Shown: positions 1 to 64,000 of the stretch, in pieces
Numbering within the stretch: position 1 is the first letter of the stretch
Layout: the number at the start of each line of letters is the position of its first letter
Source: Collinsella aerofaciens ATCC 25986
GTDB taxonomy: Bacteria; Actinomycetota; Coriobacteriia; Coriobacteriales; Coriobacteriaceae
Direction: 5' to 3'
DNA: 64,000 nt
Assembly: GCF_010509075.1 (NCBI RefSeq)
Contig: NZ_CP048433.1
Coordinates: 558,001 to 622,000 of the forward strand
Translations under genes and position numbers: made by a program
Notes under the pieces: model-generated
Database searches by the model: none
What the model saw: only the letters and a program-made list of their open reading frames with translations
Told to the model about the DNA's origin: nothing

Positions 1-729
1 CTCGGTGCCCAGAATCGGATCGATCTTGGTGTAATCGGCGGTGTCGTAGCGGTGGTTGCTCGCGGCTTCAAAAATGGGGTTGAGGTAGATGGCTGTAAAG
101 CCCAGCTCGGCGATGCGAGGCAGGTCTTCCTGGATACCCTTGAGCGATCCGCCGTAGAAGTCCCAGGTCTTGATGGAGCCGTCCTCGGCGCGCTCGTACA
201 CAGGCGGCTCATTCCAGTCCTCGACCATGCGGCGCTGAATGCCCTTACGCGGTTTTTCGACCTCGGCCAGCGTGCGCTCGCGCCAGTGCTCGTCGCGGGC
301 ATAGCGATCGGGGAAGATCTGGTAGACCATACCGCGCTCGTACCACTCGGGTCGAACTTCACGGTGTTTGTAAACGGTGACCTGGAATGACGGCACCTCG
401 GCGTAGTCGTAGGTTACGCCTTCGCCGCCGGTACGTCCTTGCGGTGCACCCAAGCGGACCTCGGGCTGGCCTTCGATATTGCAGATAAAGCTGTACCAGA
501 TAAGACAGGGCTCGGTGCACTCAAGCTCTACAGTAAATATGCCGTCGCCCTCGTGCGTCATGGGATACCGAGACTCACCGATCTCATCGACCCAGGTGCG
601 CAGCGTAAGCGTTGCCTGCGCGGGATCGGCATCCTCCAGAATCACGGAGAGCGAAAGGGTAGTTCCTGTGGTCACAGCGCCAAACGGAGTGCGAAACTGC
701 GGCAGACGGCTGTTGTGTATCAATCTCAT
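1..729 (-). CDS. GH13 glycoside hydrolase (neopullulanase/alpha-glucosidase-like), N-terminal part
   Basis: The gene runs off the left edge; 243 residues are visible. The first ~110 residues form a beta-rich module of the kind that precedes GH13 barrels. The catalytic domain starts at about residue 120 with WYERGMVYQIFPDRYAR, followed by YGGSLKGI and YLNPIFEAASNHRYDT, the first conserved strands of alpha-amylase family barrels that act on starch, pullulan or maltodextrin. The catalytic Asp/Glu residues lie outside the window. ATG 729 is the only ATG after an in-frame stop about 48 nt upstream; its ribosome site is weak. It lies downstream of the glycogen operon on the same strand but behind a terminator, with its own upstream TGGTAAAAC-type sites, so it is probably a separate maltodextrin-responsive unit. 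Exact substrate cannot be told. Confidence 0.85.
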   Translation of the reverse strand, partial: MRLIHNSRLPQFRTPFGAVTTGTTLSLSVILEDADPAQATLTLRTWVDEIGESRYPMTHEGDGIFTVELECTEPCLIWYSFICNIEGQPEVRLGAPQGRTGGEGVTYDYAEVPSFQVTVYKHREVRPEWYERGMVYQIFPDRYARDEHWRERTLAEVEKPRKGIQRRMVEDWNEPPVYERAEDGSIKTWDFYGGSLKGIQEDLPRIAELGFTAIYLNPIFEAASNHRYDTADYTKIDPILGTE

Positions 730-828
730 AGTACGGTCCAGTTCGATAGAATCATGGCCTGCTGGCCATGGGCTTTACGCACAGGATGTAAGTATATCTG
801 TTGTACACAGGCTGTATAAACAACATCC

Positions 829-871
829 GTTTACCATCGGCGAACGGTTGTCCTAGAAAATCGTTTTACCA
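829..871 (-). promoter_or_regulatory. Two TGGTAAA(A)C half-sites upstream of the GH13 gene
   Basis: On the minus strand TGGTAAAAC (871-863) and TGGTAAAC (836-829) occur as direct repeats with starts 35 nt apart, 100-142 nt upstream of the GH13 start. The same 9-mer occurs four times, as two inverted pairs, upstream of the glycogen operon (10881-10968). Inference: binding sites of one regulator of glycogen and maltodextrin genes. Confidence 0.45.
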
Positions 872-936
872 TCCAAATTATAGCGATATTCATAATCGCC
901 TATACCGATACTGTTTGTAGCCAAACAAAAGTACTT

Positions 937-1069
937 CGGTTTACTACGACGAATTGAATGATCTCAACCACAGGCATTTTGGTGATATTAAAACCGCAGG
1001 TAAAAGCGTTGCCAATTTCGTAGATTACTTGCCGTGGTCAGCTGGAGCCATTTTGTCGTAGTAAACCGG
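937..1069 (+). repeat. 133-bp inverted-repeat element, copy A
   Basis: It begins CGGTTTACTACGAC and ends with GTCGTAGTAAACCGG, a 14-bp perfect terminal inversion. Both arms carry ACCAC 31-35 nt in from each end, and the core AAAACCGCAGGTA sits at element position 54-66. Copies B (30094-30226) and C (31141-31273) have exactly the same length and the same core position. It lies between the GH13 promoter and the glgA terminator. No coding potential is seen. Confidence 0.8.
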
Positions 1070-1100
1070 CCTCTTATTAATGCAGAAGTTCAACCAAGAA

Positions 1101-1128
1101 GAGGGCGCCTGGTGGGGGCGCCCTCTTT
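1101..1128 (-). terminator. Terminator of the glycogen operon
   Basis: GAGGGCGCC (1101-1109) pairs with GGCGCCCTC (1117-1125) around a 7-nt loop. On the minus strand the stem is followed by TTCTTGG; on the plus strand by TTTTG. It lies 32 nt beyond the glgA stop. Confidence 0.8.
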
Positions 1129-1159
1129 TGCGTTGAGGATTAAGTTTTAATCGTCCGGA

Positions 1160-3397
1160 TTAGCGGCGCTTGCGGGTGGCCGTTGCCTTGCGGACGGACG
1201 TCTTCTTGGACGGGGCCTTTTTCTCTGCCGGAGCGGCGGGGGAGACCGGGGTCTCCTTGGCAGGCTCGGGCTTAGCCTCTGCCTTCCGGGTAGCCTTGGT
1301 CTCGGCCTTGACCTCGGCGGCCTTCGGAGCCGGCTCAGCCTTTACTGCAGGCTTTTCCTCGACCTTGGCCTCTGCCTTGGGAGTGGCTGTCTTGGTTGTG
1401 TCCTTTTTGGCCTTCGTCGTAGAGCGCTTGCGCGTGGTGGTCTTGGCGGCCGGCTTTGCGGCTGCCTTGGTCGTGGCTGCTTTCGTGGTCGTCTTCTTGG
1501 CAGCGGTCTTTGCCGGAGCCTTGGCGGCCGGCTTGGCCTCGGCGACCTCGGCCTTTACCTCAGGAGCACCCTCGGCTTCGGCGGCCTTCTTGGCAGCGGC
1601 GGTCGTGCGCTTGCGCGTGGTCGTTGCCTTGGCAGCAGTCGTCTTTGCTGCGGCAGCCTTGGTTGTCGTAGCCTTCTTGGCCGTCGTCTTACGAGTCGTA
1701 GTCTTCTTAGCTGCGGGCTTTGCAGCGGGCTTGACCTCGGCCTCTGCCTTAGGAACAACCTCAGCCTTCACCTCAGGCTCGGCCTTTGCGGGCTCAGGCT
1801 CAACCGGCTTCTCCTCGGCTTTGGGCACATCAGCGGCAGCGGGCTCATTAAGGGGCGCCGCAGGCTCGGCCTCAGCGGCCACCGGCTCAGCAACAGCCTC
1901 AGGCTCGTCGACAACAGCCGCCGGGCGCTCAATCTCCGGGTGCATAAAGAAGTACAGGTCCAGATACTTATCGGCCGAGCGCGTCCAGCTAAAGTCCTGG
2001 CTCATGGCCTGCGTGACCAGCTGGTTCCATGCGTCGCGGTTATCCCAGAACAGACGCGCCGCGCGGAATACCGCATCGCCCATCTCGTCGCCGTTAAAGT
2101 TGCTAAACGAGAAGCCCGTGCCCTCGCCGGTAAACTCGTTGTACGGGATCACGGTGTCCTTCAGGCCGCCGGTCTCGCGCACGATGGGCAGGGTACCGTA
2201 GCGCATGGCGATGATCTGCGACAGGCCGCAGGGCTCAAACTTCGAAGGCATCAGGAACATGTCGGCGGCAGCATACATGCGCTGCGACAGCGCCGGATCG
2301 AACTCGATGCGTGCGGCCATGGTGCCGGGGTACTTGTCCTGGAAGTAGCGTAGACCGTCCTCGTAGTCGCGGTCGCCGGTGCCCAGCACCGCCACCTGCA
2401 CGCCGCCGGCCAGGATGCGGTCGAGCGCGTACATGACCAGGTCCATGCCCTTCTGGCGCGTCAGGCGCGTGACCATGACCATAAGCGGACGATCGTCGCG
2501 AACCTCGAGCCCTAGCTCTTCCTGCAGCTTGGCCTTGCACACGGCCTTGCCGGAACGGTCCTCGACGGTGTAGTTGGCGGCAATGCGCTTGTCGGTCGCA
2601 GGGTCAAAGCCCGCGACGTCAATGCCATTCAAAATGCCCTGTAGTGCATAGGAGCGCTCGCGCAGAACGCCGTCCAGGCCCTCGCCAAATTCGGGCGTCT
2701 GGATCTCGTTGGCATAGGTGGGGCTTACCGTAGTGATGGCGTCGGCATAGCGCAGGGCGCCCAGCATGTAGTTGATGCTGCAGGCGTCGCAACGCAGCTG
2801 CGAGGCGGCCGCCGGAATATGCGCCACGCCCAGGATGTCCTCCATCACGGTGTCGCTAAACTGGCCCTGGAACGCCACGTTGTGGATCGAGAACACGGTC
2901 TTGACGCGGTCGTACAGCGGCAGGCCCTGGTAGAACTCGCGCAAAAACACGGGCGCCAGCGCCGTCTGCCAGTCGTTGCAGTGCAGGATGTCGCACTCAA
3001 AGCCGGCCGGCAGGTGCTGCAGGCTCTCGGTGATGGCCTTGGAGAAGAACGCAAAACGCTCGCCGTCGTCAAAGAAGCCGTACGGATAGTCGCGCGCAAA
3101 GTAGCGCTCGTTGTCGATAAACATATAGGTGACGCCGTCGTGCTCGAGCTTCTCGAGCCCGCAGTACTCGTTGCGCCAACCCAGGCTCACGTAAAAGTCG
3201 GAGAAGTGCTCCATCTGCGCCTTGTACTCGTCCTTGATGGTGGCGTACTTGGGCACCATGACGATGACTTCGGCGCCGGCGCGCACAAGCGCCGCTGGCA
3301 GCGAACCCGCCACGTCGCCCAGGCCACCGGTCTTCACAAACGGCGCGCACTCGGCCGAGGCAAACACGATCTGCATCTTTTTGCTGGAATCAGCCAT
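1160..3397 (-). CDS. glgA: Glycogen synthase with histone H1-like C-terminal tail
   Basis: ADP-glucose:alpha-1,4-glucan glucosyltransferase (GT5) that elongates glycogen in the cytoplasm. The KTGGLGDV motif for ADP-glucose is at residues 22-29 and the C-terminal GT-B lobe shows EPCGLSQIIAMRYGTLP. ATG 3397 is chosen because GGGAG lies 6 nt upstream and it matches the family N-terminus; a longer in-frame ORF exists. The enzyme proper ends near residue 490, the usual length. Residues ~490-745 are an added low-complexity tail: first acidic Pro/Glu/Ala, then repeated AAKKTTTRK-like blocks rich in Lys, Ala and Thr, resembling histone H1 or mycobacterial HU tails. It is the last gene of the glgB-P-C-D-A operon. 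The tail's role is unknown; nucleic acid or glycogen granule binding are guesses. Confidence 0.95.
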   Translation of the reverse strand: MADSSKKMQIVFASAECAPFVKTGGLGDVAGSLPAALVRAGAEVIVMVPKYATIKDEYKAQMEHFSDFYVSLGWRNEYCGLEKLEHDGVTYMFIDNERYFARDYPYGFFDDGERFAFFSKAITESLQHLPAGFECDILHCNDWQTALAPVFLREFYQGLPLYDRVKTVFSIHNVAFQGQFSDTVMEDILGVAHIPAAASQLRCDACSINYMLGALRYADAITTVSPTYANEIQTPEFGEGLDGVLRERSYALQGILNGIDVAGFDPATDKRIAANYTVEDRSGKAVCKAKLQEELGLEVRDDRPLMVMVTRLTRQKGMDLVMYALDRILAGGVQVAVLGTGDRDYEDGLRYFQDKYPGTMAARIEFDPALSQRMYAAADMFLMPSKFEPCGLSQIIAMRYGTLPIVRETGGLKDTVIPYNEFTGEGTGFSFSNFNGDEMGDAVFRAARLFWDNRDAWNQLVTQAMSQDFSWTRSADKYLDLYFFMHPEIERPAAVVDEPEAVAEPVAAEAEPAAPLNEPAAADVPKAEEKPVEPEPAKAEPEVKAEVVPKAEAEVKPAAKPAAKKTTTRKTTAKKATTTKAAAAKTTAAKATTTRKRTTAAAKKAAEAEGAPEVKAEVAEAKPAAKAPAKTAAKKTTTKAATTKAAAKPAAKTTTRKRSTTKAKKDTTKTATPKAEAKVEEKPAVKAEPAPKAAEVKAETKATRKAEAKPEPAKETPVSPAAPAEKKAPSKKTSVRKATATRKRR

Positions 3398-3487
3398 ATT
3401 GTCTCCCATGTTGTTATTCGAGAATAGCCGCCTGGCGCGAACCGGGCGGCTATTCTGCATGTTACGTGCGATGTTGCGGTACCAACG

Positions 3488-4615
3488 TTAACGCACGATC
3501 GTGGTATCGGAAGTTAACGGAGCCTTGCCCAACACCAGGATGTTCTCGGGCGTGCCGCGAAGCTCGGTGTTGATGGGAACCACGTTGTTCTTGTCCAGGA
3601 TAGCGTTCTCAACACGGGCGCCGCTCTTGATGATGCAGCTCTGGTTGATGATCGAGTTGGTCACGGAGGCGCCTTCCTCAACCACAACGCCACGCGACAG
3701 GATCGAGTTGCGCACGGTGCCCTTGATGATGCAGCCGGCCGAGATGATCGAGTTGCAGGCGTGGCTGCCGGTCGCGTAGCGCGAAGGCGGCACGTCGTGG
3801 GCCTTGGTCAGAATCGGGCGCTCGGGATCGAAGAGATGGTCGGCCACGGTCTGGTCGAGCAGGTCCATGCTGCGGCGGTACAGCGACTTCTCGCTAAACA
3901 CGCCCACGACCTCGCCCTTGTACTCGTAGCTGCACACGTCGATGTTGCCAAAGTCGCCCTGTAGTGCCTCGAGCAGGTCCAGATAGTCGGCGGCCTGGTA
4001 GTGGTCGATGATCTCGAGCAGCGTCTCGCGGTTGACGATGCAGCAGTCCATGGACGCGTTGTCGCCATACACGACGCCGGCGCTGACGCCCGTCAGACGG
4101 CCGTTCTCGTTGATCTGCAGCTTGGTCTCGTCATCTACGTTGCGCGTGGCCTTGCAGTACACCACGGTCATCTGGGCACCGGAGTTCTCGTGCGCGTCGA
4201 TGATGGTGTTGAGGTCCATGTTAAAGATGATGTTGGTGCCCATCATCACGACATAGGGCTTGTCCGAGCGCTGGAACAGCGTCTTGTTGGAGATGATGTC
4301 GCGCAGCAAGAAGCGCATGCCGCCCTTGGTGGTGCCATACGCGTTACCGGGCACCATGAACAGGCCGCCCTTCTTGCGGTCCAGGCCCCAGTCTTTGCCC
4401 GAGCCCACATGGTCGATCAGCGAGCGATAGTTGCCCGGCATGACGACGCCGACGGTCTTAATGCCGGCATTCATCATGTTGGACAGCGGGAAGTCGATCA
4501 GGCGGTAGCGGCCCAAAAACGGAACGGACGCGATGGGGCGATCCTTGAGCAGCACGCTGCCGTAGGTCGAAGAGTAGTTAGCGGTGATATAACCGATGGC
4601 CTTGCGATTGATCAT
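3488..4615 (-). CDS. glgD: Glucose-1-phosphate adenylyltransferase subunit GlgD
   Basis: 375 residues. The nucleotidyltransferase fold with a left-handed beta-helix C-terminus is like GlgC, but the N-terminus (AIGYITANYSSTYGSVL) lacks the GGxGxRL glycine loop, as in the non-catalytic or regulatory GlgD subunits known from Firmicutes that pair with GlgC and raise its activity. ATG 4615 lies 4 nt beyond the glgC stop and uses a GGGGGA ribosome site within the glgC end, so the two are translationally coupled and likely form a heterotetramer. An upstream in-frame ATG would overlap glgC and is not preferred. Confidence 0.93.
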   Translation of the reverse strand: MINRKAIGYITANYSSTYGSVLLKDRPIASVPFLGRYRLIDFPLSNMMNAGIKTVGVVMPGNYRSLIDHVGSGKDWGLDRKKGGLFMVPGNAYGTTKGGMRFLLRDIISNKTLFQRSDKPYVVMMGTNIIFNMDLNTIIDAHENSGAQMTVVYCKATRNVDDETKLQINENGRLTGVSAGVVYGDNASMDCCIVNRETLLEIIDHYQAADYLDLLEALQGDFGNIDVCSYEYKGEVVGVFSEKSLYRRSMDLLDQTVADHLFDPERPILTKAHDVPPSRYATGSHACNSIISAGCIIKGTVRNSILSRGVVVEEGASVTNSIINQSCIIKSGARVENAILDKNNVVPINTELRGTPENILVLGKAPLTSDTTIVR

Positions 4616-4619
4616 CGGA

Positions 4620-5768
4620 TCATTCCCCCTTCCCGATAACGACGTCATTTCCAACGACGGCCGTATCCTTGGTGGTATCGACAGAGCCGAGCTTCACGCC
4701 CTCTTCGACCGTGGAGTTCTCGCCCAAAATAGCGCGGCAGATGTGCGCGCCGCTCTTAACGTGTGCACCCGGCAGTAGCACGGAGTCCTCGACCACGGCG
4801 CGCTCCTCGATGATGACATCGGTCGAAAGGATCGAGTGGCGAGCGGTGCCGTAGATCTTGCAGCCGTTGGAGACCAGGCAGTCGTCCAGGCGGCCGTCAG
4901 GGCCGATGTAGTGCGGCGGACGCGTGGTGATGTTGGACATGATGGGGAAGTGCTTGTCGAACAGATCGAACTCTGGGTTGTTGCCCAGCAGGTCCATCGA
5001 GGTCTCGTGGAAGCTGGCGATGGTGCCGACGTCCTTCCAAAAGCCGTGGAACTCGTAGCTGTACAGGCGCTTGCCCTCGCCGAGCAGCTTGGGGATGATG
5101 TCCTTGCCAAAGTCGTGGCTCGAGCGCTGGTCCAGAGCGTCCTCCTCGAGCGCCTCGATCAGCACGTCGGCCGAGAAGATGTAGATGCCCATGGACGCGA
5201 GGTTTGAATCGGGCTTATCGGGCTTCTCGGTGAACTTGGTGATGCGGCCGTCCTCGGGGTCGGTGGTCAGGATACCAAAGCGGCTGGCCTCCTCCCACGG
5301 CACGGGCATAACGCTCACCGTGAGGTCGGCGTTGTTCTCAATGTGCGTCTTGAGCATCTTGCGGTAGTCCATGCGATACAGGTGATCGCCCGAAAGAATC
5401 AGGACGTACTTGGGGTCATTGGCCTTGATGTAGTCGAGGTTCTGCGTGATGGCGTCGGCCGTGCCCGCATACCAGGCGCCGCCGGTCTGCGTCTCGTACG
5501 GCGGCAGGATCGACACGCCGCCGTCGCGGCTGTCCAGGTCCCACGCCTCGCCGGAGCCCACGTAGGCATGCAGCAGGTAGGGGCGATACTGCGTCAGAAC
5601 GCCCACCGTGTCGATGCCCGAGTTGGAGCAGTTGGAGAGCGAAAAGTCGATAATGCGGAACTTGCCACCAAAGCTAACCGCCGGCTTAGCGATCTTTTGG
5701 GTGAGTGCCCCCAATCGGCTGCCCTGTCCTCCTGCGAGGAGCATCGCGATGCATTCTTTCTTACTCAT
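4620..5768 (-). CDS. glgC: Glucose-1-phosphate adenylyltransferase, catalytic subunit
   Basis: Makes ADP-glucose from ATP and glucose-1-phosphate, the committed step of glycogen synthesis. The N-terminal pyrophosphorylase signature [13 protein letters not shown] is at residues 11-23, followed by [15 protein letters not shown] and GTADAITQN; the C-terminus is a hexapeptide beta-helix. 382 residues, normal for the family. AGAAGGAGAAATCG precedes the ATG. It sits between glgP and glgD in the operon. Confidence 0.96.
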
Positions 5769-5876
5769 CGATTTCTCCTTCTGTCATCGATGTTCCTAAA
5801 CCCATTAGCGACGGGCGCGGCGCTCGGTCGCGCCCGTCGAGTAATGCCGTGCTGGCATAGGGGAGCTCGCGCGCCT

Positions 5877-8303
5877 TTACGCGTGCCAGATCTCGTCGCG
5901 GTACTCGCGAATGGTGCGGTCGCTCGAGAACCAGCCGCTCGAGGCGGTGTTGAGCAGGGCCTTGCGGTTCCAGGTCTCCTGGTCGCCGTAGCTGCCGGTG
6001 AGCTTTTCCCATGCATCCACGTAGCTGCGGAAGTCGGCCATGACCAGGTCAGGGTCGTTGTTGTTCATGAGCTCGTTGTAGATGCTCTCGAAGTTGCCCG
6101 AAAGACCCGCAAAGGTGTTGTCCTTGAGCTCGTCCATCACTCGGCCCAGACGCTCGCGGTCGCCGTTGAGGGTATCCCACGCAAAGTAGCTGTTGGATGC
6201 CCAGAGCTGCTCGACCTCGGGAGCGGTTAGGCCAAAGATGGCCTCGTTCTCGCGGCCGGCCAGGTCGGCAATCTCGATGTTGGCGCCGTCGAGGGTGCCC
6301 AGCGTAATGGCGCCGTTCATCATGAGCTTCATGTTGGACGTGCCCGAGGCCTCCTTACCGGCCGTGGAGATCTGCTCCGAGATCTCGGCGGCAGGGTAGA
6401 TGAGCTGGGCGTTGCTCACGCGGAAGTTGGGGATAAAGCAGACCTTCATGACCTCGTTGACGCGCGGGTCGTTGTTGATGACGTCGGCAACGGAGTTAAT
6501 GAGGCGGATGGTCTCCTTGGCAAAGGTGTAGCTCGAGGCGGCCTTGCCGCTAAAGATGAACGTCGTCGGCGTCACGTGGAAGTTGGGATCGGCGATGCGA
6601 CGGTTGTAGATGTCCATCACCTTCATGATGTTCATGAGCTGGCGCTTGTAGGCGTGGAAGCGCTTCACCTGGACATCGAAGACGGTGTTGGGGTCGATGA
6701 CCAGACCGGTCTCGGCCTTAACGTAGGCGGCCAGGCGCTCCTTGTTGGCGCGCTTGGAGGCACCCACGGCCTTCAGGAACTCGGTGTCGTTCTGGAACTC
6801 TTTGAGCTTTTCCAGCTCAAAGGCGTCCTTCAGCCAGCCATCGCCAATGGCCTCGGTCACGAGCTTGGCATAGGTGGGGTTGGCCTCGGCAAAGAAGCGA
6901 CGGTGCGAGATGCCGTTGGTCTTGTTGTTGAACTTCTCGGGCGTCAGGGCATAGAAGTCCTTGAGCACGATGTTCTTGATGATGTCGGAGTGGATCTTGG
7001 CCACGCCGTTGACGCTATGGCTGCAGATCACAGACAGGTTGGCCATGCGAATCTCGCCGTCCCACAGAATGGCGGTCTGGCGCAGACGCTCCTGCCAGCC
7101 CTCCTGCGTGGTGTCGAACGACTCGTGCCAACGACGGCTGATCTCGTCGATGATCTGGTACACGCGGGGGAGGAGCTTGGAGAACGTGCCGATGGGCCAC
7201 TTCTCCAGAGCCTCGGGCAGGATGGTGTGGTTGGTGTAGCTCACGACCTGCGTCACGATGTTCCAGGCGTCGTCCCACTCGAGCTTCTTCTCGTCGATGA
7301 GGATACGCATGAGCTCGGGGCCGCACATGGCGGGGTGGGTGTCATTGGTATGGATGGCCACAAACTGTGGCAGCAGCTCCCAGTTTGCGCCGTGCTCCTT
7401 CTCAAAGGTGTCGAGCAGGCTGTAGATACCAGCCGAGACAAACAGGTACTCCTGCTTCAGGCGCAGCAGACGGCCGTGCTCGCCGGCATCATTGGGGTAG
7501 AGGATGGCGCTGATGGCCTCGGCCTCGGCGCGCTCAGCATCGGCCAGGGCATAGTCGCCGCGGTTGAAGGCCTCCAGATCGAAGTGCTCCTCGACCGGCT
7601 CGGCGGCCCAGACGCGCAGCTTGTTGACGGTCTCGCCGGCATAGCCCACCACGGGGATGTCGTAGGGGACGGCCAGGATATCCTGCGTGTCCACCGTGCG
7701 ATAGAACGTGCGGCCGTTCTCCTCAAAGCCCTCGACGTGGCCACCAAACTTAATGGTCACGGCCTTGTCCTGACGACGGACCTCCCAGGGATAGCCGTGG
7801 GTGAGCCACTCGTCGGTGGCCTCGACCTGGCTGCCGTTAACGATTTCCTGCTTAAACAGGCCGTAGCGGTAGCGCATGCCGTTGCCGTAACCGGCAATGC
7901 CCTCGGCTGCCATGGAATCCAGGAAGCACGCGGCCAGACGGCCCAGGCCACCGTTGCCCAGTGCCGGATCGGGCTCCTGGTTCTCGATGACGGAAAGGTC
8001 GAAGCCCATGTCGTCGAGCGCCTCCGCGACCATGTCGCGCACGCCAAAGTTGAGCAGGTAGTTGTCGAGCAGGCGGCCGATCAAAAACTCGATCGAGAAG
8101 TAGTACACGCGCTTCTTGCCCTCGGCGGTGGCGCGGGCGTCGCTCTTGGTGGCAACGGTGCGTGCCTTCTCGGCCACGAGCTTGGCCAGGGCGTTAAAAC
8201 GGTCGAGGTCGCTGGCGGCCTCGACGCTCTTGCCGCTGATGCTCATGACGGCATCGCGATAGAGCTCGGTAAACTCCTGCTTGTTGTCGAAGATCTTATT
8301 CAT
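5877..8303 (-). CDS. glgP: Glycogen/maltodextrin phosphorylase
   Basis: Releases glucose-1-phosphate from glycogen with inorganic phosphate, using pyridoxal phosphate. 808 residues, typical of GT35. The PLP-lysine region is visible as EASGTSNMKLMMNGAITLG near residue 660, and EPDPALGNGGLGRLAACF near residue 110 is another family signature. The gene lies between glgB and glgC, so synthesis and breakdown enzymes are co-transcribed and flux is probably set allosterically rather than by separate promoters. Confidence 0.96.
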   Translation of the reverse strand: MNKIFDNKQEFTELYRDAVMSISGKSVEAASDLDRFNALAKLVAEKARTVATKSDARATAEGKKRVYYFSIEFLIGRLLDNYLLNFGVRDMVAEALDDMGFDLSVIENQEPDPALGNGGLGRLAACFLDSMAAEGIAGYGNGMRYRYGLFKQEIVNGSQVEATDEWLTHGYPWEVRRQDKAVTIKFGGHVEGFEENGRTFYRTVDTQDILAVPYDIPVVGYAGETVNKLRVWAAEPVEEHFDLEAFNRGDYALADAERAEAEAISAILYPNDAGEHGRLLRLKQEYLFVSAGIYSLLDTFEKEHGANWELLPQFVAIHTNDTHPAMCGPELMRILIDEKKLEWDDAWNIVTQVVSYTNHTILPEALEKWPIGTFSKLLPRVYQIIDEISRRWHESFDTTQEGWQERLRQTAILWDGEIRMANLSVICSHSVNGVAKIHSDIIKNIVLKDFYALTPEKFNNKTNGISHRRFFAEANPTYAKLVTEAIGDGWLKDAFELEKLKEFQNDTEFLKAVGASKRANKERLAAYVKAETGLVIDPNTVFDVQVKRFHAYKRQLMNIMKVMDIYNRRIADPNFHVTPTTFIFSGKAASSYTFAKETIRLINSVADVINNDPRVNEVMKVCFIPNFRVSNAQLIYPAAEISEQISTAGKEASGTSNMKLMMNGAITLGTLDGANIEIADLAGRENEAIFGLTAPEVEQLWASNSYFAWDTLNGDRERLGRVMDELKDNTFAGLSGNFESIYNELMNNNDPDLVMADFRSYVDAWEKLTGSYGDQETWNRKALLNTASSGWFSSDRTIREYRDEIWHA

Positions 8304-8397
8304 ACGTTCCTTTCCCCCGGGGATGTTTCTCCCGGAACGGTTATGACATGTATCCTACGCCCCGCCGGGGCGGGTAAGTGCAGTGGTAACGCCTTTG

Positions 8398-10644
8398 TTA
8401 CGCTTTCTTGGCAGGAGCCTTAACAGCAGCTGCCTTGGCCTTGGTAGTGGCCTTTTTGGTGGCTGCCTTCTTGGCCGTCGTGGATTTGGTCGAAGCCTTG
8501 GCAGCGGGCTTGGCAGCCTTCGCCTTGGCCGGAGTCTTCTTGGCAGCCGCGGCCTTGGGCTTCACCGAGGACGCACGTTTGCGCGTCGCCTTCTTGGGCT
8601 CCTCAACCACGGGCGGCTTATAGCTGCTGGGACCGCGGCGCTTAAGGACCACGCCTGCCAGGCCAGGCACCTTGATCTCGATGGAGTCCATCTGCCCGTT
8701 CCAGGGATAGGGCTCGCTCGAGCAGGTGTAGGGCTCCTCGCCGGCGTATCCGCTACCGCCAAACTCGGGACGGTCGGAATCGAAGATGACCTCCCAGTCA
8801 CCCTCACGCGGCACGCCTACGCGGAAGCTCTCGTAGCTCGCCGGGTCAAAGTTAATCAGGATCACCAGGTCGTCATCGACGTCCTCGCCCTGACGCACAA
8901 AGCTCACGATGGACTGCTTGGAGTTGTCCGCGTCGATCCAGGTAAAGCCGTCGTCGGTGTAGCCGCGCTCGTACAGGGCAGGCTCGGCAGTGTACAGGTG
9001 GTTGAGCGCCTTGATAAACGCCTGATGATGACGGTGGGTCTCATACTCCTCGGTCAGGAACCACTGGATGGACTCGTAGTAGCGCCACTCGATAAACTGG
9101 CCGATCTCGTTACCCATGAAGTTGAGCTTGGCACCGGGATGCGTCATCTGGTAGAAAGCCAGCGTGCGCAGGCCGGCAAACTGGCGCCACCAGTCGCCCG
9201 GCATACGGCCGATGAGCGAGCACTTGCCGTGCACGACCTCGTCGTGGCTGAGCGGGCAAATGAAGTTCTCGGTAAAGGCGTACATGATGGAGAACGTGAG
9301 CAGCCCGTGGTTGCCGGGGCGCCACGGAAAATCGGTCTGCATGTAGTGCAGGGTGTCGTTCATCCAGCCCATGTCCCACTTGTAGTGGAAGCCCAGGCCG
9401 CCGTCCTGCGGCGGGTAGGTCACGAGCGGCCACGCGGTTGACTCTTCGGCCATCATCATCACGTCGGGGAAGTGGGCCTCCACGGCGCAGTTGACCTGGC
9501 GGATAAACGCGCTGGCGTCCAGGTCCTCCTCAGTACCGTACTTGTTGAACTTCTTTTGGCCGGGATCGTCGATGCCAAAGTTGAGGTACAGCATACTGGA
9601 CACGCCGTCCATGCGAATGCCGTCAACGTGGAAGTTCTCGAGCCAGTACAGCACGTTGGAGACCAGGAAGGAGCGGACCTCGCCGCGAGCGAAGTCAAAC
9701 TTGTGCGTGCCCCAGTTGGGGTGAATCTCGTGCTCAAACAGCATGTGGCCGTTAAAGGTGGCAAGGCCGTGGGAGTCGGCACAAAAGCCGCCGGGCACCC
9801 AGTCCATGATCACGCCGATGCCCGCCTCGTGACACGCATCGATAAAGTGCATGAGCTGCTGCGGGTTGCCGTAGCGCGACGTGGCGGCATAGTAGCCGGT
9901 CGTCTGGTAGCCCCAGGAGCCATCGAAGGGGTGCTCCATGAGCGGCATGACCTCGATATGCGTGTAGCCCATGTCGCGCACGTAGTCCACGAGCTCCACC
10001 GACAAGTCGTCGTAGGTGTAGAACTCGCCGCGCTGCGCGGGGAAAGGATCCATGGGGCCGGGGTAGTTGCCGTACTCGTCGGGCTCGCCCTGTGGCGTGT
10101 CGCCGTGGCGCTTCCACGAGCCAATATGCACCTCGTAGATGTTGAGCGGCTGCGACATGTGGTTGTGGCTGGCGCGGCGCTTGAGCCACGCGGCGTCGTT
10201 CCACTTGTAGCCATCGAGGGTCCACAGCACGCTCGCGGTACCCGGAGGGCACTCGGCCTTAAAGGCATACGGATCGGCCTTGTAGAGCTTTTCACCCTCG
10301 TTGGTCTCAATAAGATATTTATAGAGCTGACCCTGCTCGGCGCCAGGAATAAAGCCTTCCCAAATAGCGCTCGTATGCACGGGCACCAGCGGGTTGGCCT
10401 GCTCATCCCAGTCGTTAAATTCACCAATGACATGGACACTCTTTACGTCGGGCGCCCAAACGCAAAAGCGCCAGCCGCGCGTGCGCTGCTGCGTGTCGGG
10501 ATGCGCGCCCATCTTTTCCCAGCTGCGCTCCCACATTCCAATGCCAAACAGGTAGACATCGTCCTTGGAGAGCTCCGGTGTGTGCGGAGCCGGTTTGCGG
10601 GTTGCGGGCTTTTTGGTTGCTGGCTTTAGCTTTGTATCGCTCAC
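8398..10644 (-). CDS. glgB: 1,4-alpha-glucan branching enzyme with basic tail
   Basis: Makes alpha-1,6 branches in glycogen. Order: Lys/Pro-rich N-terminus, CBM48 module (~60-170), GH13 barrel with HVDGIRMDGVSSMLY (nucleophile Asp), MMAEESTAWP (acid Glu) and SHDEVVHGK, then a C-terminal beta domain. GTG 10644 is proposed because GGGA lies 6 nt upstream; ATGs at 10656/10659 are alternatives without a good ribosome site. Residues ~679-748 are a Lys/Ala/Thr-rich tail (AKKTPAKAKAAKPAAK-like) similar in composition to that of GlgA. It is the first gene of the operon; a structured 5' leader and operator-like repeats lie upstream. Confidence 0.95.
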   Translation of the reverse strand: MSDTKLKPATKKPATRKPAPHTPELSKDDVYLFGIGMWERSWEKMGAHPDTQQRTRGWRFCVWAPDVKSVHVIGEFNDWDEQANPLVPVHTSAIWEGFIPGAEQGQLYKYLIETNEGEKLYKADPYAFKAECPPGTASVLWTLDGYKWNDAAWLKRRASHNHMSQPLNIYEVHIGSWKRHGDTPQGEPDEYGNYPGPMDPFPAQRGEFYTYDDLSVELVDYVRDMGYTHIEVMPLMEHPFDGSWGYQTTGYYAATSRYGNPQQLMHFIDACHEAGIGVIMDWVPGGFCADSHGLATFNGHMLFEHEIHPNWGTHKFDFARGEVRSFLVSNVLYWLENFHVDGIRMDGVSSMLYLNFGIDDPGQKKFNKYGTEEDLDASAFIRQVNCAVEAHFPDVMMMAEESTAWPLVTYPPQDGGLGFHYKWDMGWMNDTLHYMQTDFPWRPGNHGLLTFSIMYAFTENFICPLSHDEVVHGKCSLIGRMPGDWWRQFAGLRTLAFYQMTHPGAKLNFMGNEIGQFIEWRYYESIQWFLTEEYETHRHHQAFIKALNHLYTAEPALYERGYTDDGFTWIDADNSKQSIVSFVRQGEDVDDDLVILINFDPASYESFRVGVPREGDWEVIFDSDRPEFGGSGYAGEEPYTCSSEPYPWNGQMDSIEIKVPGLAGVVLKRRGPSSYKPPVVEEPKKATRKRASSVKPKAAAAKKTPAKAKAAKPAAKASTKSTTAKKAATKKATTKAKAAAVKAPAKKA

Positions 10645-10731
10645 GTTTGATCCCATCATGACGCGGCAGCGTGTTGCCTTGGTGACTAGATGCGAAAGGT
10701 CCAAGGCTGCACGAATCGAAGGGACGGCGAA

Positions 10732-10783
10732 GTTTCTGTGATTCGTTCCACCTCGCGTGCTCGGTGGAACTTTCGGCAGAAAC
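10732..10783 (-). promoter_or_regulatory. Two-tier hairpin in the glgB 5' leader
   Basis: GTTTCTG (10732-10738) pairs with CAGAAAC (10777-10783), and inside them GTTCCACC (10745-10752) pairs with GGTGGAAC (10763-10770), separated by a symmetric 6/6 internal loop, with a 10-nt apical loop. It lies about 90-140 nt upstream of the glgB start, within the expected 5' UTR. It could be an RNA control element or a DNA palindrome; no known riboswitch is recognised. Confidence 0.4.
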
Positions 10784-10880
10784 TACGATAACACCTGTGC
10801 GTTAGTTTTATGGACGAAAGCGGATTTGCGGGGGCGTTTAATCGGTAAGCGACATGTTTATACCACTGGCAGATTTGACG

Positions 10881-10968
10881 TGGTAAAACTCTTGACAGTT
10901 TTACCAATTTGGGTTTCAAAATTGTTTGGCTGACGTTTGGTAAAACGTTTTTAGCAGGATGTTTACCA
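10881..10968. promoter_or_regulatory. Operator-like TGGTAAAAC inverted pairs between glgB and the HAD gene
   Basis: TGGTAAAAC 10881-10889 faces GTTTTACCA 10898-10906 across 8 nt; TGGTAAAAC 10938-10946 faces GTTTACCA 10961-10968 across 14 nt. TTGACA (10892-10897) lies within the first spacer. The divergent intergenic region separates the glycogen operon from the HAD phosphatase gene. Inference: one regulator controls both directions; the same half-sites occur upstream of the GH13 gene. Confidence 0.5.
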
Positions 10969-10990
10969 TTTGATATCGAAAGGTTCGTTT

Positions 10991-11680
10991 ATGTCCCATA
11001 CCGCCGCTCCCAAGGTTGCTTTTGTTTTCGATTGCGACGGCACGCTGGTAAATAGCACGCCCGTTTGGGCCTATGCCCAGCCCGAGTTATTGCACCGCCA
11101 CGGTGTCGACGTGACGGTCGACGATTTTGCCCAGTTTGAGCATTTGTCGCTCGAGGACGAGTGCCAGGCCTACCACGACACGTGGGGCATTGGCGCGAAT
11201 GGCGAGGAGCTGTATCGCGAGCTTAGCGACATCCTGATCGATGGCTACTCCAAGGTGCCGCCGCGCGAGGGGCTCCTGGCGTTTTTGGAGCAGGCGAAGG
11301 CGGCAGGCATTGCCATGTGCGTGGCTACGTCCACGCCGGCCGAGCTGGTGCAGTCTGCGCTCGCTGGCGCCGGGCTCGACGCCTACATGGAGTTTGTGAC
11401 CACCACGGGCGAGGCAGGTCGTTCCAAGCAGTTCCCCGACGTATACGAGCTGGCGCTGTGCCGTCTGGAGGAGCGTCATGGGCACAAGTTTGAGTGCGCA
11501 TGGGTGTTTGAGGACGCCGTCTTTGGCCTTAAGAGCTCTGGCACCGCCGGCTTTAAGCGTGTGGGCATCTATGACCCGCATGGCCGCATGAAGCGCGACG
11601 ACGTACGCGCCAACTGCGATATCTTTATCGACAGCTACGAGGAGCTGGATCTGGCCCGCGTTCTTTCGTTTGAGGGATAG
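10991..11680 (+). CDS. HAD-family hydrolase (beta-phosphoglucomutase-like)
   Basis: 229 residues. FDCDGTL (residues 12-18) is HAD motif I with the nucleophile and acid aspartates; TSTPAEL is motif II and FEDAVFGLKSSGTAG is motif IV of subfamily IA. The four-helix cap between motifs I and II fits beta-phosphoglucomutase or phosphoglycolate phosphatase-like enzymes, so a sugar-phosphate substrate is plausible. ATG 10991 with AAAGG upstream is preferred over an in-frame start 21 nt earlier. It is divergent from glgB and probably co-transcribed with thiN (9-nt gap). Confidence 0.85.
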   Translation: MSHTAAPKVAFVFDCDGTLVNSTPVWAYAQPELLHRHGVDVTVDDFAQFEHLSLEDECQAYHDTWGIGANGEELYRELSDILIDGYSKVPPREGLLAFLEQAKAAGIAMCVATSTPAELVQSALAGAGLDAYMEFVTTTGEAGRSKQFPDVYELALCRLEERHGHKFECAWVFEDAVFGLKSSGTAGFKRVGIYDPHGRMKRDDVRANCDIFIDSYEELDLARVLSFEG

Positions 11681-11689
11681 GCGAGGGCT

Positions 11690-12370
11690 GTGGCTTGCAA
11701 AGTACTTGTAGTCTGCGGCTCGCCCGTGGTGGCGAGCGCTGATCTGTTGCGTAGGCTAGCGAAGGAGTGCGATTACGTTGTCGCCGTGGACCGTGGACTC
11801 GACGCGCTACTGAGTGCCGGCCTGGGCTGCGACGTGTATGTGGGGGATGCCGACACGGTGAGTGATGCGGGTCGTGCGTTGGTCGATGCCGCCACCGACT
11901 TTGAAGTTGAGCGCCACGACCCGTACAAGGACTACACGGATCTGGCGCTGGCACTCGATTCCGTCCGCCGTCGCTGGCCGGGTGCCGAAGTGGTTGCGAC
12001 CTGCGTCACGGGCGGCCGTCCGGACATGGCGCTTTCCGTACTGGGCCTGCTCGCGGGCTACAAGGGCGCCCCAGTCTGGATTGCCGAAGACGAGATCACG
12101 GCCCGTATCCTGCACGGAGGCGAATCCTGGGCCATCGAAGGTGCCGAAGGCAAGACGTTTTCTATCATCGCCATAGCCCCCAATACCGAGGTTAGCGAGC
12201 ACGGCCTAGAGTGGGAACTAGATCACAGCCCCCTGGGTTTGTTGGCCGACACAGGCATTAGCAACATAGTAAGATCTACTGCAAAGATCGAAGTCCACAC
12301 CGGTACTGCAATAGCGTATTTGCTGCATCAGGGTTTTATCGGGACGGCGGATATAAATAATCGCTCGTAG
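11690..12370 (+). CDS. thiN: Thiamine pyrophosphokinase
   Basis: Transfers pyrophosphate from ATP to thiamine to give TPP. 226 residues. AVDRGLDALL and GDADTVS match the nucleotide-binding N-terminal domain, KDYTDLALAL the catalytic Asp/Thr stretch, and VTGGRPDMALSVLGLL the next motif; the C-terminal third is the beta-rich thiamine-binding domain. It starts with GTG 9 nt after the HAD gene. No TPP riboswitch is seen upstream. Confidence 0.88.
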   Translation: MACKVLVVCGSPVVASADLLRRLAKECDYVVAVDRGLDALLSAGLGCDVYVGDADTVSDAGRALVDAATDFEVERHDPYKDYTDLALALDSVRRRWPGAEVVATCVTGGRPDMALSVLGLLAGYKGAPVWIAEDEITARILHGGESWAIEGAEGKTFSIIAIAPNTEVSEHGLEWELDHSPLGLLADTGISNIVRSTAKIEVHTGTAIAYLLHQGFIGTADINNRS

Positions 12371-12434
12371 AGTGATTATTTTTGCCCCGTCCCAGGAAAA
12401 CCCGTAAGTGCGAGGATCAATTGCAAAAAACTTC

Positions 12435-12463
12435 TTGCACAACTAAGAATCTTCCCCTATAGT
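12435..12463 (+). promoter_or_regulatory. Promoter of tRNA-Ala copy 1
   Basis: TTGCAC (12435-12440) and TATAGT (12458-12463) are 17 bp apart, 14 nt upstream of the tRNA. The same pair precedes the other two tRNA-Ala genes as TTGCAT-17-TATAGT. Confidence 0.75.
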
Positions 12464-12476
12464 ATCTCCTCGTCAC

Positions 12477-12552
12477 GGGGGCGTAGCTCAGCTGGGAGAG
12501 CGCTTGACTGGCAGTCAAGAGGTCAGGGGTTCGATCCCCCTCGTCTCCACCA
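12477..12552 (+). tRNA. tRNA-Ala(GGC), copy 1
   Basis: Full cloverleaf; anticodon loop CTGGCAG gives GGC. The G3-U70 pair that marks alanine tRNAs is present. The 3' CCA is encoded (12550-12552), unlike copies 2 and 3, which are otherwise identical over the 73-nt body. Confidence 0.97.
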
Positions 12553-12562
12553 TCGTGAATGT

Positions 12563-12594
12563 AAAGGCCTTCGGAATTCCGAAGGCCTTTTTTC
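12563..12594 (+). terminator. Terminator after tRNA-Ala copy 1
   Basis: AAAGGCCTTCGG (12563-12574) pairs with CCGAAGGCCTTT (12579-12590) around AATT, followed by TTTT. Confidence 0.9.
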
Positions 12595-13324
12595 ATGCCA
12601 AAACACTACGCGCCACAAACCCCACCTATGCCAACAAAAAGTTGCACAATTTATTTCCCATGTCTGTACATAGTTTGTTAGACAAACGCGATTATCAGTG
12701 TAGATCGCCGTTCCATTTGGGCTTCAGGAACGCCCCTAATCACCGCCAATACCTCAATAACCTGCATCAATGTGAACAACATTCCAAAACAACACCCTTG
12801 AACACGTTAAATGAACGATATGTTGTCCACCACAAGCCAAATCAGTTTCGTTACCAGCTTGTGCTAGGATACTTAGCGTTACATGAGTTCAACTGTGCTC
12901 GCGGCTCCAGCAAGCCAAAAAGCGCAGGGTCGATCAGCATCCGGCCGTAACGGCGGTGCCAGAAACACCACGAGCTCCAATAAAGAAGTCATGCGACGTT
13001 ATTAATTTGCATTGCTTTAATTCTAAGATGCATTAATAGCTTGTATGCCAAAGTGAAGCAGTCTTTCAGCTGTTTGCGTGCGGTCCAGTTTCGAATTCGC
13101 TTGACTGGATCTCACGCAGCCAGCTGAGGTCGTTGGTGTATTTGCGATACATGCCAACAACCTCAGCGCTGCTTTTGTATATACCGTTCACGGTGGGGCA
13201 GAGCCACGTGCTTGTCTGACTGGGCTCAGGGTTTGAATATGGAGCGCCTTCGCGCACAAGCGCACTGGCGAAGCCATACCAAAACCCCGTGAGCCACACG
13301 TAAGACAGCAAGGGGGTGGTGCTC
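12595..13324. other. Long leader region upstream of the exopolysaccharide antiterminator
   Basis: About 730 bp with lower GC than its neighbours. The only small frame with a plausible start is 12884-13006 (+), a 40-residue basic Ser/Ala/Gly-rich peptide beginning MSSTVLAAPA, just after an extended -10-like TGTGCTAGGATACT; it may be a decayed gene start. Long untranslated leaders are common before LoaP/RfaH-type genes and could contain the antiterminator's RNA target, but I cannot point to one. Confidence 0.3.
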
Positions 13325-13870
13325 GTGTGGTATGTGATTCAGGTCATTAACGGTCGCGAAGATGTAATGCGCGAGCGCATCGAGCGCATGGTGCCGGCGA
13401 GCGCCATGCAAGAGCTCTTTTATCCCCAATACCAAACCGAGATCAAGGTGCACGGCGAATGGGTCAGCACGACTAAGCCGCTTTTTCCCGGTTATCTTAT
13501 CTGCGATACGGCAGATCCTCGGACCGTGCAACAGTACCTGCTGCGCATGGATGACTTTGCCCGGGTGCTTTCCCAGGACGGTCAGTTTGTGCCGTTGGCA
13601 AAAGAAGAGACCCAGCTCATTGGCAGTTTTACCAATAGGGGAGACCGCGTGGTGCCCATGAGCGAGGCCCTAAAAGACGGCGACCAGGTCGTAGTTACGG
13701 CTGGTCCGCTGTTGGGCCACGAAGGCCTTATCAAAACCATTAACAGACGCAAGAGCACTGCTTATCTGGAGCTCGACCTATGCGGCCGACGCGTAACTAC
13801 GCGCGTTGGCCTTGCAGTGCTTTCCAACGAGCAACGCGTCATGCGAAACCTTAAAAAGGCGATCGCCTAG
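13325..13870 (+). CDS. NusG-family transcription antiterminator (LoaP/RfaH-like)
   Basis: 181 residues. The N-terminal NGN domain starts WYVIQVINGRED, has FYPQYQTEIK and LFPGYLICDT, and a C-terminal KOW segment reads GDQVVVTAGPLLGHEGLI. Such NusG paralogues bind RNA polymerase and help it through long polysaccharide operons. GTG 13325 is chosen because AGGGGG lies 8 nt upstream and the protein then begins like NusG; GTGs at 13316 and 13319 are possible. It is directly upstream of a sugar transferase and UDP-glucose dehydrogenase, so it is the likely first gene and regulator of an exopolysaccharide operon that an IS now cuts short. Confidence 0.88.
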   Translation: MWYVIQVINGREDVMRERIERMVPASAMQELFYPQYQTEIKVHGEWVSTTKPLFPGYLICDTADPRTVQQYLLRMDDFARVLSQDGQFVPLAKEETQLIGSFTNRGDRVVPMSEALKDGDQVVVTAGPLLGHEGLIKTINRRKSTAYLELDLCGRRVTTRVGLAVLSNEQRVMRNLKKAIA

Positions 13871-13922
13871 CTGCAGACGGTCGCTACTCAGAACGGGGGG
13901 GGATCCCCGACCCGGGGACGAA

Positions 13923-14687
13923 GTGTTGGAAGAGAACGTATCGGATAAAACTCAATATACAACGGATGCGCCCGCGGGGGCGGCACTGATTGCACAGGCC
14001 ATGGACCGGCGTGAGGGCGCCGGCCGCTACAGGGCCATGCAATCCATTATGGACTGGGATTGCTCGCGCCTTGCCTACCGCACCGTCAAGCGCGCGTTCG
14101 ACATCGTGTTCAGCGGCTGCGTGCTGGCTGTCATCGCCGTACCCAGCCTTGTGCTCGCCGCGGCCATCCGCCTTGAGAGCGAGGGCAACCCGTTCTACAG
14201 CCAGATCCGCGTGGGCCAGACCCACCGTGACGGCAGCCTGTCAACCTTCCGCATGTGGAAGTTCCGATCCATGTACAAGGACGCCGACGAGCGCCTCGCC
14301 GAGCTCAGGGAGCAGAACGAGATCGCCGGCGCCATGTTCAAGATGAGGGAAGACCCCCGCGTCACCAAGATCGGCAGGTTCATCCGCAAGCACTCAATCG
14401 ACGAGTTCCCGCAGTTCCTGAACGTGTTCCTGGGCCAGATGTCTGTGGTTGGCCCCAGGCCGCCGCTGCCCAATGAGGTGGCGGAGTACACGGAGAATGA
14501 CTTGCAGCGCCTAGTAGTAAAGCCCGGAATTACAGGTTGGTGGCAGGTGACTGATCGAAGCGATACGGATTTCGATGGCATGTTGCGGAGAGATTTGGAA
14601 TATATCTCCACTCGAAGCGTTGGCACTGATTTGAAAATTATCGCTCTAACAGTAATTGAAGTCATTAGTGGTAATGGCGCCTGTTGA
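13923..14687 (+). CDS. Polyprenyl-phosphate sugar transferase (exopolysaccharide initiation)
   Basis: Transfers a sugar phosphate to undecaprenyl phosphate at the inner membrane face, starting repeat-unit assembly. 254 residues from GTG 13923 (GGGGA 5 nt upstream). One hydrophobic hairpin, IVFSGCVLAVIAVPSLVLAA, is followed by the bacterial sugar transferase domain: RVGQTHRDG, FRMWKFRSM, KIGRFIRKHSIDEFPQ, VGPRPPLPNE and KPGITGWWQV. The larger in-frame ORF from 13806 overlaps the previous gene and lacks a ribosome site. It is the phosphoglycosyl transferase of the truncated locus. Confidence 0.93.
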   Translation: MLEENVSDKTQYTTDAPAGAALIAQAMDRREGAGRYRAMQSIMDWDCSRLAYRTVKRAFDIVFSGCVLAVIAVPSLVLAAAIRLESEGNPFYSQIRVGQTHRDGSLSTFRMWKFRSMYKDADERLAELREQNEIAGAMFKMREDPRVTKIGRFIRKHSIDEFPQFLNVFLGQMSVVGPRPPLPNEVAEYTENDLQRLVVKPGITGWWQVTDRSDTDFDGMLRRDLEYISTRSVGTDLKIIALTVIEVISGNGAC

Positions 14688-14724
14688 TCGTGAACGCACG
14701 TAACAATCTGGATCGGAGAATAAA

Positions 14725-15984
14725 ATGAAGATCGCTATTGCCGGTACTGGCTATGTAGGATTATCCCTCGCTGTCCTTCTCTCACAGCACAATGAGGTCC
14801 ACGCGCTGGACATCGTGGCCGAGAAGGTCGAGAAGATCAACAACTACGAGTCACCCATCCAGGACAATGAGATCGAGCGTTTCCTAGCGGAGGCCAAGGC
14901 GGGGGAGCGCGAGCTCGACCTGCATGCCACCGTCGACGCTGCGGAGGCATACACGGGCGCCGACTACGCCGTCATCGCCACGCCGACGAACTACGACTCT
15001 GATAAGAATTTCTTCGACACGAGCTCCGTCGAGGCCGCCATCGCCGCCGTGCGCTCGGTGAACCCGGATGCCTGGATCGTCATCAAGTCGACCATCCCCG
15101 TCGGCTACACCGCGGGCCTGCGCGAGAGGCTGGGCGACGGCAAGATCTTCTTCAGCCCGGAGTTCCTGCGCGAGAGCAAGGCTCTCTACGACAACCTGCA
15201 CCCCAGCCGCATCGTGGTGGGCGCGCCCAAGGAGGACGCCGACGCCGTCGCGGCTGCCGAGCGCTTCGCACGCCTGCTTGCCCAAGGGGCGAACCCCGCC
15301 GAGCTGGAGCGCGTGAACGCCGACGGAACCATCGGCATCCCGGAGCTCGTGCTGGGTACCACCGAGGCCGAGGCCGTCAAGCTCTTCGCCAACACCTACC
15401 TGGCGCTGCGCGTGGCCTACTTCAACGAGCTCGACACCTACTGCGAGGTCCGCGGCCTCAACACCCGCGACGTCATCGACGGCGTCTGCCTGGAGCCGCG
15501 CATCGGCAGCCACTACAACAACCCCAGCTTCGGCTACGGCGGCTACTGCCTGCCCAAGGACACCAAGCAGCTGCTGGCCAACTACAAGGACGTGCCCCAG
15601 AACCTGATCGAGGCCATCGTGGAGGCCAACCGCACCCGCAAGGACTTCGTCGCCGACGAGGTGCTGCAGATGGTGTGGGACCGCGTGTACGCCGGCAAGG
15701 AGAAGCCGGTCGTGGGCGTGTACCGCCTGACGATGAAGTCCAACTCCGACAACTTCCGCGCGAGCTCCATCCAGGGCGTCATGAAGCGCGTGAAAGCCAA
15801 GGGCGTGCCCGTGGTGGTCTACGAGCCCACGCTGGACGCGCCGGAGTTTTTCGGCTCCGAGGTCACGCACGACCTGGAGGCCTTCAAGGCCGGCTGCGAC
15901 GTGATCGTCGCCAACCGCTGGAGCGACGAGCTCGCGGACGTGGCGGACAAGGTCTATACACGCGACCTGTTTAAACGAGACTAG
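14725..15984 (+). CDS. UDP-glucose 6-dehydrogenase family protein
   Basis: 419 residues. N-terminal Rossmann [10 protein letters not shown] (NAD), [28 protein letters not shown], and the catalytic cysteine in [11 protein letters not shown] at about residue 275; the C-terminal UDP-sugar domain is complete. It oxidises UDP-glucose (or a related UDP-sugar) to the uronic acid for capsule or exopolysaccharide. It lies 38 nt after the sugar transferase in the same operon and ends 24 nt before the inverted repeat of an IS, so the glycosyltransferases expected next are absent here. Confidence 0.93.
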
Positions 15985-16068
15985 GTGGTATGAATGGCAA
16001 ATAGAAAGGCTCTGTTAGACCATGATTGACATTCTGCCCCAATCATCTTTTTGAAATTGCAAGATAAT

Positions 16069-16104
16069 CGCCCCCTTGCCGGGTTTGAATCCGGCAAGGG
16101 GGCG
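16069..16104. repeat. Perfect 14-bp hairpin inside the IS
   Basis: CGCCCCCTTGCCGG (16069-16082) pairs with CCGGCAAGGGGGCG (16091-16104) across 8 nt. There is no U-run on either side. It may block read-through transcription into the IS from the upstream operon. Confidence 0.6.
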
Positions 16105-16164
16105 ATGTGCTCAAGATCTGTCGGGTCAATCGTGAGGGTCCCATCGCCCAAGTCGATTTGCCGA

Positions 16165-16362
16165 CTATCTTGCCGTCTTCCCGTCGGGCACCGGCGCCTT
16201 GACCCTCATCTCGAACGGCAACCCGCCCTTCCGGACGGGCGCCCTGAGGAACGCGTTGACGGCGGTGGACATGGACAGGCCGAGCTCGTCCAGGATGGCC
16301 GTGGCCTCCTTTTTGGCCTCCGGGTCGATCCGGATCGTCGTGGCCGGTATATTCGACGGCAT
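16165..16362 (-). CDS. RelB/DinJ-family antitoxin, orphan
   Basis: 65 residues. TTIRIDPEAKKEATAIL and LGLSMSTAVNAFLR are the ribbon-helix-helix and dimer region of DinJ antitoxins, ending GGLPFEMRV. AGGAAAGG lies upstream of ATG 16362. No RelE/YafQ-type toxin follows in the 157 bp before the IS end, so it is an orphan. It lies inside the IS inverted repeats, downstream of the transposase on the same strand, and so appears to be a passenger gene. Confidence 0.82.
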   Translation of the reverse strand: MPSNIPATTIRIDPEAKKEATAILDELGLSMSTAVNAFLRAPVRKGGLPFEMRVKAPVPDGKTAR

Positions 16363-16438
16363 GGCTGCACCTTTCCTCGTATATCGCGATGCGACCATTC
16401 TACTGTCTCTATGCGGCGGCTTCGGTCCAGTAGTCCAT

Positions 16439-17408
16439 TTAGGGCGGCAGGACGTTGAACATATCATGGATGCGGCTCCTGCACACGCCGTTGGCGAGCT
16501 GTCGCGCGACCGTGCGCTCGGCGGTGCCGGAATCGGTCGCCATGAAGGTCCGGCACCACTTGAACCAAGCGAGGTAGGTGCCGAGGTGCTTCGTCGACAC
16601 GCCCTTAAACGGCTTCATGAAGGTATCGAGGAGCGAATGGACGGTGTTGATCCGGTTGATGGTCCCCTCGGAAGGGTCCTTGGAATCGTAGGCCGTGTGT
16701 GCGTCGACCTCGAGCTCCGCGAGGACGTCGACATAGGCGGACGCCTTGTCCGTCGCTACGACGGAAGCGGACGCGATGCGGTCCCTCAGCACGTCCATGG
16801 CGCGTTTCCTCGACAGGATGCCTCGTCCCGAGACCTGGAGAAACGTCTCGTTCGAGTCGTTCACGCCGGTCATGACGCAGATCTGCTCGCGCGACAGTCC
16901 GCGCCTGTGCACCTGCTTGCCACGATGTCGGGAGTGACGTGGCATCGTAAATGACCCCTTCGTGTGGTTGCCCTTGAACGACTCGGGGAAGTAGGTCTCG
17001 TCGAGCTCGCAGCCGCAGCCCCGCCCGGTCTTGAACGAGGGCGAGTAGGCCGAGAGACACTCGATGAGCCTGTGGCGCATGGTGTAGGCGGTCTTGAGGC
17101 AGACATGGCAGCGCCCCGCGCATTCGCGCAGGGGCAGCATGAGAACGAAGCACTCGGCATTGGCCATCCAGGTCTCCTTCGGGAGCCTGCTCGTCCCCAG
17201 GATGTGCCCGCTGCCCATGCCGAAGGTCCTGCCGCAATCCTGGCAGAGGTAACGCTGCTCGCCGTTCTTTGATTTGCCCTTCTTCACGACCGCGGCGGAC
17301 CCGCAGCGCGGGGAGCGCTCGGCCTCGTAGGCGGAGCCGGCGGCGTTCGGTCCTGCTGAGGCTCGCGATGTCCCTCTTGAAGGTGATTACCAGGTCCTCG
17401 GCGTTCAT
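16439..17408 (-). pseudogene. IS1595-type transposase, frameshifted near the N-terminus
   Basis: The main frame (282 residues, 17287 to 16439) has a zinc ribbon ending YLCQDCGRTF, then the ISXO2-like DDE domain with CELDETYFPESFKG, VATDKASAY and the C-terminal STKHLGTYLAWFKWC. The natural start is probably ATG 17408 (MNAEDLVITFKRDIAS), which is in another frame; a one-base shift near 17330-17345 is needed to join them. The first zinc-ribbon pair reads SPRCG where CPxCG is usual, so one metal ligand is also lost. Likely inactive. Confidence 0.75.
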
Positions 17409-17516
17409 GCTGCCCCGCGGTCTACGAGGCTAACGATATGGCGCCGTGATGACATATGTATGTCAATCTTGGTCTAACAGAGCCTTCTTTTTACCGGTAA
17501 ATTCTCACGGCTAATG

Positions 17517-17620
17517 CCATAGTACTATGGTATAATATATTTACCGAATGTAAGAGGAGAGGAACGATGTACATTACTCCCAGTGACCGGCGACGTCGAC
17601 AACCCAATGCTGTCCCGTAG
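17517..17620 (+). promoter_or_regulatory. Orphan promoter, operator and ribosome site with a truncated coding start
   Basis: A 14-bp palindrome CCATAGTACTATGG (17517-17530) abuts TATAAT (17531-17536, extended -10 with TGG). AGGAGAGG and ATG 17567 follow, but the frame (MYITPSD...) stops after 18 codons and runs antisense into the end of the next gene. Inference: the 5' end of an autoregulated antitoxin-type gene whose body was lost at a recombination junction near 17585. Confidence 0.4.
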
Positions 17621-18818
17621 CCTGCTGTTCATAATGTCCCTGGTCCTCAGAGGTGGTATACGAATCATTGATTGCAGAAGCTCCATTAGGGTGTTGTGCA
17701 TCACCGTAGGTAGAGATAACATGATTGTCCATTTCGGCTGCTGAGTTAAACGTTGCATGGCATACAGAGCACATCCAACGTTCATGGCGCGTATACACTA
17801 CATTCGGTACCCAGACCTGGCTGTAATCTGTCTCCCAGTGGCCCTGCTCGGCAACCCACTTCTTCTGGCTACCGCCGTTGGAAGAGGAATTGTTACTGCC
17901 GGAACTCTGCGAATTGCCGGAATTCTGCTTGGACTGGGAGGAATCGCCCTTGTTGTCCGACTTCGAGGAATCGGAAGACTTGTTATCCTCCTTCTTGGAG
18001 TCATCGGACTTCTGGTCCTTGTCGTCGGATTCTTTCTTCTCCTCGGTCTTGGTTCCAGTCGAGATAGAGGTCCCATCCGGTTTCTTCACGGTACCGGCAT
18101 TCTGGTCATAGCCCTGGTCATGCACGCCATCGGTGGACCAGATGTCATCGGCGATCACATGTCCGCCGGATCCGTTGATGATGTCGACCGTTGATCCTCC
18201 GGTCGGTGCCTTTGTGACATCGTATGCGACGGCGACCTTGATGTTGCCGTCCTTGTCAGTGGCAACCCACGTCACATCGACGGCACTGACGCCCTTGATT
18301 TTCTTTCCGTTGAGTACGGCAGCGAGGGCGGCGGATCGGCGTGCGGTCGAATCGACCATCTTGGCTGCATCGTCCTCGGAAACCTGGGTCACGAGTACGC
18401 GGCCGCTTTTGGCATCGACCCGTACCTGGTCAGAAGCGATCGACAGATCGGCATCGTCCAGCTTGAGCGTCGAGCATAGCTTGGCGATATCGGAAGTCGA
18501 CAGATTGTCCGTCTTTTCCTCAGAGTTGTCCTTGACCGGTGTGACGGTTTGCTCCTGCTCGGCCGGCTGAGTGTTCGCTGTCTTATGGGAACTCAACGCG
18601 AATGCGGCGATACCGAGACCGGCGATGAGCACGACGCCTGCGGCGATCGCGATGATCTTCTTGTGCTTGTCTCGGTCATCGGTCGGTGTATCTCCATACA
18701 CCGGAAGTTCCTCGGTGAGGCCGGCATCGTTCTCACCCTCGGTAGGGATGGGGTTTGTCGGTTTCATATCGCCGCTGTCGTAAACGGGCGGCTCGTTGTT
18801 CATGTTCATATCATCCAT
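17574..18818 (-). CDS. Single-span surface protein with Ser/Asp/Lys-rich stalk and C2H2-like C-terminus
   Basis: Not assigned to a known family. 414 residues from ATG 18818 (AAGGAGG 8 nt upstream). Residues 1-50 are acidic and cytoplasmic, one membrane span (IIAIAAGVVLIAGLGIAAFAL) follows, then a folded segment (~90-220), a low-complexity Ser/Asn/Lys/Asp stalk (~245-330), and a C-terminal part with CSVCHATFNSAAEMDNHV, spaced like a zinc finger, flanked by repeated GHWE/GHYE motifs. Base composition is lower in GC than in the core genome. It lies 13 nt downstream of a Phd-like antitoxin gene. Topology suggests an extracellular sensor or adhesin-like protein; function is unknown. Confidence 0.75.
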   Translation of the reverse strand: MDDMNMNNEPPVYDSGDMKPTNPIPTEGENDAGLTEELPVYGDTPTDDRDKHKKIIAIAAGVVLIAGLGIAAFALSSHKTANTQPAEQEQTVTPVKDNSEEKTDNLSTSDIAKLCSTLKLDDADLSIASDQVRVDAKSGRVLVTQVSEDDAAKMVDSTARRSAALAAVLNGKKIKGVSAVDVTWVATDKDGNIKVAVAYDVTKAPTGGSTVDIINGSGGHVIADDIWSTDGVHDQGYDQNAGTVKKPDGTSISTGTKTEEKKESDDKDQKSDDSKKEDNKSSDSSKSDNKGDSSQSKQNSGNSQSSGSNNSSSNGGSQKKWVAEQGHWETDYSQVWVPNVVYTRHERWMCSVCHATFNSAAEMDNHVISTYGDAQHPNGASAINDSYTTSEDQGHYEQQATGQHWVVDVAGHWE

Positions 18819-18831
18819 TTGCATTTCCTCC

Positions 18832-19014
18832 TTATGCTGTCTTTGGTGCTTCATCCTGGATGGATGAATTCGGGAGCGGTACGATCTGGACGATCGGCTT
18901 GCTTCCCTTCAGGACGACGACCGGCTTTCCAGTCGTCGCCACGTCTTTTGCGATGCGGGAGAAATCCCGCTTGACTTGTGAGATTCCAAGCATCGGTGGA
19001 ATATCGCTGTCCAT
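18832..19014 (-). CDS. Phd/YefM-family antitoxin-like protein
   Basis: 60 residues. LGISQVKRDFSRIAKDVATTGKPVVV matches the Phd/YefM DNA-binding fold (xxxxAKxxFsxll..v...g.pv.it), followed by KGSKPIVQIVPL. No RelE or Doc toxin follows; instead the surface-protein gene starts 13 nt later, so it may act as a stand-alone repressor of that gene. ATG 19014 is accepted; the ribosome site is not strong. Confidence 0.75.
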   Translation of the reverse strand: MDSDIPPMLGISQVKRDFSRIAKDVATTGKPVVVLKGSKPIVQIVPLPNSSIQDEAPKTA

Positions 19015-19098
19015 TGTATCGCCTTCTAAAACTGAACCTGTACCTATATCTACAGTTCTTATACCACAATAGCGCTGTTTTTAACGCTATTTTTGGAG

Positions 19099-19339
19099 TT
19101 ATCTAATATACTTTTCAGTTAAATCATATGTTCTGTCTGCTTGCATGGACAAATCTAGCTGAGACGGTGAAATGCCGTAGTGCTTGCAAAGGCGGCGATC
19201 AAATTCAGCAAGGTCGATTTCATCGTTGCAATACCTGCTTGCTTCTTCAAGAAAGAAATCAGAAACTCTTTTACCTTCCAAGGTGTTCGTATATATAGCT
19301 TCTGCAACAAACTTTGGGCGATCGTTTTTTTTTGATCAT
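19099..19339 (-). pseudogene. VbhA-like antitoxin gene, frameshifted at an A9 tract
   Basis: The frame 19281-19099 encodes LEGKRVSDFFLEEASRYCN followed by DEIDLAEFDRRLCKHYG, the shape of VbhA-type Fic antitoxins (short helix with LEG, then rYxxGEI..eE). AAAGGAG and ATG 19339 lie upstream but are in another frame because of nine A residues (T9 at 19325-19333). With eight A residues the product would begin MIKKNDRPKFVAEAIYTNT and join smoothly. No Fic toxin is nearby. Mutation, slippage or sequencing error cannot be separated here. Confidence 0.6.
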
Positions 19340-19410
19340 TCTTTTGCTCCTTTCTAAAAGTATAATATCATTATACCATATCTGTATTATGGTACAAGTG
19401 TACTACGCCC

Positions 19411-20115
19411 TTACTGGGCGAAAATAAGAAGCGTTCTCGCTCGACCGCCCGTATTCATCGAAGAGCAGGTGACGAGTGTGATTGCGCGGGTTGCGTTTGC
19501 AATCGTGGCGTCGCAGTCATCGCTGACGGCGGTCGCATCTTTTTTCATATCCGAAAGCCACGACCGTACTTCCTCTGCGGAAGAGAAATCGAACGTCTGG
19601 ATTGGCTGGTATTTCTTGTCGACTGACATCGCCATGACAGGTTTGAGAACCTGCCGTCCTTTATCGGGGGTGAACCAATACATCTCGCCGATCTTGTCGA
19701 ATTCCGCTTGCCTGTAGGTCGCGAAAATAGGGGAGAAGATCTGACCGGTAAACCCCATGTGGTGTCCGTATACGAGTGCGTGCGCACCTTCTGCTGTGCT
19801 TCTTGCATCCAGGTATGGGCAACCCGCGAACGACGGGTTGCGGTCGAAATCGTGGCTCAGATAGAAGTCCGCGGGGTCTCCCTTGCGCGTGTTTACGACG
19901 GGAAGGTCGATGGCTGTTCCCTCGACCCTGAGCCATGCCGCGATATCCTGATTACGGCTGCGGAGCATAGCCCAGTCGATTCCGTCTGCGATCTGGGTCT
20001 CGGCATCCTTGGCGAGGTTATCGTATTCCCATCCCTCTTTAACCGTCTCTCCTCCCAGCAGGAGGGCTGCGGCCGCGGATAGGGTAGTGTCGAGAAAGTT
20101 GGTGTAGAGCCCCAT
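19411..20115 (-). CDS. Class B sortase, N-terminally truncated by an IS
   Basis: Transpeptidase that anchors surface proteins to peptidoglycan. 234 residues if it starts at ATG 20115, inside the IS256 end. The sortase fold is complete: WLRVEGTAIDLPVV, DFYLSHDFDRNPS, catalytic His in VYGHHMGF, Cys in TLVTCSS and Arg in GRARTLLIFAQ. The natural N-terminus with its membrane anchor is missing; sequence upstream of about residue 11 (LSAAAALLLGGE) is IS DNA. It may be expressed from the IS but would be poorly anchored. The truncated LPXTG protein on the other side of the IS could have been a substrate, although class B sortases usually use other motifs. Confidence 0.8.
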   Translation of the reverse strand: MGLYTNFLDTTLSAAAALLLGGETVKEGWEYDNLAKDAETQIADGIDWAMLRSRNQDIAAWLRVEGTAIDLPVVNTRKGDPADFYLSHDFDRNPSFAGCPYLDARSTAEGAHALVYGHHMGFTGQIFSPIFATYRQAEFDKIGEMYWFTPDKGRQVLKPVMAMSVDKKYQPIQTFDFSSAEEVRSWLSDMKKDATAVSDDCDATIANATRAITLVTCSSMNTGGRARTLLIFAQ

Positions 20116-21566
20116 CCGAAGCGAGTCGGCCCGGCGTCCTGGAATCTGGAATACGGTTGATATCCTATGCCGCCTCGACCCTGTCCGCAAGCTCGAGGCC
20201 GGACTCGAGCATCTTCCTGGCCTCCGCCTCAAGCCGCGCCCAATCGACGGGACCGTCGATTCCCCGAGTGCGACCGTCATCGTAGAGCTCGTTCATCCTC
20301 ACCTCCGAGAAGTACCTGGACTCCTGCCATATCTCGTCCTGCTCGCACATGACCGCGCCCGCGAGCCGCACCAGCGAGCCCGTGGAGGGGAACACCTGCA
20401 CGACGCGCGACCTGCGCTTTATCTCCCGGTTGGTCCTCTCCTGCACGTTGTTGGTGCGCAGGCGCTTCCAGTGGGTCGGCGGGAAGTCGAGGTAGGCCAG
20501 CGCGTCAGGCTCGGCCTCCTCCAGCACCGCCGCCGCCCTGGGGCAGCACCCCTCCAGCATGTCGCACGCCGCGTGGTACATGGCCGTCACGGTGGCGGCG
20601 TCGCGCCCGCGGAACACCTGCGACACGATCCTGCCCACGCGGCGCCTGAGCTGCCAGGAGCCGGCCTCGCGCATGCAGTCGCGCATGAGGTGGACCGCGC
20701 AGCGCTGCCACGCGGCGCCCTGGAAGACCTCGCCGAGCGCCCGGACGAGCCCCGGGTGGGCGTCCGAGACGACGAGCCGCACGCCCGCCGCCCCGCGCGA
20801 GCGGATAGCCCGCAGGAAGGCGAGCCACGAGTCGTAGGACTCGGTGTCGACCACGTCGACGCCCAGGACGCGCCTCCAGCCGCCCGCATCGCAGCCGATG
20901 GCGGTGACCACGGCGGTGGAGGCGACGCGCCCCTCGCGGCGGCACTTGACGTAGGTCGCGTCGAGCCAGACGTAGGGCACCGGCGAGCCGCCGAGCGGCC
21001 TTGCGCACAGGTCCTCGATGTCTGCGTCCAGGCTCGAGGCGATGGCGCTCACCTGGTCCTTCGAGAGTCTGGAGACGCCCATCTTCTCGGCCACCCTCTG
21101 CACCTTGCGGGTGCTGGTGCCCGTGGCGTACATCTCGGCCACGGCGGCCACGAGGGCGCGGTCGACGCGCTGGTAGCGCTCGAGCACGTCCTCGGGGAAG
21201 AAGCTGCCGGAGCGCAGCTTGGGGATGCGCAGCGTCAGCGTGCCGACGCAGGTGGCGAGCGACCTCTCGCGGTAGCCGTTTCGGCTGTTCCCCCCGCCAC
21301 CGCAGAGCTGGTCGGCCTCGGCGTCCATCACGGCGTTCACGACCTGCTCGGCGAGACGCCTGAGCAGCTCCTGCATGTCGATGGCGCCGTCGTCGAAACG
21401 GGGCATGGCGAGCATGTCCGGCGTCGGGTCTGATAAGATTTCCATAGCGGTCTTCGTCCTTTCCTAGAACCTGTTGTTGTGGTGATTTCAGATTCTAGGA
21501 CGAGGGCCGCTCTTCGTTAAGCGGCCGCTGGGGCGTCACCCTTACACCAACATTTTCGACGCGATC
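20083..21566. mobile_element. IS256-type (mutator) insertion sequence
   Basis: Left end GGTAGTGTCGAGAAAGTTGG (20083) and, inverted, the right end GGATCGCGTCGAAAATGTTG (to 21566) share GTCGA...GTTGGTGTA and a second inverted block CAGATTC.AGGACG near each end. It encodes one transposase. No target duplication is seen. Ends are approximate to a few bases. Confidence 0.75.
20165..21445 (-). CDS. IS256-family (mutator-type) transposase
   Basis: 426 residues, a full-length mutator-type DDE transposase: GNSRNGYRERSL, LRIPKLRSGSFFP, catalytic Asp in VWLDATYVKCR, Asp in VVSDAHPGL, QRCAVHLMRD and the Glu region TNNVQERTNREIKRRSR. No frameshift or stop is seen, so the element may be active. Its GC-rich codon use matches the host. 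Confidence 0.95.
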   Translation of the reverse strand: MEILSDPTPDMLAMPRFDDGAIDMQELLRRLAEQVVNAVMDAEADQLCGGGGNSRNGYRERSLATCVGTLTLRIPKLRSGSFFPEDVLERYQRVDRALVAAVAEMYATGTSTRKVQRVAEKMGVSRLSKDQVSAIASSLDADIEDLCARPLGGSPVPYVWLDATYVKCRREGRVASTAVVTAIGCDAGGWRRVLGVDVVDTESYDSWLAFLRAIRSRGAAGVRLVVSDAHPGLVRALGEVFQGAAWQRCAVHLMRDCMREAGSWQLRRRVGRIVSQVFRGRDAATVTAMYHAACDMLEGCCPRAAAVLEEAEPDALAYLDFPPTHWKRLRTNNVQERTNREIKRRSRVVQVFPSTGSLVRLAGAVMCEQDEIWQESRYFSEVRMNELYDDGRTRGIDGPVDWARLEAEARKMLESGLELADRVEAA

Positions 21567-22453
21567 CCGACGGCGACCTGGTGCTGACGCTTGCCGGGCA
21601 AAATTCCGTGACGGAGTCACATGCGCCCGATGCGGACATCACGCTGTGCGGCATGGAGGTGTGGGGCAACCTGACGCTTCGCGGTTCCGGGACCCTGACG
21701 GCGACGGGCTCGCAGTGCGGGATCCACGTCTCGCAGGCGCTCGTGGTGGACGGCTGCACCGTCGATGCACGGGCGAACGGGGCCGATATTACGAACGAGG
21801 CGGTTGCCGGCGTGATCACAGGCGACATGGCCGTGCGCGGCGGCGGACACGTCGTTGCCGCTGGCGCCGGGTCCGGAGCGGGCGTGCGCGCCTACGGTGT
21901 GTATCTGCAGGATGCGGGCCTTGGTGCTGGCGCGGCTGGATGCCAGCTTTCTGTCGATGCCTCGTGGCTTAATGCGACCGGCGCCGATGGCGGCGTTGCG
22001 TGCTTGGGCGGGTCGCTTGTGTCTGCGCGCTTTGTGGCGCCTGCTGGCGGGACCTTTGGTGCTAGTGGCGTGGTGGATGCCTCCGGTGCGGTGGTACCGC
22101 ATGTGGTGGTTGAGCCCGATGTCGCCACGCCTCCGGCGGGGGAGACCGATGGAGACGACGTGCCTGGATGCGGGGAGGGTAAACCAGATGGTAGTGCCGG
22201 CCCTGCTGCAGGGCAGCCCGGTGCGGGGCCGACGACGGATCCAACGGTGAAACCTGCGGCCACGTCGCCCAAAACAAACATAACGATCAAGACGACGGTG
22301 ACCAAGATCACAGTGCCTGCGTCCTCTAAGCCTAAAGCCACCAGCACGACCGCAACGACACTCCCCAAGACCGCCGACAGCGACTGGATTGCCGCTTCCG
22401 TAACGCTTTTCCTTCTGGGAACAACGCTCCTGGCTGCCGCATTTCGCTGCTAA
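21567..22453 (+). pseudogene. LPXTG cell-wall surface protein, 5' end lost at the IS
   Basis: The frame runs open from inside the IS end through DPDGDLVLTLAGQN to the stop at 22453. About 190 residues of beta-helix-like repeats (LTLRGSGTLTATGS, MAVRGGGHVVAAG) are followed by a Pro/Thr/Lys-rich wall-spanning segment and the sorting signal LPKTA, a hydrophobic span and a short tail (FRC). The N-terminal signal peptide and first domains are missing. GTG 21581 is the first possible start, but without a signal peptide the product would not be secreted. Known biology: LPXTG proteins are linked to peptidoglycan by class A-type sortases. Confidence 0.75.
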
Positions 22454-22719
22454 GGCCCCGTTTAAGTGAGACCAGAGAGGGATGAATGCAGCTATTGCAG
22501 AAGTCTTTAGCCTACTACTAAATCAATTTCTTAGAGATTGGTGCCGTATCAGCCATCGCTGCGACGGCACTATTTTGTTCAGCTCGACTGCCTCTCGATC
22601 CATTACCGATGTTGAGCCTTACACCCCATCTGCCAGAGCGATAAGATAATTGCAATCCAAATGCTACCGTTTATAAAGCTTCATTTGGACCCAATTGCCT
22701 ATATCACTGGAGTCATAAC

Positions 22720-23310
22720 ATGAGGAACTACTATCAAATCAAAACCGTCGCATCGGCCCCTCCAAGGAGGCTCATCCCGATCGGAAAAGTCATCAGCGTT
22801 ACTGGGCTTGTATTGGCAATTGTCAGTTTCTTTTCCGCTCTGCCATCGAGTGCCAACATATATGGCTCGCTTTCTTTTACTTTCTTACTCCTTGGCTTAT
22901 TCTTTTTTGTGGACGGGCTCTTTCTTGTTATTACTGCATCAAGGCAACAAGAGAAACTACTAGGGCTACGCCAATCGCTCCTAGAAGATGATCCTCAAAT
23001 CGCCGCGAGCGCCGAAGAGTTTATGTCTCAGCGAAAGGCCCTGACACAGCAAGGCGAAATTACTGGCATCTTCATTGTCCATAATGCAACCAAAGATCTG
23101 TACTACGTAGGCCAAAGCGCAAAGGCAATTGATCGAGCGGCCATACAGTTTCTCGGTAGGGGCAATTGCGATGTGTATGCCGATTACAAGTACGGTGACT
23201 CATTCAACGTGCGAATAATCCAGCTGTCGGAAAGCGGCTACGAAAGTCTCAATGAGCTAAAACGCGCAGCGATACAAGCGCTCGAGGCTGCTGGCGAGGA
23301 GCTTTATTAA
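22720..23310 (+). CDS. Membrane protein with GIY-YIG-like C-terminal domain
   Basis: 196 residues. Two membrane spans (VISVTGLVLAIVSFFSAL and FTFLLLGLFFFVDGLFLVI) lie in the first 75 residues. The C-terminal ~85 residues start GIFIVHNATKDLYYVGQS, the GIY-YIG spacing, and continue with FLGRGNCDVYADYKYGD and a helix with LNELKRAAI. Whether the catalytic Arg and Glu are in place is uncertain. GGAG lies 8 nt before the ATG. It heads a three-gene cassette with two proteins of unknown role. Confidence 0.6.
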   Translation: MRNYYQIKTVASAPPRRLIPIGKVISVTGLVLAIVSFFSALPSSANIYGSLSFTFLLLGLFFFVDGLFLVITASRQQEKLLGLRQSLLEDDPQIAASAEEFMSQRKALTQQGEITGIFIVHNATKDLYYVGQSAKAIDRAAIQFLGRGNCDVYADYKYGDSFNVRIIQLSESGYESLNELKRAAIQALEAAGEELY

Positions 23311-23333
23311 GGGCGACTGTTAGGATTAATGCA

Positions 23334-23858
23334 ATGGCAAGCTCAAATAACACAGGCAACAACGAGGAATTAACGCCGTCCGTCGAAGAAACGCTTCTTA
23401 ACGAATCCGGCTCGATTGCCAGGGTCAAATCGTTCTCATGGATTTGGTTTATCAATAAGGAGCGAATCCACGACATAAATCCTGTCCAATGCGGCAAATG
23501 GATGTTCTTCTTCTCTCCATTCAAAACCGCCCTCATGGACGACATTGTCGGAACCGCAGTTCTTGATGGCGTCGTCGTAGAGGCCAAATACTCGAATCCC
23601 GAAACGCTCATCGCGGCGGGCTCGAAACAAGGTGTCTGCTGCTTTTACCTAAACGGAAACGATAGAGAAAGCCATAAGAGGGTACTGAGCTACATGCTGG
23701 AAAACGGGCTAATCAGGAAGACAAAGACTGGAAAGCTGTATAACATTTCGTTCAAGTTCGACACTGAGACCTACGCAGGAAAGTACAAGGGGAGCGGCTT
23801 CTCCGGAAAGATACAGCTCGCGGACTTCGTTGACCTGGAGACGGGAGAGTTTATTTAA
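23334..23858 (+). CDS. Hypothetical protein of accessory-region type
   Basis: 174 residues; I do not recognise the family. It is soluble, with no signal or membrane span. Central NPVQCGKWMFFFSPF, CCFYLNGNDRESHKRVLSYM and NGLIRKTKTGKLYNISFKFD, and a terminal KIQLADFVDLETGEFI. The pattern resembles hypothetical proteins seen in Firmicutes accessory DNA, but no function is known to me. 24 nt after the GIY-YIG-like gene, so probably the same transcript. Confidence 0.55.
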   Translation: MASSNNTGNNEELTPSVEETLLNESGSIARVKSFSWIWFINKERIHDINPVQCGKWMFFFSPFKTALMDDIVGTAVLDGVVVEAKYSNPETLIAAGSKQGVCCFYLNGNDRESHKRVLSYMLENGLIRKTKTGKLYNISFKFDTETYAGKYKGSGFSGKIQLADFVDLETGEFI

Positions 23859-23969
23859 GGGTGCGTGCCGAGTAGAGAAGTTGAACTTACTTCACCTGTG
23901 TCCCCTTTGGGGACAGCCGCCAGTGCAATACCTCAGTGCTATACTCGTTGTCCTAAGGAAGTGGTTCAT

Positions 23970-24752
23970 ATGTACTTGAGCGATACTAAGATTCAAGAGC
24001 TTATCGACAACAAGGTGCTGCTCAATGCCGATGCTTCGAACATCGGCCAGGTTACGTATGACTTGCGCACCGACGGATTCTACATTAATGAAAGCAAGCA
24101 GTTCGAGGTCGAGCTTGGCCCCGGAGACTCGACTTTTGTCTCTTGCGTTGAATGTGTCGCGCTACCCAACAATCTGACCGCTAGCGTACTTCTGCGCAAT
24201 TCGCGCATTCGCCAAGGGCTTTCTTTGGATGCACCGCTCTATTTCCCTGGCCATGGAACTAGGCTGTTCTATCGTGTTACAAACGTAAGCGGCAGCACCA
24301 TTACCCTCGATAAGTCTAAGGGCATCGCGCAGGTCGCATTCCAGCACGTCGAAGGCACGGTTGCCCATCCTTACCATGGAGCCTTTTCCGATGAGCTTAA
24401 CTTTAATGGGCTCGCCGACTATTCCGACGTCTATGCCGGAGAGCTCAAAAAGGTTGAAGACAAAAAGGAAGAAGTTGCCAATATCGAATCTCGTATTTAC
24501 GGTAATGTGCTGGCACTCTTTGCCGTCTTCGCCGCGATCTTTACGCTCGTGAACGTTAATGCCGGAGGGATCTCTTCCGATATTTCGACCGTCCGTTTCG
24601 TTGCGCTTGACCTGCTAATTATCGGCGGATTTCTGGTCCTTGCGTCTGCAATCGAGGCTTTTCTTATTAAGGACAAAAAGAAGAAGGCACGACTTCCGCT
24701 CGGGATAGGTGTCACGTGCATTGTCTTTGCTGTTGTCCTTGCATTCCTCTAA
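23970..24752 (+). CDS. dCTP deaminase/dUTPase-like domain fused to membrane spans
   Basis: 260 residues from ATG 23970 (AAGGA about 10 nt upstream). Residues ~1-145 look like the trimeric dCTP deaminase/dUTPase beta-barrel: LSDTKIQELIDNK, VTYDLRTDGFYI, LLRNSRIRQGLSLDAPLYFPG, GTRLFYRVTN, KGIAQVAFQHV. The catalytic Glu expected in the strand after GT (as in GTLTLE) is not seen (GTRLFYRV), so catalysis is doubtful. A coiled linker (~165-185) and about three spans (LALFAVFAAIFTLVNV, FVALDLLIIGGFLVLAS, IGVTCIVFAVVLAFL) follow. It could be a nucleotide sensor tethered to the membrane. It closes the three-gene cassette. Confidence 0.65.
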   Translation: MYLSDTKIQELIDNKVLLNADASNIGQVTYDLRTDGFYINESKQFEVELGPGDSTFVSCVECVALPNNLTASVLLRNSRIRQGLSLDAPLYFPGHGTRLFYRVTNVSGSTITLDKSKGIAQVAFQHVEGTVAHPYHGAFSDELNFNGLADYSDVYAGELKKVEDKKEEVANIESRIYGNVLALFAVFAAIFTLVNVNAGGISSDISTVRFVALDLLIIGGFLVLASAIEAFLIKDKKKKARLPLGIGVTCIVFAVVLAFL

Positions 24753-24793
24753 GTACTTAGAGGATTAGGGGAAAGCAATATAGGTTCTGAGAC

Positions 24794-24830
24794 GGGGTGC
24801 CCCGGCGTTTGCCGTGGCACCCCTATTTGT
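24794..24830 (+). terminator. Terminator after the three-gene cassette
   Basis: GGGGTGCC (24794-24801) pairs with GGCACCCC (24816-24823), with an inner GGC/GCC extension, followed by TATTTGTT. Moderately U-rich. Confidence 0.6.
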
Positions 24831-24918
24831 TGATCGGACTTCCATTTTTCAAATTACATGGCCGCCATAGCAGCCCCAAGACATCTGCTATTTAAAAAAG
24901 CATGTCTCGAAAGCGTAA

Positions 24919-25065
24919 AATCGGGGTCTGGTCGACAGATCTCGGTTTTTCCCGCACTACGCCTGGATCCAGGACCTCGTATCCGAAAGCCGCTCCCGCG
25001 ACGAGCTCGTCAAAGAACTAAGGCGCAATTGCGTTGTACGTCTCGACGGTGCGTCGCACGTATAG
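24919..25065 (+). pseudogene. Short in-frame remnant upstream of the DUF3825-like gene
   Basis: A 48-codon frame without a start codon reads RFFPHYAWIQDLVSESRSRD and then ELVKELRRNC, protein-like with host codon use, and ends at TAG 25063, in the same frame as ATG 25081. It is either the tail of a lost gene or the N-terminal part of the next gene separated by a nonsense codon. Confidence 0.3.
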
Positions 25066-25080
25066 AATCTAAGCATCCGC

Positions 25081-25471
25081 ATGCCGGTTATTGAATGGAA
25101 TGGACGCCACATGGAACTCCCTAGCACCCTGTGCAGCAATGTGTACGACTTCGCGTTTTGCCCCGAGCCCTGCTACGACCGCCTGGTCGATCTAGCCGAC
25201 CCCGAGGACTGGGGTCCCAGTAACCGCATCCTCAAAAACTATCTGTCGTTCTCGTTTAGCCGCGCGGTGTTCCTGACCGAGCGCGACGTGGACCAGACCG
25301 CGCCGTCCAACCTGCCGTTGGTGTTCGATGACGACCGCTGCCTGTTCAACACCGGCCTGTACACGCGCCGTTACGAGACCATCTATGGCCTGTTTGAGCC
25401 CAACACCAAGCCCGACGCGCGCCAGCGCTGGTTTTTGAAGGGCTTCTTTAAGGAGAGCGACCCCATGCTGG
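25081..25471 (+). pseudogene. DUF3825-like gene, 5' part (interrupted by IS21 element)
   Basis: The first 130 codons of a gene split by an IS21-family insertion. It reads YDFAFCPEPCYDRLVDLA, NRILKNYLSFSFSRAVFL, CLFNTGLYTRRYETIYGLF and WFLKGFFKESDPMLV, the pattern of DUF3825-type domains (function unknown, sometimes linked to RNA-binding modules). Removing the IS and one CTGG copy restores the frame to residues DPMLVSFEYLP, giving 272 residues. ATG 25111 is an alternative start; neither has a strong ribosome site. Confidence 0.7.
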
Positions 25472-25578
25472 TGTTAGCGCCGGAATAATTTAGCCAAATA
25501 TAGTCGGCCGAGATTGACCAATCCCGGCCGACCCATTTTAGCCAACACGCCCGCATCTATGACTTTCCTATCGCATTC

Positions 25579-26406
25579 CTACATCCCCTCGGGCTGGATC
25601 CCCCTCACCTTCACCGCCTGGGGGACGGCCTCCACCGAGTAGGTGTCAAGCCCCCTGCCGCGGTAGCTCGGGCCCCGCATCACGAACACCGACGCCTTGT
25701 CGAACAGCCTGTCGAGGGCGCAGAGGAGCGTGTCGTCGCCCGTGAAGAACTCATCCCACCCGCTCGGGGCGATGTTGCTCGTGAGGACCATCGCGTTCGG
25801 CCCCTCCTTCTCGTAGCGCCTGTCGACGACATCGAAGAACAGGTCGGTGCACGGCCTGTCGTAGACGCATCTCCCCACCTCGTCAACGATGAGGCACGAC
25901 GGCTTGACGAGCGAGGAGACGACCCGCGAGGTGTTTCCCCGCTGGACGGCCTTCTGGAACCTGTCCCTGAGCTCGGTCGCCTTTATGTAGTAGGTCTTGA
26001 GCCCCCGCATGCAGCACTCGCGCCCGTAGGCCTGCGCGAGGTGCGTCTTCCCTATGCCGCCGGGCCCGACGAAGGCGACGTTGCGGTGCGCGTAGAGGTC
26101 GGCCAGCGACGGGAGCTTGCCCAGCGCGGCCGCGTCCCGGCCCTGGATCCTGGAGAAGTCGAAGCCCTCGAAGGTCTTGGGCTCGCGCCTGGGCAGCCTG
26201 CTCAGCCTCAGCAGCGTCTCGATGGAGGCGAGCCTCCTCTTCTCCGCAAGGTAGGAGAAGGTGGCTGCCACGGCGGCCATCTCCCCGTCGCCGAGGTCGA
26301 GGTCCGAGGCGAGGGTCGCGAGCTCCTCCGCCCCGACGGCGATCCCGAGCCTCGACGCGGCGTCGCTCGCGAGCTCGTAGGGGCTCGCCCCCGCGCCCGC
26401 CATCAT
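25579..26406 (-). CDS. istB: IS21 helper ATPase IstB
   Basis: AAA+ ATPase that selects target DNA and stimulates IstA. 275 residues from ATG 26406, whose ATGA overlaps the istA stop, with GGGAGG upstream. Walker A GPGGIGKTHLAQAYG, Walker B CLIVDEVGR, sensor VLTSNIAPSGW. Translational coupling to istA is typical. The frame can be extended upstream within istA but that extension is not real. Confidence 0.94.
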   Translation of the reverse strand: MMAGAGASPYELASDAASRLGIAVGAEELATLASDLDLGDGEMAAVAATFSYLAEKRRLASIETLLRLSRLPRREPKTFEGFDFSRIQGRDAAALGKLPSLADLYAHRNVAFVGPGGIGKTHLAQAYGRECCMRGLKTYYIKATELRDRFQKAVQRGNTSRVVSSLVKPSCLIVDEVGRCVYDRPCTDLFFDVVDRRYEKEGPNAMVLTSNIAPSGWDEFFTGDDTLLCALDRLFDKASVFVMRGPSYRGRGLDTYSVEAVPQAVKVRGIQPEGM

Positions 26407-27710
26407 TCGGCCCTCCCGAAGTCGAACCTCTCGAAACCGGGTTTCGTCCTGGGCGGGGCGATTTGCTCGACCACGGTCCCCACCGGCTGGGTCGGCAGCT
26501 CCTCGGGCTGCGCCGGCGATGTCTCCCACTGCCCCTCGCACCAGCTGTCGGCGCCGGTGCCGACGGCGTGGGCGACGAGCTCGCGGGAGAGGTCGTCGCT
26601 GTATATGTGCACCACGCGCCCCTCCCGGTTCACCCTGCACTCGCGGCGGACGTACCAGTAGGGCACGCCGTAGCGGTGCCCCTCGAAGCTCACGAAGCCG
26701 TCGAAGGAGATCTTCCGGCGCGGGCACAGGTACCGCTCGACCTCGGCCGTGACCTCGAGCGGCCTGGTGTTCGCCGAGCACGCCGCCTCGTGCTCGCGCA
26801 TCGGGACGCATGCCGCCGCGCGCCGCCAGCGGCCTCCCTGCTCGGCGCACCAGAGGGCGGCCTCCCGGTTGAGGGCGTCAAGGTCGGTAAAGGACCTTCC
26901 CGCGAGGAAGTTCCCCTTCACGAAGCGGACGAGCCTCTCCACCTTGCCCTTCGTATAGGGGTGGCGCGGCCTGCACAGCCTGGTGCGGAAGCCGACGACG
27001 CCCATGAACTCGGCGTAGTCGGCCTGCCAGACGGGCCGGCCGTCGGCATCGCGGCGGACGACCACGCTCTTCATGTTGTCGGTGAGCACGGTCGCGGGCA
27101 CGCCCAGCGCCGAGAACGCGTGCAGCATCCCGATGAGGAGGTTCTCCTGGCGCGCGTTCGGGAAGAACTCGACGTGGGCGCCCCCGCAATGGTGGCAGAC
27201 CATGGCGAAGCAGGCGATCCGCGCCCGCTCCCCGCCGGGGCGCTCGACCGCGACGAAGCCCCAGTCCATCTGGTAGGCCTCTCCGGGCGCCGTCCTGAAG
27301 CGCTGGCCGCGGCAGCCCTGCGGGGCCGCCTGCCGCCTCTTCGCGGGCACGAGGTCCCGGTGCGCGGCGATATAGGTCTTCACCGTGGTGAGGCCGCCGG
27401 CGTAGCCCTGGCCGAGCAGCCGCTCGAATATCACCTGCGAGTTGGTGACGCCCTTCCGCAGGAGGTCGTCCACCAGGCCGGTGTGGCCGGCGAGCACGCC
27501 CGGCGCGGCCCTCCTCCCGCTGTTCCCGTGGGGCAGGGCCCTGAACCCGTGGGCCCTGACCGTCCTCGCGCGGGAGCGGGTGAGCCCCGTCCTCCTGCAG
27601 AACTCCGCGAGGTTGCATGCCTGCGGGTCGAACCCGTCGCCCTCCTCCGCGGCCATCTCCCGGAGCGCCGCGTCTATAATCTCCTGTAGGTCATCGTGTC
27701 TCTCGTTCAC
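26403..27710 (-). CDS. istA: IS21 transposase IstA
   Basis: 435 residues. An N-terminal HTH (CRRTGLTRSRARTVRAHG) is followed by the DDE integrase core: MDWGFVAVERPGG (Asp), VLTDNMKSVVV (Asp), YTKGKVERLVRFVKGNF (Glu), and a C-terminal beta-barrel region (ISFDGFVSFEGHRYGVPYWY). Complete and probably functional. Overlaps istB by 4 nt. Confidence 0.95.
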   Translation of the reverse strand: MNERHDDLQEIIDAALREMAAEEGDGFDPQACNLAEFCRRTGLTRSRARTVRAHGFRALPHGNSGRRAAPGVLAGHTGLVDDLLRKGVTNSQVIFERLLGQGYAGGLTTVKTYIAAHRDLVPAKRRQAAPQGCRGQRFRTAPGEAYQMDWGFVAVERPGGERARIACFAMVCHHCGGAHVEFFPNARQENLLIGMLHAFSALGVPATVLTDNMKSVVVRRDADGRPVWQADYAEFMGVVGFRTRLCRPRHPYTKGKVERLVRFVKGNFLAGRSFTDLDALNREAALWCAEQGGRWRRAAACVPMREHEAACSANTRPLEVTAEVERYLCPRRKISFDGFVSFEGHRYGVPYWYVRRECRVNREGRVVHIYSDDLSRELVAHAVGTGADSWCEGQWETSPAQPEELPTQPVGTVVEQIAPPRTKPGFERFDFGRAE

Positions 27711-27851
27711 CTCAATGGTCCTCCTAACGCCGGCGTGTTGGCACCACCAGCGTAGTGGCGGCGGGGAGGCACGGTGGCCATTATTCGGTGACCGGGATTG
27801 GTCAAAATAGTTTGACTATTAGCGGCTAAAATCGCCCGGCGCTAACACTGG

Positions 27852-28279
27852 TCTCGTTTGAGTACCTGCCGTGCCGCGTGTGCTTTGCCGAGGACCCCTC
27901 CGAGCTGGTCTTTGACTACCGCTTGCCCATCCGCTCCAACATCGACCACATTCTGGGCGATGAGGAGAACCTCACGCGTATTCCCGCCAGCCTGATGGGG
28001 GAGGGCAACTCGCTACTGCTGCGCCGCGCCTTTGAGGGAGCCGTCGTCGAGGCCGCCCGCCGCGCCGCCGCCAACTACACGCTCGCCGTGCCGCAGTTCT
28101 ACGGCGGCCGGATCCAGCTGCTGCTGCCGCTGTGCCTAACCGGCGACAAGCCCGAACTGGCACTGACCATCCAACGCGAGGACGGCTTCTACGCCGCACG
28201 CACCTGCCTCACGCTCGACATGGCTTACAACAACGCTCGACTTATCTGCCGTCCTGAGACCTCGTGGATAAAGCGGTAA
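27852..28279 (+). pseudogene. DUF3825-like gene, 3' part
   Basis: Continuation of the split gene, 142 codons: SFEYLPCRVCFAEDPSELVF, DYRLPIRSNIDHILGDEEN, FEGAVVEAARRAAANYTLAV and PQFYGGRIQLLLPLCL, to the stop at 28279. Without the IS it would follow residue 130 in frame. It has no start of its own and is not expected to be made. Confidence 0.7.
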
Positions 28280-28417
28280 ATGGTAGTTTAGCTGCGGTTT
28301 TGCCGATTGCTTTGGTTGCTTTGGCTTGACTGGCACTCACGAATTTAAAATCGGGGGCAAAAAGTTCTTGGTAAACCACGCTCGGCTATGATAGTATCTC
28401 TTTTGCCGAAAGGCGAC

Positions 28418-28492
28418 GGGCGATTGGCTCAGGGGTAGAGCATATCCTTCACACGGATGGGGTCACAAGTTCGAATCTTGTATCGCCCACCA
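28418..28492 (+). tRNA. tRNA-Val(CAC)
   Basis: Acceptor GGGCGAT pairs perfectly with ATCGCCC; the anticodon loop TTCACAC gives CAC, reading GUG. CCA is encoded (28490-28492). Promoter-like TTGGTA and GATAGT lie just upstream. Confidence 0.96.
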
Positions 28493-28503
28493 TCAAAAGC
28501 GCA

Positions 28504-28533
28504 GGTCAGAGGTGTTAAGCCTCTGACCTTTTT
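28504..28533 (+). terminator. Terminator after tRNA-Val
   Basis: GGTCAGAGG (28504-28512) pairs with CCTCTGACC (28520-28528) around 7 nt, followed by TTTTT. Confidence 0.92.
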
Positions 28534-28870
28534 CCTTTTGACACCAAGGCCGACACCAAAATCGACTCGAAGTCGTATAAGGCGTCTTTTTTTATCGCGC
28601 CCTTTTTTGACGCCATTGCATGTTTTGTATAAAACACATCCGTAATTTCAATGAACTCCCCATGTGATTCGAGCGCAAATGTGGAGACAGGGACCGCATG
28701 CCCAGAGCGTCTTCCAGCGGATTTCTATCACACGACGGTTTTCGGCAGAACTCGTCAAGCTTTTGGTCAGCGTTTGGTCAGCTTCCGGTACTTACCCGCA
28801 TGATGCCCCGGTAGATAATCGTCCACGACCACAACCGCATGGTCTACGGCCGATACCAGGGGAGGCGCAA
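28534..28870. other. Gene-free stretch before the DUF559-like gene
   Basis: A TTGACG...TAAAAC pair near 28606-28635 may be the promoter of the next gene. A 69-codon in-frame extension of the next gene exists here but lacks a ribosome site and protein-like character. Nothing else is recognised. Confidence 0.4.
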
Positions 28871-30024
28871 ATGGACGAAATCGTCTGCGCAAACACCGCA
28901 TTCCGTTACTGGCGCTGCCCGCCACAGGTGCGCGATCTCTACCCGCGCCTGCCCAACTCCGAAGAAGGCTGGCGAGCTCTATCCCAAGCCCCATTCGTAA
29001 CCGACGTCCTCAAGACCCCAGTCATCACAGCAGCATCAACTCGAAGCAACCTACATTCCGAGACAAGACGTACCATCCGATGGAACAGCGCCTATACAGA
29101 GAAGGTCTCGATCGACACGGGCATGGGCTTTAGCGTCACAGACCCTCTTCATACGCTATTCACCATGACTCGAAGCGTTTCTTCATGCGACCTGGTTCTG
29201 GCCATGTACGAGCTCTGCGGATGGTTTTCGGTTTTTAAACCATCGCCCGCGGTCGACATGGCACTTGAGCAAGCAAAATCAGAAGAAGAGCAGTACACCA
29301 CAGAAAGTCTTTTTGAACTAGATGAAACCCAAGACGAGGCCCCATGGAAGCGAGTCTATGCTCGTGCGAGCCAGAAGGACAGCGAGAATGATCAAAGTGG
29401 GCAGCAGAATGACGGATCCGGAAATAAAGCAAACGGAAAAGGCACATCGCTCTGGATGAGAAAGCCTCTTATTGAAATAGAAGAACTGCACAGATTTGCA
29501 GCGAAGGTTAAGGGCGAGATGTGGGAAAACAATTCTACGAAGCCGCACGGCAGGTAATGGGTATTGCGGCATCCCCGCTAGAAGTTGCTGGAATCATGTT
29601 GCTAAGTCTTCCGAGGCGTACTGGCGGAGCGGAGTTTAAAAACATATACGTCAACGACTTAACACCGCTGTCGAATTCAGCTCGAAAAATCGCAGGTCAG
29701 AAAATCTGTTACGGCGATATCGTCATCGTAAACCCAATAATAATGAAAGCTGTGCTTATCGAACTTCAGGGAGAGGTTATCCATGGTTCAGGCGCCGTGC
29801 TGGACCACGATGCCGCACGAATGACAGCATTACAAAGCATGGGATACGACGTATTTCTTGTAACCCATGACATGCTCAATGATCACGATCAGCTTGATGC
29901 CATCATTCACAGTGTGTGTGAGCGATTGGAGTTGCGCTACAAACCAAAAACCGAGGCGATGAGATGCGCTGAGACCAGATTGCGAGCCAACGTTCTGTGC
30001 AATTGGCTTGGTATTGGTAAGTAA
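28871..30024 (+). pseudogene. DUF559-like endonuclease-fold protein (AbiEi-like layout), frameshifted
   Basis: Two overlapping frames make one protein. Frame 1 (28871-29557; GGAGG before ATG) has FRYWRCPPQVRDLYPRLP, SVTDPLHTLFTMTRSV and VLAMYELCGWFSVF, a layout known to me from many Collinsella hypothetical proteins with an AbiEi-like N-terminus. Frame 2 (to 30024) continues with AASPLEVAGIMLLSLPRRTGG and a Vsr/DUF559-like core, CYGDIVIVN (Asp), VLIELQGEVIHG (Glu), MGYDVFLVTHDML. The shift lies near 29515-29525; frame 2 has a stop at 29509 and GTG 29521 is its only start. A one-base indel is likely; role unknown, possibly defence-related. Confidence 0.65.
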
Positions 30025-30093
30025 TATTGTTCAAGTGAGCATTATTACTACTTTATATGCTGCCAGTAATTAAGTGCCATTTTAAAACCACGC

Positions 30094-30226
30094 CGGTTTA
30101 CTACGTTGGATTGGGGGTAGCTGAGCACACCGAATTCGTCGCTCGTAAAACCGCAGGTAGAATGCCTGCCCGTTTTGCGAATGTAGGCGTGTGGTCGGAA
30201 ATCCGGGAATCGTCGCAGTAAACCGG
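30094..30226 (+). repeat. 133-bp inverted-repeat element, copy B
   Basis: Begins CGGTTTACTACG, ends CGTCGCAGTAAACCGG, core AAAACCGCAGGTA at element position 54-66. Inner arms GAGCACACC and GACCACACG start 30 nt in from the two ends. The ~20 bp to its left (TGCCATTTTAAAACCACGC) also match the left flank of copy C. Confidence 0.8.
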
Positions 30227-30501
30227 TCTGTTTATGAAGCGACCAGCTGGCGCGAGCTGCGCACGGTTCAGTAAATTGACCCGAAGGCGCGGAGAGGGGC
30301 TCAGACGAAACCCTCCCGCGGAAGCACCGCGGATTGCTTTGTTCTGGCCGGCGGCACCTGGGGCGACATGCGCGCCCCGGGAAGGAGGGCGGCGGGCTTG
30401 CCGCTGCCCGCGGGGCGCGCCCCGCGGGCTATTTCGGGCATCGTGTGTCCCTTCGGCCCCGCGCCGTTCCACGCACCGTAAAATCTTTTCCAAAATTGTC
30501 C
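30227..30501. other. GC-rich spacer between repeat B and tRNA-Ala
   Basis: About 275 bp, very GC-rich in its second half, with several possible hairpins (GCGGGGCGCGCCCCGC near 30410). Frames here cross the tRNA on other strands and are not credible. The equivalent spacer after copy C (31274-31488) has only patchy similarity. Confidence 0.3.
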
Positions 30502-30530
30502 TTGCATCGGCGGGGGAGTTCCCGTATAGT
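30502..30530 (+). promoter_or_regulatory. Promoter of tRNA-Ala copy 2
   Basis: TTGCAT (30502-30507), 17 bp, TATAGT (30525-30530), followed by ACTTCTTCGCAC and the tRNA. Confidence 0.8.
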
Positions 30531-30542
30531 ACTTCTTCGCAC

Positions 30543-30615
30543 GGGGGCGTAGCTCAGCTGGGAGAGCGCTTGACTGGCAGTCAAGAGGTCAGGGGTTCGA
30601 TCCCCCTCGTCTCCA
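30543..30615 (+). tRNA. tRNA-Ala(GGC), copy 2
   Basis: Body identical to copy 1, with G3-U70. The 3' end continues CCC, so CCA is not encoded and must be added. Confidence 0.96.
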
Positions 30616-30631
30616 CCCGAGCATTGAATGA

Positions 30632-30659
30632 GGCTCCAACGCAAGTTGGGGCCTTTTTT
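30632..30659 (+). terminator. Terminator after tRNA-Ala copy 2
   Basis: GGCTCCAAC (30632-30640), GCAA loop, GTTGGGGCC (30645-30653), T6. Identical to the terminator of copy 3. Confidence 0.92.
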
Positions 30660-30791
30660 CATATCTATCGATTTACGCAATGTGTTGACTGAGCAGCATC
30701 TTGGCGACATACCCATTGTTAATTACGAATATGAATGTTAATAACTTTACGTTTCTGGATAGCAAACCTAGTCTGCAGCGCCAATAACAAA

Positions 30792-30816
30792 GAGGCCGGG
30801 CGTAATGTCCGGCCTC
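30792..30816 (-). terminator. Terminator of the CAU tRNA gene
   Basis: GAGGCCGG (30792-30799) pairs with CCGGCCTC (30809-30816); on the minus strand it is followed by TTTGTT. Confidence 0.85.
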
Positions 30817-30825
30817 GAAATACTC

Positions 30826-30901
30826 TGGTGGGCCCTCCGGGATTCGAACCCAGAACCCAGGGATTATGAGTCCCCTGCGCTAACCGTTGCGCCAAGAGCC
30901 C
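30826..30901 (-). tRNA. tRNA with CAU anticodon (Met elongator or Ile2)
   Basis: Starts GGGCTCT, anticodon loop CTCATAA, encoded CCA. The CTCATAAT context is more like Ile2 (lysidine-modified by TilS) than the TTCATAC of many elongator Met tRNAs, but the two cannot be separated by eye. It lies head-on between two tRNA-Ala modules. Confidence 0.92.
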
Positions 30902-31140
30902 TTATGAACGGTGAATGCAATTCTAGCAAAGGCAACTCAGGCCTAATTTCTTCGCTTCACGTCGTGAAATACTACCATGCACGAGCAAGTCGCACAACGC
31001 AAGATCAAGTTCGATGCTAAACAACAGCTAATCTAGGCCCGTCGCACATAAGAAGTGTTTTATAAAAAGTTAAGGCCTTAAAATCAGGGCTTCAAGACAT
31101 TTCAGCGTGAAATCAACCTGATGCCATTTCAAAACCATGC

Positions 31141-31273
31141 TGGTTTACTACGACGGATTGGCGACCTTCGACCACCGCGTGTTCTCAGTTTGCAAAACCG
31201 CAGGTAGAGAGTCCGACGGTTACACGAAAAGGCGTGCGTGGTCGAACATTCAAGATACATCGTAGTAAACCGG
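31141..31273 (+). repeat. 133-bp inverted-repeat element, copy C
   Basis: Begins TGGTTTACTACGA, ends CGTAGTAAACCGG, core AAAACCGCAGGTA at position 54-66. TTCGACCAC occurs 26 nt in from both ends, so the two arms pair in exact register. Confidence 0.82.
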
Positions 31274-31488
31274 CATAGTTCTGAGGCGCAGATGAGGAAC
31301 GGTTCGCAATCGGACCCGATAATGGGACTGGCGACGCATAGGAAATCCGGTTGCGCGGAGAGGGTCGCGTTCCGCGCGCCAAGTCGGCCGGCGTAGGGGC
31401 CGTGCGGGGGCCAGGCGCTCCGCAGGCTGGCCCGGCCCCGCGGGACTCCGGCGCCCGCCCCCCCCGGAAAGTTTTTCCAAAATTGCCC

Positions 31489-31517
31489 TTGCATCGTGGT
31501 CCGAGTTCCCGTATAGT
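31489..31517 (+). promoter_or_regulatory. Promoter of tRNA-Ala copy 3
   Basis: TTGCAT (31489-31494), 17 bp, TATAGT (31512-31517). The stretch from GTTCCCGTATAGTAC to the tRNA is identical to copy 2. Confidence 0.8.
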
Positions 31518-31529
31518 ACTTCTTCGCAC

Positions 31530-31602
31530 GGGGGCGTAGCTCAGCTGGGAGAGCGCTTGACTGGCAGTCAAGAGGTCAGGGGTTCGATCCCCCTCGTCTC
31601 CA
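31530..31602 (+). tRNA. tRNA-Ala(GGC), copy 3
   Basis: Identical to copy 2 including the CCC 3' flank and the following ~50 bp, showing a segmental duplication. Confidence 0.96.
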
Positions 31603-31618
31603 CCCGAGCATTGAATGA

Positions 31619-31646
31619 GGCTCCAACGCAAGTTGGGGCCTTTTTT
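31619..31646 (+). terminator. Terminator after tRNA-Ala copy 3
   Basis: GGCTCCAAC (31619-31627), GCAA, GTTGGGGCC (31632-31640), T6. It lies 31 nt upstream of the ABC-F gene. Confidence 0.92.
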
Positions 31647-31677
31647 CATATAGGCACACAAGGTCAAAGGCGGCACC

Positions 31678-33714
31678 ATGATCCTCCTGGTCGACAAGAT
31701 CGAAAAAAGCTTCGGCGCGCGCGTCCTCTTTAGCGGCGCGTCCTTCCAGATCAACCCCGGCGAGCGCTTCGCGCTCGTGGGCCCCAACGGCGCCGGCAAA
31801 ACCACCATGCTCAAAATCATCATGGGCATCGACAGCCCCGACGCCGGCCAGGTCCAGTACGCCAAAGACTGCCAGGTGGGCTACCTAGAGCAGGAAACCA
31901 ACCTGGAGCACAAGGACACCGCCATCCTCGCCGAGGTCATGGCGGCCGCCAAGGAAATTCGCCGCATGGGCGAACGCGCCAACGAGCTGCAGGCTCAGAT
32001 CACCGAGCTCTCCGAGCAGGGCAAGGACGTCGACGCACTCCTCAACGAGTACGGCCAGGTCCAGGACCGCTTTGAGCACCTGGGCGGCTACGAGCTCGAG
32101 AGCAACGCTCGCAAGATCCTGTCCGGCCTGGGCTTTAAGGTCACCGACTTTGAGCGCCCGTGCTCCGAGTTCTCGGGCGGCTGGCAGATGCGCATCGCGC
32201 TGGCCAAGCTCTTCCTGCGCCACCCCGACCTGCTGCTTCTAGACGAGCCCACTAACCACCTGGACCTCGAGAGCGTCCAGTGGCTGCGCGGCTTTATCGC
32301 CAACTACGACGGCGCCGTCCTCATCGTCAGCCACGACCGCGCCTTCATGGACGCCTGCGTCGACCACGTCGCCGCTCTCGAAAACCGTCGCGTGACCACC
32401 TACACCGGCAACTACAGCAGCTACCTTAAGCAGCGCGAGGACAACCTGGAGCAGATGCGCGCAAAGCGAGCCGCCCAGGAGCGCGACATCGCCCACATGC
32501 AGGTCTTCGTCGACAAGTTCCGCTACAAGCCCACCAAGGCTGCCCAGGCTCAGGAGCGCATCCGAAAGATCGAGCAGATCAAAAAGGAGCTCGTCATCCT
32601 GCCCGAGGGCCACAAGCACATCGATTTTAAGTTCCCTGACCCGCCGCGCTCGGGCGACATGGTCGTGGGTCTAGAGGGCGTGTCCAAGTCTTACGGCGAC
32701 AAGCACATCTACAGCGATATCGACCTCAAGCTCTACCGCGGCGAGCACGTGGCGCTCGTCGGCCCCAACGGCGCCGGCAAGTCCACGCTCATGAAGATCC
32801 TCGCCGGCCTGGAGCCGCCCACCACCGGCACCCGGGACCTGGGCACCAACGTGGGCGTGGCATACTACGCTCAGCACGCGCTCGAGGGCATGACCGAGTC
32901 CAATACCGTCCTGCAAGAGATCGACACCGTCACGCCCAAATGGACCGTGCCGCAGCAGCGCAGCCTGCTGGGCGCCTTCCTGTTTAGCGACAACGATGCA
33001 ATCGAAAAACAGGTCCGCGTTCTCTCCGGTGGCGAAAAGGCGCGCCTGGCCCTGGCCAAGATGCTCGTGGCCCCCGAGGCGCTCCTGTGCCTGGACGAGC
33101 CCACCAACCACCTGGATATCGACTCGGTGGACATGCTCGAGAACGCCCTGCAAAACTTTCCCGGCACCATCGTGCTGATCAGCCACGACGAGCACTTGGT
33201 ACGTGCCGTGGCAAACCGCATCATCGACATCCGTGACGGCAAGGTCACGGTCTACGACGGCGACTACGACTACTACCTCTACAAGCGCGAGGACCTCGCA
33301 GCCCGCGCCGCCGCCGAGGCAGCAGGGGAGAGCGCGCCTGCCGCAGGCAAGAGCACTAAGCCCGCCAACGCCGCCCAGGACAGCAGCCCCGCGTCGGCCC
33401 CCAAGCCGATAGAGGGCAAAAAGACCAAGGAGCAAAAGCGCGCCGAGGCCCAGGCCCGTGCCGCACTCAACAAAAAACTCAAGGGCGTGCGCAACCAGCT
33501 TAAGAAGATCGAGACGGAGCTCGACAAAAAGCGCGCCCGCTATGACGAGCTTATGGAATTGATGGCAAGCGAAGAGCTTTATGCCGATCAGGACAAGTTC
33601 AATGCCGCGCTGGGGGAATATAACGGCCTTAAGCAAGAGCTGCCCAAGCTCGAGGACGAATGGCTGGAGCTTTCCACCCAGATCGAAGAGGAGACCGCGC
33701 GTGAACTCTCGTAA
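31678..33714 (+). CDS. ABC-F family ATPase
   Basis: 678 residues, two ABC domains and no membrane spans: Walker [10 protein letters not shown] (~40) and GPNGAGKST (~362), signatures [11 protein letters not shown] and [11 protein letters not shown], Walker [16 protein letters not shown] and [16 protein letters not shown]-site tRNA-interaction linker of charged helices separates them. The C-terminus has an Ala/Pro/Lys linker and a coiled coil ([20 protein letters not shown]), as in Uup/YdiF-type members. ABC-F proteins act on the ribosome or in antibiotic protection; housekeeping is more likely given the context. Its last 14 nt overlap the next gene. Confidence 0.93.
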
Positions 33715-33997
33715 GGCCGCTGCCGTGGCGATGAGCATCATCGCCATCGCCTGTCGCATCTGCGGCATCTTTATGAGCGCGATGACCGTGCTGCTGTGCT
33801 TTAGCGGCCTCACCGCCAAGCTGCAGATCGTTGGCTTTGTCATTGAGCTTTCGCGCGCGCTGCCGAGCGCCATCGCCGGCTACGGCGTCATCACCTCTCC
33901 CTTTGGCGGCGTCTTCCGCCTGGATTACGCTATCGTCGCCGTCATCCTGTTTGTGATCGACCACCTGCTCACGCGCGCCTCGCGCCGCGTCCGCTAG
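33701..33997 (+). CDS. Small membrane protein
   Basis: 98 residues from GTG 33701, overlapping the ABC-F end, with GAGGAG 9 nt upstream. Two or three spans: [36 protein letters not shown] and [15 protein letters not shown], then a basic end. I do not recognise a family. It sits between ABC-F and a site-2 protease in one transcript. Confidence 0.65.
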
Positions 33998-34006
33998 GGG
34001 AGTGCC

Positions 34007-34690
34007 ATGTCCAGCAGCTACATCATGAACCTACTAGCCAGCGCCGTCGCCGTCATCGTCGGCATCGTGATCCACGAGAGTGCGCACGCCGCCGCGGCCT
34101 GGGCACTCGGCGATAAGACAGCCCGTTCGCGCGGTCGCGTGTCGCTCAACCCGCTCAACCATATCGACCCGTTTGGCACCGTCCTCCTGCCGCTGCTTAT
34201 GCTTGCCGCCGGCGGTCCCGTATTCGCCTTCGCCAAGCCCGTGCCCGTCTACCTCAACAACCTCAAGCACCCCAAGCGCGACGAGGTCCTGGTGAGCGTG
34301 GCCGGCCCCGCGTCGAACATCGCCCTCGCGTGCCTCGCGGCCGCCCTCATGCACGCAACGTACGGCAACCTCTACACCAGCATGTCCTTTGCCGTGGCAT
34401 CACAGATCATGAACTTCGGCGCCACGTTCATCGTGGTCAACCTGTCGCTTGCGTTCTTCAACCTCATCCCGATTCCGCCGCTCGATGGCTCGTCGATCAT
34501 CGTGCCGTTCCTCAATGGCAAGGCGCTCAATAACTATTACCGTCTACAACAATACGCCATGCCGATCCTTATCATCGTGCTGTACCTGCTGCCCATGTGG
34601 ACCGGCATCGACGTGATCGGGCGGTATTTCGACGTTACCGTGTATCCGCTGGCCGAGTGGCTGCTCAACTTCGCAATCGCCGGCATCTAA
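34007..34690 (+). CDS. Site-2 protease family (M50) metalloprotease
   Basis: Intramembrane zinc protease of the short, PDZ-less type. 227 residues with about five spans. Zinc motif HESAHAAAAW (HExxH) in the first span, NPLNHIDPFGT after it, and the third ligand region NLIPIPPLDGSSI near residue 160. It lies 9 nt after the small membrane protein and upstream of scpA, the usual place of this family in Gram-positives. The substrate is unknown. Confidence 0.9.
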   Translation: MSSSYIMNLLASAVAVIVGIVIHESAHAAAAWALGDKTARSRGRVSLNPLNHIDPFGTVLLPLLMLAAGGPVFAFAKPVPVYLNNLKHPKRDEVLVSVAGPASNIALACLAAALMHATYGNLYTSMSFAVASQIMNFGATFIVVNLSLAFFNLIPIPPLDGSSIIVPFLNGKALNNYYRLQQYAMPILIIVLYLLPMWTGIDVIGRYFDVTVYPLAEWLLNFAIAGI

Positions 34691-34774
34691 GGTAAACTTA
34701 CAGGTCGACCGTGCAAAACGGTCGCAATTTTCACCCAAACCGCGCCGCGAAGGCGCCGTCAAAGGAGGTCGAAG

Positions 34775-35584
34775 ATGTCGTATCGCGTGTCGACGCAGGT
34801 CTACAGCGGACCGTTCGACCTGCTGCTGCAGCTGGTAACCCGCCAAAAAGTTGATATCGGCGCCATCTCCATCAGCGAGGTGGCCGAGCAGTACCTTGCC
34901 GAGGCCGAGCGTATCGAGGCGCTGGACCTAGACGTGGCGAGCGACTTTTTGCTGGTCGCGGCAACCCTTTTGGACATCAAAGCCGCATCGCTGGTACCGC
35001 AGGAGGCCCCGCGCAAAGCCGACGACGATGACGAGTTCGACGAAGACCTCGAGGAGCTCAGCACGCTCGACGGCGACGCCTTGCGCGAGGTCCTGATCCA
35101 GCGTCTGATTGCCTACAAGCAGTTTAAGGGCGCGGCTGCGGCCCTCGGTGCCCGCATGCAGGCCGAAAGCCGCATGCACCCGCGTGTGGCCGGCCCCGAC
35201 CCCGAGTTCTTGGGCCTCATGCCCGACTACCTGGCCGGCATTACCCTGCGCGGCCTGGCCGTTATCTGTGCCGACCTGGATGGCAAGCGCCAGACCTTCC
35301 TGCTGGAAGCCGAACACGTGGCACCCCATCGCGTGCCGCTCGACCTGACCGTGGCCTCAGTCGACCGCTTTACCATGGCGCACCAAACCTGCACCTTCCG
35401 CGAGCTACTGGACGGCGACGCTTCCACCGAGCAGCTCGTCGTCACCTTCCTGGCCATGCTTGAGCTTGCCAAGCGCGGCTCGCTCACGCTGAGCCAGGAC
35501 GAGATCTTCGGAACCATCAGCATCAACCGAGTCGAGGGGGCCGAGGCCTACGTGCCCGGCGAGGGCCCCGAGCTCACCGAATAG
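34775..35584 (+). CDS. scpA: Segregation and condensation protein A
   Basis: Kleisin subunit that bridges SMC heads with ScpB. 269 residues: YSGPFDLLLQLVTRQKVDI near the N-terminus, FLLVAATLLDIKAASLVP, an acidic linker, and a C-terminal winged helix with VTFLAMLELAKRGSLTLSQ. AAAGGAGG precedes the ATG. It is followed 11 nt later by scpB. Confidence 0.94.
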   Translation: MSYRVSTQVYSGPFDLLLQLVTRQKVDIGAISISEVAEQYLAEAERIEALDLDVASDFLLVAATLLDIKAASLVPQEAPRKADDDDEFDEDLEELSTLDGDALREVLIQRLIAYKQFKGAAAALGARMQAESRMHPRVAGPDPEFLGLMPDYLAGITLRGLAVICADLDGKRQTFLLEAEHVAPHRVPLDLTVASVDRFTMAHQTCTFRELLDGDASTEQLVVTFLAMLELAKRGSLTLSQDEIFGTISINRVEGAEAYVPGEGPELTE

Positions 35585-35595
35585 GAGCCGCAACC

Positions 35596-36324
35596 ATGTC
35601 AACCCTTTCCACGCTGGAGGCAAACAGCCTCAAAGGCGCCCTCGAGGCGCTGCTGCTGGTGTCGAGCGACCCGGTGAGTGCGCCCGCGCTGGCCGGCGCA
35701 CTGGATATCGCCCCCGGCGAGTGCGCATCGCTGCTCGCCGAGCTCAAGGTTGAGTACGAGGAGGCCAACCGCGGCTTTCAGCTGCGCGAGGTCGCCGGCG
35801 GCTGGCGCCTGTTCACGCACCCCGCCTACCACGACGTGGTCGAGGCCTATGTGTTGAGCTGGGACACGCAAAAGCTGTCGCAGGCGGCGCTCGAAACCCT
35901 GGCCGTCATCGCATACCACCAGCCCGTGACACGCGAGGTGGTTAAGGGCATCCGCGGCGTCAATTCCGACGGCGTCATCGCGTCGCTCGTGGACAAGGGC
36001 CTGGTGCGCGAGCTGGGCCGCGACCCCCAGCGCGGTCAGGCCATCATCTACGGCACGACCAACGCCTTCTTGGAAAAGTTCGGCCTGCGCTCCACCCGCG
36101 ACCTGCCCGACCTGGAGCAGTTTGCCCCCGACGAGCAGTCGCGTCAGTTTATCCGCGAGCGCCTGAGCGGCCGCAGTATTCAGTCCACGCTCGAGGAGCA
36201 GGCCGAGGATCTGGACGAAGAGCGCGAACTGCTCGATACCGATGTTGAAGATGTTGAGGCAGTCGAGGACTTGGAGACCCTTGTCGTCGACGAGACCTCG
36301 GAGGATATACATGACGAGGACTAA
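35596..36324 (+). CDS. scpB: Segregation and condensation protein B
   Basis: Partner of ScpA in the SMC complex. 242 residues with two winged-helix domains: ALLLVSSDPVSAPALAGAL, QAALETLAVIAYHQPVTR, IRGVNSDGVIASLVDKGLV. The C-terminal ~50 residues are strongly acidic (Glu/Asp/Val), a frequent ScpB feature. 11 nt from scpA, 22 nt before rluB. Confidence 0.94.
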   Translation: MSTLSTLEANSLKGALEALLLVSSDPVSAPALAGALDIAPGECASLLAELKVEYEEANRGFQLREVAGGWRLFTHPAYHDVVEAYVLSWDTQKLSQAALETLAVIAYHQPVTREVVKGIRGVNSDGVIASLVDKGLVRELGRDPQRGQAIIYGTTNAFLEKFGLRSTRDLPDLEQFAPDEQSRQFIRERLSGRSIQSTLEEQAEDLDEERELLDTDVEDVEAVEDLETLVVDETSEDIHDED

Positions 36325-36346
36325 CGAAGTAGGGGAGACGCGCGCC

Positions 36347-37276
36347 ATGGGCAATTCAGTACCCGCAACCGACGCTCAGCCCGTCTACCCGCACACCATG
36401 CGCCTGCAGCGTTTTTTGGCGCGCGCGGGCGTGGCGAGCCGCCGCGGCTCGGAGGACCTGATGACCGCCGGCCGCGTGACCGTCAACGGGCTGGTCGCGA
36501 CCGAACTGGGCACCAAGGTCGATGTCGACCGCGATCACATCGAGGTCGACGGCGTGCCCGTCAAGCTCAACCAGGGCGCCGTGTACCTGATGCTTTACAA
36601 GCCGACCGGCTACCTCACCACCATGAGCGACCCGCAGGAGCGCCCTTGCGTGGCCGACCTGGTCCCGCGCAACCGCTTTCCGGGGCTCTTCCCGGTGGGT
36701 CGCCTGGACCGCGACACCACGGGCCTTTTGCTCTTTACCACCGACGGCGACCTATCGCAGGACCTGCTGCACCCCAGCAAGCATGTCCACAAGACCTACC
36801 AAGCGCTCGTGGACGGACAGCTGACCGACCGCGATCTAGATCAGCTCCGCCGTGGCATCGAGCTCGACGACGGCCTATGCCAGCCGGCAATCTGCCGAGT
36901 CATCAACGCGCGCGAGGCCGTGGCCGTGGCTCCGCAAGGCGTCAAGCCCGGCACCACCGCCGTGGAGGTCATCATTCGCGAGGGCCGCAAGAACCAAGTC
37001 AAGCGCATGCTGGGCAAGATTCACCATCCGGTAATCCGTCTGCATCGCTGCAACTTTGCCGGCCTTGAGCTCGAGGGCGTGGCCAAGGGCTCGTGGCGCG
37101 AGCTCACCGACCGCGAAGTGCAGATCCTCAAAAGCGGCGGCATCCCGCCCAAGCAGGCGAGCGCCAAGCGCAACGGCGACAAGCCCCAAGACACCCCCGC
37201 CAGCCGCACGCGTCACCACGGCAGCCACGGCTCCGCACCCAAGCGCAACACCTACCGCGAGCGCTACACGGGCTAG
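36347..37276 (+). CDS. rluB: Ribosomal large-subunit pseudouridine synthase B family
   Basis: Modifies U2605-type sites in 23S rRNA. 309 residues from ATG 36347 (AGGGGAG upstream). An S4 RNA-binding domain (RLQRFLARAGVASRRGSEDL) is followed by the RsuA-family core with catalytic Asp in VGRLDRDTTGLLLFT and the closing GRKNQVKRMLGKI. The C-terminal ~50 residues are a basic Pro/Lys/Ser/His-rich tail. The scpA-scpB-rluB order is widely conserved. Confidence 0.94.
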   Translation: MGNSVPATDAQPVYPHTMRLQRFLARAGVASRRGSEDLMTAGRVTVNGLVATELGTKVDVDRDHIEVDGVPVKLNQGAVYLMLYKPTGYLTTMSDPQERPCVADLVPRNRFPGLFPVGRLDRDTTGLLLFTTDGDLSQDLLHPSKHVHKTYQALVDGQLTDRDLDQLRRGIELDDGLCQPAICRVINAREAVAVAPQGVKPGTTAVEVIIREGRKNQVKRMLGKIHHPVIRLHRCNFAGLELEGVAKGSWRELTDREVQILKSGGIPPKQASAKRNGDKPQDTPASRTRHHGSHGSAPKRNTYRERYTG

Positions 37277-37342
37277 GCAACCCGCCGCGCCCCAACGCCC
37301 GCGAACCATACCAGCACGTCAATCATCGAAAGGAAGCATTGC

Positions 37343-38029
37343 ATGATCGTCGCCATCGACGGCCCCGCCGGATCCGGCAAGTCCACCATCGCCAAGGAGA
37401 TCGCCCGCCAGCTGGGCTTTAACAAGCTCGACACGGGCGCCATGTACCGCGCCGTCACCTTCGCCGCGCTCGACCGCGGCATCGACCTGGATGACGAGGC
37501 AGCCATCGATGCTCTCGCCGAGCAGATCGAAATTCGCTTTACCAACGGCACCGGCGAGGATACGCGCCTAACCATTGACGGCCAGGACGCTTCAGCCGCC
37601 ATCCGCACCCCGCAGGTTGACGCTAACGTCTCCAAGGTCTCGGCCTACCCGGGCGTGCGCGCCGCCATGCTCATCCATCAGCGCCGTGCCGCCGAGGACC
37701 GCGATATCGTGGCCGAGGGTCGCGACATCGGAACCGTCGTGTTCCCTAACGCGCAGGTCAAGGTCTTCCTGACCGCCGACCCACGCGAGCGCGCCCGCCG
37801 CCGCGTGCTTCAGCGCCACCAAAACGATGCCCAGCCGCTCACGTCCGAGCAGCTCGAGGCCGAGGTCGACGAGACCCTCGACGCCCTTAAGCAGCGCGAC
37901 AAGCTCGACAGCAGCCGCGAGGTCGCCCCGCTCGTGCCCGCCGAGGACGCCGTGCACGTCGACTCCACCGCCCACACCATCGACGAGGTTGTACGCATCA
38001 TCGAGGACCTCATCAACCAAAGGAGGTAG
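37343..38029 (+). CDS. cmk: Cytidylate kinase
   Basis: Phosphorylates CMP/dCMP with ATP. 228 residues: P-loop DGPAGSGKST (6-15), LDTGAMYRAVTFAA, EGRDIGTVVFPNA and the lid DPRERARRRVLQR. GAAAGGAAGC precedes the ATG. Normal length. It heads the cmk-plsC-ispH-DUF512-der-plsY-gpsA run. Confidence 0.96.
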   Translation: MIVAIDGPAGSGKSTIAKEIARQLGFNKLDTGAMYRAVTFAALDRGIDLDDEAAIDALAEQIEIRFTNGTGEDTRLTIDGQDASAAIRTPQVDANVSKVSAYPGVRAAMLIHQRRAAEDRDIVAEGRDIGTVVFPNAQVKVFLTADPRERARRRVLQRHQNDAQPLTSEQLEAEVDETLDALKQRDKLDSSREVAPLVPAEDAVHVDSTAHTIDEVVRIIEDLINQRR

Positions 38030-38032
38030 CCC

Positions 38033-38761
38033 ATGCGCCTGTTTAAGCAGACGCCCGAGGATTATTACAGCGCCCCCTACGCCGAGTTTCCGGCGCTCAT
38101 CCGCGGCACCGTCGTCGTGGTCATGGCAATCCTCTGGGCCTTCTCCAAGCTCATGTGGCGTTGGAAGGTCGAAGACGCCGATCTGCTGTTTGAGCGCCAG
38201 GAAGGCCGCGGCAGCGTAGTCATCTGCAACCACACCTCGATGGCCGAGCTCCTGGCTGTAGAGACGGCGCTGTTCTTTGGCGGCCGCCGCATTCGCCCCA
38301 TCTTTAAGTCCGAGTTCGCCAAGAGCAAGATTGTGCGCTGGGCCTTTAGCCGCGTTGGCGGCATCCCCGTGGAGCGTGGTACTGCCGATATGAAGTGCCT
38401 GCGCGCCGCCCAGCATGCGCTGCAGCGCGGTGAGGACGTCCTGATCTTCCCCGAGGGCACGCGCATCCGCTCGCGCGAGATCAAGCCCGAGGTCCACGGC
38501 GGTTTTGCGCTCATCGCTCAGATGGGCAAGGCACCTGTGAACCCGCTCGCCATCTGCGGCTGGTCCGACATCACGCCCGCGGGCAAAAAGCTCATGCGTC
38601 CCAAGAAGTGCTGGATCCGCGCCGGCAAGGCCGTCTCGCTTTCTGACGCACCGGCCGGGCTTAAGCGCACGGAGCGCCTGGCCTGGTTTGAATCCGAGGC
38701 CATGAACCGCGTCTATAAGATGCGCGACGAGCTGTGCGCCGAGCATCCGGGCAGGTTCTAG
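38033..38761 (+). CDS. plsC: 1-acyl-sn-glycerol-3-phosphate acyltransferase family
   Basis: Lysophospholipid acyltransferase at the membrane. 242 residues. One N-terminal span (TVVVVMAILWAFSKLMW). Motif I reads NHTSMAE, an HX4E version of the usual HX4D; the acceptor motif is FPEGTRIRS, and GGIPVERG lies between. The replaced Asp keeps the acid and may be functional. AAAGGAGG precedes the ATG, 3 nt after cmk. With plsY and gpsA downstream, it forms a phosphatidic-acid synthesis group. Confidence 0.9.
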   Translation: MRLFKQTPEDYYSAPYAEFPALIRGTVVVVMAILWAFSKLMWRWKVEDADLLFERQEGRGSVVICNHTSMAELLAVETALFFGGRRIRPIFKSEFAKSKIVRWAFSRVGGIPVERGTADMKCLRAAQHALQRGEDVLIFPEGTRIRSREIKPEVHGGFALIAQMGKAPVNPLAICGWSDITPAGKKLMRPKKCWIRAGKAVSLSDAPAGLKRTERLAWFESEAMNRVYKMRDELCAEHPGRF

Positions 38762-38763
38762 CC

Positions 38764-39663
38764 ATGAGCGAGAACGTGACGAACACCGCTGCGACTGCGT
38801 CCGACCAAGCAACCGCGCCCACCATCGAGATCGCCGCCCACGCCGGCACTTGCTACGGCGTACAGCGTGCGCTCGATATGGCGCTGGCCGCCGCGCCGCA
38901 GGCAGGGGAATGCACTCAGGTCCATACCTTGGGTCCGCTCATCCATAACCCCATCGTGGTGCGCGAGCTCGCTGAGGCAGGCGTTGGCCTGGCCGAGAAC
39001 CTGGACGACGCCGCAACCGGCACCGTGATCATCCGCGCCCACGGCGTGGTGCCACAGGTGATTGATGCTGCCCGCACGCGCGGCCTCAACGTGGTCGACG
39101 CCACCTGCCCCTACGTGAAGAAGGTCCATATGGCAGCCGAGCGCCTGGTGCACGAGGGCTACCGCGTGGTGGTCGTAGGCGAGCCGGGGCATCCCGAGGT
39201 CGAGGGCATTCTGGGTCACGCCGGCGACGATGCGCAGGTCGTGAGTTGCGCCGCTGATGCGGACGCGCTGCCGCTCAAGGGCAAGGTAGGCCTCGTCGTG
39301 CAGACCACTCAGACCGCGCAGAACCTCGCCGAGGTCGTGGCAGTCATCACCCCGCGTGTGCAGGAGCTGCGCGTGATCAACACCATCTGCGCCGCCACGA
39401 GTGAGCGTCAACAGGCAGCAGCCACACTTGCCAACCGCTGCGACTGCATGGTCGTGGTGGGCGGCAAGAACTCGGGCAACACCCGCCGCCTGGCTCAGAT
39501 TTGCGCAGACGCCTGCGAGCGCACGTATCACATCGAGGAAGCTTCCGAGCTCCAGGCCGCGTGGTTTACCGACGCTCACCACATCGGCATCACCGCCGGA
39601 GCCTCCACCCCGCAAGAACACATCGAGCGCGCCGTCGAGCGCATCAAGGAGCTTTGCCTCTAA
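38764..39663 (+). CDS. ispH: 4-hydroxy-3-methylbut-2-enyl diphosphate reductase
   Basis: Last enzyme of the MEP isoprenoid pathway, a [4Fe-4S] reductase giving IPP and DMAPP. 299 residues. The cluster cysteines are in AGTCYGVQRAL, DATCPYVKKVH and NTICAATSERQ; IRAHGVVPQ and GGKNSGNTRRL are further signatures. Start at ATG 38764, 2 nt after plsC; an earlier ATG lies within plsC. An ~18-residue Ala/Thr N-terminal extension precedes the conserved part. Confidence 0.95.
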   Translation: MSENVTNTAATASDQATAPTIEIAAHAGTCYGVQRALDMALAAAPQAGECTQVHTLGPLIHNPIVVRELAEAGVGLAENLDDAATGTVIIRAHGVVPQVIDAARTRGLNVVDATCPYVKKVHMAAERLVHEGYRVVVVGEPGHPEVEGILGHAGDDAQVVSCAADADALPLKGKVGLVVQTTQTAQNLAEVVAVITPRVQELRVINTICAATSERQQAAATLANRCDCMVVVGGKNSGNTRRLAQICADACERTYHIEEASELQAAWFTDAHHIGITAGASTPQEHIERAVERIKELCL

Positions 39664-39665
39664 CC

Positions 39666-41108
39666 ATGGACCATACCGTACCCGCATACGCCGCCGAGGT
39701 GGCCGATTACGGGCGCAGCCGCGACCCCGAGCCGGGTGAGGGCGCGCTCGTTAAGAACGTGCGTCCCGAATCGCCCGCGTGGGATGTGGGTATCGAGCCG
39801 GGAATGCGCGTGCTCACGGTCAACGGCGAGCAGCTGACCGACATGATCGTATGGCTTTGGGAGGCCGACGATGATACCGTCGACCTCGAGGTTTTCGACC
39901 CACGCGACAACACCGTCACCTCCGTCGAGCTCGACCGCTTCCCGGGCGAGGACTGGGGCCTGGAGTTCGACGGCCCCATCTTTGACGGCATGCGCACCTG
40001 TGTGAACGCCTGCGTGTTCTGTTTTATGACCATGCTGCCCAAGGGCGGCCGCTCAACGCTCTATATTCGCGATGACGACTACCGACTGAGCTTTTTGCAG
40101 GGCAACTTTGTCACGCTCACGAACCTCACCGACGAAGATGTTGAAAACGTCATCCAACGCAACATGAGCCCCATGAACGTGTCGGTCCATGCCGTAAGCC
40201 CCGACGTCCGCCGCCGCATGATGGGCCGCAACGCCCAGCGCGGCATGGACGTACTCGAGGCCATCATGGCCGCCGGCATCGAGATCCACGCCCAGATCGT
40301 ACTGTGCCCTGGCATGAACGACGGCGAAGAGCTGGAAAAGACCCTGCGCTTTTGCGAGGAGCACGAGCAAATCACAAGCCTGGGCATTGTGCCGCTCGGT
40401 TTTACCAAGCATCAGAACCGCTTTAGCTGGTCATACAGCGACAAGCCCGAACTGGCGCGCGAGACCATTGCCATGATCCGTCCCTACCAGGACCGCGCCT
40501 TCGAGCGTTTTGGCCGCCACACCTTCCAGATGAGCGACGAGTTCTATCTGGACGCCGGCATCGATCCTCCCGAGGCAGACTTTTACGACGGGTACCCGCA
40601 GTACTACGATGGCATTGGCATGATCCGCTCGTATCTGGACGAGACCGACGACGTGCTGGCTACCGACGCCGAGCGTCTGGCCCGCGCCCGCGAGGCCGTC
40701 GCCGCCCGCAACCAGCGGCTTCTGTGTCTCTCGGGCGCCAGCGCACGCGACACGGTGGCCCGCTTTGTGGAGTCGCCCCGGGGACTCGCCGGCACTGTCA
40801 CGGCCATCAAGAATCGCTACTTTGGCGGCAACGTGGACGTGACCGGCCTCATCGTCGCGTGTGACATTCTGGAGCAGCTGCCCCAAGACCTGTCGGGGGT
40901 TATGCTCTTTGTGCCTAAGCTCATATTCAACGCTGACGGCATGACGCTTGACGAGTATCATCGTGACGATTTACTCGCAAGCCTTACCAGTCGCGGCGCC
41001 GAGGTTCATGTGGTGTCGACCATGCCGCATGAGCTGCTCGATACCCTGGAGCACATCCTTGGCATTGTGCCCGCGGACTCTAACATTTCCACTGACCCTA
41101 CCCATTAA
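39666..41108 (+). CDS. DUF512 protein with PDZ and radical-SAM-like region
   Basis: 480 residues. An N-terminal PDZ-like segment (VRPESPAWDVGIEPGMRVLT) is followed by a cysteine cluster CVNACVFCF (CX3CX2C), as in radical SAM enzymes, then SFLQGNFVTLTNL and the DUF512 C-terminal domain. This family is common in Gram-positives next to der; its substrate is not known to me. Starts 2 nt after ispH. Confidence 0.9.
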   Translation: MDHTVPAYAAEVADYGRSRDPEPGEGALVKNVRPESPAWDVGIEPGMRVLTVNGEQLTDMIVWLWEADDDTVDLEVFDPRDNTVTSVELDRFPGEDWGLEFDGPIFDGMRTCVNACVFCFMTMLPKGGRSTLYIRDDDYRLSFLQGNFVTLTNLTDEDVENVIQRNMSPMNVSVHAVSPDVRRRMMGRNAQRGMDVLEAIMAAGIEIHAQIVLCPGMNDGEELEKTLRFCEEHEQITSLGIVPLGFTKHQNRFSWSYSDKPELARETIAMIRPYQDRAFERFGRHTFQMSDEFYLDAGIDPPEADFYDGYPQYYDGIGMIRSYLDETDDVLATDAERLARAREAVAARNQRLLCLSGASARDTVARFVESPRGLAGTVTAIKNRYFGGNVDVTGLIVACDILEQLPQDLSGVMLFVPKLIFNADGMTLDEYHRDDLLASLTSRGAEVHVVSTMPHELLDTLEHILGIVPADSNISTDPTH

Positions 41109-41118
41109 AGGAGTGCAG

Positions 41119-42453
41119 ATGAAACCTATCGTCGCCGTCGTCGGACGCCCCAACGTGGGCAAGTCCACGCTCGTTAACCGCCTGGCCCAGACCTCGGACG
41201 CCATCGTCCACGAGTCCCGCGGCGTCACGCGCGACCGCTCGTACCACACGGCCGATTGGAACGGCCGCGAGTTCACCATCGTCGACACGGGCGGCATCGA
41301 ACCGCTCAAGAGCGATGACGTCTTCGCCACGTCCATTCGCGACCAGGCCCTCGCCGCCGCCGAGGAAGCCGCCGTCATCCTGTTTGTGGTCGACGGCCGC
41401 ACCGGCGTCACCGAGGAGGATGAGTCGGTCGCTCGCATGCTCAAGCGCTGCGACAAGCCGGTCTTTCTGCTGGTGAACAAGCTCGACAACCCTGATCGAG
41501 AGAACGACAGCATCTGGGAGTTCTATTCGCTCGGTATCGGCGAGCCCACGCCGCTCTCGGCCCTGCACGGCCACGGCACGGGCGACCTGCTCGACGACAT
41601 CGTGGCCCTGCTTCCCGAGGAAGAGGACGAGGTCGCCGATGAGTTCCCCGACGCGCTGAACGTCGCCATCATCGGCCGCCCCAACGCCGGTAAGTCTTCG
41701 CTGTTCAACCGAATCCTGGGCGCCGACCGCTCCATCGTCTCGAACATCGCCGGCACCACGCGCGACGCCATCGACACAGTCGTCGAGCGCAACGGCAAGC
41801 ACTACCGCATGGTCGATACCGCGGGAATCCGCAAGAAGAGCACCGTGTACGAGAACATCGAGTACTACTCCATGGTCCGCGGCCTGCGCGCCATCGACCG
41901 CGCCGACGTGGCGCTACTCGTCGTCGACGCCTCCGTGGGCGTTACCGAGCAGGACCAGAAGGTCATGGGCTTGGCCATCGAGCGCGGCTGCGCCATCGTT
42001 GTGCTGCTCAACAAGTGGGATCTGCTCGACGACGACCGTAAGCGCGAGGCCTGCATGGAGACCATCGACCGCCGTCTAGGCGTCATGGCTCCCTGGGCCC
42101 AGTACCTGCGCATTTCGGCCCTGACCGGGCGCAGCGTCGAGAAGATCTGGGCAATGGTCGACGCTGCCGAAAAGACGCGCTCGCAAAAGATCAGCACCTC
42201 GCGCCTCAACACGTTCCTCACCGACCTGCGCGAGTTCGGTCATACCGTGGTGGACGGCAAGCGCCGCCTGCGCATGCACTACGTGACCCAGACGGGCGTC
42301 AACCCGCCGACGTTCACGTTCTTCGTCAACCACAGCGACTTGGTCAACGACACCTACCAGCGCTATGTGGAGAACCGCATGCGCTCGACCTTCGACTTTG
42401 CCGGCACGCCCATTCGACTCTTCTTTAGAAAGAAGGAGCAAAAGGATGCATAA
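41119..42453 (+). CDS. der: Ribosome-biogenesis GTPase Der (EngA)
   Basis: 444 residues with two GTPase domains in tandem: GRPNVGKST and GRPNAGKSS P-loops, switch DTGGIEP and DTAGIRKKS, NKLDN and NKWDL, and a C-terminal KH-like domain. It acts in 50S assembly. AAAGGAG precedes ATG 41119. It overlaps plsY by 8 nt. Confidence 0.97.
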   Translation: MKPIVAVVGRPNVGKSTLVNRLAQTSDAIVHESRGVTRDRSYHTADWNGREFTIVDTGGIEPLKSDDVFATSIRDQALAAAEEAAVILFVVDGRTGVTEEDESVARMLKRCDKPVFLLVNKLDNPDRENDSIWEFYSLGIGEPTPLSALHGHGTGDLLDDIVALLPEEEDEVADEFPDALNVAIIGRPNAGKSSLFNRILGADRSIVSNIAGTTRDAIDTVVERNGKHYRMVDTAGIRKKSTVYENIEYYSMVRGLRAIDRADVALLVVDASVGVTEQDQKVMGLAIERGCAIVVLLNKWDLLDDDRKREACMETIDRRLGVMAPWAQYLRISALTGRSVEKIWAMVDAAEKTRSQKISTSRLNTFLTDLREFGHTVVDGKRRLRMHYVTQTGVNPPTFTFFVNHSDLVNDTYQRYVENRMRSTFDFAGTPIRLFFRKKEQKDA

Positions 42454-43129
42454 TCCGATTCTGCTGACCGCCATCTGCGCCGTGGTCTCGTTCTTTATCG
42501 GAGCGATTCCGTTTGGCCTGATCTTGGGCCGCGTGTTCAACCACACGGACATTCGCAAGGCGGGCTCCGGCAACATCGGCACCACCAACGCGCTGCGCGT
42601 GGCCGGCCCCAAGGTGGCCGCGCTCACGCTGCTGCTCGACTGCCTTAAGGGCGCCATCTGCGTCCTTATCGCGCGTCCGCTCATTGCCGACTTGGGCTAT
42701 GGCTTCCCCGTGAGCATTATGGCCCCCGGCGCCGCCGGCGACTGGATGCTCGGCGTCATTTGTCTGGCAGCGGTGTGGGGCCATATCTTCTCGCCCTACC
42801 TCAACTTCCATGGAGGCAAGGGTATCGCCGTGGGTCTGGGCGTTATTCTCGCCTGGTACTGGCCCATTGGCCTGTCGCTGCTGGGCATGTTTATCGTGGC
42901 CGTCGCCATCACCAAGTATGTGTCGGTGGGATCGCTTGCCGCTGCCATCGGCCTTCCCATCGCTGCTTGCGCGGTCTTTCCGTACAGCAGCCTGGGACTT
43001 AAGTTTTGCATGGCGATGATCGGCATCACCGTGGTGTGGGCCCATCGCGCGAACATCAAAAAGCTCATGACCGGTAAGGAGTCCAAGCTCTCGTTTACCA
43101 AGCGCGTCACCGAGCCCGACGATAAGTAG
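42446..43129 (+). CDS. plsY: Acyl-phosphate:glycerol-3-phosphate acyltransferase
   Basis: Makes lysophosphatidic acid from acyl-phosphate and glycerol-3-phosphate at the membrane. 227 residues, about five spans: AIPFGLILGRVF, the SGNIGTTNALRVAG glycine loop, HIFSPYLNFHGGKGIAVGLG. AAGGAG upstream; start within the der end. The product of the next gene, GpsA, supplies its substrate. Confidence 0.95.
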   Translation: MHNPILLTAICAVVSFFIGAIPFGLILGRVFNHTDIRKAGSGNIGTTNALRVAGPKVAALTLLLDCLKGAICVLIARPLIADLGYGFPVSIMAPGAAGDWMLGVICLAAVWGHIFSPYLNFHGGKGIAVGLGVILAWYWPIGLSLLGMFIVAVAITKYVSVGSLAAAIGLPIAACAVFPYSSLGLKFCMAMIGITVVWAHRANIKKLMTGKESKLSFTKRVTEPDDK

Positions 43130-43138
43130 GAGAGAGTC

Positions 43139-44146
43139 ATGAATGTTGCGCTAATTGGCTCTGGCTCCTGGGGAACCGCCGTCGCCGGCCTTGCCGCCGC
43201 GCGAGCCGAGCGCGTGACCATGTGGGCCCATAGCGAGCAGACGGCCGCCGGCATCAATGGCGAGCACCGCAATCCCCGGTATCTGGTGGACTACGAGCTG
43301 CCCGGCAACGTTGTCGCCACCACGGACCTGTCGCAGGCGCTCGACGGCGCCGACTCCATTATCTTTGCCGTGCCCTCCACACACCTGCGCAGCGTATGTC
43401 ATCAGGCAGCACTCTTCATCGCCGCCGGCACCCCGGTGCTCTGCCTCACCAAGGGCATTGAGCCCGAGTCTGGCCTGCTCATGAGCGAGGTCATCACCAG
43501 CGAGATCGGCAACGAGTCGCGCGTGGCGGCGCTCTCGGGCCCCAACCATGCTGAGGAAATCTGCCGCGGTGGACTTTCTGCCGCCGTCATCGCCAGCGAA
43601 GATCCGCAGATAGGGGAGACCTTTAAGGACCTGCTCCTGTCCACGGCCTTCCGCATCTACCTGTCACAGGACATGACCGGCGTCGAGGTTTGCGGCGCCA
43701 TGAAAAATGTCATCGCGATCGTGTGTGGCATCTCCGCCGGTACCGGTGCGGGCGACAACACGCTCGCCCTTATCATGACGCGCGGCCTGGCCGAGATCAG
43801 CCGTCTGGTGCATGCCCGCGGCGGGCAGGCTATGACCTGCATGGGACTTGCCGGCATGGGTGACCTCATCGCCACCTGCACCTCGGAGCATTCGCGCAAC
43901 CGCACCTTTGGCTACGAGTTTGCCCACGGCGTGTCGCTCGACGAGTATCAGACGCGCACGCATATGGTGGTCGAGGGCGCCGTCGCCGCCCGCAGCGTGA
44001 GCGAGCTCGCCCGTTCACTGGGCGTAGACATTCCGCTCACCTTTGCCGTGGAGCAAACGCTCTACAACGGTGTTACTTTGGATAGGGCGCTCGAGATCCT
44101 TACCGACCGCGTCCCCTCTCAAGAGTTCTACGGACTCAACGACTAG
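43139..44146 (+). CDS. gpsA: NAD(P)H-dependent glycerol-3-phosphate dehydrogenase
   Basis: Reduces dihydroxyacetone phosphate to glycerol-3-phosphate for phospholipids. 335 residues: Rossmann GSGSWGTAVAG, KGIEPESGLLMSEV, SGPNHAEE, catalytic Lys in GAMKNVIAI, and AGMGDLIATCTSEHSRNR. 9 nt after plsY. AGGAGAG upstream. Confidence 0.96.
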   Translation: MNVALIGSGSWGTAVAGLAAARAERVTMWAHSEQTAAGINGEHRNPRYLVDYELPGNVVATTDLSQALDGADSIIFAVPSTHLRSVCHQAALFIAAGTPVLCLTKGIEPESGLLMSEVITSEIGNESRVAALSGPNHAEEICRGGLSAAVIASEDPQIGETFKDLLLSTAFRIYLSQDMTGVEVCGAMKNVIAIVCGISAGTGAGDNTLALIMTRGLAEISRLVHARGGQAMTCMGLAGMGDLIATCTSEHSRNRTFGYEFAHGVSLDEYQTRTHMVVEGAVAARSVSELARSLGVDIPLTFAVEQTLYNGVTLDRALEILTDRVPSQEFYGLND

Positions 44147-44164
44147 CGCAGAAAGGCTTCTACC

Positions 44165-44836
44165 ATGGGTTCCATTAAAATCGCTCCGTCCGTCCTTTCG
44201 GCCGACATGGCCAACCTCAAGGGCGAGCTCGACAAGATCGCCGGCGCCGATTACGTGCACTTTGACGTTATGGACGGCCACTTTACCGGCAACCTCACCT
44301 TTGGCGTTGACATCCTTAAGGCCGTCAAGCGCTCCACCGATGTACCGGTCGACGCGCACCTGATGGTATCGAACCCCGACGAGACGGTGGATTGGTACGC
44401 CGACGCCGGCGCCGACATGATCACCGTGCACTACGAGGCTTCCACGCACCTGCACCGCACGCTCACGCATCTGCAGCAGCGCGGCGTCAAGGCCGGCGTT
44501 GTGCTCAACCCCGCCACCCCCGTGTGCGTGCTCGAGAGCATCATCGACGTCGTCGATATGGTGCTGCTCATGAGCGTGAACCCAGGCTTTGGCGGCCAGA
44601 GCTTTATCCCGGGCACCATCGCTAAGCTCCAAGAGCTCAAGGCCATGTGCGAGCGTCACGGCGTTTCGCCCCTCATCGAGGTCGACGGTGGCATTTCTTC
44701 CAAGAACATTGCCGAGGTCGTCAAGGCCGGCGCAAATGTCCTGGTGGCCGGCTCCGCCGTATTTAAGTCCGAAGATCCCGCCGCCGAGGTTGCGCTGCTG
44801 CAGAAGCTGGGCAACGAGGCTGCACAGGAGGCATAA
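44165..44836 (+). CDS. rpe: Ribulose-phosphate 3-epimerase
   Basis: TIM-barrel enzyme of the pentose phosphate pathway. 223 residues: IAPSVLSADMANL, HFDVMDGHFTGNLTFG with metal-binding His/Asp, DAHLMVSNP, LLMSVNPGFGGQSFI and IEVDGGISSKN. Lies 18 nt after gpsA. Confidence 0.95.
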   Translation: MGSIKIAPSVLSADMANLKGELDKIAGADYVHFDVMDGHFTGNLTFGVDILKAVKRSTDVPVDAHLMVSNPDETVDWYADAGADMITVHYEASTHLHRTLTHLQQRGVKAGVVLNPATPVCVLESIIDVVDMVLLMSVNPGFGGQSFIPGTIAKLQELKAMCERHGVSPLIEVDGGISSKNIAEVVKAGANVLVAGSAVFKSEDPAAEVALLQKLGNEAAQEA

Positions 44837-44842
44837 ACCCTT

Positions 44843-46021
44843 ATGACCGCAGGTCAAAACCGCATACCCGTGAATCTTGACTATGCCGCCTCGACGCCCA
44901 TGCGCGCCGAGGCGCTCCTTGCGCAGCGCGAGTACGACGACAGCGAGCTTGCCGGCGTCAACCCCAACTCGCTGCACTCGCTTGGCCGCAAGGCCGCCGC
45001 ACGCCTAGAAGTCGCTCGTCGCGAGATCGCCCGTAGCTTTGGCGCACGCGTTCGCCCGTCCGAGATCATCCTTACCAACGGCGGCACCGAGGCCAACCAG
45101 CTTGCGCTGCTCGGTCTTGCCGAGGGTGCTCGTCAGCGCGATCGCAAGCGCGATCGTGTAATCGTTTCGGCCATCGAGCACGATTCGATTCTGGACAACC
45201 TGCCGCTGCTGCGCGCCGCCGGCTTTACCGTCGACCTGGTGCAGCCCTGCCGCGCGGGCTACATCGAACCCGCCGCGCTGAGCGACTTGCTCGGCGACGA
45301 CGTGGCGCTCGTGAGCATTATGGTCGCCAACAACGAGACCGGCGTGGTACAGCCCATCCGCGAGCTTGCCGCGGCCGCGCATACCGTGGGCGCCCTGTTC
45401 CACACCGATGCCATCCAGGGGTATCTGCACATTCCGCTCGATGTCACCGAGCTGGGAGTTGACGCCATGACCGTTGCCGCGCACAAGATCGGTGGCCCCG
45501 TGGCATCCGGCGCGCTCTACCTTAAGAACCGCACGCCGCTGCGCCCGCGCATCTTTGGCGGCGGACAGGAGGCCGGTCGTCGTGCCGGCACGCAGGACCT
45601 GCGCACGCAGCTGGCCTTTGCCGCTGCCGCCCGCACGCTGGCGCCCCATGTGGCCCAGGAGCGTGCGACGCTGCAAACCCTTTCCAACAAGCTCTACGCC
45701 ACGCTTACGGCCCACCCGCGCATTCACGCCACCATGGGCGACTACGCGCAGGCCGATCGTCTGCCGGGCATGGTTTCGATCTACGTCGACGGCATGGACT
45801 CCGAGGAGCTCATCGTCAAGCTCGACGCCGCCGGCTTTGAGGTTTCGGCCGGCTCGGCGTGCTCGAGCGGCAGCATGGACCCGAGCCACGTGCTCAGCGC
45901 CATGGGCATTGGTCGCGAGCAGGCGCTAGGCGCACTGCGCATCTCCTTCGATGACCGCGTGGACCCGGCTGACCTGGACGACTTTGCCCAGACGCTGCTC
46001 TCGATCGTAGGTACTGCATGA
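44843..46021 (+). CDS. Cysteine desulfurase (NifS/IscS family)
   Basis: PLP enzyme that takes sulfur from cysteine for FeS clusters or tRNA thiolation. 392 residues: NLDYAASTPMR, TNGGTEANQLALLG, HDSILDNLP, HTDAIQGYLHI, PLP-lysine in AAHKIGGPVASGAL and the active cysteine in SAGSACSSGSM. The insert around the cysteine is short, close to group I. AGGAGGC overlaps the rpe end; its own end overlaps the Nif3 start by 4 nt. Confidence 0.93.
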   Translation: MTAGQNRIPVNLDYAASTPMRAEALLAQREYDDSELAGVNPNSLHSLGRKAAARLEVARREIARSFGARVRPSEIILTNGGTEANQLALLGLAEGARQRDRKRDRVIVSAIEHDSILDNLPLLRAAGFTVDLVQPCRAGYIEPAALSDLLGDDVALVSIMVANNETGVVQPIRELAAAAHTVGALFHTDAIQGYLHIPLDVTELGVDAMTVAAHKIGGPVASGALYLKNRTPLRPRIFGGGQEAGRRAGTQDLRTQLAFAAAARTLAPHVAQERATLQTLSNKLYATLTAHPRIHATMGDYAQADRLPGMVSIYVDGMDSEELIVKLDAAGFEVSAGSACSSGSMDPSHVLSAMGIGREQALGALRISFDDRVDPADLDDFAQTLLSIVGTA

Positions 46022-46827
46022 TCGTCGCCGAGCTTGAACGCGCGCTGCTGGCGCGCTACCCCAAGGCGGACGCCGAGGGCTGGGATCATGTAGGGCTCTC
46101 CGTGGGCGACCCTGCCGCCGAGATTGCTGGCGTGGCCTGCGCACTCGATGCGACCGAAGCTAATGTTCGCCGCGCACAAGATGCCGGTGCCAACGTGCTG
46201 CTGACGCATCACCCCGTCTATATCAAGGCGCCCGAGGCGTTTTGTCCGGCGGATGCGTCACGCCCCCAGTGCAGCGCGGCACTCTATGAGGCGGCCCGTT
46301 GCGGCGTGAGCATCATATCGCTCCACACCAACCTGGACTGCTCGCACGAAGCCCGTGTCTGCCTGAGCGAGCTGCTGGGTGCCGCACCCGTGAGCTCACT
46401 GGAGCACGTGGACGACCCCGAGGCAACCGGCCTGGGCGCGCTTGCAACGCTCAACGACCCGTGCACGCTGCGCGATCTTGCCACCCGTGCTGCCACGGCC
46501 TTCGGCAGCGACCCGCGTGTGTGGGGCGAAGCCGATCGCCCGTGCCGCACCGTCGCCATTTTGGGCGGCTCCCTGGGCGACTTTGGAGAGCTCGCCATCG
46601 CCGCGGGCGCGGACGTTGTCGTGACGGGCGAGGCGGGATACCACGTGGCGCAAGACCTTGCCTTACGCGGGCTGCCGGTGATCTTGCTCGGCCACGACCG
46701 CTCCGAGGAGCCGTTCGTTGATATATTGATGAACTCTGCAGTTGACGCCGGGGTCGACCCCCGTCATGCGATTAAAATACTGAACCCTTGCCAATGGTGG
46801 ACTGTGACAAAAGGAGAGAACTTATGA
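46018..46827 (+). CDS. Nif3-like dinuclear metal-centre protein
   Basis: 269 residues. WDHVGLSVGDP, LLTHHPVYIK with metal-binding His pair, SLHTNLDCSHEA and, near the end, GEAGYHVAQDLAL and LGHDRSEEPF supply the ligands of a hexameric Nif3/YqfO-type protein. Some members act as GTP cyclohydrolase-like or tRNA-related factors; its role is not fixed. Both ends overlap neighbours by 4 nt (ATGA), so it is translationally coupled. Confidence 0.9.
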   Translation: MIVAELERALLARYPKADAEGWDHVGLSVGDPAAEIAGVACALDATEANVRRAQDAGANVLLTHHPVYIKAPEAFCPADASRPQCSAALYEAARCGVSIISLHTNLDCSHEARVCLSELLGAAPVSSLEHVDDPEATGLGALATLNDPCTLRDLATRAATAFGSDPRVWGEADRPCRTVAILGGSLGDFGELAIAAGADVVVTGEAGYHVAQDLALRGLPVILLGHDRSEEPFVDILMNSAVDAGVDPRHAIKILNPCQWWTVTKGENL

Positions 46828-47543
46828 GCGCCGGCGCTACGCTACTCAAGCTGCAACAGATCGATTTGGAGCTCGCCCGCAACAAGAGCGAACTTGCCAA
46901 TATGCCGGAGCTCAAGGAGCTCGCTTCCAAGCGCAAGACCTATGTGAAGCTCAAGTCCGAGATGACCAAGCTCTACGCCCAGCGCAAGGATCTGGACATT
47001 GAGCTCGACGATCTCAACACCACCGAGATTCAGACCAACAACGCCATCGAGGCTGCCAAGAAGCGCCATGTCGACGGCTCCGACTACCGCGAGGTTCAGG
47101 ACCTGGAGAATGAACTCGCCACCCTGGCCAAGCGTCTGGACAAGATTGAGCACACCCGCAAGGACGTCGTTGTCGCCCATAAGGAGGCGCTCGACCGCGA
47201 GGCCCGCGCGCAGGCAATCATCGCCAAGTTCGAGGAGGGCGTGAAGGCCGATACCAAGGCCGCCCGCGCCAAGGCTGCCGACCTGCAGGCTCAGATTGAC
47301 GCCGCCGCTAAGGAGCGCACCGCGCTTGCTGCCACGCTGCCGGCCGACGTTCTCACCGACTACGAGCGTCTGCTCAAGCAGTTCCGTGGCCTGGCCGTCG
47401 AGACCATCCAGGGCAACATCCCCACGGTCTGCCACACCGCGCTGCAGGCATCGTCCATGAGCGACCTCAACCACGACGGTAGGTCAATTACGCACTGCCC
47501 GTACTGCCACCGCCTCCTGGTGCTCCCGAGCAAGGAAGCTTAA
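46824..47543 (+). CDS. Coiled-coil zinc-ribbon protein (YqfO/Nif3-linked type)
   Basis: 239 residues from ATG 46824 (AAAGGAGAG upstream). Residues ~5-180 are a long antiparallel coiled coil rich in Lys/Glu/Ala; the C-terminus has CHTALQ...CPYCHRLLVLP, a C4-type ribbon with the first ligand pair partly replaced. This family follows nif3 in many actinomycetes and Firmicutes; its function is unknown. Confidence 0.85.
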   Translation: MSAGATLLKLQQIDLELARNKSELANMPELKELASKRKTYVKLKSEMTKLYAQRKDLDIELDDLNTTEIQTNNAIEAAKKRHVDGSDYREVQDLENELATLAKRLDKIEHTRKDVVVAHKEALDREARAQAIIAKFEEGVKADTKAARAKAADLQAQIDAAAKERTALAATLPADVLTDYERLLKQFRGLAVETIQGNIPTVCHTALQASSMSDLNHDGRSITHCPYCHRLLVLPSKEA

Positions 47544-47546
47544 ACG

Positions 47547-48758
47547 ATGGCGGCACCCAACAATTCAATGCAACTTGAGGGAAATACGATCCTGCTGGGC
47601 ATTACCGGCGGGATCGCCGCCTATAAGTCGTGCAATATCGTGCGCCTGCTGCAAAAGCGCGGCGCGCGCGTCAAGGTCGTTATGAGCGAGCATGCCACCG
47701 AGTTTGTGGGGCCGCTTACCTTCCGCGCACTCACCAATGAGCCGGTCGCGGTGGGCCTATTCGACGATCCCTCCGACCCCATCCACCACATTTCGCTGGC
47801 GCAGGAGCCCGATCTGGTGGTCGTGGCGCCCGCGACGGCCAATATCATCGCCAAGATGGCCAACGGCGTCGCCGATGACCTCATCTCCACCACGCTGCTT
47901 GCGACGCCGCGACCCATCGTGATCGCACCCGCTATGAACAACGGCATGTGGAAGGCGCCGGCGACGCAGGCCAACATGGCCACGCTGCGCGAGCGCGGTG
48001 TCCATGTGGTGGGTCCGGGCAGCGGCTACCTTGCCTGCGGCAACGTGGACACGGGACGCATGAGCGAGCCCGAGGTCATCGTAGAGGCTGTCTGTGAGGT
48101 GCTCAACCCCGCGCCACAGGACCTGGCGGGTAAGCGCATCGTAATTACCGCCGGTCCCACGCACGAGCCGATCGACCCCGTGCGATTCATTGGCAACCGC
48201 TCTTCGGGCAAGATGGGCATCGCCCTGGCGGGGGAGGCCGCACGCCGCGGCGCTGCGGTCACGCTCGTGTTGGGACCGACATCACTCGATGTGCCCTGCG
48301 GCGTGGAGTGCGTGCGCGTGCAGACCGCCGCAGAGATGCTCCAGGCGGCCCTGAGCGCCTTCCAGACGGCCGATGCGGCAATTTGTGCGGCCGCCGTCGC
48401 CGACTACACCCCCGCGGCCCCTGCGGACCATAAGCTCAAAAAGGCCAACGAGCGCCTGGATCGCATCGAACTGGTCGAGACGGTCGATATTTTGGCCGAG
48501 CTCTCGCGCCAGAAGGGCGAGCGATGCGTGATCGGATTTGCGGCCGAGACCGATAACGTTGTCGAGTACGCAGAGCGCAAATTGGCCCGCAAGGGGTGCG
48601 ATGTAATAATCGCCAACGATGTCTCACGCACCGATTCGGGCTTTGGGACCGACACCAACAAGGCCTGGATTGTGAGCACAACGGGTACGCAAGAACTTCC
48701 CGTACTAACAAAACCCCAGCTCGCAGATACAATTTTGGACTTGCTTCAAAAATTGTAA
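47547..48758 (+). CDS. coaBC: Bifunctional phosphopantothenoylcysteine decarboxylase/synthetase
   Basis: CoA biosynthesis: joins cysteine to phosphopantothenate, then decarboxylates with FMN. 403 residues. CoaC part: ITGGIAAYKSCNIVRLLQ, VVAPATANIIAKMANG, APAMNNGMW. CoaB part: ITAGPTHEPIDPVRFIGNRS, AAVADYTPA, KKANERLDRIELVET. Its 3' end overlaps the promoter region of tRNA-Pro. Confidence 0.95.
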   Translation: MAAPNNSMQLEGNTILLGITGGIAAYKSCNIVRLLQKRGARVKVVMSEHATEFVGPLTFRALTNEPVAVGLFDDPSDPIHHISLAQEPDLVVVAPATANIIAKMANGVADDLISTTLLATPRPIVIAPAMNNGMWKAPATQANMATLRERGVHVVGPGSGYLACGNVDTGRMSEPEVIVEAVCEVLNPAPQDLAGKRIVITAGPTHEPIDPVRFIGNRSSGKMGIALAGEAARRGAAVTLVLGPTSLDVPCGVECVRVQTAAEMLQAALSAFQTADAAICAAAVADYTPAAPADHKLKKANERLDRIELVETVDILAELSRQKGERCVIGFAAETDNVVEYAERKLARKGCDVIIANDVSRTDSGFGTDTNKAWIVSTTGTQELPVLTKPQLADTILDLLQKL

Positions 48759-48766
48759 AAAAGTTC

Positions 48767-48796
48767 TTGCACAAGTCTAAAGTTTCGGGTTAATAT
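48767..48796 (+). promoter_or_regulatory. Promoter of tRNA-Pro
   Basis: TTGCAC (48767-48772), 18 bp, TAATAT (48791-48796). It begins 9 nt after the coaBC stop. Confidence 0.7.
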
Positions 48797-48838
48797 ACTC
48801 CCTGTTGCGAGCGAGAGCAGAGCAACAAACAAAAGCTT

Positions 48839-48915
<77 letters not shown>

Positions 48916-48925
48916 GAAGTTTGCA

Positions 48926-48954
48926 GGTCAGGCACCTAGTGCCTGACCTTTTTT
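48926..48954 (+). terminator. Terminator after tRNA-Pro
   Basis: GGTCAGGCAC (48926-48935), CTA loop, GTGCCTGACC (48939-48948), T6. Confidence 0.95.
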
Positions 48955-49384
48955 GTTTTAAGCAATTGCTTAATTTTGATTAAGCAACAAGGTGCCAAAA
49001 ATCTACCTACGCGATAATCGCCTTTTGCGGCTACTTGCGCGTTTTGCACACGCTTGAGCCGATTTATTAACGCGATACGAATCTACATACGCGTAGCTGG
49101 TATACAGTCGAGTACAGGCTGTATTAATCGCGGCGATTTACACAGATATAGCGACTGTATCGAACAAGCGTGTCGCTGTATTTATTCCAGTAGTCCACTT
49201 GATTGGTGGACAAGTGGGCTGTTGCAACGAAACGCCAAGCAGGACGGGCTCTATACGAGGACGCCGCAGAGGTAATGGCGGAGGAGTGCGGCTGGCGCTC
49301 TGAGAGCCGCTGTATGACCCTATTTCTCCTCAACCCGAATACCTGTGCCACGAACCTAAACCGTTCGTACACTTGCCAAAAGAA
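48955..49384. other. Gene-free stretch before the pilin region
   Basis: About 430 bp. A frame at 49203-49418 (+) reads VDKWAVATKRQAGRALYEDAA in its first part and looks protein-like, but has no clear start signal and runs into the pilin terminator; it may be a remnant. Nothing else is recognised. Confidence 0.3.
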
Positions 49385-49409
49385 AAGCCCGCGCAGCCTG
49401 TGCGGGCTT
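49385..49409 (-). terminator. Terminator of pilin gene 1
   Basis: AAGCCCGC (49385-49392) pairs with GCGGGCTT (49402-49409); minus-strand continuation TTCTTTTGG is U-rich. Confidence 0.85.
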
Positions 49410-49439
49410 AACAGATGAATCTAAAGACAGAAAGATGAA

Positions 49440-50393
49440 TTAGAAGGAGAAAGCGGGGAACACATAGGGGACGCCCGTCGCGTTGCTGTAGTCCCAGTCG
49501 CCGTTGCCAACGACAAAGCGGAAGCCCGTGGAGGCGCTCGGAGTCACAGAGCGAGTCCAGTGATGCCACCTCGACGAAGCTCCGGAGTAGTTCGACGTCG
49601 TCACGCCCTTGGACTTGTAGAACTCGTACTGGACGCCGTCGGACTGCATGTCCCCGTATACCTCGGTCGTAGAGAGCAGGAAGATCTTGTCAGTCGTGAC
49701 TGAGGGGGTGCCTGCGGTGCCGCCGCCCTTATTGTCGGTCATCTTCTTGACAGACTTCACCTTGGACTGGATCTCGGCCGGCAGGAGCGACCAGAGGTCA
49801 CCGCTGTTGAGACGGCTGCGAAGCTCCGACTTGTCCCAGCCACCGACGTTAGTGCCCGTGGCGTTCATTCTCTGGGCGTCCAAGACAGTGTTGGTCGCCT
49901 CAAACGTCAGGCCCGCCTTGCCGGAACCGTCGGCCAGATCATCGTGGTTGATGCCGACGATGCGGTATTCGAGCGTCTTGCCGTTCGTCAGTTTCATCGA
50001 GAACTTCGTCCCCGCGTCCATAGCGGCCTTGGCCTTGGCGTAGGCGGGAGATGCCTCGCCCTTCGCGGCGATATCCTCGGCGACGGCCTTCTGCTCATCG
50101 AGCGTCCAGTCCTTGGCGTCCTTGGCGATTGCCGCCTGGACGGTCGCCGAATCGGCTCCCGTGGAGCCGCCGCCTGGCGCACCGCCGCCCTCGGTGCCGG
50201 CGGTCGTCCCATTGTTCACCGTATTGCCGACCAGGTTGAACTGGTTTCGGATGGCCCCGGCCACGCCGGGTCCCGCGAACACGATCACCAGACCGATGAT
50301 TGCGATGATCAGGACGTACTCGATGATAGATTGACCTCGGAGGCGGGTATTCCTAGGAGATACCCCCCCCCCGAAGGTCAATTGCCGCTGCAT
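49440..50393 (-). CDS. Flp-type pilin with DUF6273-like C-terminal domain
   Basis: 317 residues from ATG 50393. Leader MQRQLTFGGGVSPRNTRLRG is followed by Q1-S-I-I-E5-Y and a hydrophobic helix (VLIIAIIGLVIVFAGPGVAG), the prepilin-peptidase site and Glu5 of type IV/Flp pilins. A Gly/Ser linker follows, then a large domain with RSRLNSGDLWSLLPAEIQSK, KIFLLSTTEVYG and HWTRSVTPS, as in DUF6273. Ten G residues (C10 at 50363-50372) encode the GGG of the leader; one base more or less shuts the frame. A second ATG (50397) has better spacing to GGGAG (8 vs 12 nt) but is in frame only with 9 or 12 G. The frame extends upstream to 50732 without a credible start. Confidence 0.85.
   Translation of the reverse strand: MQRQLTFGGGVSPRNTRLRGQSIIEYVLIIAIIGLVIVFAGPGVAGAIRNQFNLVGNTVNNGTTAGTEGGGAPGGGSTGADSATVQAAIAKDAKDWTLDEQKAVAEDIAAKGEASPAYAKAKAAMDAGTKFSMKLTNGKTLEYRIVGINHDDLADGSGKAGLTFEATNTVLDAQRMNATGTNVGGWDKSELRSRLNSGDLWSLLPAEIQSKVKSVKKMTDNKGGGTAGTPSVTTDKIFLLSTTEVYGDMQSDGVQYEFYKSKGVTTSNYSGASSRWHHWTRSVTPSASTGFRFVVGNGDWDYSNATGVPYVFPAFSF
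50363..50372 (-). repeat. Poly-G tract (G10) in the pilin 1 leader
   Basis: Ten consecutive G on the coding strand, 7 codons after ATG 50393. At this length the pilin frame is open from ATG 50393. Confidence 0.9.
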
Positions 50394-50472
50394 GCATATG
50401 CGACACTCCCTTCGCTCAGGGTTTGTAGATACATCGCCGAGCGTAGGGCTATTCCAAAATCCTGCTCCGGTC

Positions 50473-50487
50473 TTGCCGCAGCGGCAA
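50473..50487. promoter_or_regulatory. Palindrome TTGCCGCAGCGGCAA upstream of pilin 1
   Basis: 15-bp perfect palindrome with a one-base centre, 80-94 nt upstream of the pilin 1 ATG. TGCCGCTGCGGCA occurs at nearly the same distance upstream of pilin 2. Confidence 0.5.
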
Positions 50488-50747
50488 CGATGACGGTAGG
50501 GGAGAAAACCGAGTGTCTTGAATGCAGCCAATTGCCCTCTCGAAGCCCTCGCACGGCTGCACCTCGTCGATATAGAGGCGATTGTGGGTACCCCCCCTTG
50601 TACAGCCCAATGTTTGACAATCTTGCTCGAGTTCCCTGCGCCGGGTCTGGCAGCTGAACCAAAGGCATAAAACGCAAAGTATAATAACGCTCGTATGAGA
50701 AACGACGCGATTCGAACTGTCTGTTCGCCCACGAGAAAGAATCGTCC

Positions 50748-52940
50748 ATGAGCATATTCGACAAAGGCTTCGACCCGCTGCAGGAGATTCAGAGGGCCAC
50801 TAAGACTGCCGGCGAGGCGGCGACCAGGATTGCCGAGGGGGCATCTGGGATGGCAGTAGCGGCAAGCGCTGCGGTTGCAGACGCGGCGACAATGGCTGGC
50901 GCGGCGGTCGCAGGGGCGACGGGCGGCGCGAAGGCCGCCCTCGACGAAATAGAGGCCGAAAGACTTGATGCGGAGAAGGCGGAGTACGCGCCCAAGGTAC
51001 AGGAAGCCCTGAGGGCGATTGAGGCGACCCGCGCACAGGAGCTACTCGGCTCATTCCAGGAGTCTCCACTTCCGTTGACGGAAGCCAATGCAGCCAAGGT
51101 GAAGTCAGCCTTCCCGATACCGAGGGAACAGACCGTCGTCTGGGCCGACGCCGAGTTCGACCTCAGGCCCAGCGGCATCGCCATGACCGAGAAGGGCGTC
51201 TACATCAAGGCGGACGCCGACGCGTTCGCCGTCCCGGGGAAGGAAAAGAGGCGGTCTCGCCTCTTCTACTTCGAGTGGGCGCACTTCGAACCAGGCTCCT
51301 TCGCCTCCGACGGTGAAAGCAACCTCGCGCTCACCGTCGATGAGGCGTGCCGGGGCCAGTTCATATCCCGCTGCCAGGCGCTCCGCGGCCTTGAGGATGA
51401 CCGCGCCGCCGGCATCGACAGCGAGCTTGCCACGGTGGGCGATACGGCGGTCAAAGCCGCGGCAGTCGCGGCGGCGGCGACCATCAACAGCAACGGGGAG
51501 GTCTTCGTCGAGCAACGGGCCGCGGTCAACAACCCCGCGGGCCACGGAGAGCTTGCCGAGGAGGCGAACAGCATCATCGACAGGCTCCAGGGCCACCAGG
51601 CCGAGATTCTGGGGAGGGACAACGCGAAGAACGGCGCCGACCGAAGCGTCGACGGCGTTCTGATCCAGACCAAGTACTACAAGACGGCGCGAGGGTCCCT
51701 CGAAGCGTGCTTCGACCCGAGCAGCCATCAGTATCGCTACCTCACAGAAGACCGCACGCCGATGCAGCTCGAAGTCCCGAAAGACCAGTACCAGCAGGTG
51801 CTCCGCGGTTTCGAGAAGAAGATCAGCCAAGGCAAGGTCCCCGGCGTCAGCGACCCCAAGGACGCCGAGAAGATCGTCCGCAAAGGCAAGCTCACATACG
51901 ACCAGGCGGTGAACCTCACCAAACCGGGAACGATTGAATCGGTGACCTATGACGCCGCGACCGGCGCGGTCACATGCTCCTGCGCGTTCGGCCTGTCGTT
52001 TCTGGCGACGACGTTCATGGCGTACAGGGAGACCAAGGACATCACCGGTGCCGTCCAGGCTGGCATCGCCGCCGGCGTCCAGGTGTTCGGCCTGTCCTTC
52101 GCCCAGCATATGGTCGTCTCGCAGCTCTCCAGAGCGGGGCTTTCCAACGCCTTGATGGCGCCCAGCCAGGCGTTGGTCGGCAAGCTCGGATTCAAGGCGT
52201 CCGCCACAATCGTCAACGGCCTGCGCGCCCTTACGGGCAAGACCGCCATCAGCGGGGCGGCCGCCTCCAAGCAGCTTGCGAAGATGCTAAGGGGCAACGC
52301 CGTCTCGGCGGCGGTGACTCTCGCCGTGTTCTCAGTCCCCGAGACCTACAGGCTCTTCCAGGGCAAGGCAAGTGGCGCCCAGTACGCCCAGAACATGGCA
52401 TGCCTCGCCACCTCGATCGCCGGGGGAATCGCCGGCGCCGCCGCAGCAGGTGTCGCGGCGGCGAAGGTCGGCGCCGTCGCCGGCACGGCGGTGTCGCCCG
52501 GCGTGGGGACCATCGTCGGCCTCGCGGGCGGCATGGTTGGCGGAACGGTCGGCACGGCGGCCGCGGGCGTAGTCGGCGGGATACTGTTCGAGGGCGACGG
52601 CGCGTCTTTCGGGCGGTACTTCAACGCCATGGTGTCGTGCATGGCGGTCGAGTACCTGCTCGACGGACGCGAGATGGACGAGCTGCTTGCCGCCCTAGAC
52701 GGCGTAAAGCCGGAAGAGTTCAAGGCGCTGATGGAGGAGACGCTCTCATCGCAGGACCAAGAGGCGAAGGTCCGGGCGTTCCTTGTCCCGTTGTTCGATG
52801 AGATCGTGTCGCGCAGAGAGCGCTTCGCGCTTCCCACCAGCAGTCAGATATCCGACGCCCTTGTCGAGTTCGAGCAGACGATGTGCGCGGACAATCACTC
52901 GGCCTCCACCGCCATGCGCACGACCTCTTCCATCGGGTAG
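50748..52940 (+). CDS. Large protein with glycine-rich membrane hairpins
   Basis: 730 residues; I do not know the family name. Residues 1-100 are Ala-rich helix; ~120-220 hold a folded domain (VVWADAEFDLRPSGIAMTE, KRRSRLFYFEWAHF) of PH-like look; ~305-400 include TKYYKTARGSLEACFDPSS. From ~415 several hydrophobic stretches appear (AFGLSFLATTFMA, GIAAGVQVFGLSF) and ~555-640 are Gly/Ala hairpins (AGGIAGAAAAGVAAAKVG, GIVGLAGGMVGGTVG-like) resembling glycine-zipper or pore-forming segments. The gene is divergent from pilin 1, with the palindrome between them. Its 3' end overlaps a convergent antitoxin gene by 46 nt. An effector or stress-related membrane protein is possible. Confidence 0.7.
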   Translation: MSIFDKGFDPLQEIQRATKTAGEAATRIAEGASGMAVAASAAVADAATMAGAAVAGATGGAKAALDEIEAERLDAEKAEYAPKVQEALRAIEATRAQELLGSFQESPLPLTEANAAKVKSAFPIPREQTVVWADAEFDLRPSGIAMTEKGVYIKADADAFAVPGKEKRRSRLFYFEWAHFEPGSFASDGESNLALTVDEACRGQFISRCQALRGLEDDRAAGIDSELATVGDTAVKAAAVAAAATINSNGEVFVEQRAAVNNPAGHGELAEEANSIIDRLQGHQAEILGRDNAKNGADRSVDGVLIQTKYYKTARGSLEACFDPSSHQYRYLTEDRTPMQLEVPKDQYQQVLRGFEKKISQGKVPGVSDPKDAEKIVRKGKLTYDQAVNLTKPGTIESVTYDAATGAVTCSCAFGLSFLATTFMAYRETKDITGAVQAGIAAGVQVFGLSFAQHMVVSQLSRAGLSNALMAPSQALVGKLGFKASATIVNGLRALTGKTAISGAAASKQLAKMLRGNAVSAAVTLAVFSVPETYRLFQGKASGAQYAQNMACLATSIAGGIAGAAAAGVAAAKVGAVAGTAVSPGVGTIVGLAGGMVGGTVGTAAAGVVGGILFEGDGASFGRYFNAMVSCMAVEYLLDGREMDELLAALDGVKPEEFKALMEETLSSQDQEAKVRAFLVPLFDEIVSRRERFALPTSSQISDALVEFEQTMCADNHSASTAMRTTSSIG

Positions 52941-53122
52941 CGGGTGCCGCCATCCCCGTCCAAGGCCTCGTTGTAGGCCTCGATGTCCGCCATGTCCTCA
53001 GCCTTCTCGAGCGCGGCCCTTCTCACGAACTCGGAAAAGGACATGCCCGCAGCGTCCGCACGGCCCTGAATCAAAGCCCTTTCGCCCTCATCGAACTTGA
53101 CCGCAATCTCGTACATCGCCAT
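52895..53122 (-). CDS. Ribbon-helix-helix antitoxin-like protein (RelB/DUF6290 type)
   Basis: 75 residues from ATG 53122 (GGGA 6 nt upstream). MYEIAVKFDEGERALIQ forms the strand and first helix, GMSFSEFVRRAALEKAED the second helix; the C-terminus is acidic (toxin-binding). No toxin gene follows: the downstream DNA is the antisense end of the 730-residue protein. It is therefore an orphan or acts as a regulator. An upstream in-frame ATG at 53236 has no ribosome site. Confidence 0.75.
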   Translation of the reverse strand: MAMYEIAVKFDEGERALIQGRADAAGMSFSEFVRRAALEKAEDMADIEAYNEALDGDGGTRYPMEEVVRMAVEAE

Positions 53123-53335
53123 GATTGTTCCCGTCAACGCCGTCATCTGATTGAGCCAATTATCCACCCACCGCGTACGCCCTGAATTCCAAATGCCAAG
53201 CAGGGGAGAAAACCGAGAACCCGAAGGCATTATCAAATCGGGCGATTACGGGAGCAAACAGGATGACGTGCTCGGAGTCCGTCCCGTTATCTGGGTCAAA
53301 TTGAATTAGACACCGGCTCTCAAAACGGCTGAAAC

Positions 53336-53371
53336 GAGAAGCCGTCCTCGATGCGCCGGGGTCGGCTTCTC
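53336..53371 (-). terminator. Probable terminator of pilin gene 2
   Basis: GAGAAGCCG (53336-53344) pairs with CGGCTTCTC (53363-53371); on the minus strand GTTTC follows. Weak U-run. Confidence 0.5.
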
Positions 53372-53585
53372 GCACTGAGTTCGATACCGGTTAACGCCAC
53401 GCTTTGGGAGAGATCACACCGGGCGCCCCGGAGTTGAACGCATAATTTGCAGCGCTCGGATCGATAATCCACTCCGAGCAGTCGAGGCTCAGGTTGTTGC
53501 AGTCTGAGAACATCCAATAGCATCCATATGGCTTGAAATCAGCCGTGGAGATAGGACCGAATTCGATAGATTCCAGATTATGGCA

Positions 53586-53613
53586 ATATGCGAATGCCGA
53601 TATGCGAATGCCG
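53586..53613 (-). repeat. 14-bp tandem duplication in pilin 2
   Basis: ATATGCGAATGCCG occurs twice in direct tandem. 14 is not a multiple of 3, so two copies break the frame and one restores it. Confidence 0.92.
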
Positions 53614-54234
53614 ATACAGCGGTCACGCAATGAGATAAATCCCATGTCGATAGATCCAGGTCTCTCACATTCCCGCAGTTATAGAAAATATGCTCGATAC
53701 CGGAGACCGAACTGGTATCGAGCTTCGACACATCAAACGAAATGCAATTCTTGAATTGATGGAACCAGAAGGAGATGCTGATCGGCTTAATGCCGCCGTC
53801 AACGACGGACACGCTCCGACAATCACTTGAACGGCTATACCACGGAGCGTTTGTCGCATCGTTTGAGTAGTTGTAGTCTATCGGTGTATAGCGATCCGTC
53901 TCGAATCCCGTATACAGCGCAGTCACCTTGCGGTAGTTGAACATGTCTCCTACCTTGGGCACCCCGCGCCTCTTGTAGAACATGAGGCTGTGGTCGTCCT
54001 CGGAGTAGACCGCGAACGCCGTGCCGTTCTCAGGGTCGGGGATGTCCTCCGGCTCGTAGAAGTTCTCGCCCGTCGTGCCAGACCCGATGGCGCCCGCCAC
54101 CGTGTTGAACTGGTTTCTGATGGCAGACGAGACCCACGGCCCCGCGATCAAGATAACCAAGACTATAATCGCGATGATCAGGACGTACTCTACTGTCGAC
54201 TGCCCCTTCGGACGGCGGGTAAATCTCGGAGATA

Positions 54235-54245
54235 CCCCCCCCCCC
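54235..54245 (-). repeat. Poly-G tract (G11) in the pilin 2 leader
   Basis: Eleven consecutive G on the coding strand, 8 codons after the ATG. G10 or G13 would open the pilin frame. Confidence 0.9.
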
Positions 54246-54341
54246 GAAAGGAATTTCCGCTGCGTTCATGTGCGGCTCCTCTCGGATTGGATTGGCTGAC
54301 GCCGTAGAGGATAGACATGACCTCGCCAGCTAACCAGACAA

Positions 54342-54354
54342 TGCCGCTGCGGCA
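54342..54354. promoter_or_regulatory. Palindrome TGCCGCTGCGGCA upstream of pilin 2
   Basis: 13-bp palindrome 73-85 nt upstream of the pilin 2 ATG, matching the one upstream of pilin 1. Inference: common regulator. Confidence 0.5.
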
Positions 54355-54434
54355 ATCACACTAAGAGGGCAAGGCGTTCGGAGTGACGTCCCGTTTCAAA
54401 ACGTATGCGTTTCACCATGAGAGAGGGATCTGTC

Positions 54435-54946
54435 ATGAGCTGGAAACCGAGAAAATGCGTTATCGCCTTACTGACTTTGGCGACTCTGACGTGTTTCGCC
54501 GCCTTAATCGCCGTCAATATCAAACCGCAACACGATGCTTATCCCTCATCTTTGTCCATTAAAATGGGCCAAGATTTCAGCCTCGGCCGAAACGTCAATT
54601 ATTTTGACAAGCTAAAACCTAATGAGGAAAACATCTTGATGTTCTGGGCATCGTGGTGTTCGCACTGTGAATCTCTCATAGAGGATATGCAACAACTTGA
54701 TAATTTCGCAGCCTTAAGGAAGAACCTTTTCACTGTTTCCGAGGACGCACAATTAAAGAAGCCTCGGTCCATGAAGGAGACTTTCCCATATACATAGATT
54801 AAGATAAGACCGTGTATGACCAATATGAACTTGAGCATCTTCCGTCCGTATTCATACTGGATGATCAAGGAAACATCATCGGCTTATCCGAAGGAGAGGA
54901 AGAACCTCTTGCCTTATTAAAGAAATACGCCGAATACAACGGATAG
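54435..54946 (+). pseudogene. TlpA-like membrane-anchored thioredoxin, broken
   Basis: ATG 54435 (AGAGGGA upstream) starts an N-terminal anchor (VIALLTLATLTCFAALIAV) and a thioredoxin-like domain with FWASWCSHCESL (CXXC) up to TFPYT and stop at 54797. The second half, YDQYELEHLPSVFILDDQG with the cis-Pro region, continues in another frame to 54946, after a further TAA. An indel plus a nonsense change near 54787-54806 are needed to explain it. Such proteins handle disulfides outside the membrane. Just downstream is a secreted peptide gene with four cysteines. Confidence 0.7.
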
Positions 54947-55002
54947 AAAGCTGAAGGAGGCGACATCGAGTAACTATCAAAGGCCAGATTAAGGAGCCCG
55001 CC

Positions 55003-55408
55003 ATGAAGAAATGCCTACCCTCCATCGTCTCAGCAACTCTTTGCCTCTCCCTTGTCATGACACCATTTGTGCCCGTTGCGGCAGCCCATGCCGACGAGGG
55101 ATCTCCCGCCGAGAGCAGCGATATCTACGTCGGAGTCAACTACGACGAAAATTACGATATATCCCTTTTTTGAGCGCGGGCGCTGCACGGATTCATATTC
55201 CAAGGCGTGGTGCGATTCTCACGGATCTGCAAATAACCGCCCCGTCCCTCACAAGGTCAAGTTGAACGCGAAGGAGGAGGCTTGCCTGCGCGATCCCTAC
55301 CTTGCTGGCACCGCTGAAGTTATCGCCGGTCTCGTGACAACCGGTCCTAGCGGCGGCTTTTTTGCAACCGCAATGACATCGTACCGACTTTTCACTTGCA
55401 TGTTCTGA
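55003..55408 (+). pseudogene. Secreted Cys-containing peptide, frameshifted at a T tract
   Basis: AAGGAG and ATG 55003 start a clear Sec signal peptide (IVSATLCLSLVMTPFVPVAAA, cleavage about AHA-DE). The frame stops at 55171 after six T (55166-55171). With five T it continues FERGRCTDSYSKAWCDSHG, NRPVPHKVKLNAKEEACLRD and a Gly-rich hydrophobic end GLVTTGPSGGFFATAMTSYR, to 55408: a ~134-residue precursor whose mature part has four cysteines. The layout (signal peptide, Cys pairs, hydrophobic end, small membrane protein next) resembles secreted bacteriocin loci, but no family is recognised. Confidence 0.6.
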
Positions 55409-55420
55409 AAGGAAGTTGCC

Positions 55421-55660
55421 ATGTTGTCGCAAAACCAATCGAGATACTTGACCACAATCGGCTTTGCCCTGCTTGCATTACTCTTTGCTAGCGACCTTTT
55501 GCTGAAACCGCCCAAGGAACTCGTTTCGCTTGCCATAGCCTGCATTTCCGCCCTTTACTTTACGGCAACCCTATTCGTCGGACTAAAGGAGAGGAAAAAA
55601 GGCGCAGTCGTTGCGTCCGCCGTAGGCGTGATCACAGCCATTGCCTCATTCTTTATCTGA
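55421..55660 (+). CDS. Small membrane protein next to the secreted peptide
   Basis: 79 residues with three spans (LTTIGFALLALLFASDLLL, LVSLAIACISALYFTATLF, AVVASAVGVITAIASFFI). GAAAGGAAG precedes the ATG, 12 nt after the peptide gene. Size and position suggest an immunity-type partner; that is inference only. Confidence 0.6.
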   Translation: MLSQNQSRYLTTIGFALLALLFASDLLLKPPKELVSLAIACISALYFTATLFVGLKERKKGAVVASAVGVITAIASFFI

Positions 55661-55672
55661 CACATTGGTGAT

Positions 55673-56005
55673 CTAGGGGCGATATCGTAGGAATACGACC
55701 GGGAGAGCCGGGACCAGATTGCCCGGGTTGCCCGGTCGGCTCGCGCGACGGCGCGGCGGTTCGACAGAAAGCTCTCCGGACTTCACGCCGTTTCTGATCG
55801 CATTGTAGACAGCCATCTCGTCTTCGCAGTCGGCGAGCACGCGGTGTGCGTCGTCGTTTTGGATGTACAGTAAATCTCGAAGGTCCTCCATGCACCAGCG
55901 TCCGAGATTTGGCCATGCGCGTCGCGCGAGCTGATAAGTGTCGATTGCGATGTTGTAGTTAAAGTCGAGACCAAAGCCGTCCCAGGCAGAACGGCATTGT
56001 TTCCT
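55673..56005 (-). pseudogene. DnaQ-like 3'-5' exonuclease, C-terminal remnant
   Basis: The minus frame reads WDGFGLDFNYNIAIDTYQLA, RRAWPNLGRWCMEDLRDLL, NDDAHRVLADCEDEMAVYN to the stop at 55673: the last exonuclease motifs (HxxxxD) of the DnaQ fold. In-frame stops lie just upstream of 56005 and the first catalytic DxE is absent, so it is a fragment. Confidence 0.65.
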
Positions 56006-56031
56006 TGATTATCAACTTCATCCGGACACTT

Positions 56032-56067
56032 CCCGCATTCATCCGTGTGTGTACGGATGAATGCGGG
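56032..56067. repeat. Perfect 15-bp inverted repeat
   Basis: CCCGCATTCATCCGT (56032-56046) and ACGGATGAATGCGGG (56053-56067) across GTGTGT. No U-run follows on either strand. It stands at the edge of the exonuclease remnant and could be a mobile-element scar or a transcription block. Confidence 0.7.
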
Positions 56068-56340
56068 AATCCGATACCCTGAGGGCCGGATCGGCCGAGC
56101 CACTGGGCACAAGCGGGACACGGTCCAGAGGATGCCGGGGCGCGGGGTCCCGTGCGGGGAGATCACGAGGGAGCCGGGCAGGTCGCCCTCGACGATGAGC
56201 GCAGAGATACCGTCGCGCCCACCCATGAAAAGAGGGTTCCCTCGCAGGCGCCGCATCCGCACGCCCCCGCAAAGAAACCCTCGCACTCGCATCTCTACCT
56301 GCGAACCCGTATGCAGCCTCGCGCGTGTGTTCCGCAGTTG

Positions 56341-57132
56341 CTAGTCGCGGTAGAACGACCCCATGTAGCGGATGTACTCGTCCTCGGTGTGGTTTGCCTT
56401 CCAGTCGTGGACGGAGTCCTTGTTGCGCTGGCCGGCGATGACGGAGAGCTCCTTACCCAGCTTCTCAAAGGCCTCGTCAACGCACTCCTCGGGGGTGAGG
56501 GCGATCTTCATGACGGCCTCGCCCTGCGGGCCGCCGGGGAGGTTGGACAGCAGGCTGGGGGTTAGGGTGGTGCCGAGGGTGATGACCTCGACGTCGACGC
56601 CGGTGCCCTCGCACTCGCAGGCCACGGCCTCGGTCATCTTGAGGATGAAGGCCTTGCCCGCGCCGTACTGGCCGTTCCAGGGGCTGGAGCTGATGCCGGT
56701 CATCGACGAGACGTTGATCACGGCGCCGCGGTCCTGGGCGGCAAAGATCCGCATGTAGTGGTGGAAGCACTTGAGGAAGGTCACGACGTTGACGTTGATC
56801 ATGGCCTCGTGCTTCTCCCAGGGGGTGTCCTGGATCTTACCGAAGCTGTGCAGGCAGGCCACGTAGCTCATGAAGCCCATGTCCAGGCCCTCGGTCGCGG
56901 CGAAGACGGTCTCGGCAGCGCCGGGCTGGCTAAAGTCGGCGCGCACGACCTTGGTCTCCACGCCGTAGGTCTCGCGGATCTCGCCTGCGAGCACGTTCAG
57001 CTTCTCCTCGCGACGGCCGACCATGACGACGTTCATGCCGCCGGCGGCGATCTTCTCGCAGAACGCCTTGCCGACGCCCTCGGTCGCGCCCAGGATCAGG
57101 CCCCACTCACCGTACTTCTCCCTCAGGTTCAT
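56341..57132 (-). CDS. NADPH-dependent 7beta-hydroxysteroid dehydrogenase (bile acids)
   Basis: SDR that interconverts 7-oxo and 7beta-hydroxy bile acids, for example 7-oxolithocholate to ursodeoxycholate, with NADPH. 263 residues from ATG 57132 (AGAGG upstream). I recognise the sequence as the characterised C. aerofaciens enzyme. GATEGVG cofactor loop (15-21), VGRREEK with the Arg pair that selects NADPH (~38-44), NVSSM with catalytic Ser143, YGAGK with Tyr156 and Lys160. It stands alone between gene remnants, so it is probably monocistronic. Sequence identity is recalled, not searched. Confidence 0.93.
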   Translation of the reverse strand: MNLREKYGEWGLILGATEGVGKAFCEKIAAGGMNVVMVGRREEKLNVLAGEIRETYGVETKVVRADFSQPGAAETVFAATEGLDMGFMSYVACLHSFGKIQDTPWEKHEAMINVNVVTFLKCFHHYMRIFAAQDRGAVINVSSMTGISSSPWNGQYGAGKAFILKMTEAVACECEGTGVDVEVITLGTTLTPSLLSNLPGGPQGEAVMKIALTPEECVDEAFEKLGKELSVIAGQRNKDSVHDWKANHTEDEYIRYMGSFYRD

Positions 57133-57567
57133 GCTGCATCCTCTCTCTCGATGCCCATGCGGGCACATCTCCTTTAGCGTGCGACCGCACAGCCGCACAC
57201 GGTGCACCATTATGCGCTGAACAAGAGGGGAGCGTGTTCACGACTTTGCGAACGAGCCCGTAACAACGATGAACGGTGTCGGTCTATCACCGCGAAGAAA
57301 CCCTTGCGGCATCGAGAGAGGAGGTGCTGGCAGGTGGAACCAAAAGGTGAACGCCGCCCTGGCGTGAGCGGCGTTCGGTGTGGTTTTACTCACCTTGCTA
57401 GCTGTTCACCAGGAGGGTATTGCGACCTCCGGTCGCCTTTGCTGTATCCCCTTGTGTGCCCATGTACAAAGGGATGCATCGCTATTCTGCGCCGGTGCTC
57501 GACGTCACCGCTTCGGTGGGCTCGGCAAATACGTTTCTCGCAATGTTCATGGTCGGCGTGATGCTCG
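57133..57567. other. Region upstream of the 7beta-HSDH gene
   Basis: Holds the 7beta-HSDH promoter (not pinned down) and a 9-bp hairpin GAACGCCGC/GCGGCGTTC at 57349-57376. No credible gene. Confidence 0.35.
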
Positions 57568-57831
57568 ATGTGCACATCGATGCCGAAGACCTGGGACCTC
57601 ATGCGCCTCATCGACTACGTTGCGGCGCGCGGCGCGTGGAGTCTGCGCGAACTCGGCTGCGTCGGCTTTTCCGGCGGTGGCATGCAGACGCTCTACCTCG
57701 CTGCGCTCGACGAGCGCGTGCGCTGGGCGCTCATCAGCGGCTACCTCTACGGCGTGCGCGACGCGCTGCTCACCCTCAACAATAACTGTAGCTGCAACTA
57801 CCAACATAGCCCTCGCGGCTACTTCCTGTGA
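57568..57831 (+). pseudogene. Alpha/beta hydrolase (esterase-like) fragment
   Basis: The frame reads LIDYVAARGAWSLRELGCVGFSGGGMQTLYLAALDE-like sequence with the nucleophile elbow GFSGGGMQT, then WALISGYLYGVRDALL and NNNCSCNY, as in acetylesterase-type hydrolases. N-terminal strands and the C-terminal Asp/His part are missing, so it is a remnant. Confidence 0.65.
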
Positions 57832-57980
57832 GAGTTTTTTGTTAAAGCAACGGCGCGAGAGTCCTCGTGGCACCCAGCAGCATCCTCCATATGTCTGGAC
57901 TCTCTATGGCTGCGCTGGATAGACATCGCCGGAACGGGTATAGTATCGAAAGTTTTGTCGTTAACCAGCGGGGGAGTCCT

Positions 57981-58685
57981 GTGGGCATCAAAAAGAAGAT
58001 CAAAAAGGAGCTTATCGGCACTTCCGATTACCCGTCGAATAAGATCTTTACGATCTCCAATTTCATCACCTTTACGCGCCTGATCCTCACCCTGGTATTT
58101 CTGTACCTGTTTGTGACGGATAACAACCGTGTCATCGCCATCGTTATCTACGCCGTTGCCGCCTCCACCGACTGGATGGACGGTCAGATCGCCCGCATGA
58201 CTAAGACGGTCTCGTGGCTCGGCAAGGTCATGGATCCCATTTGCGACCGTGCGCTGCTGTTCACCGGCGTACTTGGACTGGTGGTCCGCGGAGAGCTGCC
58301 CATCTGGGTCTGCGTACTCATTATTGGCCGCGACATCTATCTGGGCATCGGCACGCTTATCGTGCGTCATTATCACCGTCGCCCCATCGATGTGGTCTTT
58401 CCCGGAAAGATTGCCACGGCGCTGCTCATGACCGGCTTCTCACTCATGCTGCTCGGTTTCCCCGTTATTGACGGCCTGCACCTTTTATCTTCAACCCTTA
58501 CGGCCTTCCCGGGCCTCAACGGAAGCTCGGTGCCCCTCGGCATCTTCTTTGTGTACGGCGGCGTGATCTTCTCCATGCTCACGGCTGTCATCTACTCCAT
58601 TAAGGGCGGAGTGGCCATTAAACAGGCTCTCGCGCATCCCGAGGACGAGGACATCGACTTTCTGAACCCTGAAATCGAAGACTGA
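57981..58685 (+). CDS. CDP-alcohol phosphatidyltransferase (PgsA-like)
   Basis: Membrane enzyme joining CDP-diacylglycerol and an alcohol phosphate, most likely glycerol-3-phosphate. 234 residues from GTG 57981 (GGGGGAG 5 nt upstream); longer in-frame starts have no ribosome site. Catalytic motif DWMDGQIARMTKTVSWLGKV with MDPICDR gives the DG..AR..G..D..D signature; about five spans. It is followed by FHA and MerR genes, an arrangement also seen around pgsA/garA in other actinomycetes. Confidence 0.9.
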   Translation: MGIKKKIKKELIGTSDYPSNKIFTISNFITFTRLILTLVFLYLFVTDNNRVIAIVIYAVAASTDWMDGQIARMTKTVSWLGKVMDPICDRALLFTGVLGLVVRGELPIWVCVLIIGRDIYLGIGTLIVRHYHRRPIDVVFPGKIATALLMTGFSLMLLGFPVIDGLHLLSSTLTAFPGLNGSSVPLGIFFVYGGVIFSMLTAVIYSIKGGVAIKQALAHPEDEDIDFLNPEIED

Positions 58686-58751
58686 TTCGTTGGGGTATGA
58701 TTACGTACGGTTCATTATTTGCGGCACGTCCGCGATAAGTTAGGGGTTGTC

Positions 58752-59186
58752 ATGGACAACATGGTTAACAATATGCCTCAGAATGATAAGACTGCTGACG
58801 CTACCTGCGTATTCCGCGTGCCTTCAAGCGACGTCACCGTTCCCGACCTCATGGCCAACGTGCGCATCACCGCCCCCGTCCTGTCCATCGTCAAGGGTCC
58901 GCAGACTGGTGCCGCCTTTGAGCTCGAGGACGACGTGACCACCATCGGCCGCGATCCCGCGAACGGCATCTTCCTTAATGACATGACCGTTTCGCGCAGC
59001 CACGCGCGCATTATTCGCGAGGGCCTCGGCGCTCGCATCGAGGACCTGGGCTCGCTCAATGGTACCTGGGTCGACGGTGCCATTGTCAATGCAGCCCCGC
59101 TGCACGACGGTTCTTCCGTTCAGATCGGTACGTTTACGCTCATCTACCACGAGAGCACGCCGGAGCGCATCGAAACCGGTGAGTAG
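58752..59186 (+). CDS. FHA-domain protein (GarA/OdhI-like)
   Basis: 144 residues from ATG 58752. The N-terminal ~45 residues are flexible and contain ADATCVFRV, close to the ETTSVFR phosphorylation motif of GarA/OdhI but with one Thr. The FHA fold follows: TIGRDPANGIFLND, VSRSHARI, DLGSLNGTWVDG, the phosphothreonine-binding residues. GarA/OdhI proteins, phosphorylated by PknB-type kinases, inhibit 2-oxoglutarate metabolism; whether this one does is inference. Next gene starts 4 nt later. Confidence 0.88.
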   Translation: MDNMVNNMPQNDKTADATCVFRVPSSDVTVPDLMANVRITAPVLSIVKGPQTGAAFELEDDVTTIGRDPANGIFLNDMTVSRSHARIIREGLGARIEDLGSLNGTWVDGAIVNAAPLHDGSSVQIGTFTLIYHESTPERIETGE

Positions 59187-59189
59187 GGC

Positions 59190-60068
59190 ATGGCCGAACG
59201 CAACTATCTGAGTATCGGCCAAGTCGTCAACCTACTTCGAGGCGCATACCCCGATCTTTCGAACTCAAAAATTAGATTTCTAGAGGATGAGGGGCTCATT
59301 ACCCCTCATCGTACGCCTAAGGGATACCGTCAGTACTCTAAGGAGGACGTTGATCGTCTGGAGGTCATCCTGCACTTGCAGAAGACCCGCTACATGCCGC
59401 TCAACGTGATTAAGCAGCGCTTGGAAAACGCCACGGACCTGTCAACGCTCGCCTACGAGGTGGGCTTGCTATCCGATGTTCCGCTCAAGACGGAGCCCAA
59501 GGAGACTAAGCAAAAGCTGCATCCCATCGAGACCATTCCCGATATGTTGGGCGTCGAGATTTCGTTTATCCGCTCGCTCGCCGAGAACGACCTCATTCGC
59601 ATCATCAAGAGTCCGCAGAATCGCGAGCTTGTCGATGGCCGCGATTTTCCGATCATCCGCTACTGCTCCGAGCTGTCACGCTTCCATATCGAGCCCCGCA
59701 ACCTGCGTCAGTACGTGTCTTCCGCCAACCGCGAGTCCTCGATGTTTGAGCAGGTGCTCGTGAGCATGCTCGGCATGGATACCTCCGATGACGAGCGCGA
59801 CGCCAAGCTCGAGCGTGCATTTAAGAAGCTTCACGACCTGACGGAGGGCGTGCACACCGCGCTGCTCAAGAACCGCGTTTTTGAATCGCTCAACGCCGTG
59901 GTTGAAGACGCCGACATCGATGCACTCGATGAGGAAATCACTCGCTCCGAGTCCACCAAGGCCAAAAACGAAGAGATAGCCGCGCCGGCTTCGCACGAGG
60001 ATTCTCTCGTCAAGCCGCTCAAGGTCGTCGCCCCTTCGCAATCCGGCACCGCCAACGCGGCCAAATAA
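59190..60068 (+). CDS. MerR-family transcriptional regulator (FtsR-like position)
   Basis: 292 residues. N-terminal winged HTH: YLSIGQVVNLL, KIRFLEDEGLITPHRTPKGY, RQYSKEDVDRLEVILHLQ. A long C-terminal part of helices without Cys metal ligands. The FHA-MerR pair is conserved in actinomycetes, where the MerR protein (FtsR) controls division genes; by synteny this may be its relative. Confidence 0.88.
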   Translation: MAERNYLSIGQVVNLLRGAYPDLSNSKIRFLEDEGLITPHRTPKGYRQYSKEDVDRLEVILHLQKTRYMPLNVIKQRLENATDLSTLAYEVGLLSDVPLKTEPKETKQKLHPIETIPDMLGVEISFIRSLAENDLIRIIKSPQNRELVDGRDFPIIRYCSELSRFHIEPRNLRQYVSSANRESSMFEQVLVSMLGMDTSDDERDAKLERAFKKLHDLTEGVHTALLKNRVFESLNAVVEDADIDALDEEITRSESTKAKNEEIAAPASHEDSLVKPLKVVAPSQSGTANAAK

Positions 60069-60108
60069 CCGCTGCCGCTTATCCGGCAACCCATTGAAAG
60101 GTCCTGAA

Positions 60109-60639
60109 ATGTACGACTTCGAATCTCAAATCGTCGACATCCCCGACTATCCCGAGCCCGGAGTCATCTTTAAAGACATCACGCCGCTCTTTGGCAATCC
60201 CGAGGCACTCAAAGCCATGACCGATGCCCTCGCCGAGCACTTTGCCGGCATGGGAATCACCAAGGTCGTGGGTCCCGAGGCTCGCGGCTTTATGGTTGGC
60301 GTACCGGTGGCTGTAGCCCTTGGCGCCGGCTTTGTTCCCGCACGTAAACCTGGCAAGCTACCGCGCGAGACCGTAAGTCAGAGCTACGAGCTCGAGTACG
60401 GCACCGATTCAATTGAAATCCATGCCGACGCTATCAGCTCTAAAGATACCGTGTTGATTCTGGACGACTTGGTCGCGACGGGCGGAACCGTCGAGGCAAC
60501 AGGTAAACTGGTGCGTGATATGGGCGCAAAGCTTGTCGGTTACGGTTGTATCCTTGAGCTTGCGTTTCTCAACCCGCGCGAGAAGCTCACGCCGTCTGAT
60601 GACGATGTGGAGCTCTTTAGCCTGGTGACGGTGGACTAG
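60109..60639 (+). CDS. apt: Adenine phosphoribosyltransferase
   Basis: Salvages adenine to AMP with PRPP. 176 residues from ATG 60109 (GAAAGGTCC upstream). IPDYPEPGVIFKDITPLFG, GPEARGFMVGVPVA, the PRPP loop VLILDDLVATGGT and ARKPGKLPRE. Complete. Confidence 0.95.
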   Translation: MYDFESQIVDIPDYPEPGVIFKDITPLFGNPEALKAMTDALAEHFAGMGITKVVGPEARGFMVGVPVAVALGAGFVPARKPGKLPRETVSQSYELEYGTDSIEIHADAISSKDTVLILDDLVATGGTVEATGKLVRDMGAKLVGYGCILELAFLNPREKLTPSDDDVELFSLVTVD

Positions 60640-60671
60640 CCGTTACCCTTAGTTACTGGAAAGGAAGCTAC

Positions 60672-61799
60672 ATGCGCACAGCAAACACGCACAAAAACAT
60701 GGCACGCTGCGCTGCTACGGCAACCCTCGCTTGTGTTTTGGGCTTGGGCCTCGCGGCTCCTGCCTACGCCGATACCGCATCCGACCTTGCCGCTGCTCGT
60801 ACGAAGCTCGAGCAGATCGGTACCCAAACCCAGCAGATTTACGATGAGCTCGCCACGCAGACGCAGGCACTCGATCAGACTGCTGGCGAGATCACGCAAA
60901 AGCAGCAGGAGATCGCCGATGGTCAGGCCAAACTCTCGACCTATGTCGCCGGCGAGTACAAAACCGGCGGTCTGAGCCTGCTTCAGGTTCTGACGGGTGT
61001 CGATGATCTGAGCGATATGCTCAACCGTTTGTTCTACTACGGCAAAGTTTCCGATAAGCAAGCTCAGACCATTCAAGAGGTCAAAGAGCTTAAGCAGCAG
61101 CTCACCGATAAGCAGGCCGAGCAGGAGAAGAACGTCGCCACCACGCAAAAGAAGGTTGACGAGCTTAACGCCCAGCAGGCTGAAGCCCAGAACGTCGTAA
61201 ACTCCCTGGATTCGCAGCTGCAAGCCGAGCTTGCCGCAGAGGCCGAGGCCAACGCCGCGCTGCAGGCCGGCATCAACGCCAGCACCGCCGAGAAGGCCAC
61301 GGTGAGCAACGAGACTGCCGGTACGACCGAGAAGACCAACAACGGTGGCCAGACCAGCAATAACAACAACCAGGGCGGCAACACTCCGGCTCCTACGCCG
61401 GCACCTGCTCCGACGCCGCAGCCCTCCACACCTGCTCCGGCTCCGACGCCTTCTGCTCCGAGCCAGTCCGTCGATGGCGGTTCTGTTGTCTCGCGTGCAT
61501 ACAGCAAGCTTGGTTGCGCCTATTCCTGGGGCGGAATTGGCCCGAACAGCTTCGACTGCTCTGGTTTTGTAAGCTATTGCCTTACTGGTCGCTATTGCCG
61601 CCTGGGCACCACGGGCACCTTTATGGGCTGGACGCGTGTGTCCGATCCGCAGCCCGGTGACGTTGTAGTCAACTCGTACCACACCGGCATTTACATCGGT
61701 GGTGGTCAGATGATTCATGCTTCCGACTACAACACGGGTGTTATCATCAGCTCCGTTGCCGCCGGCATGAACAACAACTACATTTTCGTGCGCTACTAA
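60672..61799 (+). CDS. NlpC/P60 peptidoglycan hydrolase with coiled coil
   Basis: 375 residues, secreted: signal peptide to AAPAYA-D (about residue 34), long coiled coil (~36-205; KLEQIGTQTQQIYDEL, QEVKELKQQLTDKQAEQEK), Asn/Gln and TPAPAPTP linker (~215-270), then NlpC/P60 with catalytic Cys in SFDCSGFVSY, His in SYHTGIYIG and HASDYN. It cleaves the D-Glu-diamino-acid bond in peptidoglycan stems. The layout is that of CwlO/RipA-type division hydrolases; autoinhibition by the coiled coil is possible. Confidence 0.93.
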   Translation: MRTANTHKNMARCAATATLACVLGLGLAAPAYADTASDLAAARTKLEQIGTQTQQIYDELATQTQALDQTAGEITQKQQEIADGQAKLSTYVAGEYKTGGLSLLQVLTGVDDLSDMLNRLFYYGKVSDKQAQTIQEVKELKQQLTDKQAEQEKNVATTQKKVDELNAQQAEAQNVVNSLDSQLQAELAAEAEANAALQAGINASTAEKATVSNETAGTTEKTNNGGQTSNNNNQGGNTPAPTPAPAPTPQPSTPAPAPTPSAPSQSVDGGSVVSRAYSKLGCAYSWGGIGPNSFDCSGFVSYCLTGRYCRLGTTGTFMGWTRVSDPQPGDVVVNSYHTGIYIGGGQMIHASDYNTGVIISSVAAGMNNNYIFVRY

Positions 61800-61822
61800 G
61801 TATTCAGATAAAGCAAACGGAT

Positions 61823-61862
61823 ATGGACCTCGTGGCTTTGAGTCATGGGGTCCATTCTTTTG
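61823..61862 (+). terminator. Terminator after the NlpC/P60 gene
   Basis: ATGGACC (61823-61829) pairs with GGTCCAT (61849-61855), followed by TCTTTTG. Confidence 0.65.
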
Positions 61863-61875
61863 CCTTTAGTGCAGT

Positions 61876-61906
61876 CCGCTATCTAGTTTTGAATACTAGA
61901 TAGCGG
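61876..61906. promoter_or_regulatory. Palindromic operator upstream of degV
   Basis: CCGCTATCTAGT (61876-61887), TTTGAAT, ACTAGATAGCGG (61895-61906): perfect 12-bp arms, 7-nt centre, 58-88 nt upstream of the degV ATG. A close variant stands upstream of the DUF1836 regulator gene. Confidence 0.75.
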
Positions 61907-61963
61907 CCCAATCGGTCTGCAAGATGGTTATAATTGAATGGGAACGATTAGAAAGGACCCTCT

Positions 61964-62830
61964 ATGAGCTGGGCACTTATCTCCGATTCAAGCTGTAACC
62001 TCCGCGATTGGCAACCGACCGCGCCCCATACCACCTTTGCATTTGCGCCCCTCAAAATTCGAGTGGGGGAGCATGAATTCGTCGATGACCTTTCGCTCGA
62101 TGTTCATGAGCTCAACTGCGCTGTTCAGGCGGAGACGAACGCTTCTTCGAGCGCTTGTCCCAGCGTAGGGGAGTGGGCCGAGCTCTTCAAATTGGCAGAC
62201 AAGACCATCTGCATGCCGATCTCTGAGGGCGTGTCGGGCAGCTACAACGCGGCAGCCACGGCTCGCGATATGGTTCTTGCCGAGGAGCCCGACCGACAGA
62301 TTCATCTAGTCAATTCACGCGCAGCTGGCGGCAAAATGGACCTCATTTTCTTGCTGTTCGACCGCTATCTTGCAAGCAATCCGAATGTCTCATTCGAGGA
62401 TGCTTGCGCATACTTCGATAGCCTTGAACAGAACAGCAAAATCCTCTTCAGTTTGTGCAATTACGAAAACCTCGCCAAAGCCGGACGTATCCCTAAGGCA
62501 GCCGGCGTCATTGCCAACAAGCTCAATATCCGCATTTTGGGCACGGCGAGTGAGGCCGGTAAAATCGAACTCGTCGGGCACACGCGTGGCGAAAAGAAGA
62601 TGCTCAACAAGATTATCGACACTATGGAAGCCGAGGGCTTTACGGGCGGTGAGGTCATCATCGATCACGTTGAGAACGAAGCTGGAGCCCAGGCGCTTGC
62701 TGATCGCATAGTCGAACATTGGCCCGGCTCCAAGACCATCATCATGCCCTGCAGCGGCCTGGATTCCTATTACGCCGAGATGCACGGCCTCATCATCGGC
62801 TACGGCATGGGCGTAGCTTCAGGCAAATAA
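61964..62830 (+). CDS. DegV-family fatty-acid-binding protein
   Basis: 288 residues. ALISDSSCNL at the start, ICMPISEGVSGSYNAA, NSRAAGGKMDLIF and AGRIPKAAGVIANKLNI fit DegV/FakB proteins, which bind a fatty acid and present it to FakA kinase. GAAAGGACC precedes the ATG. Convergent with the DUF1836 gene; both have the same operator upstream. Confidence 0.92.
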   Translation: MSWALISDSSCNLRDWQPTAPHTTFAFAPLKIRVGEHEFVDDLSLDVHELNCAVQAETNASSSACPSVGEWAELFKLADKTICMPISEGVSGSYNAAATARDMVLAEEPDRQIHLVNSRAAGGKMDLIFLLFDRYLASNPNVSFEDACAYFDSLEQNSKILFSLCNYENLAKAGRIPKAAGVIANKLNIRILGTASEAGKIELVGHTRGEKKMLNKIIDTMEAEGFTGGEVIIDHVENEAGAQALADRIVEHWPGSKTIIMPCSGLDSYYAEMHGLIIGYGMGVASGK

Positions 62831-62848
62831 AGTCCAACCAAGCAAAAT

Positions 62849-62890
62849 ACGGGCGGGACAAAGCGACAGATGGCTCTTTGTCCCGCCCGT
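62849..62890. terminator. Bidirectional terminator between degV and the DUF1836 gene
   Basis: ACGGGCGGGACAAAG (62849-62863) pairs with CTTTGTCCCGCCCGT (62876-62890), with TTTTA after it on the plus strand and a T-rich run (TATTTTGC) on the minus strand. Confidence 0.93.
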
Positions 62891-62902
62891 TTTATACGTC
62901 GG

Positions 62903-63514
62903 CTAGCTATTAAACCCGTTGAACTTGAGATAGCTCATCAAGTAAGCCTTCGAAACGAAGGAGGAAACCGCACTGCGCACAAGCAGCGACTCACGCGTTA
63001 CCTGATGCGCCGTATCGGGAACCGGCGTCTGCTCGACAGAAAACGCCGAACGAATCGATGCCTCAAGCTGATCGACCACATAGTCGAAGGCCGTCGGGGC
63101 ATCGTAGCTCAAACGCTGAATGTTAAAGAGTGCCTGCACCGCAGCAATAGGTAGCACCTGCTTAAAGATGCAGATAGCGATCAGGCGGGCAATTTGCTCG
63201 CGGCCATATTGCTTTTTGACCGGAGCAGGCACCAGGCCAACCTTTACGTAGTTATTGATCATCGATGGCGTAATGATAGGCTGCTCAACGCAAAGGGACA
63301 GCGGCTCCATCCACAGCGCGACATACTCAATGACCTGGTCGCGGTAGAGCGTCACATTGGGCAACTGGTCATAGCGCGGCAGACTCAACGTATTGAGTTT
63401 GCGTACGATATCGGACTGAATAAATGCATCGGGCAGCACAGTGGGCTGAATATCCTCAGGCTTAATGCTAACCGATGTATCGGACATCGGGATAACGCGT
63501 TTGGCGTGGTTCAT
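62903..63514 (-). CDS. DUF1836-family regulator
   Basis: 203 residues. LPRYDQLPNVTLYRDQVIEY then ITPSMINNYVKVGLVPAPVKK and YGREQIARLIAICIFKQVLPI is the DUF1836 domain, with a MerR-like helix-turn-helix look. GGAGGATCC precedes ATG 63514. The family is known to sit by degV genes; the shared operator here supports it as the repressor or activator of degV and of itself. Confidence 0.88.
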   Translation of the reverse strand: MNHAKRVIPMSDTSVSIKPEDIQPTVLPDAFIQSDIVRKLNTLSLPRYDQLPNVTLYRDQVIEYVALWMEPLSLCVEQPIITPSMINNYVKVGLVPAPVKKQYGREQIARLIAICIFKQVLPIAAVQALFNIQRLSYDAPTAFDYVVDQLEASIRSAFSVEQTPVPDTAHQVTRESLLVRSAVSSFVSKAYLMSYLKFNGFNS

Positions 63515-63548
63515 AAGGATCCTCCGTTCATTTATATATTGTATTCTA

Positions 63549-63577
63549 CGTTATCTAGTTTTGCATACCACATAGTC
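63549..63577. promoter_or_regulatory. Operator variant upstream of the DUF1836 gene
   Basis: TATCTAGT (63552-63559), TTTGCAT, ACCACATAG (63567-63575): 7 of 9 bases match the right arm of the degV operator, with the same 7-nt centre length. 38-61 nt upstream of the ATG. Confidence 0.6.
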
Positions 63578-63585
63578 GCCAAGTA

Positions 63586-63627
63586 AAAGTGGTTGGACAG
63601 CACATTGATACACCGTCCAACCACTTT
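63586..63627 (-). terminator. Probable terminator of trxB
   Basis: AAAGTGGTTGGAC (63586-63598) pairs with GTCCAACCACTTT (63615-63627); on the minus strand TTACTT follows. Confidence 0.7.
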
Positions 63628-63670
63628 GTTAAAAGATAACAACCTTACATAAGATATATTATCGTACTTA

Positions 63671-64000
63671 TCAATGGAGAAATGCATATGCGCTGGTTGC
63701 CGCTATGGCTCCGTCAGAAACGGCGGTCACAACCTGGCGTAAACGCTTGGAACGGATATCACCAGCGGCAAATAAACCTGGCGTGCGGGTCGCCATGGAT
63801 TCATCAGTCAGAATGCCGCCATCAGGCGCCAGATCGACTAGATGCTCAACAAGCTCGGTATGGGGTTGCGTCCCGGTAAAGACAAAGATGCCAAACGAGC
63901 CAGGCTCAAATGACTCGGTATGAGTCTCACCGGATGCATTGTCCTTAAAGGTGATCGTCGTTGGCATGGCTTCGCCCGAGAGCTCCACAATACTAGTTTG
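63671..64000 (-). CDS. trxB: Thioredoxin reductase-like flavoprotein, C-terminal part
   Basis: Runs off the right edge; 109 residues visible. GIFVFTGTQPHTELVE, ILTDESMATRTPGLFAAGD and IRSKRLRQVVTAVSDGAIAA are the NADPH/FAD-binding end of thioredoxin reductases (GD.R.k.lRQ...A..DG..AA). The CxxC lies outside. The symbol is given by family; an alkyl hydroperoxide reductase F-type relative cannot be excluded. Confidence 0.85.
   Translation of the reverse strand, partial: QTSIVELSGEAMPTTITFKDNASGETHTESFEPGSFGIFVFTGTQPHTELVEHLVDLAPDGGILTDESMATRTPGLFAAGDIRSKRLRQVVTAVSDGAIAATSAYAFLH

Follow-up and report, generated by a model that had tools for sequence, protein, structure and literature searches.

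Probable Phase-Variable Genes for Flp-Like, Adhesin-Like Pilins with G Runs in Their Leaders in Collinsella aerofaciens

Two genes for Flp-like pilins in Collinsella aerofaciens ATCC 25986 carry long G runs in their leaders, and a comparison of 28 copies of such leaders from Collinsella suggests, with good probability, that genes of this kind are phase-variable (contingency loci) and encode adhesin-like pilins of the Tad/Flp kind that would be produced in strong, weaker, and off states. Collinsella is an actinobacterium common in the human gut. The stretch of DNA analyzed here, called the window in the following, comprises 64,000 nt of the forward strand (GCF_010509075.1, contig NZ_CP048433.1, positions 558,001–622,000), and its features are listed in Table 1.

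In the proposed mechanism, DNA polymerase would slip at the leader's G run and thereby change the frame that enters the pilin. In genes resembling pilin 1 (pilin-1-type), a G9 tract would leave the pilin frame open from the first start codon (ATG1), which has the shorter Shine-Dalgarno spacing, and a G10 tract would leave it open from the second one (ATG2), with the longer spacing; G8 would close the frame, as would G11 by arithmetic. The unequal distances from the GGAG element would likely translate into strong, weaker, and off states, the effect on the output being a prediction from the spacing. The tract is located ahead of the predicted cleavage site, and an identical mature pilin is therefore expected from each of the open lengths; it would consist of an N-terminal Flp helix followed by a DUF6273 or DUF285 domain and would be displayed on a Tad pilus. 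The switch would be reversible, expression levels would differ between the phases, and the products would be cleaved, incorporated into a pilus, and active in adhesion.

Table 1. Features of the pilin region in the window, numbered from the first nucleotide of the window.
Feature	Position	Strand	Remarks
tRNA-Pro bordering the pilin island	48839..48915	+	
Pilin 1 coding sequence from ATG2, open with G10: leader, Flp-like N-terminus, DUF6273	49440..50393	-	Profile matches
Pilin 1 prepilin leader, up to the predicted cleavage site G^QSIIEY	50334..50397	-	Sequence
Stop codon (TAG) of pilin 1 just past the tract, in the ATG1 frame at G10	50353..50355	-	
G10 tract, leader of pilin 1	50363..50372	-	25 nt from ATG1, as in 23 copies
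ATGCATG, overlapping starts 4 nt apart in two frames	50391..50397	-	ATG1 50397–50395, ATG2 50393–50391
Shine-Dalgarno-like GGAG of pilin 1	50406..50409	-	8 nt to ATG1, 12 nt to ATG2
Palindrome TGCCGCTGCGGCA, 89 nt upstream of ATG1 of pilin 1	50474..50486	-	
730-aa protein between the pilins, no Pfam or NCBIfam match	50748..52940	+	
DUF6290/RelB-antitoxin-like protein between the pilins	52895..53236	-	
C-terminal remainder of pilin 2, in another frame	53391..53645	-	LRR_5 E 0.016, below cut-off
Pilin 2, as far as the first in-frame stop: leader, Flp-like N-terminus, DUF285-type domain	53489..54269	-	
14-bp tandem duplication in pilin 2	53587..53614	-	Single copy in the relative from genome G032
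G11 tract, leader of pilin 2	54235..54245	-	
Sole ATG of the pilin 2 leader (ATGAACG)	54267..54269	-	
Palindrome TGCCGCAGCGGCA, 85 nt upstream of the ATG of pilin 2	54342..54354	-	

Two Pilin Genes with G Runs in Their Leaders

On the forward strand, the two runs are C10 (50363–50372) and C11 (54235–54245), corresponding to G10 and G11 of the coding strand (tract lengths, here and below, are those of the assemblies, and an error of one base is possible in any single tract). They are the sole runs of C or G of at least nine nucleotides within the 64-kb window. The whole genome (2.455 Mb) contains eight runs of G of at least nine (12 overlapping matches), and, if eight runs were placed at random, 0.0004 would be expected in two leaders of 60 nt. 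The tract-bearing genes are both on the minus strand, 3.9 kb apart, and their leader regions are 77% alike over 61 nt. The initial annotation, which placed a G10 and a G11 run in the leaders of two Flp-type pilin genes, was correct in this respect, including the coordinates.

With its G10 tract, pilin 1 is open from the ATG at 50393, as that annotation had it and as translation confirms. The frame passes through the leader MQRQLTFGGGVSPRNTRLR and continues as GQSIIEY, where G^QSIIEY is what we take to be the point of cleavage, on the pattern of the Flp motif. ATG1 (50397), with its shorter Shine-Dalgarno spacing, is shut by the TAG just past the tract. The surface domain of pilin 1, previously labeled DUF6273-like, matches the DUF6273 profile above the cut-off (E = 9.4e-16). 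Among solved chains, the sequence matches at E <= 1 were to Flp pilins and, weakly, to a colicin, with the DUF6273 part of pilin 1 matching no solved chain at this threshold. Neither a sigma-70 promoter nor a terminator was found within positions 50300–50800, on the side of pilin 1.

The frame of pilin 2 is shut with G11, in agreement with the same annotation, and it is broken a second time by a feature absent from it, a 14-bp duplication (53587–53614) that shifts the frame inside the surface domain. The relative of pilin 2 found in genome G032 has a single 14-bp unit and an open frame of 266 aa. The two genes are 99.7% identical over the first 600 nt past the cleavage site, whereas the upstream region together with the leader (G11 in pilin 2, G9 in G032) is only 85% alike. 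Being shut twice, by the tract and by the duplication, pilin 2 of ATCC 25986 may represent a dead copy. In its four relatives, the mature region is intact, and the leader is shut in all four. The Flp-like N-terminus of pilin 2 was recognized by eye, and its DUF285 match in ATCC 25986 is below the cut-off, as is its match to a model of PARCEL-repeat surface proteins. DUF285 is, in turn, present in all four full-length relatives (best E 2.2e-18), with LRR_5 in one of them, and the domain initially described as BspA-like is thus better assigned to DUF285.

Related Loci and Conservation of the Leader

A protein search of 43 genomes of the genus with the N-terminus of pilin 1 yielded 26 places in 12 genomes, ATCC 25986 included, the pilin family being present in 12 of the 43. 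When 395 genomes of the order were searched with a profile, the same 12 genomes were returned along with one from another family; the latter contains twelve short tandem Flp-like frames. In a scan of one genome per GTDB species, 15 loci were found, 14 of them on the same contigs, with L052 coming from a further strain. Nine of these 15 named related loci belong to Collinsella aerofaciens and six to other or uncultured Collinsella. Two more pilin copies are present on the IMG/VR contig L160, whereas three other IMG/VR pattern matches look, by eye, like chance.

The comparison comprised 28 leader-bearing copies (24 from the 12 genomes, two from L052, and two from L160), of which four come from metagenome-assembled genomes (MAGs). 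This count takes only the copies that fit both the start pattern and the Flp motif and leaves out two plain Flp genes of genome G002, as well as a stretch of L052 whose start falls within an assembly gap. Conservation of the leader in orthologues, which the initial annotation had set as a test, held: 24 of the 26 places found by the protein search carry it, and the remaining two are the plain Flp genes of G002, which have no G run.

All 28 leaders consist of GGAG, a spacer of 5–8 nt, ATG, and then the tract, which starts 25 nt from the first base of ATG1 in the 23 pilin-1-type copies and 24 nt from it in the five that resemble pilin 2 (pilin-2-type). The arrangement ATGNATG, with two ATGs 4 nt apart and in two frames, is found in 26 of the 28, the distance of GGAG to ATG2 being that to ATG1 plus 4 nt. 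The second ATG is absent in pilin 2 of ATCC 25986 and present in its four relatives. Within the 23 pilin-1-type leaders, the mean frequency of the major base is 0.99 in the first 13 bases, a value that is partly built in because the selection pattern allows change at only three of these 13 start bases, and 0.78 in the next 12; the pattern nevertheless fits 24 of the 26 places from the protein search. A stop codon is located 7 nt past the tract in every pilin-1-type leader (23/23; TAG in 17, TGA in four, and TAA in two) and in none of the five of the pilin-2-type. Given the few haplotypes involved, this pattern is no more than suggestive.

An additional element shared by these genes is the palindrome TGCCGCNGCGGCA, positioned 85–90 nt before ATG1, which is exact in 22 of the 28 copies and has at most two mismatches in 27. 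Three such palindromes exist in the genome of ATCC 25986, at both pilins and inside an open frame of 870 aa, and a reversed control pattern is also found there three times. The palindrome count is 0–5 in 42 of the 43 genus genomes, and the control is often as numerous or more so; since the palindrome alone is not rare, it is its fixed position before the pilins that counts. Genome G002 has 22 palindromes versus four occurrences of the control, and 19 of the 20 examined among these 22 lie near an open frame of at least 60 aa that starts 40–140 nt away, a count made with a loose criterion and no control. In this position, the palindrome looks like a shared operator or else an RNA element.

Open and Shut Phases of the Tract

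The uninterrupted tracts found among the copies have lengths of 8, 9, 10, and 11. Five of the six pilin-1-type copies with an uninterrupted G9 are open from ATG1, and the sixth, in genome G031, has a leader that differs further down and is open from ATG2. All eight G10 copies of this type are open from ATG2, and the single one with G8 is shut. Taken together, ATG1 gives an open frame in nine of the 28 copies and ATG2 in 13; the remaining six are shut, namely the copy from genome G011 and all five of the pilin-2-type. The open phase is thus adopted by 22 of the 23 pilin-1-type copies and by 20 of their 21 distinct leaders; with two starts, two thirds would be expected to be open if the phase were random, and 20 of 21 corresponds to P = 0.002 if relatedness is ignored. 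A mature frame of 293 aa or more is retained in 14 of the 22 open copies; another six carry breaks downstream (72–173 aa), and two are beyond judging, one at an assembly gap and the other at a contig end.

The pilin-1 copies of genomes G010 and G005 are identical over 120 nt of the upstream region and the leader except for the tract, which is G10 in the former and G9 in the latter, and are 99.5% identical over the next 600 nt. The G10 allele is open from ATG2, the G9 allele from ATG1, and such a difference within an identical context points to slippage. Variability of the tract across strains, proposed beforehand as another test, is therefore evident both in the range of lengths from 8 to 11 and in this pair of alleles. 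With regard to the on/off switching initially attributed to the tract, phase variation is supported, but a simple on/off switch is probably wrong, because, with overlapping ATGs, the pilin frame is open in two of the three phases. Judging from these leaders, three states are likelier than two in the pilin-1-type genes.

The same leader anatomy would also suit slippage in transcription, or frameshifting by the ribosome, at the G run; each cell would then contain a constant mixture of frames, with a fixed output and no heritable switch. Homopolymer runs can indeed slip in transcription, as is generally known and as documented in literature cited in PMC9187656. We consider such a constant mixture unlikely, as near-identical alleles differ in the assembled length of the tract in DNA itself, and as the six distinct tracts that are interrupted or shortened (GGGGGGTGGG, GGGGGGCGGG, GGGAAGGGG, and three with G6) are all found in the open phase. 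The latter observation fits the survival of non-slipping tracts only when they are open. The argument for selection of the open phase is, however, weakened because three of these six tracts are located in genes broken downstream; one of the six runs off the contig. In the copy with GGGAAGGGG, ATG2 has been lost and is not needed.

Gene decay, with the tract left as a mutational scar and its length varying through neutral drift or assembly error, seems improbable to a similar degree. Decay would account for the further frameshifts in pilin 2 of ATCC 25986 and in six open pilin-1-type copies, as well as for the three interrupted or shortened tracts in broken genes, and the hundreds of overlapping G10 matches in the MAGs G030, G031, and G032, along with 78 in genome G006, point to an artefact in some assemblies. 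MAG-derived copies, however, amount to only four of the 28, and scars or artefacts are difficult to reconcile with a leader of fixed spacing in all 28 copies and with an open frame in 22 of the 23 pilin-1-type genes, 14 of which retain the mature region at the length given above. The least probable explanation is that the G run acts as a cis element (a G-quadruplex or an RNA structure controlling initiation) of which the length, not the frame, matters, since, although G runs are able to form structures (PMC9187656), copies with interrupted or 6-nt runs keep the frame open.

Pilin Class and the Tad Machinery

The leader of these proteins is of the prepilin type, and no LPXTG motif was seen by eye in the pilin sequences. 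Pilins of the Flp/Tad class (type IVb) are characterized by a short leader, a G that precedes a segment with E at position +5 and Y, and a hydrophobic helix. G, Q, E, and Y of this motif are invariant in 14 of 14 aligned sequences, and one of the L160 copies has C in place of Y. Pilin 1 matches the Flp_Fap profile with E = 6.3e-4 and 19.9 bits, below the Pfam cut-off of 32.2, and the name "Flp-like" is used here for this reason, the cut-off being no biological feature. The same profile is matched at E <= 0.01 by 10 of 12 pilin-1-type proteins (best E 1.9e-6), and a weak match to solved Flp pilins was also obtained (8u1k, E = 0.0042).

An ATPase of the T2SSE type (TadA-like) is present in all 43 genomes of the genus, and an A24 prepilin peptidase in 41 of them. 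ATCC 25986 has a Tad-like operon with a Flp-like gene, assigned by eye except for the ATPase, which is closest to the TadA model and falls below its cut-off. On the contig, 1.45 Mb separate the TadA-like gene from the pilins, and the A24 prepilin peptidase is located elsewhere. In genome G002, one of the pilins with a G run is at most 7 kb from a Tad operon.

Variable C-Terminus of the DUF6273 Domain

Among the copies, the DUF6273 domain varies greatly toward its end. Two copies in genome G020 are identical over 689 nt and then have 66 differences over 214 nt, with the changes, as judged by eye, including synonymous ones and not being limited to one base. A diversity-generating retroelement was considered and rejected for ATCC 25986, with no template repeat and no RVT_1 gene nearby: the 261-nt 3' end of pilin 1 had, besides itself, no genomic matches other than one of 18 nt (E 0.046) and one of about 50 nt (72%, E 0.56), and the two places matching RVT_1, one of them below the cut-off, are both more than 200 kb from the pilins. 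Silent C-terminal cassettes were likewise set aside, the pieces detected being too little to claim a system of this kind; they comprise one partial 3' piece downstream of a pilin in G002, as well as 3' remnants of pilins lacking the N-terminus in genomes G023 and G025. Separately, in G005, the contig with the pilins has an RVT_1 gene at a distance of about 23 kb from them.

The Pilin Island and Its Mobility

In addition to the tRNA-Pro gene, the island of ATCC 25986 adjoins a coaBC-like gene, which was named by eye. Nearly whole copies of the 730-aa protein encoded between the two pilins are found near the pilin genes of genomes G020 and G032. The tRNA-Pro segment is present on the stretches of 10 of the 12 other strains with leader-bearing copies, the two without it being G011 and G032, both on short contigs, and it is also found in G023, one of the two strains with pilin remnants.

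The relevant genes of G002 are distributed over three separate contigs. The first contains a tyrosine integrase beside a partial copy of tRNA-Pro, a TraG-type coupling protein, a topoisomerase, and a copy of the pilin, and the second contains a complete tRNA-Pro along with a pilin copy. The third carries a relaxase, a DnaB helicase, and three pilins with a G run or their relatives, one of them with an interrupted run, as well as the Tad operon, which consists of a prepilin peptidase, the two plain Flp genes, a TadE-like gene (just below the cut-off), and a T2SSE ATPase. It would seem that the pilins are carried as cargo by mobile elements and that the island of ATCC 25986 is a remnant of one. 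A plasmid origin was rejected, as no near match of pilin 1 was present in 72,556 plasmid records; the Tad operon of G002 had two distant matches among plasmid records, both to genes of the CpaF family.

More tentatively, and as a possibility that we would rather doubt than assert in its entirety, these genes may encode mobile adhesin pilins of Tad pili, each with a three-state switch and its own operator palindrome, which are spread with different binding domains by conjugative elements at tRNA-Pro and would provide a strain with several tips that switch independently.

Implications and Comparison with Known Systems

If the genes are phase-variable in the manner proposed here, strains scored as having the pilin gene may not make the pilin. 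The model predicts from sequence alone which copies are open, and, therefore, existing metagenome reads can test it. Phase variation by simple repeats has been described mainly in Gram-negative pathogens, with the sortase-dependent pili of Bifidobacterium being the gut actinobacterial case found, and a Tad pilin with overlapping starts would add a compact arrangement for graded switching that lends itself to testing. Among the literature matches listed, drawn mostly from outside subscription journals, no title dealt with phase variation or Tad pili in Collinsella.

In Neisseria, pilC1 and pilC2 carry poly-G in the part of a type IV pilus adhesin gene that encodes the signal peptide. Unlike the Collinsella proteins with their prepilin leader, PilC has a Sec signal peptide and does not belong to the pilins; a second start is not known in pilC.

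In Bifidobacterium breve, the genes bbr_0113 and bbr_1889 for sortase-dependent pili have an intragenic G tract (PMC9187656). For bbr_0113, 11 G are annotated, and 37% G11 and 59% G12 were found in culture; slippage that fuses the frames was enriched in mice (PMC9187656). The same paper warns that assembled lengths of homopolymers can be wrong. Both systems thus involve a gut actinobacterium, pilus genes, and an intragenic G tract; however, the pilins of B. breve are sortase-dependent, and neither overlapping starts nor a prepilin cleavage site is described for them in the portion of PMC9187656 at hand.

Putative start codons in two frames before a repeat have been described for lic2A of Haemophilus influenzae (PMC3116884), and starts in two frames likewise precede the tract in 26 of the 28 Collinsella copies, pilin 2 of ATCC 25986 not being one of them. 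The repeat of lic2A consists of CAAT units in a lipooligosaccharide gene, whereas in Collinsella it is a G run in a pilin gene, with the two ATGs overlapping within 7 nt. In turn, the Kil system of Myxococcus has Tad pili with exchangeable tips, in which minor pilins show variable domains (PMC12075869). The Kil tips are complexes of three minor pilins, for which the available excerpt of that paper describes no phase variation, whereas the Flp-like pilins of Collinsella are single proteins with a DUF6273 or a DUF285 domain. Although the principle is known elsewhere, what appears to be new in the Collinsella genes is a prepilin leader that unites a G run with overlapping starts in a putative pilin of the Tad type.

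G Runs Elsewhere in the Genome

Apart from the leaders of the two Flp-like pilins, six runs of at least nine G are present in the genome of C. aerofaciens ATCC 25986 (G000). Three of them, taken together with the pilins, hint at a broader group of slippage loci in this genome; the large open frames that hold these runs (L009, L010, and L011) had no Pfam match. The sugar transferase at L001 (Pfam E 6.8e-59) carries only TTG as an in-frame start upstream of its run. The identity of the gene at L007 is given by a Pfam match to BrxA (E 2e-30), a component of BREX phage defence, and slippage in the adjacent run could possibly control this defence system.

Coordinates of G runs and related features
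Feature	Genome	Position	Description
L001	G000	C1:401490-401498	bacterial sugar transferase gene, with G9 close to its 5' end
L007	G000	C1:904804-904813	G10 immediately 5' of the GTG start of the BrxA gene
L009	G000	C1:1290810	G9 in or just after a signal-peptide-like N-terminus, by eye
L010	G000	C1:1608268	G9, as L009, by eye
L011	G000	C1:2183952	G9, as L009, by eye
L012	G000	2208643	last of the eight runs; no clear gene nearby
Thioredoxin-like frame	G000	window 54400-54900	broken; adjoins pilin 2; named by eye
Pilin copies	G020	L066 8060 and 11485	
Flp-pilin-like frames	G083	C1:321491-324093	12 short frames in tandem
tRNA-Pro segment	G002	C16 45371-45498	partial copy
tRNA-Pro segment	G002	C18 4441-4693	complete copy

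Overlapping G10 matches number in the hundreds in the metagenome-assembled genomes G030, G031, and G032, and 78 in G006. This excess is probably an artefact of sequencing or assembly, and calls for caution in poly-G surveys.

Pilin Copies and Neighbouring Frames

Two pilin copies of the Collinsella relative G020 are identical over their first 689 nt, and the next 214 nt contain 66 differences. The end of DUF6273 is exchanged or hypervariable. The stretch with the thioredoxin-like frame is also present in seven of the other strains compared. In G083, a genome from another family within the order, 11 of the 12 Flp-like frames have an identical E-value.

Palindromes and tRNA-Pro Copies in G002

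The palindrome found upstream of the pilins occurs 22 times in the relative G002, against four occurrences of the reversed control pattern, with 20 of the 22 located on contigs C2, C16, and C18, where they may possibly represent the regulon of a mobile element. The partial and complete tRNA-Pro copies of this genome would correspond to the arrangement at both ends of an integrated element.
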